In this document: positions 1 to 30,850 of the stretch, piece after piece
Layout of the letters: the number at the start of each line of letters is the position of its first letter
How positions within the stretch are numbered: position 1 is the first letter of the stretch
Source: a virus
Strand: one strand, 5' to 3'
Virus record (IMG/VR): IMGVR_UViG_3300037421_000080
Coordinates: 106,086 to 136,935 of that record
DNA: 30,850 bases
Notes under the pieces: generated by a model
What the model was told of the DNA's origin: nothing
The model's input: the letters and a program-made list of their open reading frames with translations, nothing else
Database searches by the model: none
Translations under genes and position numbers: made by a program

Positions 1-573
1 CTTCTCTGCGTCGTAAGATACATGGAACTCCGACTTATGTGGCAGGCGAGCATAGAGCCTGGCCTTGTTGCTGTTCCGCCACTTCTTTTTGGTCCCAGGC
101 GGGTTCTGTGGCACCGGCGGGTTTGCTGCTATCCTCGCAGCCTTCTCCTCTCGCCGCTTCTGCTCCTCCGCCTCCCGGACCTTGTTGTCAGCCGCTCGGC
201 ACTCAGGGCACTTCTTCTCGGTGAGCTTGAGCCTTCTCTCTTTCCGGAACTTGTCCTGCTTGTCAGGCCAGAGGCCGAACTGCACGTCGTGTCCACAGAT
301 AGCCTTCACGGTCTCGTAGGAAGTGAAGGGCGGGACGGGCTTCTTCACGAATGGCTTGGGCTTATCCTTGGGCTTCTTGGGAGGCGGTTTTGGGGAGCCA
401 TCAGCATAGGTGTTGGCGGATGGTGGAATGGACACCGGCGTCTCCGTCCTGGGCTTCTTGGGGACTTGAGCAGTAGGGACAGGGATGGGCTTCTCCGCCT
501 TGGGCAGCGGAGCGATGGGCTTCTGGACCTTCTCAGGTTTGGGTTTGTTGCGGAAGTCTTCGAGCCAGCTCAT
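1..573 (-). CDS. Lys/Pro-rich protein with zinc-ribbon-like centre (partial, runs off left edge)
   Basis: An open frame of 191 codons starts at ATG 573 behind a good SD (AAAGGAGATTTGAATG) and continues past position 1 with no stop. It opens MSWLEDF, followed by about 80 residues very rich in Lys and Pro, probably a disordered linker. A possible metal site follows (CGH about residue 102, CPEC about residue 132), then a charged Arg/Glu/Lys stretch. A long Leu-rich frame on the opposite strand is judged a shadow of it. It is the last visible gene of the leftward arm. I do not recognise the family; the zinc-ribbon reading is an inference from Cys/His spacing only. Confidence 0.75.
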   Translation of the reverse strand, partial: MSWLEDFRNKPKPEKVQKPIAPLPKAEKPIPVPTAQVPKKPRTETPVSIPPSANTYADGSPKPPPKKPKDKPKPFVKKPVPPFTSYETVKAICGHDVQFGLWPDKQDKFRKERRLKLTEKKCPECRAADNKVREAEEQKRREEKAARIAANPPVPQNPPGTKKKWRNSNKARLYARLPHKSEFHVSYDAEK

Positions 574-588
574 TCAAATCTCCTTTGG

Positions 589-861
589 TTAAAATCGTTC
601 TTTGTATTCCAGCAGATCCTTCAAGTCCTTGACCATCTTTCCTGTGTCTTCGCCTTGTGATTCTTCCAAGCTGATGGCTATGAACTTGTCTTGAAAGAAC
701 CCTAGTTTTTGGACGATTTCTAGTCTCTCGATAGCCCGATTGCGAGCGATAGAAGCTCTAGCCTGAGCATCCTTGGCTTGCTGTAGAAGTTCACGAAAAA
801 TGCAAATCTCGTTGGCAGCGGAGCGGATTTCTTGGCCTGCCAGTTCTTCGGTCAGTGTCAT
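589..861 (-). CDS. Small hypothetical protein, helical
   Basis: A 90-residue protein starting MTLTEELAG. I chose ATG 861 over the longer frame that begins at 915 because 861 has AGAGG about 8 bases upstream and begins just after the stop of the preceding gene at 866. The protein is rich in Ala, Glu, Arg and Gln between residues 8 and 55 and looks like one long helix or coiled coil, with an acidic then basic tail. I recognise no domain. It sits in a leftward run of small genes downstream of RNase HI. Confidence 0.7.
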   Translation of the reverse strand: MTLTEELAGQEIRSAANEICIFRELLQQAKDAQARASIARNRAIERLEIVQKLGFFQDKFIAISLEESQGEDTGKMVKDLKDLLEYKERF

Positions 862-865
862 GATT

Positions 866-1123
866 CTACCTCTTGTCGCAGTTGAACAGGATTTCACAGT
901 CGCAGTAGCCGCCATTGTCCTCGAACCATTCGCAGGACTCCTCGATCTCGAACTCGTTCAGACCCATATCGGTTAGGATCTTCTTGGCGAACGTCTTATC
1001 GTTGCCGCTCTTACACAGCCAAGTGATTTTGCCCTTGGCATCTTTCTTGAAGTCACAGCCCTCGGGGCCTTCCAGGCGCTCAAGGAAGGCCTGCCAGTCT
1101 GGGTGTTCTGAATCCATCATCAT
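866..1123 (-). CDS. DUF2695-like small protein
   Basis: An 85-residue protein. The C-terminal motif WFEDNGGYCDCEILFN is characteristic of the DUF2695 family, small bacterial and phage proteins of unknown function. Three consecutive ATG codons (1123, 1120, 1117) open the frame; AGGAG lies 7-8 bases before the first, so 1123 is preferred. The stop TAA of the upstream gene overlaps this start, suggesting translational coupling. The N-terminal half also has Cys residues (GCDF, WLCKSG). Family assignment is by memory of the motif; no function is claimed. Confidence 0.75.
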   Translation of the reverse strand: MMMDSEHPDWQAFLERLEGPEGCDFKKDAKGKITWLCKSGNDKTFAKKILTDMGLNEFEIEESCEWFEDNGGYCDCEILFNCDKR

Positions 1124-1329
1124 TATTTCACTCCTAGAAGTTCGTTGTCTCCCATGCTTTCTAGCTCGGAGATTCTCGTATCTCGGACATAGTTCGCTAC
1201 GAACCCGCGAAGGTCTTCAAACGGAACTTTGATTTCATCCGGAACGAGATCTCCGACTTGGATTATTACATCCCCATCGTATCCGCCATTATGGTGGAAG
1301 GTTGTTTTTCCTATTGTTGTTGAGTGCAT
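1123..1329 (-). CDS. Hypothetical protein overlapping the end of RNase HI
   Basis: A 68-residue protein starting MHSTTIGKT. The frame is open further upstream (to 1509), but that part lies wholly inside the RNase HI gene and reads as a shadow, so I place the start at ATG 1329, 19 bases inside RNase HI and preceded by AAGGGG. It contains a hydrophobic/acidic central segment (DVIIQVGDLVPDEI), suggesting a small beta-rich fold. No family recognised. Its end overlaps the start of the DUF2695-like gene. Confidence 0.6.
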   Translation of the reverse strand: MHSTTIGKTTFHHNGGYDGDVIIQVGDLVPDEIKVPFEDLRGFVANYVRDTRISELESMGDNELLGVK

Positions 1330-1799
1330 CGGAACCCCTTCGCCAGTCGAGTACATTCTCTGTCGCACCACTGATTCCACTTCGACGTAGGTAGCCCGTT
1401 CCGTTTCCGGAAGCCCTGCTTCAATTCGATTTTCGTAGGATGGCCCGCTACCAGAACCACCTTCCACTTCCGGTTCCTTCGCAGGTCTAGTGTCCTTATC
1501 CGCAGCCAATCGGGGATGCCCTTGAAGCTATTGCTGGTGGTGAGGCGGAGCAGTGTGATGCGGGAATCGGTGTAGAGGATTCCGCCGAAGAAGTTGTCAG
1601 GCATTGCTTCTAGTGCTTCCGTTGCTGCGAATAGCTCCGAGAAATTGTTTGACGTGGGCTTTCCGCCGTTGGGGAACAGCTTGCCGGAATCTTTATCTAG
1701 GACTTTTCCATCTTCGGTCAGCACCCAGGCCCAAGTGCCCCCAAACGGGCTGGGGTTCTTTTTCACAACTCCTCCGTCGCAGTACAATTCAAGAGTCAA
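1311..1799 (-). CDS. Ribonuclease HI-like protein
   Basis: RNase HI cleaves the RNA strand of RNA:DNA hybrids and in phages removes primers from lagging-strand fragments. The 162-residue length is typical. Conserved acidic positions are visible: the first Asp in LYCDGGVV (about residue 8), the Glu in NNFSELFAA (about 54), the Asp in YTDSR (about 78) and a final Asp in WNQWCDRECTRLA (about 147). The start is TTG 1799, with GGAGG about 7 bases upstream; there is no suitable ATG. The start overlaps the stop of the primase-fragment gene. Position beside primase and helicase fits a replication role. Confidence 0.85.
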   Translation of the reverse strand: MTLELYCDGGVVKKNPSPFGGTWAWVLTEDGKVLDKDSGKLFPNGGKPTSNNFSELFAATEALEAMPDNFFGGILYTDSRITLLRLTTSNSFKGIPDWLRIRTLDLRRNRKWKVVLVAGHPTKIELKQGFRKRNGLPTSKWNQWCDRECTRLAKGFRCTQQQ

Positions 1800-2058
1800 G
1801 GAACGCCCTCCGAAGTCTGGCCACCTCTTTCTTGCTAGCCGATCCAGGATCGGGCGAGTCGATCTCTATTCGGACAGTCCTCCCGGGATGGATTGACAGG
1901 GCTTCGCAGAGCTCCCTGGCTCGGTCCTGGGCTCTTGGCTCCGAATCGAAACATACAACTCTAGAAGGGTAAGCGGCCATTTTCTTAACTTGGGGCAAGG
2001 TCCAAGAAACTCCAAGAGTTGCAACAGCTCCCGGTCCAATGTTGATGGCATCACACAT
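1789..2058 (-). pseudogene. Detached C-terminal half of a primase TOPRIM domain
   Basis: The 89-residue frame (ATG 2058, overlapping the stop of the HNH gene) aligns along its whole length with residues 204-286 of the primase encoded at 2787-3662. Shared blocks include DAI-IGPG, VATLGVS, DSEP-AQ and PGRT; by eye about half the residues agree. It keeps the DSEP acidic motif but lacks the TEG glutamate and the zinc ribbon, so it should be inactive alone. The DNA is GC-rich like the rest of the phage, whereas the matching end of the intact primase is AT-rich. I read it as the remnant of the resident primase end, cut off by invasion of the neighbouring homing endonuclease. It could still be translated. 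Confidence 0.75.
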
Positions 2059-2782
2059 TCTCCATTTTTCTTTGTTTGGGGAGTATTCTCTTTATGGTTA
2101 CTCTTGACAATTGGAATATTTCCATCAATTTTTCAACAGACCATCCTATTTTTCTCAATGCTCGGATGGAGTTATTCCTTTTGTTGGTTCGTTTTTTGTT
2201 GTTGGCGGAGGCTAATCGCCGCATTGAAAGTTGCCTCTCCGGACTTATGTTGGCCCATCTTCTGATTATTTCTTTACTCTTTTGTTCTGTAGATAGGTTT
2301 TCCCAATATGCTTTTGCTCTACTCCTTGCCATTTCTGATCTTTGTTTCGCAGTGAATACGCTTCTGGAATGGTGATTTCCATTCTTGTCTCCAGAAGCGT
2401 GCTGTCCTAATTTTGTTGTTAATTCGTGGTGTTCTTCTGTCGTGATCCATTGCAGATTGTCTGCGCTGTCATTTAGCTTATTGCCGTCTTTGTGGTGTAC
2501 TTCTGGTTTGTTCTGGGGATTAGGCAGGAAGGCTTTTGCTACTAGTCTACTTACTTTGAACCAAAATTGCTTCCCATCCATTTTTCGAAGACCAACTCCA
2601 GCATACCCGTTTTTGCCTATTTTCTTCTTCATTGTTCTGGGCTTGAACCTCCTTGGGACTTTTTCTTTACTTCTGCCACAGAACTTCAGGCGAACTCTTC
2701 CCAGAGATCGAACTCCCCCTGAATTTGATACTTCGTATAAGTCCTCAAAATCTTCCACACTTGCCCAAATTTCTTTTGTCAT
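2051..2782 (-). CDS. HNH homing endonuclease (NUMOD4 + HNH)
   Basis: A 243-residue protein. Residues about 3-60 (EIWASVEDFEDLYEVSNSG) are a NUMOD4-type DNA-binding segment; residues about 85-115 carry HHKDGNKLNDSADNLQWIT, the HNH_3 catalytic core. The C-terminus (IGWSVEKLMEIFQLSRVTI) resembles a helix-turn-helix. These are site-specific nickases or nucleases that spread their own gene. The chosen start, ATG 2782, has AAGGA 9 bases upstream, and the primase stop lies inside that region. The gene is markedly more AT-rich than its neighbours, indicating recent acquisition. It lies between the intact primase and a second, detached primase C-terminus. Confidence 0.93.
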   Translation of the reverse strand: MTKEIWASVEDFEDLYEVSNSGGVRSLGRVRLKFCGRSKEKVPRRFKPRTMKKKIGKNGYAGVGLRKMDGKQFWFKVSRLVAKAFLPNPQNKPEVHHKDGNKLNDSADNLQWITTEEHHELTTKLGQHASGDKNGNHHSRSVFTAKQRSEMARSRAKAYWENLSTEQKSKEIIRRWANISPERQLSMRRLASANNKKRTNKRNNSIRALRKIGWSVEKLMEIFQLSRVTIKRILPKQRKMENV

Positions 2783-2786
2783 AGGT

Positions 2787-3662
2787 TTATTCCTTGAAGA
2801 CAAATTTCCTGATTCTTTTGATTTCTTCTTTTTTACAAGAAGCGGGATCTTTTCCTGTATCCAATGTTATGGTTAAAGTTCTTCCGGGGAATATACTGAC
2901 TTCTTCGCTTAGTTTTCTGGCCATCTCTTGGGCTTTAGGTTCAGAATCGTAGCAGATTACTCTAAGTGGGTATTTACTTATTTTGTCAACTTGTGATCGA
3001 GAGTAGGAAACGCCTAGAGTTGCTACCCCTCCTGGTCCTATAGCGATAGCATCAAAAATGCCTTCCGTTACGATGATTGAGTGCAAAGCCTTGTCGCTAC
3101 CGAACAGCAAGCTCTTGGCCGGAATGCTCTCCTCTTCTGGCCTGGCATTGACGTAGCGGTAGCCCTCATCCATAAGGCTCCGAGTCGTCCACGATACTAT
3201 CTTGTTCCTATGCAATATCGGCAAAAAGAGCCTCCAGGAGAGCCTTGTGGCCATGCCGATTCCTTGTATTCCCCACTCCCTTGCCAGCTCGTCTGGATCG
3301 AAGTTCCTGCTTCGCAGATAGTCCCTGTGGATGGGCAGGAGAGGCCCCACTCCGTTGGGGATCACTAGCTTGCCAGTTGGTTTTTCGGCCCTCGGGGCGT
3401 CGGTATCTAACCCCCCTAGGAGGGCCTTTATAACGTGCCACGGCTTGCCGGAGGACTCGACCAGAGCTTCGGCTAGGCTATGGGAACCGCACTTCCAGCA
3501 CTTGGCTGCACGACTAGAGAGAGCGATGCCAAGGCCATACTTCCCCGTGCCTTCTCCGCACCAAGGGCAGATGATCCCCAGCCAGCCGACGGTGACGTGG
3601 GGAGTCTCACCGGCTTGCTTGTACTCTATCTCCAGCTCTTCGAGGATCTCGGTGATATTCAT
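2787..3662 (-). CDS. DnaG-like primase (zinc ribbon + TOPRIM)
   Basis: Phage primase, expected to make RNA primers for replication. The 291-residue protein has an N-terminal zinc ribbon (CPWC at 32-35, CWKC at 55-58) and a C-terminal TOPRIM domain: TEG with Glu200, GPGGVATLGVS at 209-219 and YDSEP with Asp239/Glu241. It is shorter than cellular DnaG and has no helicase domain, as in many phages; a separate helicase gene lies upstream. The start, ATG 3662, overlaps the previous stop. The last ~90 codons (about 2790-3060) are clearly more AT-rich than the rest and match the adjoining homing endonuclease, suggesting that this end was imported with it. Confidence 0.9.
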   Translation of the reverse strand: MNITEILEELEIEYKQAGETPHVTVGWLGIICPWCGEGTGKYGLGIALSSRAAKCWKCGSHSLAEALVESSGKPWHVIKALLGGLDTDAPRAEKPTGKLVIPNGVGPLLPIHRDYLRSRNFDPDELAREWGIQGIGMATRLSWRLFLPILHRNKIVSWTTRSLMDEGYRYVNARPEEESIPAKSLLFGSDKALHSIIVTEGIFDAIAIGPGGVATLGVSYSRSQVDKISKYPLRVICYDSEPKAQEMARKLSEEVSIFPGRTLTITLDTGKDPASCKKEEIKRIRKFVFKE

Positions 3663-3967
3663 TTCTTATTGACTGTGAGATCGAGTTGTTCTTTATGCTT
3701 GAACGAGAAGGAGAATCCGCACTCTCCGCAGGAGCAGCGGTAGGAAACAAAGAACTCCCCGCCCCCGTCGGTCCCTAATTCCCAGTCCTCCCGGAGCGTA
3801 GCTCGTCCCTCTTCGTCGTTACCCGCTTCGAGTTCCTTCATCTTTTTCAGGAATTCCTTCTGCGGGATCTTGCCGTAGGACTCGTAGATCTCCTTCCCTA
3901 CTCTTTCCTTTTCGTCTTCCTCTTTCTTGATGCACGCGGGACAGCCAGTCCAGTTGTTGGCGCTCAT
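3659..3967 (-). CDS. Hypothetical protein with split zinc-binding Cys pairs
   Basis: A 102-residue protein. One CPAC pair sits near the N-terminus (residues 9-12) and a CSCGEC cluster near residue 80, separated by a highly charged helical stretch; the four or more Cys could form one zinc site. AAAGGAAAG precedes ATG 3967, and 4 bases overlap the upstream gene, so the genes are probably co-translated. No family recognised. Its position just before the primase suggests an accessory replication role, but nothing shows this directly. Confidence 0.7.
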   Translation of the reverse strand: MSANNWTGCPACIKKEEDEKERVGKEIYESYGKIPQKEFLKKMKELEAGNDEEGRATLREDWELGTDGGGEFFVSYRCSCGECGFSFSFKHKEQLDLTVNKK

Positions 3968-4188
3968 CTTGCTTTCCTTTCTTTGAGCAGTTTATGCGTG
4001 TCGGGCAGCAGCCTCTCCGCTATCTTGGAGGCACTGGCCCAGGTCACCTCCCAGCCATCGCTCCACTCCCCGTTGTCCTTCAGTTTTAGGACAGAACCGG
4101 GGATGGCGAATCTCTCCGGGAGCCAGGTGGTTTGGCGCTGGTTCCTGCGGGTCAGTTGACATTGACGGTAGAAGATTTCATTTGGCAT
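3964..4188 (-). CDS. Hypothetical protein
   Basis: A 74-residue protein starting MPNEIFYRQ, basic at both ends, with an aromatic middle (GEWSDGWEVTWASA). It overlaps the upstream gene by 11 bases and the downstream gene by 4, consistent with a coupled leftward operon. I recognise no domain. Confidence 0.65.
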   Translation of the reverse strand: MPNEIFYRQCQLTRRNQRQTTWLPERFAIPGSVLKLKDNGEWSDGWEVTWASASKIAERLLPDTHKLLKERKAR

Positions 4189-4432
4189 CGGCGAGACCCT
4201 CCTTGATTATTTCCCCAATCGTTTTTTCGTCTGCTTCCTTGATGAATGTTTCAAGGGCAGTTAGTCCCCAGCGCTTGATTCGGTATCTCCTTAGTTGCTT
4301 GATGAAATTGGCTATTCCCTTTTTGAATCGCTTATCTCCGGGACTGTTGCAAAGTCTGTGGGCATCCAATAGCGCCAGTTGATCCCTCTCGGCGTAGATG
4401 CAAGCCAGCCGTAGCAATTCTTCCAGTTTCAT
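4178..4432 (-). CDS. Hypothetical helical protein
   Basis: An 84-residue protein starting MKLEELLRLA. The start is set at ATG 4432, which shares TGATG with the upstream stop; a GTG four codons earlier is possible. The sequence is almost entirely helix-forming with many Lys/Arg residues (RFKKGIANFIKQLRRYRIKRW), so nucleic-acid binding is conceivable, though unproven. No family recognised. Confidence 0.65.
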   Translation of the reverse strand: MKLEELLRLACIYAERDQLALLDAHRLCNSPGDKRFKKGIANFIKQLRRYRIKRWGLTALETFIKEADEKTIGEIIKEGLADAK

Positions 4433-4749
4433 CAGTCTAGCCACTCCACATCAGAGAAACGATAGTTCTCCTCGGCCTCCAGTTCCCAATCGTCTTCCTG
4501 TTGCTCATCTTGGATCTGCTCTACCAACCTCTTGGCATGGGGTATGGGCTCTTCCTTGTTCAGGTGGACGTTATCGACGATCTCTCCCTCTGGGTTGTGT
4601 AGCCTCAGCTCCGACCAGACCTTGAGGGAGCCAGCGAACAGGCCCATGACCCTGCGGCATTCCCACTCCGGGCCGCAGAAGATGCCTCGGGGCGGCCAAT
4701 TGTTGACTTTCATGATTACTCGCCAGAGATGGGGTTTTCCGTTTGTCAT
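4432..4749 (-). CDS. Hypothetical acidic-tailed protein
   Basis: A 105-residue protein starting MTNGKPHLWRV. The first half is mixed and aromatic (NNWPPRGIFCGPEWECRRV); the last 35 residues are strongly acidic. It overlaps the helicase stop by 4 bases (ATGA-type junction), so it is probably translated from the helicase transcript. I recognise no domain. Confidence 0.68.
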   Translation of the reverse strand: MTNGKPHLWRVIMKVNNWPPRGIFCGPEWECRRVMGLFAGSLKVWSELRLHNPEGEIVDNVHLNKEEPIPHAKRLVEQIQDEQQEDDWELEAEENYRFSDVEWLD

Positions 4750-6152
4750 CCTGCCTCCTCCGTTTCCTGTTCCTTTTGTAGCTCAATTGTCAGCAAGTCG
4801 AAGATGTCGTAGTTGTTCCCTTCGGTAGTTCCCCCATCTAACACCTGGTCGATGATCTCCTGCTTGTTTTGTAGGATCTCGACCAGGCGGACTTCGATTG
4901 TATCCCTTCCCACCAAGTACCAGTATTTCGATCTCATGCCTTCCTTGCCTCTGCCTATGCCCCTTGTTCTGCCCTCCGCCTGGGTGTGGGCTGTAGGCAC
5001 CCAGGCGAATTCTATCGTGGCGCTGTTGGGGACCCCCATGGCGGACCAGCCCTCACCTGCTGCCTTGATGTTGCCAAACAGTAGCTGGGTCTTCTTGGAG
5101 GTCAGGAACTTATCGTAGCTCAATTGACGGAATCTCCCTGTAACTGCTCCAGTCACCAAGACACTTTGCCTGTGGTACTTTTCGTGGAGGGCCTCCAGGA
5201 TCTTGCGGTGGATGCCAAATACGATTAGCTTCTCGTCACACTCCTGGAGGTAGTCGTCGATCCACTCACAGACTGCCTTGAGTTTGAGTTCAGACACGAG
5301 TTGCTTCAAATATGAAATCATTGTGACTCGTTCGGCTCTAGCTGATCGCCTAGCCTTCTCATGGCTGTACTTCTCAGCTAGCCATCTCAGAAACTCCCTT
5401 CGAGCGTAGTTGTATTGCTTGCGGTCTTCGATCTCCAAGGGGAGGATGATACGTCGTTTGGGAGGCAAATCTTTTAGAACGTCAATTTCTCGCAACCTCA
5501 AAAGACATTCTTTTCCAAGTTTGCGGTGTAATCTCGGCAGTTGGGTCGCTCCCTTAAACTCCCATTGCCCGAACCTCCCCCGCTTGGGATCGCAATAGGT
5601 CATGGCGTAGGGATAGAAGTTAGGGTACATATCAGGGCGGACGATATGCAGAGGGTGGTATAAGTCCGCCGGGCGGTTGGCCAGAGGGGAGCCGGAGAGC
5701 ACCATGACTGGATCTATCTCCTCTGCTAGTTCCTTGGCTGCTTTGGACCTCTTGCTCTCGGCATGGCAAACCGCATGACCTTCATCGAAGGCCACGACTT
5801 GGATTTTGAGTCTTTTCAAGTAGGGAAGCCACGCTGCCAGGATGTCGTAGTTGATGATAGTCAGAGGGGGCACATCGATCAGCTTCCTCCACTTTCTGGG
5901 TCTCATCCCCTCCAGAATCTCTGTTCTCATGCTGCAATGCTTGGCTGCCTCGCGAGCCCAGTTCCACTTCAATCCGGCAGGGCACACCACCAGAGCCGGG
6001 CGTAGCTCTGGATGGCATACGAGGTACATGAGATAGAGCAGGCTCTTGCCCAGTCCGTAGTCCCAGGCCACGAGGGCGTTCCCGCCGAACTGCTCCAGCT
6101 GCCACAGGCCCTCCTTCTGGTAGGGGTAGGGCTTCGTGTTCAGCTTCGGCAT
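4746..6152 (-). CDS. SF2/SNF2-type DNA helicase
   Basis: An ATP-dependent helicase or translocase of superfamily 2. The 468-residue protein shows a Q-motif-like start (PYPYQKEGL, Gln12), Walker A DYGLGKS (Lys36), motif II FDEGH (Asp123-Glu124), motif III LSGSPLANRP about residue 153, and motif VI QAEGRTRGIGRGKEG near residue 400. The start at ATG 6152 follows GGAGAGGAAAG and overlaps the preceding gene by 13 bases; a longer upstream frame lacks a signal. Phage SNF2-like helicases of this size act in DNA replication or recombination. The nearby primase and RNase HI support a replication role. Confidence 0.92.
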   Translation of the reverse strand: MPKLNTKPYPYQKEGLWQLEQFGGNALVAWDYGLGKSLLYLMYLVCHPELRPALVVCPAGLKWNWAREAAKHCSMRTEILEGMRPRKWRKLIDVPPLTIINYDILAAWLPYLKRLKIQVVAFDEGHAVCHAESKRSKAAKELAEEIDPVMVLSGSPLANRPADLYHPLHIVRPDMYPNFYPYAMTYCDPKRGRFGQWEFKGATQLPRLHRKLGKECLLRLREIDVLKDLPPKRRIILPLEIEDRKQYNYARREFLRWLAEKYSHEKARRSARAERVTMISYLKQLVSELKLKAVCEWIDDYLQECDEKLIVFGIHRKILEALHEKYHRQSVLVTGAVTGRFRQLSYDKFLTSKKTQLLFGNIKAAGEGWSAMGVPNSATIEFAWVPTAHTQAEGRTRGIGRGKEGMRSKYWYLVGRDTIEVRLVEILQNKQEIIDQVLDGGTTEGNNYDIFDLLTIELQKEQETEEAG

Positions 6153-6436
6153 TTTTCTTTCCTCTCCGCGACGATGAGCTGCTTGCCGGAGATGATCTTG
6201 GGGAATGACTTTTCTGTCACCAACGGACCGCCCCTCACGACTCTGAATCTCTTTTCGTACAGCCAATCATAAACCTTGTTTCTGTCCGCATCCTTGCAAA
6301 TAATCTCAAGCCGAGTCATATTGCATTGTTCAGCTTTGGATTTTGGGAAGGCTTTCTCCAATTCTTTGGCTAGAGTGATCTCCTTCTTTATCGCTTCGTT
6401 TTCAGTTTCTGCGGTTGCCTTCTCGGCTGCGACCAA
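6140..6436 (-). CDS. Hypothetical protein, start uncertain
   Basis: Up to 98 residues. The frame opens at TTG 6436 with no clear SD and overlaps the upstream gene by 35 bases; an internal ATG at 6319 would give 59 residues (MTRLEIICKDADRN). The C-terminal 60 residues look like a compact alpha/beta domain (KVYDWLYEKRFRVVRGGP), while the N-terminus is an Ala/Glu/Lys helix. It ends inside the helicase gene. No family recognised. Confidence 0.6.
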   Translation of the reverse strand: MVAAEKATAETENEAIKKEITLAKELEKAFPKSKAEQCNMTRLEIICKDADRNKVYDWLYEKRFRVVRGGPLVTEKSFPKIISGKQLIVAERKEKCRS

Positions 6437-6629
6437 ACTGGAACTTGTTGTCTTTTCGCCGCTTCAATGCCCGCTCGATGATTTTGACGCCCTCCTTGTA
6501 TTTGGCATCTGCTTCCTTGATAATTTTGAACTCTTCTTTTGTCAGGTCAACGGCGACAGCATCGTAGCTTCTCTGCTTCTTTTTGACTGTGTAGCAGAGC
6601 CAGTTATCTTCCTCTATCCAGAATCTCAT
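6402..6629 (-). CDS. Hypothetical basic protein
   Basis: A 75-residue protein starting MRFWIEEDNWLCYTV. A short beta-like N-terminus is followed by a helical, Lys/Arg-rich region (KEGVKIIERALKRRKDNK) and an Arg-rich tail. It lies 3 bases after the sigma-like gene. No domain recognised. Confidence 0.65.
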   Translation of the reverse strand: MRFWIEEDNWLCYTVKKKQRSYDAVAVDLTKEEFKIIKEADAKYKEGVKIIERALKRRKDNKFQFGRSREGNRRN

Positions 6630-6632
6630 GGC

Positions 6633-7169
6633 CTAGCTCCTTTCTCTCAGCGCTTGTTTGATCTCCCCGAATGCCTCCATAATCCTCTCCCCCGACCATC
6701 CCATGTCGAGCAGGAACCGGGTGATCCAGCTCCGGCGGCGGAACACGTGCGGCCGGTTGCAGTGCTCACTTCTGGCCGACATCATGGCTAGCTTGGCGAC
6801 GTAGCAGGCATCCTCGGATAGCTCTGAGAGCAGAGCCCCCAAGTTGCCGTGCCGTCGCTCTGGAGCTAGCTCCAGGGGCATCTCTTCGCCTTCTTGCTTG
6901 TAGAGGCTCAGGTAGCGGGCCTGACGGGAGTGGTAGTCCTTGAGGCCATTCAGCACCTTGATGGTGCACCACGTGGAGAAGCGGGCCTTCTCCGGGTCGT
7001 AGTTTTGCAGGGCACGGACGTAGTGGTAGTTGGCCTCGCACATCAACTCGTCGAAGTCCCCGCCGTGGAAGCGCTGGAACTTGTGGACGATCTTGAACAG
7101 CAGGCGCTGAACATAGGCGTAGTCGGTCGTGCGGCAGTTTCCGGTAATCGGGGCAGTAGCAGTGGTCAT
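6633..7169 (-). CDS. Sigma-70 region 2-like RNA polymerase sigma factor
   Basis: Sigma factors direct host RNA polymerase to promoters. Residues about 18-85 resemble sigma region 2: RLLFKIVHKF, then DFDELMCEANYHYVRAL (like the core-binding helix) and YDPEKARFSTWCTIKVLNGL, matching the FSTW hallmark of region 2.3-2.4. The C-terminal part (about 110-178) has a helical stretch ending WSGERIMEAFGEIKQAL that could be a divergent region 4, but I cannot confirm it. The protein is 178 residues, the size of small sigma factors. ATG 7169 has a strong SD (AAAGGAG). It may switch transcription to the + strand promoters described below; that link is inference. Confidence 0.78.
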   Translation of the reverse strand: MTTATAPITGNCRTTDYAYVQRLLFKIVHKFQRFHGGDFDELMCEANYHYVRALQNYDPEKARFSTWCTIKVLNGLKDYHSRQARYLSLYKQEGEEMPLELAPERRHGNLGALLSELSEDACYVAKLAMMSARSEHCNRPHVFRRRSWITRFLLDMGWSGERIMEAFGEIKQALRERS

Positions 7170-7187
7170 CGGAATCGTCTCCTTTCA

Positions 7188-7514
7188 TTAGATGTAGGCG
7201 CTCTTACCTTTGCCCGTCACCCTCCCGTACCACTCGTAGAACCCAGTTAGGTTCTCGAATCGGTGCGGAGGCAAGTGGAGTTCTACTCTGGGTTCCCAGC
7301 TTGTGCACGATTTTGAAAAAGCGGCGTCCCATTGATTCTCACAGAATTCCCAAGTGACGGCGCATACCGCCAGTTGCAAGCGGCAGTCTAATTGCTCCTC
7401 CTTCCACCGGAAGGAGGATTCGATGTAGTCTCCCACCCGTGGTATTTCTGGCAGATCGGTGGGCCAAGCCTCGCATCGCTCTAAATCGAGGTTAGTATGG
7501 CAGCGAATCTTCAT
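7188..7514 (-). CDS. Hypothetical protein
   Basis: A 108-residue protein starting MKIRCHTNLDL, with several Cys and Trp residues and alternating hydrophobic/polar segments that suggest a beta-rich fold (QLAVCAVTWEF). It overlaps the upstream winged-helix gene by 4 bases. No recognised family. Confidence 0.68.
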   Translation of the reverse strand: MKIRCHTNLDLERCEAWPTDLPEIPRVGDYIESSFRWKEEQLDCRLQLAVCAVTWEFCENQWDAAFSKSCTSWEPRVELHLPPHRFENLTGFYEWYGRVTGKGKSAYI

Positions 7515-7936
7515 GGCTTATCCTCCTGGCTGATTTCCAAGTTGAACTTCACCCAGCCGTGCTCGACGGCATGCCTCATCTCCTTCCAGACTCCTCCGGC
7601 GGTCTGCTTACTGGTGCGGAGGTATTCTAGCCCCTTCTCGGTGATCTTTACCACTATGGCTTCCCTGCCATCACCGTTAGTAGGCATAGTCCGCTCGATG
7701 GTTCCTTGCTTATGCATACTCCAGAGGCAGGCTTGCAGCAAGCGTCCCGTGCCGTACTTGATCTGCTCTGGGAGTTCCAGGAAGCTTGGATTCTTCCATC
7801 GTTTTACCTTCTCCTGCATGTAGCTGCGGGTAGCCATGTTTGGATTGATCCGCTTGCTCAGGTAAGGATAGAGCTCCTTCCAGGTCCGAGGCTTCCCGTC
7901 GGAGAGAGCCATAAGAACGCAATGGGATAGTTTCAT
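7511..7936 (-). CDS. Winged-helix DNA-binding-like protein
   Basis: A 141-residue protein starting MKLSHCVLMALSDGKPRTWKEL. The pattern (helix, short turn, RTWKELYPYLSKRI, then ITEKGLEYLRT) is typical of winged helix-turn-helix proteins, so a role as transcription regulator is likely but the target is unknown. I moved the start from the long open frame (8530) to ATG 7936, which has GGAGGGC upstream and overlaps the ParB-like stop by 4 bases; the upstream extension is a shadow of the ParB-like gene. Confidence 0.75.
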   Translation of the reverse strand: MKLSHCVLMALSDGKPRTWKELYPYLSKRINPNMATRSYMQEKVKRWKNPSFLELPEQIKYGTGRLLQACLWSMHKQGTIERTMPTNGDGREAIVVKITEKGLEYLRTSKQTAGGVWKEMRHAVEHGWVKFNLEISQEDKP

Positions 7937-8901
7937 CGTTGGCCCTCCAGCATGCTTTCCATCTTGGATTGGACCGTGTGCCAGCAGCGCTTGAGCAACT
8001 CCAGGTCGGCGGAATCCGTCACCTGGAGCTTGGATAAGGTGTTGCACTTGTCTACGATCTTGGCTAGCCCGGTCAGGTTGCGGAAGAAAACGTCCCGCAC
8101 TGCACGCGGGAACTTGACTGAGCCCTTCTCCTTTTTCTTGGGGGACTTCCGCTCCTCCAGCAGCTTCTCCCATCGGCCCAACTCGGAGAGGGCCTGCAAC
8201 TCGGTGGAGTGCTTCCGCACATCCGCGATCAGGTGGTTGCATTCGTCGCCCTTGACCTCGTGCTCGCAGAGGACGCGGGCCGTGTTGCGGATGACCGAGC
8301 TGTTCCCAAGGGCATGTAGCTTTTGTAGGACGGACTTGGCTAGCCCGTTCGACTTCGGGATGTCGGCCACGATCTTCTTCGCTTCCGCCGCTGCGTTGGC
8401 GACATAGATCCACTGGGGTTGGAGGCCAAACATCTTGCACGCCTCGGCGGTCGGCATGCTGTGGTTCTCGATGCACCACCTCGCGTTCGCGACCTTCTCT
8501 TCCTTGGAGAAACCGATGCCGGATTCCCACACGTTGACCACGCGGGGGAACACGTCCAGCATCACCGGGTCCTTGATGCAGACGGTATACGCCTCAATGT
8601 CGGGTGCCTCTGGGTAGGCTAGCTCGAAGGCCGCTAGTCTGTGGTTGCCGGACCACGGCCAGAGCTTGCCCCGAGGTGGATGCTGGAGGATGGTCATCGG
8701 AAAGGCAGCCTCTGGTTCCAGCATCTTGAGGGAAAGCTGGAGGACATAGTCTTGGTCCAGCTTCCCAATCATGCGGGCTTGGCGACGGAGTCCTTCACCC
8801 AAGTCGTTGTTGTCTTTGGGAACTCGCTCCACTTGGAATGAGATTCCCATGTTGCGAAGGTTTGCTTCCACCTTCTGATCTTTCACCCAGCGAAGAGTCA
8901 T
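7933..8901 (-). CDS. ParB/Srx-fold nuclease-like protein
   Basis: A 322-residue protein. Residues about 80-105 contain WSGNHRLAAFELAYP, matching the ParB/sulfiredoxin-fold box (GxHRxxA) that in ParB relatives binds CTP or acts as a nuclease. A helix-turn-helix-like part follows (SMPTAEACKMFGLQPQWIYV, about 150-170), then a Lys-rich C-terminal region. This order of ParB domain then HTH is typical of phage ParB-like proteins. The SD AGGAG precedes ATG 8901. It is probably involved in DNA binding, modification or transcription. The next gene upstream also looks ParB-like. Confidence 0.8.
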   Translation of the reverse strand: MTLRWVKDQKVEANLRNMGISFQVERVPKDNNDLGEGLRRQARMIGKLDQDYVLQLSLKMLEPEAAFPMTILQHPPRGKLWPWSGNHRLAAFELAYPEAPDIEAYTVCIKDPVMLDVFPRVVNVWESGIGFSKEEKVANARWCIENHSMPTAEACKMFGLQPQWIYVANAAAEAKKIVADIPKSNGLAKSVLQKLHALGNSSVIRNTARVLCEHEVKGDECNHLIADVRKHSTELQALSELGRWEKLLEERKSPKKKEKGSVKFPRAVRDVFFRNLTGLAKIVDKCNTLSKLQVTDSADLELLKRCWHTVQSKMESMLEGQR

Positions 8902-8931
8902 CGGAGTCTTCTCCTAAAAAGGAAAATGGAT

Positions 8932-9822
8932 CTAGTTTATCGCCGGAATCTTGGCGGTTGCGTGGTAGTTGAGATTGGTCAACTCGCCCTTGCGCCAGGC
9001 GTTCCAGGCGTGGATACACTTCACAAAAATCTCCCGATTGCCTGAGACTGCTTTGGTTCTCTTGGCACGATCTCCTCCAATCAGGCCTGTAGTTGCCAGG
9101 TAGCGAGCCAGCTTGCGATCAGGTGTGCTGGGGCTGTGCCCCGTTTCATCTCGGACCGAGGACCAAAACTCCAAGGCTGCCCCTTTCGCCTTGTTGTAGG
9201 TGGTGTAGATGGCGGCAGCTACGGGCATCCGCACTAGACCCATCTTTTGTTTCATCGAGATGGCTCCCCCTGTCAACAACTCGGAGAGCCATGTGATAAA
9301 TAGGGGATGGTCTAACAGGCACTCGGCTCGTTCTGCTGGCTGGTGGTTGTAGGTATCCTGGCCCCATTTGGCATAGGAGATACCGGCTACCGAAAGGTTG
9401 ACGATACTCGAAGGCACTTCTGCTAGTTCCGGGATGGTCGCCGCAAAGGAGAGGTTGATGTCCCTCGTAGTGCGGCTCATCATCTTGCTGTCGAACGTGG
9501 CATAGAGACGAGCCACATCCTCCAAGCTGTCACACTGGTATTCCTCCAGCGTGACGAAGAACTCAGGCAGCTTATCCAGCTCAGCGAACATGGTGCTGGT
9601 GTGCTTGCCATTTACGCGGTACTTTCCTCCCGTCTCGGTGCAGGCAGCTGAGGCCCATGTTACAGGACGGAAGGCACCAGAATCTAGGAGCTTCTGGTAC
9701 ACGGAGATGCGTCTCGGCGATAGTGGCCGGTCGTGCGGAGCCGGGTCCATCTCCGAGAACTCCTTGGCGAATTGCTTAGTCAGTTTGACGGTCTTGGGCG
9801 AACGAATCAGTTTCCAGGTCAT
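8932..9822 (-). CDS. Phage protein with ParB-like N-terminus
   Basis: A 296-residue protein. Near residues 38-85, RRISVYQKLLDSGAFRPVTW and then YRVNGKHTSTMF resemble the substrate-box order of ParB/Srx-like proteins (list of parameters, then RxNGxHR), with the usual Arg replaced by Thr. The rest is helical and unrecognised. It lies 30 bases from the ParB-like gene in the same direction, so the two may work together. Function unknown; the ParB relationship is an inference of moderate strength. Confidence 0.65.
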   Translation of the reverse strand: MTWKLIRSPKTVKLTKQFAKEFSEMDPAPHDRPLSPRRISVYQKLLDSGAFRPVTWASAACTETGGKYRVNGKHTSTMFAELDKLPEFFVTLEEYQCDSLEDVARLYATFDSKMMSRTTRDINLSFAATIPELAEVPSSIVNLSVAGISYAKWGQDTYNHQPAERAECLLDHPLFITWLSELLTGGAISMKQKMGLVRMPVAAAIYTTYNKAKGAALEFWSSVRDETGHSPSTPDRKLARYLATTGLIGGDRAKRTKAVSGNREIFVKCIHAWNAWRKGELTNLNYHATAKIPAIN

Positions 9823-9840
9823 GAGAGCCTCCGAAAAAGA

Positions 9841-9864
9841 GAAAAGAAAAGGCCGTCCGTGGCC
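9841..9864 (-). terminator. Possible weak intrinsic terminator after DUF932 gene
   Basis: On the minus strand, just after the DUF932 stop, a GGCC-ACGGAC-GGCC stem-loop is followed by TTTTCTTTTC. The stem is only about 4 GC pairs, so termination would be partial. It would lower expression of the genes downstream relative to DUF932. Confidence 0.35.
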
Positions 9865-9879
9865 GAGAGACGCTTCTGC

Positions 9880-11187
9880 TTAGGCATTCGCCAGAGCCTT
9901 GGCACTAGCAAACGCTTCTTGCTTGAGCTGGTCACCAGAGCCGAACCAGACGTTCGATAACCGGGAGTCCGCCGAGCGGTATTCTTTCTGGTGGTCCACG
10001 TATTCCGATACACTGTTGAGGGCTGCCCAGGCCGTGCCCGCCATCCCCGGAATCGTATTCGTCTTGTCTTCGAAGTTCTCCAGTAGCTGGTCGAGGATTT
10101 TGCTGTTACGCTTGGCGATCCGCTCTGTCTCGGCATAGTGACCGGATAGCAATTCCGCCATCACTTCCTTCTCGGTGCCCTTGGCGGTCAGGATCGCGTC
10201 GAGTACCTGGGCTCCGTTCACGCCTTCCAGCTTCGGCTTCACTTCGACTGGGAAGAACTCGGTGAAGTATTCCTTCACCTGGTTGCTGCCCATCTGGACC
10301 TTGGCCAGCGCCTTCGCCTCTTCGGCATATACGTCCATTGCCTCTGCTGCCATGCCCAGCTTCCGGCGAGCTTCCTCGATCTTTCCCTTGAGGCTTCCCT
10401 TGCTGTGGCGGATTTTAAGGAAACCGCTCTTGCTGTCGGATAGCGCTTGCCTCTGGGTATTGGCGCAAACCACCCGCACCCCAGTTGCTCCGATTGTGAT
10501 GGCAAGGGAGCCATCGTGCCCGTTGCAGATCAGAGCATATGGCTTCACTGTATCACCCGGCACCACGTCGAACATGTTGGGGAGGAGGGCCAGGCCCCAT
10601 ACCCGTCGCCCGCCGTCGAGCGCTCCAGCGGTCTCCCACTTCGCTGCCCCGGTCTTGCTGACCTGGTCGAGAAAGCGGAACAGCTCGATGTTTTGGAGGG
10701 GTGTCCAGTTCTTGCCTACCGTGGCGACATAGGCCCCAGTGTCGGAGCGGAAGTTGGCGACCTTGTCGGGGATGTCAACGTCTGGGGTTCCGGAGGCGAA
10801 GGCGACCAGCTTTCGCTGCACGATGTTGTAATTGAGGCCGGAGAGGTTGTAGGCGTCGTCGGTCCCGCAGGCTTCTGCGATGTTTACTCCCAGCTCAGCC
10901 CATGCCGGTTGCCCAGCGACCATGACGTTGACGCGACCGTTGCTGGTATCGTAGCCCGCTCGCTTTATCGCAGCGGCGATCCCTACCTTGGTGATCTTCT
11001 CCCGCTCTGTGGCGGGCAGAGCCATGATGAGGGGAGTAATGCGGTTGCGGTAGGCAATGTCGTCTTCGTTGCCCAGGCGACGTAGCTCGGGGAGGTAGCC
11101 GCAGGAGATCATCTCTCCGGGGTCGCTCATGCCACGCACCCAGTTGATTGCGTTGAGATCGTGCTGCTCGGATACGATAGTTACCAT
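9880..11187 (-). CDS. DUF932 (phage/plasmid-like, TIGR03299-type) protein
   Basis: A 435-residue protein of the DUF932 family, common in phages and plasmids, with function not firmly established. Hallmarks are GLALLPNMFDVVPGDTVKP, then ICNGHDGSLA and VRVVCANTQRQAL (about residues 195-250), followed by a helical segment (KGKIEEARRKLGMAAEAMDV). The start at ATG 11187 has AAGGAG 8-9 bases upstream and is preferred to the longer frame from 11235. It is the second gene of the leftward arm and probably well expressed. Confidence 0.88.
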   Translation of the reverse strand: MVTIVSEQHDLNAINWVRGMSDPGEMISCGYLPELRRLGNEDDIAYRNRITPLIMALPATEREKITKVGIAAAIKRAGYDTSNGRVNVMVAGQPAWAELGVNIAEACGTDDAYNLSGLNYNIVQRKLVAFASGTPDVDIPDKVANFRSDTGAYVATVGKNWTPLQNIELFRFLDQVSKTGAAKWETAGALDGGRRVWGLALLPNMFDVVPGDTVKPYALICNGHDGSLAITIGATGVRVVCANTQRQALSDSKSGFLKIRHSKGSLKGKIEEARRKLGMAAEAMDVYAEEAKALAKVQMGSNQVKEYFTEFFPVEVKPKLEGVNGAQVLDAILTAKGTEKEVMAELLSGHYAETERIAKRNSKILDQLLENFEDKTNTIPGMAGTAWAALNSVSEYVDHQKEYRSADSRLSNVWFGSGDQLKQEAFASAKALANA

Positions 11188-11261
11188 CTTTTGCGTCTCC
11201 TTGAATTGGGGCGAAAACCTTTTTGTCCTCACCAAGTTATTCGCTGGCGGATCGGGATTAT

Positions 11262-11510
11262 TTAGCTCTTGTGCCGCAAAGCGTGCCCGAATCCCAGCAT
11301 TGCGATGGTTCGCATTGTTCGCTTGGCCTCGTTGGCTTTGTCGCTGCTGAGATAGTGGCCGAGAACCTTGCCCTTGAGTTTGCGGGCATCGTCCTCCGAT
11401 TCCGATTCAATCAGGATGAAATGGGAATCGGTGTAGGTGACGAAAAGGTTCTCTACGTTAACGGTTGCTTGGTCCAGCGGAACTCCGCCGGTTGAGAATT
11501 GATCAGGCAT
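11262..11510 (-). CDS. First gene of leftward arm, hypothetical
   Basis: An 82-residue protein starting MPDQFSTGGV. ATG 11510 has GGAG 9 bases upstream and is preferred to ATG 11525. The middle (LFVTYTDSHFILIESESEDDARKL) looks beta then helix; the C-terminus is basic. Nearest gene to the leftward promoter, so likely an immediate-early product. No family recognised. Confidence 0.68.
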   Translation of the reverse strand: MPDQFSTGGVPLDQATVNVENLFVTYTDSHFILIESESEDDARKLKGKVLGHYLSSDKANEAKRTMRTIAMLGFGHALRHKS

Positions 11511-11548
11511 CGGGTTCACTCCCATTTTAGGCGTCTAGGCGTTCCAGT

Positions 11549-11577
11549 ATTCTATTATCTTCTTCGCTAAAAATCAA
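11549..11577 (-). promoter_or_regulatory. Leftward sigma-70-like promoter
   Basis: On the minus strand, TTGATT (11572-11577) and TAGAAT (11549-11554) are separated by exactly 17 bases. They match TTGACA in four and TATAAT in five of six positions. Transcription would start about 11542, leaving a ~32-base leader before ATG 11510. It heads the whole leftward arm. Unlike the + strand promoters it lacks GG before the -10, so the host sigma factor probably reads it. Confidence 0.7.
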
Positions 11578-11673
11578 TCCATATTTAGCGTCCTCCGCAG
11601 AATTATTCCCCTTTCTCCGGCAGGTACCGCCCTACGTTTTTCCACGTTTGCACGTCGATGGCATGGCGTACCC

Positions 11674-11702
11674 TTTACGACGGGAGGGAATCCGGGTACG
11701 AT
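11674..11702 (+). promoter_or_regulatory. Rightward promoter for terminase and packaging arm
   Basis: TTTACG (11674-11679), a 17-base spacer ending GGG, then TACGAT (11697-11702). The start would be about 11709, with a 28-base leader that contains GGAG before ATG 11737. It lies back to back with the leftward promoter in a ~226-base non-coding interval. It shares TTTAC and GG-before--10 with the promoters at 16329 and 29345. Confidence 0.6.
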
Positions 11703-11736
11703 AGCAAGTATTATCGCCTTCCCCGGAGTACCCACC

Positions 11737-12609
11737 ATGCCAAAGAAGAAGCCTGGACCTAAACCAAAGAATATACTCAAAGTAGTAAATCCCAAGGATA
11801 CCCCCCAGGGCGGCAAGGCGATGGGTAACAAGTTTGCCAAGGGGCAGCCTGCCGTTGCCGCTAGGCGAACCATCGAGGCCCACAACGAAGAGGGTCTCAC
11901 CCCTCAGCAGGAACGATTCTGTGAAGAGTACCTCATCGACCTGAACCAGGGCAAGGCAGCCCTCCGCGCTGGCTACTGCCACACCAACTACGGCGTCTCG
12001 CTTATGGACAACCCCCGTGTGAGAGCCAAAATCGACCACCTCAAGATGCTCCGCTCCAAGCGCATGGAGATCTCGGCGGACCGGGTGCTGGCAGAGATGG
12101 CCTGCATTGCCTTCTCGAACAAGGGAGACATCTTCGACTTCTCCGACGGCACGCTCAAGATGAAGCGGCCGAGCGAGATTCCCGAGCACGCGATTCGATC
12201 CATCTCCTCGATGAAAGTGAAGAAGTATCTGGAAGGCAATGGTGACTTCTCCGAGGAGGTGGAGACTATCGAGATCCAGCAGTACGACAAGCCATCCACG
12301 CTGGTAAATCTTTTGAAGCATGTTACGCCGCTGCCCGACAAGGCTCTGAAGGTCGAGGGCAATATCCAACACCAGCACACGGGGCAGGTGGCGACGATCA
12401 TGCACGACCTCTCGCCAGAAACAAGGAAGGTTTGGCTAGAGGCCCAGCAGAAGCTCCTGGCTGGCATGCCGCTGAGCGCCAAGCGGGAGATGCTGGAAAA
12501 GATGCAGAAGCAGCAGGATATACAGGCGGAGGGCCGGATAATAGAAGGAGTTGAGGCAAGAGTAATTTCAGATGAAAGGGAAGAAGATGAAGGCATGGCA
12601 ACTCCTTGA
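11737..12609 (+). CDS. Terminase small subunit (XtmA-like)
   Basis: The small terminase binds the phage packaging site and delivers DNA to the large subunit. Residues about 53-80 (LTPQQERFCEEYLIDLNQGKAALRAGY style) are the diagnostic terminase_2 helix-turn-helix, followed by the ISADRVLAEMACIAFSN helix. The N-terminus is basic and Pro-rich. The C-terminal third is helical and highly charged. At 290 residues it is longer than many relatives. GGAG lies 8 bases before ATG 11737. The large subunit lies 5 kb downstream instead of adjacent. Confidence 0.92.
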   Translation: MPKKKPGPKPKNILKVVNPKDTPQGGKAMGNKFAKGQPAVAARRTIEAHNEEGLTPQQERFCEEYLIDLNQGKAALRAGYCHTNYGVSLMDNPRVRAKIDHLKMLRSKRMEISADRVLAEMACIAFSNKGDIFDFSDGTLKMKRPSEIPEHAIRSISSMKVKKYLEGNGDFSEEVETIEIQQYDKPSTLVNLLKHVTPLPDKALKVEGNIQHQHTGQVATIMHDLSPETRKVWLEAQQKLLAGMPLSAKREMLEKMQKQQDIQAEGRIIEGVEARVISDEREEDEGMATP

Positions 12610-12892
12610 TTCACCGGAGAAGTGGACGCAGGGCGTCTTCGCTCGGGACAAGCATGGATGGGAATGTGATTGGCGAAGCGAGGAGGCTGTCCGCTGGTGC
12701 GTCAAGGGAGCCCTGAACTGCTGCTATCTCAAAGTGGGAGATAGCGCTTCTGAATACTGCCGGATCCTCGACAAGATCTATGGCCATCTCAAAGAAAATG
12801 ATCCCGAGTTCACTAGTCTGACTGATTGGCAGGATTCTCCTCAGCGCAAGTTCGAGGAGATCCGTTCTGTCCTACAAGAGCTGGACGTTTGA
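12587..12892 (+). CDS. DUF6197-like small protein
   Basis: A 101-residue protein starting MKAWQLLDSPEKWTQGVFARD. The pattern WTQG-ARD-G, followed by EAVRWCVKGAL, recalls DUF6197, a family of unknown function seen in bacteria and phages. GGGAAG lies before ATG 12587; the earlier ATG at 12572 has no SD. It overlaps the end of the terminase small subunit gene by 23 bases in another frame. Confidence 0.72.
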   Translation: MKAWQLLDSPEKWTQGVFARDKHGWECDWRSEEAVRWCVKGALNCCYLKVGDSASEYCRILDKIYGHLKENDPEFTSLTDWQDSPQRKFEEIRSVLQELDV

Positions 12893-12902
12893 CACACGAC
12901 CG

Positions 12903-13010
12903 ATGCAGCAGCAGGATGCCTTATTTGGATATCCAGGGGACTGGTGGGCATCTCCGGATTTTAGGCGTGTTCGGGCTGCATCGGCCATTTTATTGAGATT
13001 AGTAAAGTGA
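12903..13010 (+). CDS. Possible 35-residue ORF
   Basis: ATG 12903 opens a 35-residue frame (MQQQDALFGYPGDWWASPDF) whose TGA overlaps the next GTG. No SD is visible. It is included because it fills a gap and its stop is coupled to the next gene; no function known. Confidence 0.4.
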   Translation: MQQQDALFGYPGDWWASPDFRRVRAASAILLRLVK

Positions 13011-13165
13011 CTGACCGCGAGCGAGCCGAGAAGCTGGTAGAAGATCTCTGGGGCTCGAACCTTGTTCACTATGAGGGTACTCTGGCAGAGATTCTAGAGA
13101 AGCAGTTCGCTGAGGTGCGGAAGGAAGAGCAGAAGCGGATCTTTGGAGATTACCGTGGCGAATGA
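13007..13165 (+). CDS. Small hypothetical protein, charged helix
   Basis: A 52-residue protein with a GTG start (13007) joined to the upstream TGA as GTGA. It is highly charged and helical (AEKLVEDLWGSNLVHYEG, then VRKEEQKRIFGDY). No domain recognised. It overlaps the following gene by 11 bases. Confidence 0.55.
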   Translation: MTDRERAEKLVEDLWGSNLVHYEGTLAEILEKQFAEVRKEEQKRIFGDYRGE

Positions 13166-13313
13166 CGTGAACGATGAAGAGATGGCCAAGGCATTGATTC
13201 TCGGTCTCCACATTCCCGATTCGGAGGAGCCCCTGGAGCCGATCATGGAGGCGTTCAAGATAATCAGGGCGGACGAGAGGAACAAGATTTGGGACGAAGA
13301 ACATGGCCGTTGA
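13155..13313 (+). CDS. Small acidic hypothetical protein
   Basis: A 52-residue protein with GTG start 13155 and GGAG 8 bases upstream. It is acidic and helical (NDEEMAKALILGLHIPDSEE, then EAFKIIRADERN). Its end overlaps the J-domain gene start by 11 bases. No domain recognised. Confidence 0.58.
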   Translation: MANDVNDEEMAKALILGLHIPDSEEPLEPIMEAFKIIRADERNKIWDEEHGR

Positions 13314-13998
13314 TCTCTACAAAACGCTCAACATCCGCCGCAACGCCAGCTCCTCCTCCATCAAGAGGGCCTTCCGCAAGCGCTCGATGGAGACCCATCC
13401 CGATCGTGGGGGTAGTCAAGAAGATTTCCAACAGGTCCAGCTCGCCTACTCCATCCTCTCCGACAGTGAGAAGCGGAAGCGGTATGATGTTACAGGGGAG
13501 ATCGACCCAAGCAAGATAGATAACTCTCTCGCTGAGATCATGCAGTTCGTCTCCACGGCCCTGACAGCTGTGCTGGAAGACTTGGCCTGCAAGGGTAAGA
13601 AGCCCCACCAAGAAGATATCCTGGCGATGATGAGGACGACCTTCAATGAAAGCCTTACCCATCTCCGCAACCAGCGGAAGCCCATTGAGCAGAAGCGGGA
13701 GAACATTTCCCAGCTGCTGGGTCGATTCACAGTGGAGGACGGGGGGGACAACACGCTGGAGGGCGCGATCAAGTTCCACATCTCCGACCTGGACAAGCAT
13801 TTGAAGCAGATCGACGACAACAGCGAGAGGATCAGGAAGGCACTGGAGTACCTGAGGAAGTACAGATTCCGGGCGGATCCAAAAGATCCGATGCCCGCCG
13901 GCTGGGCTCACGGGAATACTGTGAACGTGATGTTCAATGGTGTGGACTTGGGCAAGATGAACTGGAAACTGATTTGGGGATCCAATGGACAAGGCTGA
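13303..13998 (+). CDS. J-domain (DnaJ-like) protein
   Basis: A 231-residue protein. Residues 4-62 form a J domain: LYKTLNIRRNAS, then IKRAFRKRSMETHPDRGGS with the HPD motif, then FQQVQLAYSILSDSEKRKRYD. J domains stimulate the ATPase of Hsp70 (DnaK); phages use them to recruit host chaperones for replication or assembly. There is no Gly/Phe region, zinc centre or client-binding domain of classical DnaJ. The remaining 165 residues are helical (coiled-coil-like KRENISQLLGRF and HISDLDKHLKQIDDN) and unrecognised. A second, divergent J-like HPD occurs in the pseudokinase gene at 19994. Confidence 0.88.
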   Translation: MAVDLYKTLNIRRNASSSSIKRAFRKRSMETHPDRGGSQEDFQQVQLAYSILSDSEKRKRYDVTGEIDPSKIDNSLAEIMQFVSTALTAVLEDLACKGKKPHQEDILAMMRTTFNESLTHLRNQRKPIEQKRENISQLLGRFTVEDGGDNTLEGAIKFHISDLDKHLKQIDDNSERIRKALEYLRKYRFRADPKDPMPAGWAHGNTVNVMFNGVDLGKMNWKLIWGSNGQG

Positions 13999-14257
13999 GA
14001 TCAAGTTCATCTCGGATCTAGACCAGATACAGGAGACGACTTTGGAGGCACTCCGGGACCTGTATCGGGATATGCCGGTGGAAGTGGCCCTCCGCACACA
14101 TACCGCCTTCAGTGCGATTCAGCAGATCGTACACGATAGTGAGCACGCGACCGGGGCAGAGAGGGACGTGGCCTCGATGCTGGGCCAGATAGGGATCATT
14201 GGGTATCTCAAGATCTTGGAACTTTTCCGAGAGTGGAATGAACAAAAGGAGAATTGA
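13985..14257 (+). CDS. Hypothetical helical protein
   Basis: A 90-residue protein starting MDKAEIKFISDLDQIQ, all-helical, with a hydrophobic middle (SMLGQIGIIGYLKILELF). It overlaps the J-domain gene by 14 bases. No domain recognised. Confidence 0.68.
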   Translation: MDKAEIKFISDLDQIQETTLEALRDLYRDMPVEVALRTHTAFSAIQQIVHDSEHATGAERDVASMLGQIGIIGYLKILELFREWNEQKEN

Positions 14258-14259
14258 AC

Positions 14260-14814
14260 ATGAGTCTTGCTGAACAGTTTGCGAAGCAGTTTCTAGCATT
14301 TTGCAAAACGATTGGTGCGGAGTGCTATCCCAAGCCCAGCATAGTTGATGTAGTCCTCGACTTCGAGAAGCGACTGGCTGCTCTAGAGGCGAGCTTGAAG
14401 ATGCCGGAGATGGTGACGGGGAGCATCGGGAGTTTGCTGAGCAAATGGGATCAGGATCTTTATGGAAATCCGTCTCGGTTCGTTGCGGGGGAGCGACGCC
14501 GTATCGAAAATGGTGACCGAGTGAAGCATAGGCAGAGGAATGCCGAAGGCTATTTTACTGTCCGTGCTGTTGACTATCTTTGCAATGTGGCTCTGTGCGA
14601 AAACCCCGGATCAACGAAGAGATTCACCTTCGTCCTTTCTGAGCTGGAGAAGGTAGAGGAGGAAACCATCGCCGAGATGATAGCAAAACAAGAAATCCGC
14701 TTTGAGGATCTTGGTGTAGAAGCTGCCAATAACCAGGCAGTCGAAATCATACCATGCACCTGCTCTCTGGATGATCTGATGATCCGGGGATGCAAGTGCG
14801 GAGCGATGAAGTGA
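14260..14814 (+). CDS. Hypothetical protein with Cys-rich C-terminus
   Basis: A 184-residue protein. ATG 14260 follows AAGGAG by 8 bases, so I prefer it to TTG 14254. The C-terminus has CTCSLDDLMIRGCKCG, four Cys in about 14 residues, likely a small metal site. The middle (ENGDRVKHRQRNAEGYFTVRA) looks beta-rich. The stop is shared with the following GTG as GTGA. No family recognised. Confidence 0.68.
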   Translation: MSLAEQFAKQFLAFCKTIGAECYPKPSIVDVVLDFEKRLAALEASLKMPEMVTGSIGSLLSKWDQDLYGNPSRFVAGERRRIENGDRVKHRQRNAEGYFTVRAVDYLCNVALCENPGSTKRFTFVLSELEKVEEETIAEMIAKQEIRFEDLGVEAANNQAVEIIPCTCSLDDLMIRGCKCGAMK

Positions 14815-15242
14815 CACCCGATCTCGAAAAGGCGATTGCCGAGCGAGGCAGGGCGTCCTCCGAGCTGGAGAGGATCGACCAGGAGATTCACTCCCTGGGC
14901 GGATTGAGGCGGGCGTGGGCCAAGAGACTGGTGGAGAAGACAAGGCTGGTTGAGAGATTGCAGGGAGGCGAAGGCAACGTTCCCCTGGGTAGACTTCTGG
15001 CCGTTGGGTTTTGTGGAGTCTTGCTCATTGTATCTATTGGCGCTTTTGCCCTTCGGGCTAAGTGGATCAATGAGGATAACCCCAAGGAAGAGGCCATCTC
15101 GACGAAGGCGGTCACGATTGTTGCCCCGAAGCCAATCGAGCCAGTGGTTGCTCCATCGACGGTCGCCAAGCCTCAAACTGTTCGCGGGGACAAATCGGGA
15201 GTTTACGAGACGGATTCACTCGGGAACAGGATGCGAAAGTGA
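14811..15242 (+). CDS. Single-span membrane protein with N-terminal coiled coil
   Basis: A 143-residue protein. Residues 1-55 form a coiled coil (LEKAIAERGRASSELERID style), about residues 58-82 a single hydrophobic span (LGRLLAVGFCGVLLIVSIGA), then a Pro/Lys/Val-rich tail with a conserved-looking end (YETDSLGNRMRK). I start at GTG 14811, which overlaps the previous TGA as GTGA and has CGGAG upstream; ATG 14790 is an alternative. Topology could suit a spanin-like or scaffold protein, but no lysis gene is adjacent, so I assign no function. Confidence 0.65.
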   Translation: MTPDLEKAIAERGRASSELERIDQEIHSLGGLRRAWAKRLVEKTRLVERLQGGEGNVPLGRLLAVGFCGVLLIVSIGAFALRAKWINEDNPKEEAISTKAVTIVAPKPIEPVVAPSTVAKPQTVRGDKSGVYETDSLGNRMRK

Positions 15243-15376
15243 AGATCCACCACTGGAATCGCCGCTCTCGCCGGGCTGCTGGTCGTGGTAGCAAGGCCCG
15301 CTATCAATGGCTGTGCGACCAGCATGTGGAGAGGCTTTTCCGTTTCGCCCTGGTCTATCGGAGGTCAATCAAGTGA
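15239..15376 (+). CDS. Small very basic protein
   Basis: A 45-residue protein with GTG start 15239 overlapping the previous TGA (GTGA). It is strongly Arg/Lys-rich (HHWNRRSRRAAGRGSKARYQ), so nucleic-acid binding is plausible. Its stop again overlaps a GTG start at 15373. No family recognised. Confidence 0.55.
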   Translation: MKIHHWNRRSRRAAGRGSKARYQWLCDQHVERLFRFALVYRRSIK

Positions 15377-15867
15377 ACAATTTAGAACAATTCCGGGATA
15401 TTTTCGCACGCTTCCAGAACGTGAATTTGCTGGCACTGATAGAGGACATTAGGCGTAGGAACGTAGCTAGAGAGGCTTGGCATGATTCTCACCTTTTCGA
15501 TGAAGTGAAAGGCCAGAATCATGACCTTTGCCCTGTGGCACACGGGTTCCTATGCGGTCAGGATACGGAAGATGTAGAAGACGCTGAAACATTTTCCAAA
15601 TCCACCGCTCTTGCGGCGAAGATCATCGGTGTGGCCGGAGAGGCAGTATTCAACTTCGTGACTGAGTGGGATAAGAACCACAAGGGCTCCGAGGAGTATC
15701 TCCTCTATCTCCTCCAGTCCATCTGGGATGAGCGGCTGGTGGATGCCGTGGCGACTCAGGAAATGATACAGATACCGGAGGAGGAAATGCTCCAGCGGAG
15801 CTTGGAAGACATCCGGGCCGGTCGTCTGATTGACCACGAAGACGTTAAAGCGGAGATGCTGGCATGA
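15373..15867 (+). CDS. Hypothetical protein, paralogue of the gene at 27473
   Basis: A 164-residue protein starting with GTG 15373 (NNLEQFRDIFARFQ). The frame is open farther upstream but the GTGA coupling favours 15373. It clearly resembles the protein at 27473-27853: FxRFQNxNxxxLxEDxRR at the N-terminus, LCPxAH in the middle, and F-W-D-N/K and LxSIW-ER at the C-terminus. No known domain. Two copies of a gene in one phage suggest a useful, perhaps host-directed, function. Confidence 0.7.
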   Translation: MNNLEQFRDIFARFQNVNLLALIEDIRRRNVAREAWHDSHLFDEVKGQNHDLCPVAHGFLCGQDTEDVEDAETFSKSTALAAKIIGVAGEAVFNFVTEWDKNHKGSEEYLLYLLQSIWDERLVDAVATQEMIQIPEEEMLQRSLEDIRAGRLIDHEDVKAEMLA

Positions 15868-16025
15868 TGATGGAGATCATAACCCTAGCCCACGCCCTGG
15901 AGGCCAAGTGCAAGCAGCTAGAGGACGCCGAGCGACGGATTGATCTTGCTGTGGGCTTCCAGAGGGCGCTGGAGGCGGAGCGGGACGCCCTGCTGGAGAG
16001 GGTGAGGGAGCTGGAGGGGAAGTGA
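15864..16025 (+). CDS. Small coiled-coil protein
   Basis: A 53-residue protein; three ATG codons in a row (15864, 15867, 15870) can serve as start, the first overlapping the upstream TGA. From residue 8 onward it is one continuous heptad-like helix (LEAKCKQLEDAERRI, then LEAERDALLERVRELEG). Probably an oligomer. Stop shared with the next GTG. Confidence 0.6.
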   Translation: MMMEIITLAHALEAKCKQLEDAERRIDLAVGFQRALEAERDALLERVRELEGK

Positions 16026-16252
16026 AGAAAGTCTTCCGCTGCGACGACTGCTACGAGGCGGATCCCCCCATGTTCATGCTGAAGAACGACCTTTGGCTCC
16101 GGCTAACCGGCGGCGATCCCAGGAAGATCCTGTGCTTCGACTGCGCCGAGAAGAGGCTCGGCCGGAAGATTCGGTGGGATGACCTGAGGAACTGCATATT
16201 CAAGAAGGACATGGAGCTGGCCGTCAGAATCTGGAAGCAGAGTGAAGCATGA
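16022..16252 (+). CDS. Small zinc-finger-like protein
   Basis: A 76-residue protein with GTG start 16022 joined to the upstream TGA. CDDC at residues 7-10 and CFDC about 39-42 give a four-Cys zinc-ribbon pattern. The C-terminus is helical and basic. Likely nucleic-acid or protein binding; function unknown. Confidence 0.65.
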   Translation: MKKVFRCDDCYEADPPMFMLKNDLWLRLTGGDPRKILCFDCAEKRLGRKIRWDDLRNCIFKKDMELAVRIWKQSEA

Positions 16253-16347
16253 ACTCCTTCGGCGGCAACCTGCTCAAGTGGAGAGCCAAGCGGAAAATGA
16301 GCCGCCGGGAGCCCATATCTTTTTGCCATTTACCTATCGCTAGGTAG
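16249..16347 (+). CDS. Possible 32-residue basic ORF overlapping a promoter
   Basis: ATG 16249 overlaps the previous stop and opens 32 codons (NSFGGNLLKWRAKRKMSRRE) ending at TAG 16347. Its last codons contain the inverted repeat and -35 box of the promoter that follows. Very short; may be real through coupling. Confidence 0.45.
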   Translation: MNSFGGNLLKWRAKRKMSRREPISFCHLPIAR

Positions 16348-16357
16348 TCGGTATAAT
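16329..16357 (+). promoter_or_regulatory. Rightward promoter with 16-base inverted repeat
   Basis: TTTACC (16329-16334), a 17-base spacer, then a perfect TATAAT (16352-16357) preceded by CGG. The spacer region holds TACCTA-TCGC-TAGGTA (16331-16346), a perfect 6+6 inverted repeat covering part of the -35, an operator-like arrangement. Transcription would start near 16364, one base before ATG 16365, so the first gene would be translated leaderless or serve only as leader for the HNH gene at 16493. Confidence 0.65.
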
Positions 16358-16364
16358 TCTCCTG

Positions 16365-16559
16365 ATGGAAAAAGATCCCAATGCGGTAGCCCTCGGTCGT
16401 AAGGGAGGGAAAGCCCGTGCGACCAATCTTAGCCCGGAACGCCTCCGGGAAATTGCATTGTTAGGGGTCAAAGCAAAAAGGGAGAAGGCTAGATGTTACA
16501 GATCAATTACCAAGAGTACATCAAGAGCGACAGATGGAGAAGAAAGCGAGAAAAAGTAA
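16365..16559 (+). CDS. KGG-motif small protein
   Basis: A 64-residue protein starting MEKDPNAVALGRKGGKARATNLSPER. The GRKGGKARA segment is the KGG-type repeat seen in small stress and phage proteins, here once, followed by a LSPERLREIA helix. No SD precedes ATG 16365, and the promoter -10 ends only 8 bases upstream, so a leaderless transcript is suggested. The last third overlaps the HNH gene by 67 bases in another frame. Confidence 0.62.
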   Translation: MEKDPNAVALGRKGGKARATNLSPERLREIALLGVKAKREKARCYRSITKSTSRATDGEESEKK

Positions 16560-17113
16560 TCAAACGGGCTGGAGGAGTTTGCGAGGAATGCAGGAAGGGG
16601 CGGATTCGGCATGTCCATCATTTGACTTACAAGAGGCTAGGAAACGAGTGGCTGTCTGATCTATTGGGGTTGTGTTTTGGCTGCCATCAGGCTAAGCACC
16701 CCAACAGGAGGTTGAGCTTTGGTTGTAGGAGATCAGATATAAGAAAGGTAGAAAATCCGGAGGAGGTATTGGCTAGGGAAGAGAAAGAATTCCCGTTCAA
16801 TTTAGAGAAGATGAAAATCAAAGCGAAGCGAGAGCCTCTTCCCAACAAAGCCGACATTTACACGCCTCGTCTCCAGTTTCTTGTGAAAGTCTGTTCTCTT
16901 CTCCAGAAATGGTCTAAGAGAAAACCATTCTCTCTTCCTCTAAGGTTGGCCTCGAAAATAATTGGTGATTCTCCGGAAGGTTGCAAAGGGGGCTTTTACA
17001 TTCTCCAATCGCACGGTATCCTGGAGTTGGTAGAGCTAGGAAATAACTATGATGGAAAGGCGAGCACTTATTGGTATCGAGGAGAGGTAGAAGATGAGCA
17101 ACTTCCTCATTGA
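16493..17113 (+). CDS. HNH nuclease-like protein with C-terminal winged-helix-like region
   Basis: A 206-residue protein. Residues about 10-68 carry an HNH fold with paired Cys: GGVCEECRKGRIRHVHHLTY and LGLCFGCHQAKH. This is the McrA/HNH type, common near phage terminase genes, where it may assist packaging or act as a homing nuclease. The C-terminal half (LQFLVKVCSLLQKWSKRKPF, later GGFYILQSHGILELVELG) resembles a winged helix. GGGAGAAGG precedes ATG 16493. It is more AT-rich than its neighbours, hinting at separate origin. Confidence 0.8.
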   Translation: MLQINYQEYIKSDRWRRKREKVIKRAGGVCEECRKGRIRHVHHLTYKRLGNEWLSDLLGLCFGCHQAKHPNRRLSFGCRRSDIRKVENPEEVLAREEKEFPFNLEKMKIKAKREPLPNKADIYTPRLQFLVKVCSLLQKWSKRKPFSLPLRLASKIIGDSPEGCKGGFYILQSHGILELVELGNNYDGKASTYWYRGEVEDEQLPH

Positions 17114-17741
17114 TCCTCACCGGGAAGAAGCAGCGGTCGCTATCGCCCAGCGAGAAGATCTTATCCGGGCGGTTGAGGAGCTCCGCTACAATGAAGGTGC
17201 TCTCCAGGCTGCTGCCTGTGAGATGCTTAACGAACTCTGCCAGCTTCAGAAGGAAAATGAGCACCTTAAGAAATCTCTCTCTGCTGCTCTTTCCCGATCT
17301 CGCTTCTCAGTCCAGGATCCTCCCGAGAAAAAGAGAGGACTAGTGATGAGGTTTGGGAAGCACAAAGGCAAGTTGGTCAAGGACATCCCCGTTGAGTATG
17401 CCCGCTGGCTGCTCAGCGTAAAACGGGACGATATTCTCCGAGATGGTTGCTTTGAGAGGTCCTCCGATATGCACCTTGGACCAGCCCTGATGAAAGTGGT
17501 GCTGGGCAAGGGCATTGCCAGGCTAGATGACGGCATCCGGGAGCTAGTGGTGGAACACAAGAAGAAGTACCGGAGCTTCGACGACCAGAGTTTCCTGGCC
17601 TGGGTTGGATCGAACAAGATGAGGAAGCTCCGGATCCTCTGGCTGGGCATCGCCTTCTACAATAAGCAAAGACATAAAGAAAAAGCGATCAAGAAGCTTG
17701 CCGAGAAGAGTGAATCAGAGCAGCCATGCCAAGTCTCCTAG
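17094..17741 (+). CDS. DUF3820-like protein with N-terminal coiled coil
   Basis: A 215-residue protein. Residues 1-70 are helical and coiled-coil-like (LIRAVEELRYNEGAL, then LCQLQKENEHLKKSLSAAL). At residues about 85-107 lies MRFGKHKGKLVKDIPVEYAR with WLL, the DUF3820 signature (FGKxKG...IPxxYxxWLL), which in relatives is fused to exonucleases or stands alone. The C-terminus is basic and helical. It overlaps the HNH gene at its start and the terminase large gene at its end. Function unknown. Confidence 0.75.
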   Translation: MSNFLIDPHREEAAVAIAQREDLIRAVEELRYNEGALQAAACEMLNELCQLQKENEHLKKSLSAALSRSRFSVQDPPEKKRGLVMRFGKHKGKLVKDIPVEYARWLLSVKRDDILRDGCFERSSDMHLGPALMKVVLGKGIARLDDGIRELVVEHKKKYRSFDDQSFLAWVGSNKMRKLRILWLGIAFYNKQRHKEKAIKKLAEKSESEQPCQVS

Positions 17742-19954
17742 AATTCCCCCCAGAAGCCATCGACCAAGACGAGCTTGCCAAGGATGTCTGCCGGGCATCC
17801 TTCCGGGATTTCGTCAAGATGTTCTGGCATGCCATTCCGGGAGCCGGGAAGCTGATCTGGGGATGGCACATAGACATCTTCTGCCAGGAATTGCAGATAG
17901 TTGCAGAGAGGGTGTTCGCTGGTATTCCCGCCGAGTACGATCTGGTTTGCAACGTTAGCCCAGGTACAAGCAAAAGTTCAGTATTCAGTATTCTGTTCCA
18001 GCCTTGGACATGGACGAGAATGCCTCATGCCCGCCACATCAACGCATCCCACACAGAGTCTCTCGTTCTTGATCTTGCCAATAAATCTCGTGCTGTAATC
18101 AATAGCGATCTGTACCAGACACTATTTCCTGAGATTGAACTCCGTTACGACCAGGACACTAAAGGGTACTTTGCCAATACATTGGGAGGCTGTCGCTACG
18201 CTTGTACAGTCGGGGGGAAGAGTCCTATGGGGATGCATGCCCATTTTTTGAATGGGGACGATCTCCTCGATCCGCAGAAGGTTTTGTCAGAAGTTGAGCG
18301 TCAAACGGCAAAGGAGTTTGTCGAGAATGGGTTACCTACTCGCATGACTGACAAACGGGTCTCGGTTATTTCAATCGTCTCTCAGAGATTGGGCAAGGGA
18401 GACCAGACGGATGTGATGATCGAGGTAGGAAATAGGGAAGGAGCAAGGCATGTCAGGCATCTGTGCATGCCCTGCGACGATTCCTGGCCCATCTATCCGA
18501 CAGACGAGGAGTTTACGATCTATCGGGAAGGCAACCGAATAGAGAAGAAAACTCTTCCCGAGATGTATGAGGAAGGAGAAGGATTGATGGATCCGATCCG
18601 CCTTCCTGCCGATGTGTTGAAGGCGTATCGAGCTAGAGGGGAATACTATTATGCTGGCCAGTTCGGTCAATCTCCACGCCTTCGGGGCGGTGGGATGTTC
18701 AAGGAAGGCTACTTTCTCAATAAAGTTCGGTCAGCTCCTTTCAATTCAGAACGAGTCAGATTTTGGGATAGAGCTGCAACTTCTGATGGGGGCTGCGCAA
18801 CGGCAGGGGTGCTAATCGGGAAGCACGACGATCGGTATTATGTTGAGGATGTAGTATGGGGTCAGTGGGAACCGAATGAACGGAACAATCAAATTGTAGC
18901 GACGGCCCATAGGGATCGTATTCGCTACGGAAGACACGAGCCTACTCATGTTATTGAAGCAGAGCGAGGATCGACTGGTCTAGAATCCTACCAGAGGATT
19001 GCCGGTCGTCTTGCTGGATTCAAAGTGAAGGAAGATATGCCTTCTGGCAGTAAGGATGTAAGAGCAGAGCCCTTTGCAGACCAGTGCGCTGCGGGAAATG
19101 TATTTATTGTGGATAATGGAGAACACGCCGGCCTAGGAAAAGCAACATGGGATGTGAATGCTTATATCCGGGAATTGGTTGATTTTCGCCCGCTTCCGGG
19201 GAAGAGGATTGGTGGCAGGTGCGATAGGGTTGATGCTAGCAGTGGCAGTTTCAACCTCCTCTCCGGCCGCAAGAAGGCAGGCTCCCTCTACATCCTCGGC
19301 ACTGGTGTCAAGAAGGGCATGCTCAAGATCGTGGTGGTCTCCAGGGAAGAGCTGACTGACCTGGTGATAACGGACCATTTCTGCCTGTTGGTTTTATTTG
19401 AGGATCCGCCTTATGAAAAGCAAGAACCGGCATTCGGTGACACATCTGGAAAGAAAACCAAGACAGCCCTCAAAGAAGAGAAAAACGGAGTTGCTGTGGG
19501 GGCCATCGCCAATGGTCAAAATCCACCGGATGCTACGGGAATGGGAGCTGATGGACGAGTTCCTCAGAAGTATGGTCTCTCAAAATTATTAGACACCCTC
19601 ACCCTGACCTTCGCTGACCTGGACCCCAAGGACTTGCAGGACGTGTGGCACGATCCTGTAGAGCCGTGGGGTAAGCTGCCCTCCGAATTGATTATGACCC
19701 TGGACCACGGTAAGAAGCTCTGGGGTTGCCTGACCAAGAAACGAATGCCGCCCGCTGAGATCTGGGTTCTGTGCGACGAGGGCGGGGAGGATGGGAGGGC
19801 ACTAAGTGCAGCGATGGCGATGTGTGAATTGTTAAGATTGCCAAGACAGCAGACGATCCACGTGGTTAGCTCTCCAGAGATGAGCCATGACGGGGAGCCG
19901 GGGAATCAGCACGTGTTCAATCAGGTCAAGGCATCCAGGGGGCTGGTGATGTGA
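17726..19954 (+). CDS. Terminase large subunit with C-terminal phosphatase-like domain
   Basis: Packaging motor and nuclease. Residues 1-515 form a normal large terminase: Walker A VSPGTSKS (77-84, Lys83), Walker B region FLNGDDLLDP (174-183), and RNase H-fold nuclease residues FWDRA (Asp348), IEAERG (Glu411/Glu413) and RCDRVDASSG (Asp500/Asp503). Where relatives end, the frame continues for about 210 more residues (533-742) without a stop. That extension reads like the tyrosine-phosphatase-like fold: KIVVVSREEL, LVLFEDPP, DTLTLTFADLD, then WVLCDEGGEDGRALSAAMAM in place of HCxAGxSRS. The loop is CX7R, not CX5R, so activity is doubtful. Whether fusion or read-through, the domain is always made with this terminase. 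Confidence 0.9.
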   Translation: MPSLLEFPPEAIDQDELAKDVCRASFRDFVKMFWHAIPGAGKLIWGWHIDIFCQELQIVAERVFAGIPAEYDLVCNVSPGTSKSSVFSILFQPWTWTRMPHARHINASHTESLVLDLANKSRAVINSDLYQTLFPEIELRYDQDTKGYFANTLGGCRYACTVGGKSPMGMHAHFLNGDDLLDPQKVLSEVERQTAKEFVENGLPTRMTDKRVSVISIVSQRLGKGDQTDVMIEVGNREGARHVRHLCMPCDDSWPIYPTDEEFTIYREGNRIEKKTLPEMYEEGEGLMDPIRLPADVLKAYRARGEYYYAGQFGQSPRLRGGGMFKEGYFLNKVRSAPFNSERVRFWDRAATSDGGCATAGVLIGKHDDRYYVEDVVWGQWEPNERNNQIVATAHRDRIRYGRHEPTHVIEAERGSTGLESYQRIAGRLAGFKVKEDMPSGSKDVRAEPFADQCAAGNVFIVDNGEHAGLGKATWDVNAYIRELVDFRPLPGKRIGGRCDRVDASSGSFNLLSGRKKAGSLYILGTGVKKGMLKIVVVSREELTDLVITDHFCLLVLFEDPPYEKQEPAFGDTSGKKTKTALKEEKNGVAVGAIANGQNPPDATGMGADGRVPQKYGLSKLLDTLTLTFADLDPKDLQDVWHDPVEPWGKLPSELIMTLDHGKKLWGCLTKKRMPPAEIWVLCDEGGEDGRALSAAMAMCELLRLPRQQTIHVVSSPEMSHDGEPGNQHVFNQVKASRGLVM

Positions 19955-19993
19955 AGCGATAACATGATATAGATTCAACAAAGGAAAGCAACG

Positions 19994-20998
19994 ATGAAAA
20001 CGCACTCACTAGATGAGATCGAGAGGCTGCTGGACAAGGCCCTTATGCCCCAAGATCTCTTCGATGTGATCCCCCTCAACGAGCTTCTGTTCTCAACCCA
20101 TCCAGACCGGAACCCCGGTGACAGCAGGGCGGAGATCCTGTTCAAGAGGATTAGTGAGTTCGCCTTGGCCAAAGACAAGCCAGCCCCAACGATCAAGTCC
20201 CCCAAAAAGAGAACCTACTCCCTTGTCAAGATGATCGAGGCTGGAGATGTAGCGGATATCTACCGGGCCACAGCGGGATCGAAAGACTACATTGTGAAGA
20301 TCTCCCGCGTGCCCGATACCCATTCCATGCTGGAGAACGAGAGGAAGGCTCTCACTGCCCTAATAACCGACGCGGGCGACCTGACATACCACAAGTACCT
20401 GCCCGTGCTGGTAGAATCCTTCCCTGTCAAGCAGAGAAACATCCAGCAGCGAGTCAACGTGTTCACCTGGCAGGAGGGCTTCCACACTGCCGCCAAGATT
20501 CACCAGCAGCACGAGGCTCTGGGAGGCAGGCACCTGGCCTGGATCTTCAAGCGCCTGCTGACTGCTTTGGGCTTCGTACACAAGCGAGGCTGGGTTCATG
20601 GAGCGGTTCTACCGGAGCACTGCCTGATCCAGGTGGAGAATCATGGATTGCAGCTAGTTGGCTGGGGGCAGTCTGTTGAAGTGAACCACAGGATCCACCG
20701 GATCTCTAGTCGATACAAGGAATGGTATCCGTCGGAAGTTCTGGAGAAGAAGCTGGTAGGCTCCGAGACGGATATCTACATGGCTGCCAAGCTGATGATC
20801 TATTTGGCAGGAGGGGATCCTGTGAAGGAGATCTTCCCCGACATCACCCCAGAGCCGATCAAGCGATTCATCCGCTCCTGTCTGCTGCCCGGAAGGCTGA
20901 TGCGTCCTGGTGATGCCTGGCTGCTCTTTGAGGAGCTAGATAATTTACTGAAGGCGATCTATGGTCCACCCAGGTTCATCAAGTTGGTGATGGCCTAA
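19994..20998 (+). CDS. J-domain/pseudokinase fusion protein
   Basis: A 334-residue protein with two parts. Residues about 1-60 end in THPDRNPGDSRAEILFKRIS, carrying the HPD motif (36-38) and third helix of a J domain, though the first helices are degenerate. Residues about 75-320 follow the protein kinase fold: IYRATAGSKDYIVKISR with the ATP-lysine-like Lys102, the ERKAL helix, then WVHGAVLPEHCLI where HRDLKPxN is expected, LVGWGQS in place of DFG, and WYPSEVL with DIYMAAKLMIYLAGG (APE and F-helix). The HRD Asp is Ala204, its Lys is Leu206, its Asn is His209 and the DFG Asp is Gly223, so catalysis is very unlikely. AAGGAAAG precedes ATG 19994. It sits directly between the terminase and vWA genes. 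Confidence 0.82.
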   Translation: MKTHSLDEIERLLDKALMPQDLFDVIPLNELLFSTHPDRNPGDSRAEILFKRISEFALAKDKPAPTIKSPKKRTYSLVKMIEAGDVADIYRATAGSKDYIVKISRVPDTHSMLENERKALTALITDAGDLTYHKYLPVLVESFPVKQRNIQQRVNVFTWQEGFHTAAKIHQQHEALGGRHLAWIFKRLLTALGFVHKRGWVHGAVLPEHCLIQVENHGLQLVGWGQSVEVNHRIHRISSRYKEWYPSEVLEKKLVGSETDIYMAAKLMIYLAGGDPVKEIFPDITPEPIKRFIRSCLLPGRLMRPGDAWLLFEELDNLLKAIYGPPRFIKLVMA

Positions 20999-21021
20999 CT
21001 TTTTCCAAGGAGTTTGCACTT

Positions 21022-22026
21022 ATGGGAAGCACACGCTGGTCTGACGACCACTACGACGACCGAGTCAAGCTGAGAGCTGCCACAGGCGTAGCTGCTTTCG
21101 GCTATCATGACGATGTGAAGACGGGGAAGACAGCGAACAAGGTCCACGACAAGCTGGACGCCAAGCGCCTGAGCTCTCTCGGCGCCAAGCTACGGGATTC
21201 GCGGGATAGTGACGCCCACCCAGAGTCCCACGGCGTTGCGATTGTGTTCGACGTGACGGGTTCGATGGGTGAGGTTCCGAGGATTCTCCAGAAGAACCTG
21301 CCCAAGCTGATGGGGCTGCTGATGCGTAAGGGCTATCTGGAGCACCCCTCCATCATGATCTCCGCTGTGGGCGATGCGACCTGCGACCATATCCCGCTCC
21401 AGATCGGCAACTTCGAGGCAGGTATCGAGATCGAGAATGATCTCACCAACATCGTGCTGGAGGGCGGAGGAGGCGGTCACATCACCGAGAGCTATGAGCT
21501 GGCGATGTACTATCTCGCCAAGTACACGGCAATGGACAACTTCGAGAAGCGGAACAAGAAGGGCTATCTCTTCATCATTGGAGATGAGACGCCCTATCCT
21601 GAGGTGGATCGAAGGCAGGTAAAGGACCTGATTGGGGATGACCTCCAGGAAAACATTCCAACAGCGGACATTGTGGAGGAGCTGACTCGAACCTACGATG
21701 TCTACTATGTCCTGCCGCACATGACCAGCAATTACAAGGACCACCGGGTCACGGACTGCTGGAAGAAGTATTTTGGCCAGCGAATCCTGCATCTGGAGGA
21801 TCCGAATACGGTCTGTGAACTGATCGCCTCCGCCGTAGGAGTAGCCGAGGGCAAGGTGGATGTGGATGGAGTAGCCAAGGACTTGATCGACTTCGGTGTT
21901 TCCAAGTCCACTGCCTCTGCCGTTGGCAAGGCTCTGGTCCCTGTATCCGCTGGAGCATTGAAGGTGAAGGGAGCTGAAGTGGATGTTCCCTCCTCCGGAG
22001 CTGGGTCGGGTGTTGCGACGCTGTAG
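21022..22026 (+). CDS. von Willebrand factor A domain protein
   Basis: A 334-residue protein. The vWA domain spans about residues 70-270: VAIVFDVTGSMGEVP holds the MIDAS metal motif DxTGS (Asp77, Thr79, Ser81), followed by SAVGDATCDH, GGGGHITESYELAM (about 148-161) and LFIIGDETPYPEV. vWA domains bind partner proteins through the metal site. The tail is Ala/Gly/Val-rich and ends SSGAGSGVATL, probably flexible. AAGGAG is 11 bases upstream. Next to a pseudokinase it recalls kinase-vWA pairs of the TerY type, but that link is inference. Confidence 0.88.
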   Translation: MGSTRWSDDHYDDRVKLRAATGVAAFGYHDDVKTGKTANKVHDKLDAKRLSSLGAKLRDSRDSDAHPESHGVAIVFDVTGSMGEVPRILQKNLPKLMGLLMRKGYLEHPSIMISAVGDATCDHIPLQIGNFEAGIEIENDLTNIVLEGGGGGHITESYELAMYYLAKYTAMDNFEKRNKKGYLFIIGDETPYPEVDRRQVKDLIGDDLQENIPTADIVEELTRTYDVYYVLPHMTSNYKDHRVTDCWKKYFGQRILHLEDPNTVCELIASAVGVAEGKVDVDGVAKDLIDFGVSKSTASAVGKALVPVSAGALKVKGAEVDVPSSGAGSGVATL

Positions 22027-22038
22027 GTTGGTAGGGGC

Positions 22039-22075
22039 GGGGTCCTGGCTGGAGTTTGGAGTTGGCCAGGATCCC
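22039..22075 (+). other. Stable RNA hairpin between vWA and purA-like genes
   Basis: GGGG-TCCTGGC (22039-22049) pairs with GCCAGGA-TCCC (22065-22075), an 11-pair stem with one G-U and a 15-base loop. No T-tract follows, so it is not a standard terminator; it may stop RNA decay or limit translation of the next gene, which has no SD. Confidence 0.6.
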
Positions 22076-22104
22076 GCTCTCTCCATCAACAATGGGATTC
22101 AACA

Positions 22105-23358
22105 ATGAAGCAGGCAATTATCACGGTAGGGATGGGGTTTGGCGACGAGGGCAAGGGAGCCACAGTGGACTACCTCTGTCGGGAGTTCAATGCAGACCTT
22201 GTAGTCCGCTACTCCGGAGGCCCTCAGTGCGGCCATAATGTAGAGCTGCCCGACGGCCGGCGGCACACCTTCTCGCAGTTCGGTTCTGGAACCCTCGTAG
22301 GTGTTCCTACCTACTGCACCAAGGAAGTGATTATTGATCCTCTGGCTCTTCGGAGAGAATCCGATTCTCTGCATGAAGTCTTTGAGATCAGGGATCCTAT
22401 GGTCTACTGGTCCGCCCACCCGAAGTGCCTGGTGAGCACCGTCTTTCATCAAGAGGTTAATCGGATCAGGGAGAGAGCGAGATGTGAGAACAAGCACGGG
22501 AGCTGTGGGCGGGGAGTAGGCGAGACCAGATCCTACAGGCTGAAACACGGCAACGATGCTCCTGTGGTGGGCGATCTGAAGAATAATTTGGTAGTTCTGG
22601 AAGACAAACTTCAACTCCTCCGTGAGCGGAGCTTGCAGGACGTGCAGGAGCTAGACCTATCGGATGCCAGCGGGAAATTGTTTGATCTTTCTGTGAAGGA
22701 AGAGGCCAGGAGGCTCTATTCGATTGGTTATTTGAACAATGACCTACCTCATTGCAAGACTGCGATCTTCGAGGGGGCGCAGGGCATCCTCCTGGACGAG
22801 TGGCGAGGCTTCCATCCCTACACCACCTGGAGTACGGTGACTCCAGAGGCAGCTTTGGATCTAGCGGCGGAGTATGGGGCAGAAGTTCTGGTGCTGGGTG
22901 TTACAAGGGCTTACATGACTCGGCATGGGGCTGGCCCATTCCCTACGGAGTGGAAGATTTCTACTTTGGAGGATAAGGGAAACCCTTATAATGAGTGGCA
23001 AGGCGACCTAAGATGTGGCTGGCTAGACTTCGCCCTGTTGGAGTACGCTCTCTCCGTCTGCAAGATTGACGGGTGGGCGGTCAATTGCCTGGATGATTTG
23101 AGGGATGTGGTCCCTTATGTCAACATGAGATATGGTGGCTACCAGCTAAAGGCACCTGCCTTGCCGTCCCTGAAAGCACAGGAGCATATGACCAGGGAAC
23201 TGAAGCATGTAAAGACTGAGCTGTTTCCTACGACTGTATCCAACATCCTTGGGCAGCTGGAGGGAATGGCCCCTGTGCTGGTGAAGTCCAATGGACCGAC
23301 TCACAAGCACCGGACAATGAGCAAGCTTCCTCCATTCAGGAGGGTGAAAAGTGCTTGA
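22105..23358 (+). CDS. Adenylosuccinate-synthetase-family enzyme (PurA/PurZ-like)
   Basis: PurA joins IMP and aspartate using GTP. Phage relatives (PurZ) use dGMP to make the precursor of 2-aminoadenine (Z) DNA. The 417-residue protein has GFGDEGKG (11-18, Asp14 kept), RYSGGPQCGHN with catalytic-type His44, FEGAQGILLD (222-231), AYMTRHGAGPFPTE (269-282) and GWLD (305-308). The canonical aspartate loop (ATTGRRRR before GWLD in E. coli PurA) is replaced by NEWQGDLR, and the base-pocket strand TWSTVTPEAA differs. Those changes favour a PurZ-type substrate, but the kept Asp14 recalls the PurZ0 class or PurA. None of the usual partners (DatZ, MazZ, DpoZ) is visible here. No SD precedes ATG 22105; TCAACAATG occurs twice (22086 and 22099). 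Confidence 0.88.
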   Translation: MKQAIITVGMGFGDEGKGATVDYLCREFNADLVVRYSGGPQCGHNVELPDGRRHTFSQFGSGTLVGVPTYCTKEVIIDPLALRRESDSLHEVFEIRDPMVYWSAHPKCLVSTVFHQEVNRIRERARCENKHGSCGRGVGETRSYRLKHGNDAPVVGDLKNNLVVLEDKLQLLRERSLQDVQELDLSDASGKLFDLSVKEEARRLYSIGYLNNDLPHCKTAIFEGAQGILLDEWRGFHPYTTWSTVTPEAALDLAAEYGAEVLVLGVTRAYMTRHGAGPFPTEWKISTLEDKGNPYNEWQGDLRCGWLDFALLEYALSVCKIDGWAVNCLDDLRDVVPYVNMRYGGYQLKAPALPSLKAQEHMTRELKHVKTELFPTTVSNILGQLEGMAPVLVKSNGPTHKHRTMSKLPPFRRVKSA

Positions 23359-23440
23359 CAGAGTTCACAAAATTGTCTGGACGCTCAGCTGGCTGGCCTC
23401 TATCAGTTTGGTGGCTCTTATCGCGTTCCATAGGAGATGA
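23351..23440 (+). CDS. 29-residue single-span membrane miniprotein
   Basis: GTG 23351 follows a perfect AGGAGG with a 7-base spacing and overlaps the end of the PurA-like gene by 8 bases. The frame (LDRVHKIVWTLSWLASISLV then ALIAFHRR) is one hydrophobic helix with basic ends. The strong SD makes translation likely. Could be a holin-like or regulatory miniprotein; function unknown. Confidence 0.65.
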   Translation: MLDRVHKIVWTLSWLASISLVALIAFHRR

Positions 23441-23444
23441 TTCT

Positions 23445-23534
23445 GTGATAACAATCGAGAAAGAAGCGCATTTCTGGGAAACGACGATCTATCTCTTGAT
23501 CGCGATCACCTTTGTACTTCTTCTTATCCAATGA
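23445..23534 (+). CDS. Second 29-residue single-span membrane miniprotein
   Basis: GTG 23445 has AGGAG 8 bases upstream, 4 bases after the stop of the previous miniprotein. It reads ITIEKEAHFWETTIYLLIAI then TFVLLLIQ: an acidic N-terminus and a C-terminal membrane helix. Same length as its neighbour but no obvious sequence similarity. Function unknown. Confidence 0.62.
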   Translation: MITIEKEAHFWETTIYLLIAITFVLLLIQ

Positions 23535-23544
23535 AAGGAACATC

Positions 23545-24138
23545 ATGGATCCCATCAAAACGATTGGTAAGCTGCTGAATGGCCCCGAAGAGCGGGACTG
23601 CATCCACATCGCGATCATGGCAGCGCAAGCTACAGAGGATTTGCGGCCTGGAGATGAGGTCGGCCTGGCCTATGGTACAACGAACCAGATCAGGTCGATG
23701 GATTCGGTGTACGACCTCCCCGCCATAGGCATCGTGGATCCCTTCTACGGCTTGAAGAAGATGGTCGGAGACAAGTGGGTGAAGCGCTGGCAGGTCGAGA
23801 AGGGCCAGTGGTGCTGGGTATTCCTCTTCCCCGGCAGTATCACGGGACTGCGCCACAACTGGACGCATCCAGCGATTGATAATGTTCAAGCCCCCAAGAA
23901 TGAATCAGAGGAGTGGCTGAGGCGGTTTGCAGACAAATGGAACTTTGACTACAGCGAGATGGTCTATGAGTCCCAGACCGAGGAGGGCTACGTCGTGGCA
24001 AGAGGCATCGACCTACACAGCCGTGACGAGCTGGCTCCGGGTGATGAGGATCTGTTCTGGAAGCACATGGAGGCGCTGACGGGCAAGAAGTTTGGCGAGG
24101 AGCATCGGCTGGAGTTTGGGTGGTCGTGTTCCTGCTGA
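23545..24138 (+). CDS. Hypothetical protein, 197 residues
   Basis: ATG 23545 with AAGGAA upstream; the longer open frame from 23512 lacks a signal. It starts MDPIKTIGKLLNGPEERDCIHIA, followed by a beta-rich segment (LRPGDEVGLAYG, IGIVDPFYG, VEKGQWCWVFLFPGSITGLRH) and a C-terminal helical part with LRRFADKWNFDYSEMV. The first half resembles a small barrel such as those of decorating or structural proteins, but I cannot name it. Ends with SCSC. Confidence 0.75.
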   Translation: MDPIKTIGKLLNGPEERDCIHIAIMAAQATEDLRPGDEVGLAYGTTNQIRSMDSVYDLPAIGIVDPFYGLKKMVGDKWVKRWQVEKGQWCWVFLFPGSITGLRHNWTHPAIDNVQAPKNESEEWLRRFADKWNFDYSEMVYESQTEEGYVVARGIDLHSRDELAPGDEDLFWKHMEALTGKKFGEEHRLEFGWSCSC

Positions 24139-24146
24139 GGCAGACG

Positions 24147-24344
24147 ATGGAAATCGAACAGGGCTGGATTGACTGGTCGAATGGGGATGAGGCGCTTATG
24201 TGGCAGGATGCTGATATGTGCCGTTGCGGCTATTGCCGTTGCGATCGTGATTGGTTGAACAGAAAGATAGCGGCCATTCAGAGAAACGCTTTCTTGGCTG
24301 GAGTTCGAGTTGGCCTTGAAGTAATGAAACCAGAAGGAGCTTAA
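24147..24344 (+). CDS. Small Cys-cluster protein
   Basis: A 65-residue protein from ATG 24147 with GAGG 7 bases upstream. It has MCRCGYCRCDRDW, four Cys within 8 residues, likely a metal site or disulfide cluster, followed by a helix (KIAAIQRNAFLAGVRVGLEV). The longer frame from 24120 overlaps the previous gene without a signal. Function unknown. Confidence 0.62.
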   Translation: MEIEQGWIDWSNGDEALMWQDADMCRCGYCRCDRDWLNRKIAAIQRNAFLAGVRVGLEVMKPEGA

Positions 24345-24345
24345 G

Positions 24346-24597
24346 GTGTTCAACTGGCTCTGGAAGAATATGGGCTATCATGTCTGTGAGGAGTTCACCA
24401 GGTGGGAGGATCACATGGAGAACTTCACGAGAAACCCAAGCATCGCCGAACATGCCTGTGGGATCGAGAAGGTTCTTTTCACGGAGGCTTGGCAAGAGAG
24501 GCGCTGCACGATCTGTGGCAAGGTCGAGCAGAAGAAACTGGAATATGCGAGAGGTCCAGGAAGCACGATCAGAAAAAGCAAGAAGGAGCAACCATGA
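24346..24597 (+). CDS. Small zinc-finger-like protein
   Basis: An 83-residue protein with GTG start 24346 and AAGGAG just upstream. A Cys/His set is spread along it (HVCEEFTRWEDH, HACG, RRCTICGKVEQ) and could bind zinc; the C-terminus is basic. Its stop is joined to the next ATG as ATGA. Confidence 0.62.
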   Translation: MFNWLWKNMGYHVCEEFTRWEDHMENFTRNPSIAEHACGIEKVLFTEAWQERRCTICGKVEQKKLEYARGPGSTIRKSKKEQP

Positions 24598-24761
24598 AAA
24601 TCAGCCCCCTTGAACTGGCGGTCCTGAGCAGGCGCCGAGATGAGCTTGTCGGTAGGGACGTGGACGGAGGCCTGAACGCCGAGGGCAGATTGGAGCTAGA
24701 GCAGCTCCAAAAGAAGCTGGATGAGATCATGGAGGAGAAGCGAAAAGAGGTGCGAAAGTGA
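24594..24761 (+). CDS. Small coiled-coil protein
   Basis: A 55-residue protein from ATG 24594 (AAGGAG upstream). It starts MKISPLELAVLSRRRDELVG and ends in a charged helix (LELEQLQKKLDEIMEEKRKE). I chose this over the longer frame from 24402, which is a shadow of the previous gene. Stop overlaps a GTG start. Confidence 0.6.
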   Translation: MKISPLELAVLSRRRDELVGRDVDGGLNAEGRLELEQLQKKLDEIMEEKRKEVRK

Positions 24762-24820
24762 AGCATCTGCTTGCTATCTCGATTCTCTACATCCTTGATA
24801 AGCAGTTGAGAGAAGGATGA
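24758..24820 (+). CDS. Possible 20-residue coupling peptide
   Basis: GTG 24758 overlaps the preceding TGA; the 20-residue frame (KHLLAISILYILDKQLREG) ends at TGA 24820 inside ATGA with the SpoVG-like start. It carries a usable GAGAAGG for the next gene. It may be a real peptide or only serve translational coupling. Confidence 0.4.
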   Translation: MKHLLAISILYILDKQLREG

Positions 24821-25203
24821 AAGTCACCGACGCACAATTTGACGTGGTGGACCAGATAGGTCCGGACCGCTCTGGTAAGCTGTTGGCCTTCTGCAAGGTG
24901 GTTCTGGATGATGTCTTGGTGCTACGAGATGTGAAGGTGATCATGGGCAAGAACCTGGCTCCCTTCCTCGCTATGCCAGCCAGGCGAATCGAGCTGCATT
25001 GTAAGGAGTGCTGGAAGCGGAACCCGGTGCTGGCTCGCTTTTGTGCCTGGTGCGGCATCGAGCTGAATCCGACGACGGAGCGAGTGATCGCCAAGGCGGA
25101 CGTGGTTCATCCGATCTGCCAACACTTTCGGCAGGAGATGGAGAGGGATGTGATTGATCGTTACTACCATCACAAGGAGAAGAGCTGTGAATCAGGAAGT
25201 TGA
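24817..25203 (+). CDS. SpoVG-like protein with inserted zinc ribbon
   Basis: SpoVG proteins are small nucleic-acid-binding regulators in bacteria. This 128-residue version begins MKVTDAQFDVVD, continues AFCKVVLDDVLVLRDVKVI with GKNLAPFLAMPARRI (about 24-58), and ends VVHPICQHFRQEMERDVIDR (97-115), the SpoVG signature MxVTDV...ASITLDxxFVVxDIRVI...FVAMPSxR...HPI. Between AMPARR and HPI, SpoVG normally has a short loop; here residues 59-92 hold CKEC (62-65) and CAWC (76-79), a four-Cys zinc ribbon. This is a domain insertion and could change nucleic-acid or partner specificity. It overlaps both neighbours. Confidence 0.85.
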   Translation: MKVTDAQFDVVDQIGPDRSGKLLAFCKVVLDDVLVLRDVKVIMGKNLAPFLAMPARRIELHCKECWKRNPVLARFCAWCGIELNPTTERVIAKADVVHPICQHFRQEMERDVIDRYYHHKEKSCESGS

Positions 25204-25360
25204 TGTGGAAATCGAGTACAAGGAAATCGTGAAGATCGCCAATAACGCAGCCAAGTGCGCTGATGGTGAGTTCAAGGGTGTGGCGTTCGAGGCAGTGTTG
25301 TGCCATCTACTCCACATAAAGGAGCACGAGTGCTGCGAGAACGAGCGTGAGTTCGAGTAA
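25187..25360 (+). CDS. Small hypothetical protein
   Basis: GTG 25187 with AAGGAG exactly 7 bases upstream, inside the end of the SpoVG-like gene. The 57 residues (NQEVDVEIEYKEIVKIANNA, then CCENEREFE) are acidic and helical with four Cys. No family recognised. Confidence 0.6.
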   Translation: MNQEVDVEIEYKEIVKIANNAAKCADGEFKGVAFEAVLCHLLHIKEHECCENEREFE

Positions 25361-25382
25361 AACTTGCATGGAGGATATTTCT

Positions 25383-25595
25383 ATGACAGACGACGAACTA
25401 GACTTCGCATTTAATCTCGGGTGCCAGTCCAGGTTGGAAGGTAAGTCCATCGCATCGAATCCCTATCTCGATAGGCTGGCTCGGAGTGCCTTCGATCATG
25501 GATGGGTTGACGTTGACCTAAACTGGAGTCGCCAGGTCAGGGGCCGCTGGCCAGTCCAGAAGCTGCCCTGTATCACTTATGGAGAAACAGCATGA
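25383..25595 (+). CDS. Ribosome-modulation-factor-like small protein
   Basis: A 70-residue protein from ATG 25383 with GGAGG about 8 bases upstream. LDFAFNLGCQSRLEGKSIAS, then NPYLDRLARSAFDHGW follows the pattern of RMF/CrpP-like proteins (A..xG..A...G....NPY......A...GW). In E. coli, RMF dimerises and silences ribosomes. Here it could affect host ribosomes or simply share the fold. Similarity is by eye and moderate. Confidence 0.6.
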   Translation: MTDDELDFAFNLGCQSRLEGKSIASNPYLDRLARSAFDHGWVDVDLNWSRQVRGRWPVQKLPCITYGETA

Positions 25596-25789
25596 GGCTC
25601 AAGAAAAGAAACTGGATGTTCTGGGTTGGTTTCCTTGCTCTGTACTTGGTTGGCCCTGTGGGATTCCCGTTCCTTGAGGTGCACATGGACTGGCCCAAGA
25701 TGTCTTCCGTTCTGGTCGGAGGCATCTGGGGTGGGTGCGTCGGAGTCGCGTGGATCCATCTGGCTACCGAATCGAAGGTGAGAGCATGA
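25592..25789 (+). CDS. Small two-span membrane protein
   Basis: A 65-residue protein from ATG 25592, overlapping the preceding TGA. Basic start (MRLKKRNW), then two hydrophobic segments (about 9-28, FWVGFLALYLVGPVGF, and about 38-58, SVLVGGIWGGCVGVAWI). Topology suits a holin-like or inner-membrane protein; function unknown. Confidence 0.62.
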   Translation: MRLKKRNWMFWVGFLALYLVGPVGFPFLEVHMDWPKMSSVLVGGIWGGCVGVAWIHLATESKVRA

Positions 25790-25950
25790 GAGACAACGAG
25801 CGCAAGATGCTGGTCGAGGCCATGGTCCCGTTCGAGGTCCTGTTCGGCCAGATTCTGCACCAGCCGTACAAGGAGATGTCCGTGGAATTCCAGAGACAGC
25901 TGGTGGAATCTGTCGCAGCGATGCGGGTGCTCCTTCTGGAGAAGAAATGA
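25786..25950 (+). CDS. Small helical protein
   Basis: A 54-residue protein from ATG 25786, overlapping the previous stop. MRDNERKMLVEAMVPFEVLF and VEFQRQLVESVAAMRVLLLE form two amphipathic helices. No recognised family. Ends overlapping the next ATG. Confidence 0.6.
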   Translation: MRDNERKMLVEAMVPFEVLFGQILHQPYKEMSVEFQRQLVESVAAMRVLLLEKK

Positions 25951-26183
25951 GAAAAAGGACTAGCACCAACCCGTGTCCCCATCTGGGCTTCGGCTGGTGC
26001 CTGAGCTGCGTGGGGGAATTACAGCAAGAGCTAGAGGAGATGGAGGCCACCTTTGACCTGCGCTGGAAGGCCGACATGCGAGCCATCAAGCGCTGGAGAA
26101 AGGAAACAGGCGAGGAACTGGTCGGGCCCGACCATGCCGATCTGTGCGTCTGGTTGCTGGAGCAGAGGAAGAAGAAATCATGA
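25947..26183 (+). CDS. Small Cys-containing protein
   Basis: A 78-residue protein from ATG 25947. NPCPHLGFGWCLSCVGEL at residues 8-25 gives a Cys/His set that could bind a metal; a Glu/Arg-rich helix follows. Stop overlaps the next ATG. Function unknown. Confidence 0.6.
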   Translation: MRKRTSTNPCPHLGFGWCLSCVGELQQELEEMEATFDLRWKADMRAIKRWRKETGEELVGPDHADLCVWLLEQRKKKS

Positions 26184-26680
26184 ACAACCTGAAAGAAGCC
26201 GTGCTTGAAATCGCTGACGAGATGGAGACCGCTGCCCAAGAAGCAGACATGAAAAGCACCCGTCTTGTAGTGACTTCTTGGGCCAAGATGCTCCGCATTG
26301 CCTGCAAGGCTGCCGGGGACGATGCTCCTGTTCCCGCAATGAACATGATGGGCAGCCCCCTGCTCACCCCCGAGGTTCAGAACCGCAACGAGATCGAGAA
26401 GGCCAAGGCCGAGTTCCGCAAGTTGAAGGCAGCTCAGGGGCCTCCTCCCGAGGACAAGATAACTGTCGAGGAGAAGTATGCTGGTCGGATGGCCGAGATT
26501 GTAGATGGGCCGGCGATGGACGGGATGGCAGTGGGCGATACAACCATGTTCCCTATAGACCCTCAGATGCCGAGCGGAGCCAAGTGCTTCGTGGAGGCTT
26601 GGGTGTACCAGCTGCGGAGGGACGGCAAACTATATTATGTGGGTGAAGCAGAGGCCAAGCCTGCTATCGTGGAAGGGTAG
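26180..26680 (+). CDS. Hypothetical protein, 166 residues
   Basis: ATG 26180 overlaps the previous stop; the longer frame from 26144 is an extension without a signal. N-terminal helix (NNLKEAVLEIADEMETAAQE), a Lys/Pro-rich middle (KLKAAQGPPPEDKITVEEKY) and a C-terminal part (MFPIDPQMPSGAKCFVEAWV). No known domain. Confidence 0.7.
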   Translation: MNNLKEAVLEIADEMETAAQEADMKSTRLVVTSWAKMLRIACKAAGDDAPVPAMNMMGSPLLTPEVQNRNEIEKAKAEFRKLKAAQGPPPEDKITVEEKYAGRMAEIVDGPAMDGMAVGDTTMFPIDPQMPSGAKCFVEAWVYQLRRDGKLYYVGEAEAKPAIVEG

Positions 26681-26682
26681 AA

Positions 26683-26874
26683 ATGAAATCACCAACGGTC
26701 CGCGTGTTTGCCTACACAAAACAGGGGTACAAGAAAGAGATCCTTCGTGTGGACACTCAGCAGGTCCGTCTGCGGGAAACCAACGTGGAGGGTAGGGTCG
26801 GCGAGCGAGGCATGTTCATCCGACCCAGCGATTTCCCGGAGATGGTGGAGTTCGAGATTCTTCTGGAGGAATAG
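26683..26874 (+). CDS. Small beta-rich hypothetical protein
   Basis: A 63-residue protein (MKSPTVRVFAYTKQGYKKEI) whose alternating hydrophobic residues (VDTQQVRLRETNVEGRV, then MVEFEILLEE) suggest a small beta barrel. It abuts the next gene with no gap. No family recognised. Confidence 0.62.
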   Translation: MKSPTVRVFAYTKQGYKKEILRVDTQQVRLRETNVEGRVGERGMFIRPSDFPEMVEFEILLEE

Positions 26875-27486
26875 ATGAAGACATTCCGCTTCCACAACGG
26901 CAAGGAATGGATCGAGCGGGACTGCGAGGAGATCCTCCGGCAGTTCGAGCAGATAGCCATCGAGATCACTTTCGAGGCGTTCGGCAGCAAGGACAACAAC
27001 ATCTATCTGGATGCGATTGGCAGGTTCAGGGAGATATTCGGGACTCCTCGATCTTGGTTCTCTGATTACTCCAGCAACAGGAAGCTCCTCTTCCCTGAGA
27101 CCGACCCGATCAAGCCGTGGCAGAATCCCCGGGACTACCCCGAGAAGATTGACTGGAGCAAGTTTCCCTGCATCCCGTTCCACTACTGGCAAGGGGAGAA
27201 TGCTCCTATCGGCGATCTTTTTGATCCAGATTGGAGGAGACTAAAAGATAAGGAAGTCCTCAGGCTGGTCGAGGACTTCTTCAACTTTTGCGGGGAGGAT
27301 ATGGATGCCATCGTGCGGCGGACCAAGGCGTCTCTCCGGCACGCTGTTGAAGTCTGCGCTGTCACCGAGGACGACATCAGGCAGATGCTGGCGATGGAGG
27401 GGCAGAAAAGCCCTTACTACTCCGGCATCCCGCTGCTGAACAAACTGCGAGAAATGATGAAGGAGAAAACCAATGACAACTCGTGA
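26875..27486 (+). CDS. Hypothetical protein, 203 residues
   Basis: ATG 26875 follows GGAGG about 6 bases upstream. It starts MKTFRFHNGKEWIERDCEEI, contains many aromatic and acidic residues, and ends in a helical segment (LLNKLREMMKEKTNDNS). It overlaps the next gene by 14 bases. I recognise no domain. Confidence 0.7.
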   Translation: MKTFRFHNGKEWIERDCEEILRQFEQIAIEITFEAFGSKDNNIYLDAIGRFREIFGTPRSWFSDYSSNRKLLFPETDPIKPWQNPRDYPEKIDWSKFPCIPFHYWQGENAPIGDLFDPDWRRLKDKEVLRLVEDFFNFCGEDMDAIVRRTKASLRHAVEVCAVTEDDIRQMLAMEGQKSPYYSGIPLLNKLREMMKEKTNDNS

Positions 27487-27853
27487 AATCTTTACACGCT
27501 TCCAGAACCTGAATATCGCTATCCTGATGGAGGATTTACGGAGGGGCCTGGTGGCTCGGGAGGAATGGATAAGCGCTCCGATGTCGGAAGACGATCTCTT
27601 GATCCTTTGTCCCATTGCTCACAGCTGTCGGAGCTTCGAGCATCTCCGCACCTGGATTGAAGGGACGACAAGCGAGATGACGGATGCGAATCCTGCGGCT
27701 TTTTTTGTCCGTGACTGGGATAACTATGACATTGGGACTCCCAAGCTGCTCTCCATCCTGGAGGAGATCTGGAAGGAGCGGATGGAGGACGCGGATGTGG
27801 TGCAGGCCGTATGCGAGGAGCCGAAGGAGGTGATGGCATGTTGGCCAAGCTGA
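27473..27853 (+). CDS. Hypothetical protein, paralogue of the gene at 15373
   Basis: A 126-residue protein starting MTTREIFTRFQNLNIAILMEDLRRG. It aligns with the protein at 15373-15867: the RFQN-N-LxEDxRR start, LCPIAHSC versus LCPVAHGF, FFVRDWDN versus FNFVTEWDK and LLSILEEIWKERMEDADVVQ versus LLYLLQSIWDERLVDAVATQ. This copy is about 40 residues shorter. No known domain; the pair is probably an old duplication. Confidence 0.7.
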   Translation: MTTREIFTRFQNLNIAILMEDLRRGLVAREEWISAPMSEDDLLILCPIAHSCRSFEHLRTWIEGTTSEMTDANPAAFFVRDWDNYDIGTPKLLSILEEIWKERMEDADVVQAVCEEPKEVMACWPS

Positions 27854-28026
27854 TGGACGATCATTTCCTGTTCGCTATCCTCTGGATGACAATTGCCTTT
27901 CTCTGGTTCTGTCCTCCCAAGGAGCCTAATCCGTGGCAGGCGGGGATGGCCCTGTTCTTCATGGCGGGGAACCTGCTGATCCTGCTCATGGGTTGGGAGA
28001 AGAAGGAAGGGACTAAAAATGGATGA
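27838..28026 (+). CDS. Small two-span membrane protein
   Basis: ATG 27838 with AAGGAGG 7 bases upstream, a near-perfect SD. The 62 residues have two hydrophobic spans (about 9-21, HFLFAILWMTIAFLWF, and about 33-50, MALFFMAGNLLILLMGW) and a basic tail. Function unknown; holin-like size and shape. Confidence 0.65.
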   Translation: MLAKLMDDHFLFAILWMTIAFLWFCPPKEPNPWQAGMALFFMAGNLLILLMGWEKKEGTKNG

Positions 28027-28576
28027 CCTATTTGAAGTAGAACAGCTAGCCGGCCAATCTCTCGTGGACCTGCTGGTCCTCACAAAGCTGGCGGAGTCCA
28101 AGAATGCTGCCCGCCGGGTGATCCAGCAGGGTGGTGTCAGGCTTAATGAGGTTGATTGGGATATGGCCGTCACTAATGTTGACTACGCCATCAATCCGGC
28201 TGATGTGGTCAATGGGGCTGTCTATCTGATGGTGGGAAAAACGAAGTCGGCATGGGTCAAGCAGGCGAAGCCGCAGGACTCCTCCCCCAAGCTACCTTGC
28301 TCCTATTGTGGTAAGCCTTTTGAGGGCCACGACGAGCTTCATCCCTATCTTGCTCCGCCTCCGGGAATTGATGTTGCAGCTCTCCGTTTGAGCAGACAAA
28401 AGGTAGCACGCAGCAACTTCCGAGCAGAGACAGCCTCCCGGTGCTTTGCCTATGCGGTGAGCAAGCGCCTCTCTGAGAACTGGCCATCGGATGTGTATCG
28501 AATAATTGCCAGGCAGGCCATTCGGGCAACAGATGTCTTCCTGCAAGAGTTGGACGAGGGAGGTGATGTGGAGTGA
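28019..28576 (+). CDS. S4-domain protein with C-terminal Cys region
   Basis: A 185-residue protein. Residues about 13-78 match the RNA-binding S4 domain at the C-terminus of tyrosyl-tRNA synthetases: LVDLLVLTKLAESKNAARRV with IQQGGVRLNEVDWDMA and VYLMVGKTKSAWV. No synthetase catalytic domain is present, so it is a stand-alone S4 protein, expected to bind structured RNA. After it comes CSYCGKPFEGHDE, a possible zinc site, and an Ala/Arg-rich helical tail. The role in the phage is unknown; RNA binding is inferred. Confidence 0.78.
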   Translation: MDDLFEVEQLAGQSLVDLLVLTKLAESKNAARRVIQQGGVRLNEVDWDMAVTNVDYAINPADVVNGAVYLMVGKTKSAWVKQAKPQDSSPKLPCSYCGKPFEGHDELHPYLAPPPGIDVAALRLSRQKVARSNFRAETASRCFAYAVSKRLSENWPSDVYRIIARQAIRATDVFLQELDEGGDVE

Positions 28577-28635
28577 AGCGTCTCAATAACTGGGATCGCA
28601 TGCCGTATGAGCCTAGAAGGCCAGCGGGGAAATGA
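28573..28635 (+). CDS. Possible 20-residue ORF before the terminator
   Basis: GTG 28573 overlaps the previous TGA and opens 20 codons (KRLNNWDRMPYEPRRPAGK), preceded by a GGAGG-like region. Its last codons are part of the terminator stem, so it may be only a by-product. Confidence 0.4.
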   Translation: MKRLNNWDRMPYEPRRPAGK

Positions 28636-28652
28636 ACCTCGCTGGCCTTTTT
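28617..28652 (+). terminator. Strong intrinsic terminator
   Basis: AAGGCCAGCG (28617-28626) pairs perfectly with CGCTGGCCTT (28640-28649), a 10-pair stem with a 13-base loop, and the transcript then runs into a T tract (28648-28652). It ends the long rightward operon that contains the S4 gene. It is the clearest terminator in the window. Confidence 0.85.
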
Positions 28653-28654
28653 CT

Positions 28655-28789
28655 ATGGGCATTCCGATAATAGTTCACGGGCATCATCTATCGGTGACGG
28701 TAGAGCATCCCAGGCAGGTCGGCCTGATCAAACGATACCACCTGGATAGGTACCAGGACATCTCTGGTAATGCTCGATTTCATTCTTGA
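28655..28789 (+). CDS. Doubtful 44-residue ORF after the terminator
   Basis: ATG 28655 follows the terminator T tract directly with no SD; the frame (MGIPIIVHGHHLSVTVEHPR) is plausible in composition but nothing else supports it. Confidence 0.28.
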   Translation: MGIPIIVHGHHLSVTVEHPRQVGLIKRYHLDRYQDISGNARFHS

Positions 28790-28816
28790 GGGGCAACAAT
28801 TCAACAAGGAAATTCT

Positions 28817-29317
28817 ATGAGATGTTTTCGTTGTTCTCGATCTATTCATCTGGTCGTCAATAGCTCTGAGTTTGTGGAATGGCTGAGATTCCACGGCTGC
28901 CCCGAATGTTGGGAAGTGAAAGACGGGCAACCTCCGGAGGGGTTGAAAGTGAAGGTGAAGAATAGAATCACTGGAGAAGTCAGGGTCCTAGAATCTTGGC
29001 AGTTCACAGTGGGGATGGGAGAGATAGTCAAGAAGATCACAGACAGAGGAGTTGAAATTTGCACGGTGAGGGATCCGAGGTGGCCCTGGCGGAAGGCTGG
29101 AGAGAAAGGCCCTTGGTTGAAGCCTGACCTGGTGGCGCTTGCTGAGCGACTCAAGGACAAGAATCAACCTATCATCGTTGAATCTGGGGAGTGTGTCTTG
29201 TATGGGGATGGTGAGTCATCTATGGCAGCAATTTATAAATTTAAGGGGAAGAATAAAACAAAGCAAGGGAAGGAAGCGAAAAAGATACTGCGTCTGTTTC
29301 ATAAAGCATCCAGATGA
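28817..29317 (+). CDS. Hypothetical protein with zinc-ribbon N-terminus
   Basis: A 166-residue protein from ATG 28817 (AAGGA upstream). MRCFRCSRSIHLVVN with CPEC at about residues 28-31 gives a four-Cys zinc ribbon. The rest is basic and beta-rich (VKVKNRITGEVRVLE), with a Lys-rich tail. It is more AT-rich than upstream genes. No family recognised. Confidence 0.68.
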   Translation: MRCFRCSRSIHLVVNSSEFVEWLRFHGCPECWEVKDGQPPEGLKVKVKNRITGEVRVLESWQFTVGMGEIVKKITDRGVEICTVRDPRWPWRKAGEKGPWLKPDLVALAERLKDKNQPIIVESGECVLYGDGESSMAAIYKFKGKNKTKQGKEAKKILRLFHKASR

Positions 29318-29344
29318 GAGATGTTTGCCCATCCCTTTTTGGGA

Positions 29345-29374
29345 TTTACTCGTCAGGAGGAAAAGGGGTATGAT
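29345..29374 (+). promoter_or_regulatory. Rightward promoter before recombinase-like gene
   Basis: TTTACT (29345-29350), an 18-base spacer ending GGGG, then TATGAT (29369-29374). Start would be near 29381, leaving a ~127-base leader before ATG 29508. It shares the TTTAC and GG-before--10 features with the promoters at 11674 and 16329. A small ATCCC-TTTTT-GGGAT hairpin lies just upstream (29331-29345). Confidence 0.55.
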
Positions 29375-29402
29375 TTAGGCCAGAGATAATAGAGCAAGGA
29401 AA

Positions 29403-29502
29403 CCTGCCTCCAGGACGAGGTAGTCTTCCCGCTCGTCCCGGCTTGGCCAGCTCCCCCTGAGGTAAGAGGCAGGGAGGGGCTGGACTAAGCCCTACCTCTT
29501 AC
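29403..29502 (+). promoter_or_regulatory. Structured leader or recombination site upstream of recombinase-like gene
   Basis: Several pairings are visible. GGACGAG (29413-29419) pairs with CTCGTCC (29432-29438). GGCTT/AAGCC (29440-29444 / 29487-29491) encloses CCAG/CTGG and CCCC/GGGG, a long hairpin. In its loop, GAGGCAGG (29466-29473) also pairs with upstream CCTGCCTC (29403-29410), while the overlapping GTAAGAGG (29462-29469) pairs with downstream CCTCTTAC (29495-29502), six bases from ATG 29508. The last two pairings compete, as in riboswitches or attenuators. A DNA-level role as attachment or res site for the adjacent recombinase is the alternative. Confidence 0.6.
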
Positions 29503-29507
29503 GGGCC

Positions 29508-30272
29508 ATGCCTCTATCCCATCGAGACCGCCAAAGACAAGAACAGAGAAGAAAGCAAGCAGCGGGATGGAAAAGGTCTGAAGACAACTCAGCCCACCCC
29601 GAACGCTATTACAACAAATCACTCGAACAACCCCTCCCAGCGGCAACAGGTGCTCTCTACGTCAGAGCCTCAAAAGGCGAGCAAGACATAAAACTCCAAG
29701 AGAAGGCAATTCTGTGGCTCCTGGCCAAGGAGGGAATCAAGATCCCAAAGGAAAGGATCTACAGGGATACGGGATCAGCCAAGGCAGAAGAGTTCAATTG
29801 GGGACATCGCCCTCAGCTGTTCAAAGCATTCGCCGACCTCTCCGGAACTGGCATTCCTCTATTCATGCCAGGAACAACAAGAGCAATCCGGTCCAACGCC
29901 TACCACCCCAGCCAGAACCCCTATGCTGTACCCACCAAGAAAGAATTCGAGAAGTTCGTCAAAGCAGCCAAGGGAGTAAACGTAATCTTCATCAATAACC
30001 CCGCTGCTACTCCACCCGAAGATGAAGCCTTTCTGAAGAAGCTCTACGCTGATTACAGGAACAGGCCCACTCTCAAAGAAAGGAAGAAGTACAAGGGGTG
30101 GACTAAGGACAGGGAAAGGGAATGCGGAGAGAAAGTAATACGGTGGAGGGAGCAGGGAATGTCCTACGGTAAGATAGCCCACCTGATCTACCTTAACACA
30201 GGCTTTGAAATTACTAGGGACGGAGCACGAAAAATGGTCAAGAGACTGGAAGCACTCCTACTCACCCACTAG
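29508..30272 (+). CDS. Serine recombinase/resolvase-like protein
   Basis: A 254-residue protein. An Arg-rich start is followed by a resolvase-type catalytic region: GALYVRASKGEQDIKLQEKA (Arg53 and candidate nucleophile Ser55), IYRDTGSA (Asp87), HRPQLFKAF (Arg101) and TTRAIRS (Arg125, Arg128), matching YVRxSTxEQ...D.GxS...RP.L...RxxR. The C-terminus (VIRWREQGMSYGKIAHLIYL, then ITRDGARKMVKRL) resembles the helix-turn-helix of recombinase domains. Such enzymes cut and rejoin DNA at att or res sites; the structured region upstream could be such a site. No SD precedes ATG 29508. The family match is partial: the region between catalytic blocks is divergent, so activity is uncertain. Confidence 0.72.
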   Translation: MPLSHRDRQRQEQRRKQAAGWKRSEDNSAHPERYYNKSLEQPLPAATGALYVRASKGEQDIKLQEKAILWLLAKEGIKIPKERIYRDTGSAKAEEFNWGHRPQLFKAFADLSGTGIPLFMPGTTRAIRSNAYHPSQNPYAVPTKKEFEKFVKAAKGVNVIFINNPAATPPEDEAFLKKLYADYRNRPTLKERKKYKGWTKDRERECGEKVIRWREQGMSYGKIAHLIYLNTGFEITRDGARKMVKRLEALLLTH

Positions 30273-30367
30273 TCCCCTGTTCTTATTCGGGTATTCGTTT
30301 TAGCTCCCCTCTGACCCCATAAAACCAAGAGATCTCGCTAAAAGGATACCTACGAGCCCTTTCCCCA

Positions 30368-30398
30368 TTGACCCAACCCTCCCCTTCTCAGGTACAAT
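30368..30398 (+). promoter_or_regulatory. Candidate promoter for the holin-like gene
   Basis: TTGACC (30368-30373), a 19-base spacer ending CAGG, then TACAAT (30393-30398) in a 220-base non-coding gap. The spacer is long, but TACAAT is preceded by GG like the other + strand promoters. Start would be near 30405; a 13-codon ATG frame (30417-30458) lies in the leader. I see nothing else in 30273-30493. Confidence 0.5.
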
Positions 30399-30493
30399 TA
30401 AACCTAGAAGCAAGGATGAGCACTGGCGTGTTTCCTTCTCCTTCGACCCACCTCTAGTTTATTCATGGATGCTTGACCTTTGTGGAGAGGTTA

Positions 30494-30850
30494 ATGCTAA
30501 TCGCCATATCCGATGTAGTCTGGCAGGCAATCATTGCTGCTATTGTGACCGTTGTTCTAGCATGGATGGGGAGGAAGACTCAGCAGGCTGTTCAGAGGAC
30601 GCAGCAGGCAGTGGAGAGTGTAGGAGAAGCTGCTGCTGGCAAGGTCGAGGATGTCCGTAAGCAGGCTGTTGAAGCCGCTGTTCAGGTAGAGCGAGTTCGC
30701 AAGCAAGCTGCCCAGGCTGCTGTGCAGGTGGATGAAGTGAAGAAGACACTGGTTGAGACCACGGAGGAGACAGGCAAGAAGCTGGATGGAATTGCGGAGG
30801 TGGGAGTCGCTACTCACACCCTGGTCAATTCTGCGATGGGCACCCAGAAG
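30494..30850 (+). CDS. Holin-like membrane protein with Ala-rich coiled coil (partial)
   Basis: ATG 30494 follows GGAGAGG closely; 119 codons continue to the right edge without a stop. Residues about 7-26 form one membrane span (VVWQAIIAAIVTVVLAWMG), followed by a long Gln/Ala/Val/Glu-rich coiled coil with repeating QQAVQRTQQAVES and RKQAVEAAVQVE-RKQAAQAAVQVD units. The end HTLVNSAMG matches the xHTLVNSxMG motif common in phage holin-like membrane proteins. The coiled-coil insertion is longer than usual. Lysis function is inferred from the motif only. Confidence 0.72.
   Translation, partial: MLIAISDVVWQAIIAAIVTVVLAWMGRKTQQAVQRTQQAVESVGEAAAGKVEDVRKQAVEAAVQVERVRKQAAQAAVQVDEVKKTLVETTEETGKKLDGIAEVGVATHTLVNSAMGTQK

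Follow-up and report, generated by a model that had tools for sequence, protein, structure and literature searches.

The window, i.e. the whole 30.8 kb stretch of DNA analysed here which forms the end of a 136,935-base virus record, contains a stop-free open reading frame of 742 codons (17726-19954, + strand) that encodes a terminase large subunit (TerL) and continues past the terminase for its final 211 codons (19319-19954). We tentatively interpret this frame as an in-frame fusion of TerL to a catalytically dead PTP/DSP-like domain, which may act as a protein-binding appendage. The features of the frame and of its downstream neighbour are listed in Table 1.

Table 1. Features of the fused reading frame and its downstream neighbour (positions in the window)
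Feature	Position	Strand	Basis or remark
Terminase large subunit, residues 1-531	17726..19318	+	phrog_38, PF17289, alignment of motifs and C-terminus
C-terminal PTP/DSP-like tail, residues 532-742	19319..19951	+	own Met, in-frame fusion; stop codon 19952-19954
N-terminal block of the tail, MLKIVVVSREELTDL...VLFEDPP	19319..19411	+	aligns with family start MKIxVxSRxEAxxx...ISIxDP; hmmsearch domain 1
Lys/Gly-rich insert, 60 residues	19412..19591	+	missing in family members; predicted to be largely disordered
ORF of 59 aa overlapping in another frame	19413..19592	+	ATG with GAGGA 8 nt upstream; spans exactly the insert
DTLTLTFADLD block	19592..19624	+	D631 (19616-19618) corresponds to the invariant Asp of family FxD; hmmsearch domain 2
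Degenerate P-loop, C683-DEGGEDGRA	19772..19801	+	alignment columns 220-228; pairwise with L175
N727-QHVF	19904..19918	+	N727 corresponds to the invariant Asn of the family PNRxVY motif (alignment column 273)
Gene for J-domain-like N-terminus and Ser/Thr-kinase-like domain	19994..20998	+	phrog_3043 2.2e-28, Pkinase 3e-7, DnaJ 0.017

The terminase part and its C-terminal boundary

The phrog_38 profile matched residues 18-518 (E 1.9e-49) and the PF17289 nuclease-domain profile residues 347-506 (E 6.9e-6). The Walker A (VCNVSPGTSKS) and Walker B (FLNGDD) motifs of the ATPase were both found to align with those of 13 relatives, and according to the same alignment the three acids of the RNase H-like nuclease domain are D348, the Glu of HVIEAERG and D503. 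Judged by these motifs, residues 1-531 constitute an intact and apparently functional TerL, which is the single terminase of this type found in the whole virus record. Short insertions that the relatives do not have are located at 19106-19228 near the end of the nuclease domain (around NGEHAGLGKA and RPLPGKRIGGRC).

The TerL profiles end at residues 506-531. Of the approximately 84 TerL relatives, which derive from cultured phages and IMG/VR, most terminate 4-20 aa from the same point, shortly past the nuclease domain, and for a few the distance is as much as about 75 aa where the alignment is weaker. The C-termini of the two closest relatives (L016, ending in LAVTKGR, and L011, ending in YGRRKGT) align with the GTGVKKG that ends at residue 531 and directly precedes MLKIVVV in the frame studied here. 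Since these natural ends fall on residue 531 and residue 532 is a Met whose codon starts at 19319, the boundary between TerL and tail is sharp and lies at this position. The initial annotation had described a frame running about 210 codons past the terminase, and both this length and the start of the tail at 19319 were confirmed; the normal TerL end, which it had placed at RVDASSGSFN, is shifted by the alignment to about residue 531.

The tail was absent from all of the approximately 84 to 85 TerL relatives examined, and the search for other terminases with the tail that the initial annotation had suggested, carried out on phage and viral sequences, likewise revealed none. It had also been reasoned there that shorter terminases in related phages, with the tail as a separate gene, would contradict the fusion. 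The terminases of the relatives do end at the equivalent of about residue 531 without the tail, but a separate gene for the tail was not found in the phage and viral searches.

Coding potential of the tail and probable reality of the fusion

The frame of the tail stayed open in only one of 4000 dinucleotide shuffles of 19319-19951. Codon usage likewise points to the TerL frame for the greater part of the tail, with scores of mostly 0.0 to 0.32 up to about position 19800 (the reference for coding being 0.18 +/- 0.11) that drop to about -0.09 to 0.01 between 19800 and 19950. The internal ATG at 19319 is preceded by a weak and badly spaced ribosome site whereas several neighbouring genes have strong ones, and a tail that is started separately is therefore less likely.

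The fusion is known from one assembled record, a single metagenomic contig, and no second copy of the tail-bearing sequence was found in the viral-contig searches. Both this and the position of the join, which coincides exactly with the boundary expected for the genes and leaves the downstream Met in place, would be consistent with a sequencing or assembly error in which two genes are adjacent in the virus and the intervening stop codon was lost from the consensus. However, the poor ribosome site at the internal ATG speaks against a second gene starting there, and as both parts share one frame such an error would have required a substitution or an in-frame indel. We regard an error of this kind as unlikely and the fusion as very probably real in the virus.

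Probable relationship of the tail to PTP/DSP-like proteins

The tail had no match in Pfam, PHROG, NCBIfam or among PDB sequences even at E 10, which includes the curated phosphatase models (DSPc and others), and no relatives were detected in phages, plasmids or viral contigs by querying either with the tail or with the whole protein. PF00782 is absent from the whole virus record. The comparison was based on a DSP-like family for which a consensus written by hand served as bait; its members were gathered from bacterial genomes, phages and IMG/VR contigs and gave a profile of 79 stand-alone proteins, all of them real database sequences.

The tail scores 8.4 bits against this profile, a value reached by none of 5000 shuffles (best 5.8) and by one of 732 real ORFs; a repeated control with local shuffles and 1435 ORFs agreed with the first. 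Block-permuted tails reached the same score in 40 of 2000 cases, indicating that part of it stems from the local blocks and not from their order. PTP proteins of other subfamilies with intact loops obtained only 10.9-22.8 bits with the same profile, so that a low score is to be expected for a tail lacking the loop. The match consists of two collinear blocks: MLKIVVVSREEL in the first part of the tail, which aligns with the natural N-terminus of small phage and bacterial PTP/DSP-like proteins at the family start, and further downstream LDTLTLTFADLD...WVLCDEG. Furthermore, the mean pairwise Smith-Waterman score of the tail against the family is 33.5 compared to 27.8 +/- 1.0 for shuffles (5.7 s.d. 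above). Its best pairwise partner is L175, the alignment showing LWVNCEAGISRSGAV against IWVLCDEGGEDGRAL. Twelve of the 29 strongly conserved family columns are kept, including SR and the LxLxFxD pattern as well as the Cys, the Gly and the late Asn, and the losses are concentrated in the P-loop.

The relationship to the small DSP-like proteins is thus weak and above the controls, and the profile comparison proposed in the initial annotation had a divided outcome: the 79-member profile separated the tail from nearly all shuffled and real-ORF controls, but neither the curated families nor hhalign against four phage family members (E 0.28) gave a significant match. The latter two results would also suit an unrelated new domain resembling PTP proteins by chance, an explanation which we consider improbable with respect to the profile score, the pairwise excess and the correct placement of the N-terminus and the invariant Asp, Cys, Gly and Asn. 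The tail is probably homologous to PTP/DSP proteins, with moderate support.

Predicted structure of the tail

The mean AF2 pLDDT of the tail was 38.3 for the single sequence vs 74.8 with the family alignment, the latter prediction being partly circular as its alignment came from DSP-like proteins. In the family-guided model the N-terminal block (model residues 1-30) reached pLDDT values of about 84-92. A Foldseek search of this model against BFVD returned phage tyrosine-phosphatase-like proteins on top (E 1.9e-4 and 2.9e-4, ranging to 2.2e-3), whereas its PTP matches in the PDB were not significant (E >= 0.2). The single-sequence model was poor and no PTP fold was found for it. The structural comparison suggested in the initial annotation therefore yielded a resemblance to phage PTP-like proteins for the partly circular family-guided model only. 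Taken together with the 8.4 bits and 5.7 s.d. obtained on the sequence level, this model supports the phosphatase-like order of blocks that had been claimed for the tail, but not the accompanying reading of its loop.

The Lys/Gly-rich insert received pLDDT values below 50 across most of model residues 39-76. The codon scores of the ORF overlapping it are near the coding range at 19450-19540. The idea of a small gene inserted into the tail was rejected, given that no relatives were found for the ORF and that 167 of 2000 codon shuffles (8%) produced an ORF of this length; it possibly exists by chance.

Degeneration of the P-loop

The loop of the tail retains the Cys and the Gly of CEAGISRS, and where the family has its invariant Ile, Ser, Arg and Ser the tail has Gly, Glu, Asp and Gly, respectively. 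The gap-free alignment of CDEGGEDGRA with CEAGISRSA positions Asp689 at the Arg of every family member, so the CX5R active-site loop is represented by CX5D with C683 kept. The initial annotation had instead read the motif as a CX7R loop that may bind a phosphorylated ligand or a DNA terminus without cleaving it. An Arg (R691) is indeed present two residues past the usual place. However, in the ungapped alignment the position of the Arg is occupied by Asp, and the acidic loop would be expected to repel phosphate. Because of the exchanged Arg and the acidic loop both catalysis and the binding of phosphate or DNA ends by the tail seem unlikely, and we consider the CX7R reading as a whole very improbable. 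If the tail is homologous to PTP/DSP proteins it very probably lacks catalysis, as predicted from the loss of the P-loop Arg and Ser.

Neighbouring genes

The fused frame is followed by the J-domain/kinase-like gene, a VWA-like gene of phrog_2971 containing a DxTGS motif, and a PurA-like gene (19994-23358). A homologue of the J-domain/kinase-like protein reaches 8.6e-7 with DnaJ. The kinase-like, VWA-like and PurA-like genes also form a group in cluster C phages of Mycobacterium and on dozens of IMG/VR contigs. This three-gene cassette is conserved in diverse viral sequences (L005, L087, L178-L257), and the kinase gene can also follow the PurA-like gene. In the cassette-bearing contigs neither this type of TerL nor DSP-like genes are part of the cassette, and a search for DSP-like genes associated with either TerL or the kinase cassette found no such link. 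In three of the cassette-bearing records that were searched whole a PTP-type protein is encoded away from the cassette. The gene preceding the homologous kinase gene in Mycobacterium, considered as a stand-alone version of the tail, turned out to encode a zinc-finger-like protein. No paper joining kinase-, VWA- and PurA-like cassette terms was found in the open-access literature searched.

The best match of the adenylosuccinate synthetase-like protein (22105-23358) is the PurZ PHROG. Phage PurZ proteins have Ser in place of the catalytic Asp (PMC12884076), yet the Asp is kept here (GDEGKG). By this criterion the protein is of the PurA type, and a role as Z-DNA enzyme was dismissed.

Intein-like inserts were observed in two other proteins. 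One, missing in the copy of the window, is part of the VWA-like protein from Mycobacterium phage ChickenPhender (L005 6104-7882). Another (CFVAGTLVNT...HNFFAEGVLVSNC) is part of the TerL encoded at L220 13817-15937, and the contig in question carries VWA-like and PurA-like genes as well.

Proposed origin and role of the fusion

The fusion may have arisen by loss of the TerL stop codon, through which TerL became continuous with a gene lying downstream in the same frame and encoding a small PTP/DSP-like protein (residues 532-742). The natural end of TerL and the Met expected to start the small protein meet exactly at the join. The appended domain retains residues of the scaffold (SR, LxLxFxD, C, G, N, V) and, having lost the P-loop Arg and Ser, should be catalytically dead. 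The likeliest role of such a tail would be that of a non-catalytic protein-binding appendage on the packaging motor. Presupposing homology, the absence of catalysis and a real fusion, we consider the chances that a binding role was selected to be about even.

A tolerated passenger is almost as likely as the binding appendage. In this scenario, which taken on its own we rate as a lesser possibility, a DSP-like gene that was already decaying became fused when the TerL stop codon was lost, and its product is tolerated or proteolysed and idle. The destroyed P-loop, the largely disordered 60-aa insert, the weak codon signal past about 19800 and the absence of the tail from all TerL relatives examined are in line with such a passenger. 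Against a passenger speak the 211 codons that remain open as in only one of 4000 shuffles and the coding-like codon usage over most of the tail; moreover, the frame encodes the sole TerL of the record, and an added domain should therefore be costly to fitness.

Returning to the binding appendage, a more specific version would be a pseudophosphatase module on the motor that binds the J-domain Ser/Thr-kinase-like neighbour or a phosphorylated assembly factor and thereby couples packaging to phospho-signalling; this version appears rather improbable. A real and selected fusion would open a first way into packaging that is phospho-regulated or assisted by a scaffold, and if the tail is a passenger the frame would represent a snapshot of how such fusions arise.

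Comparison with known systems

Few phage proteins are as conserved as terminases, and the open-access literature searched contained no description of a terminase in fusion with a phosphatase fold. TerL proteins of the phrog_38 type (Rhizobium phage RHph_Y5A; L016 and L011 from IMG/VR) share the architecture and motifs of ATPase and RNase H nuclease with the terminase part described here, being about 31-41% identical, but terminate no later than the equivalent of residue 531 or at most a few tens of residues from the nuclease domain, and the tail of 211 residues occurs in none of them.

Small PTP/DSP-like proteins (Sinorhizobium phage Phosso XYS97419.1, Pseudomonas phage Phabio, and L175 and L258 from IMG/VR) have in common with the tail the MKIxVxSR block, the LxLxFxD block, the Cys loop followed by a helix and the late PNRxVY. 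In contrast to the tail, which is fused to TerL and has LCDEGGEDGR and the 60-aa insert, they are stand-alone proteins with HCEAGISRS. Pseudophosphatases such as STYX and the D2 domains of receptor PTPs have a disabled catalytic loop on a PTP scaffold and act as signalling or binding modules (PMC8269279, PMC7320164). These proteins are eukaryotic, and their presumed likeness to the tail consists in the PTP scaffold with a disabled loop.
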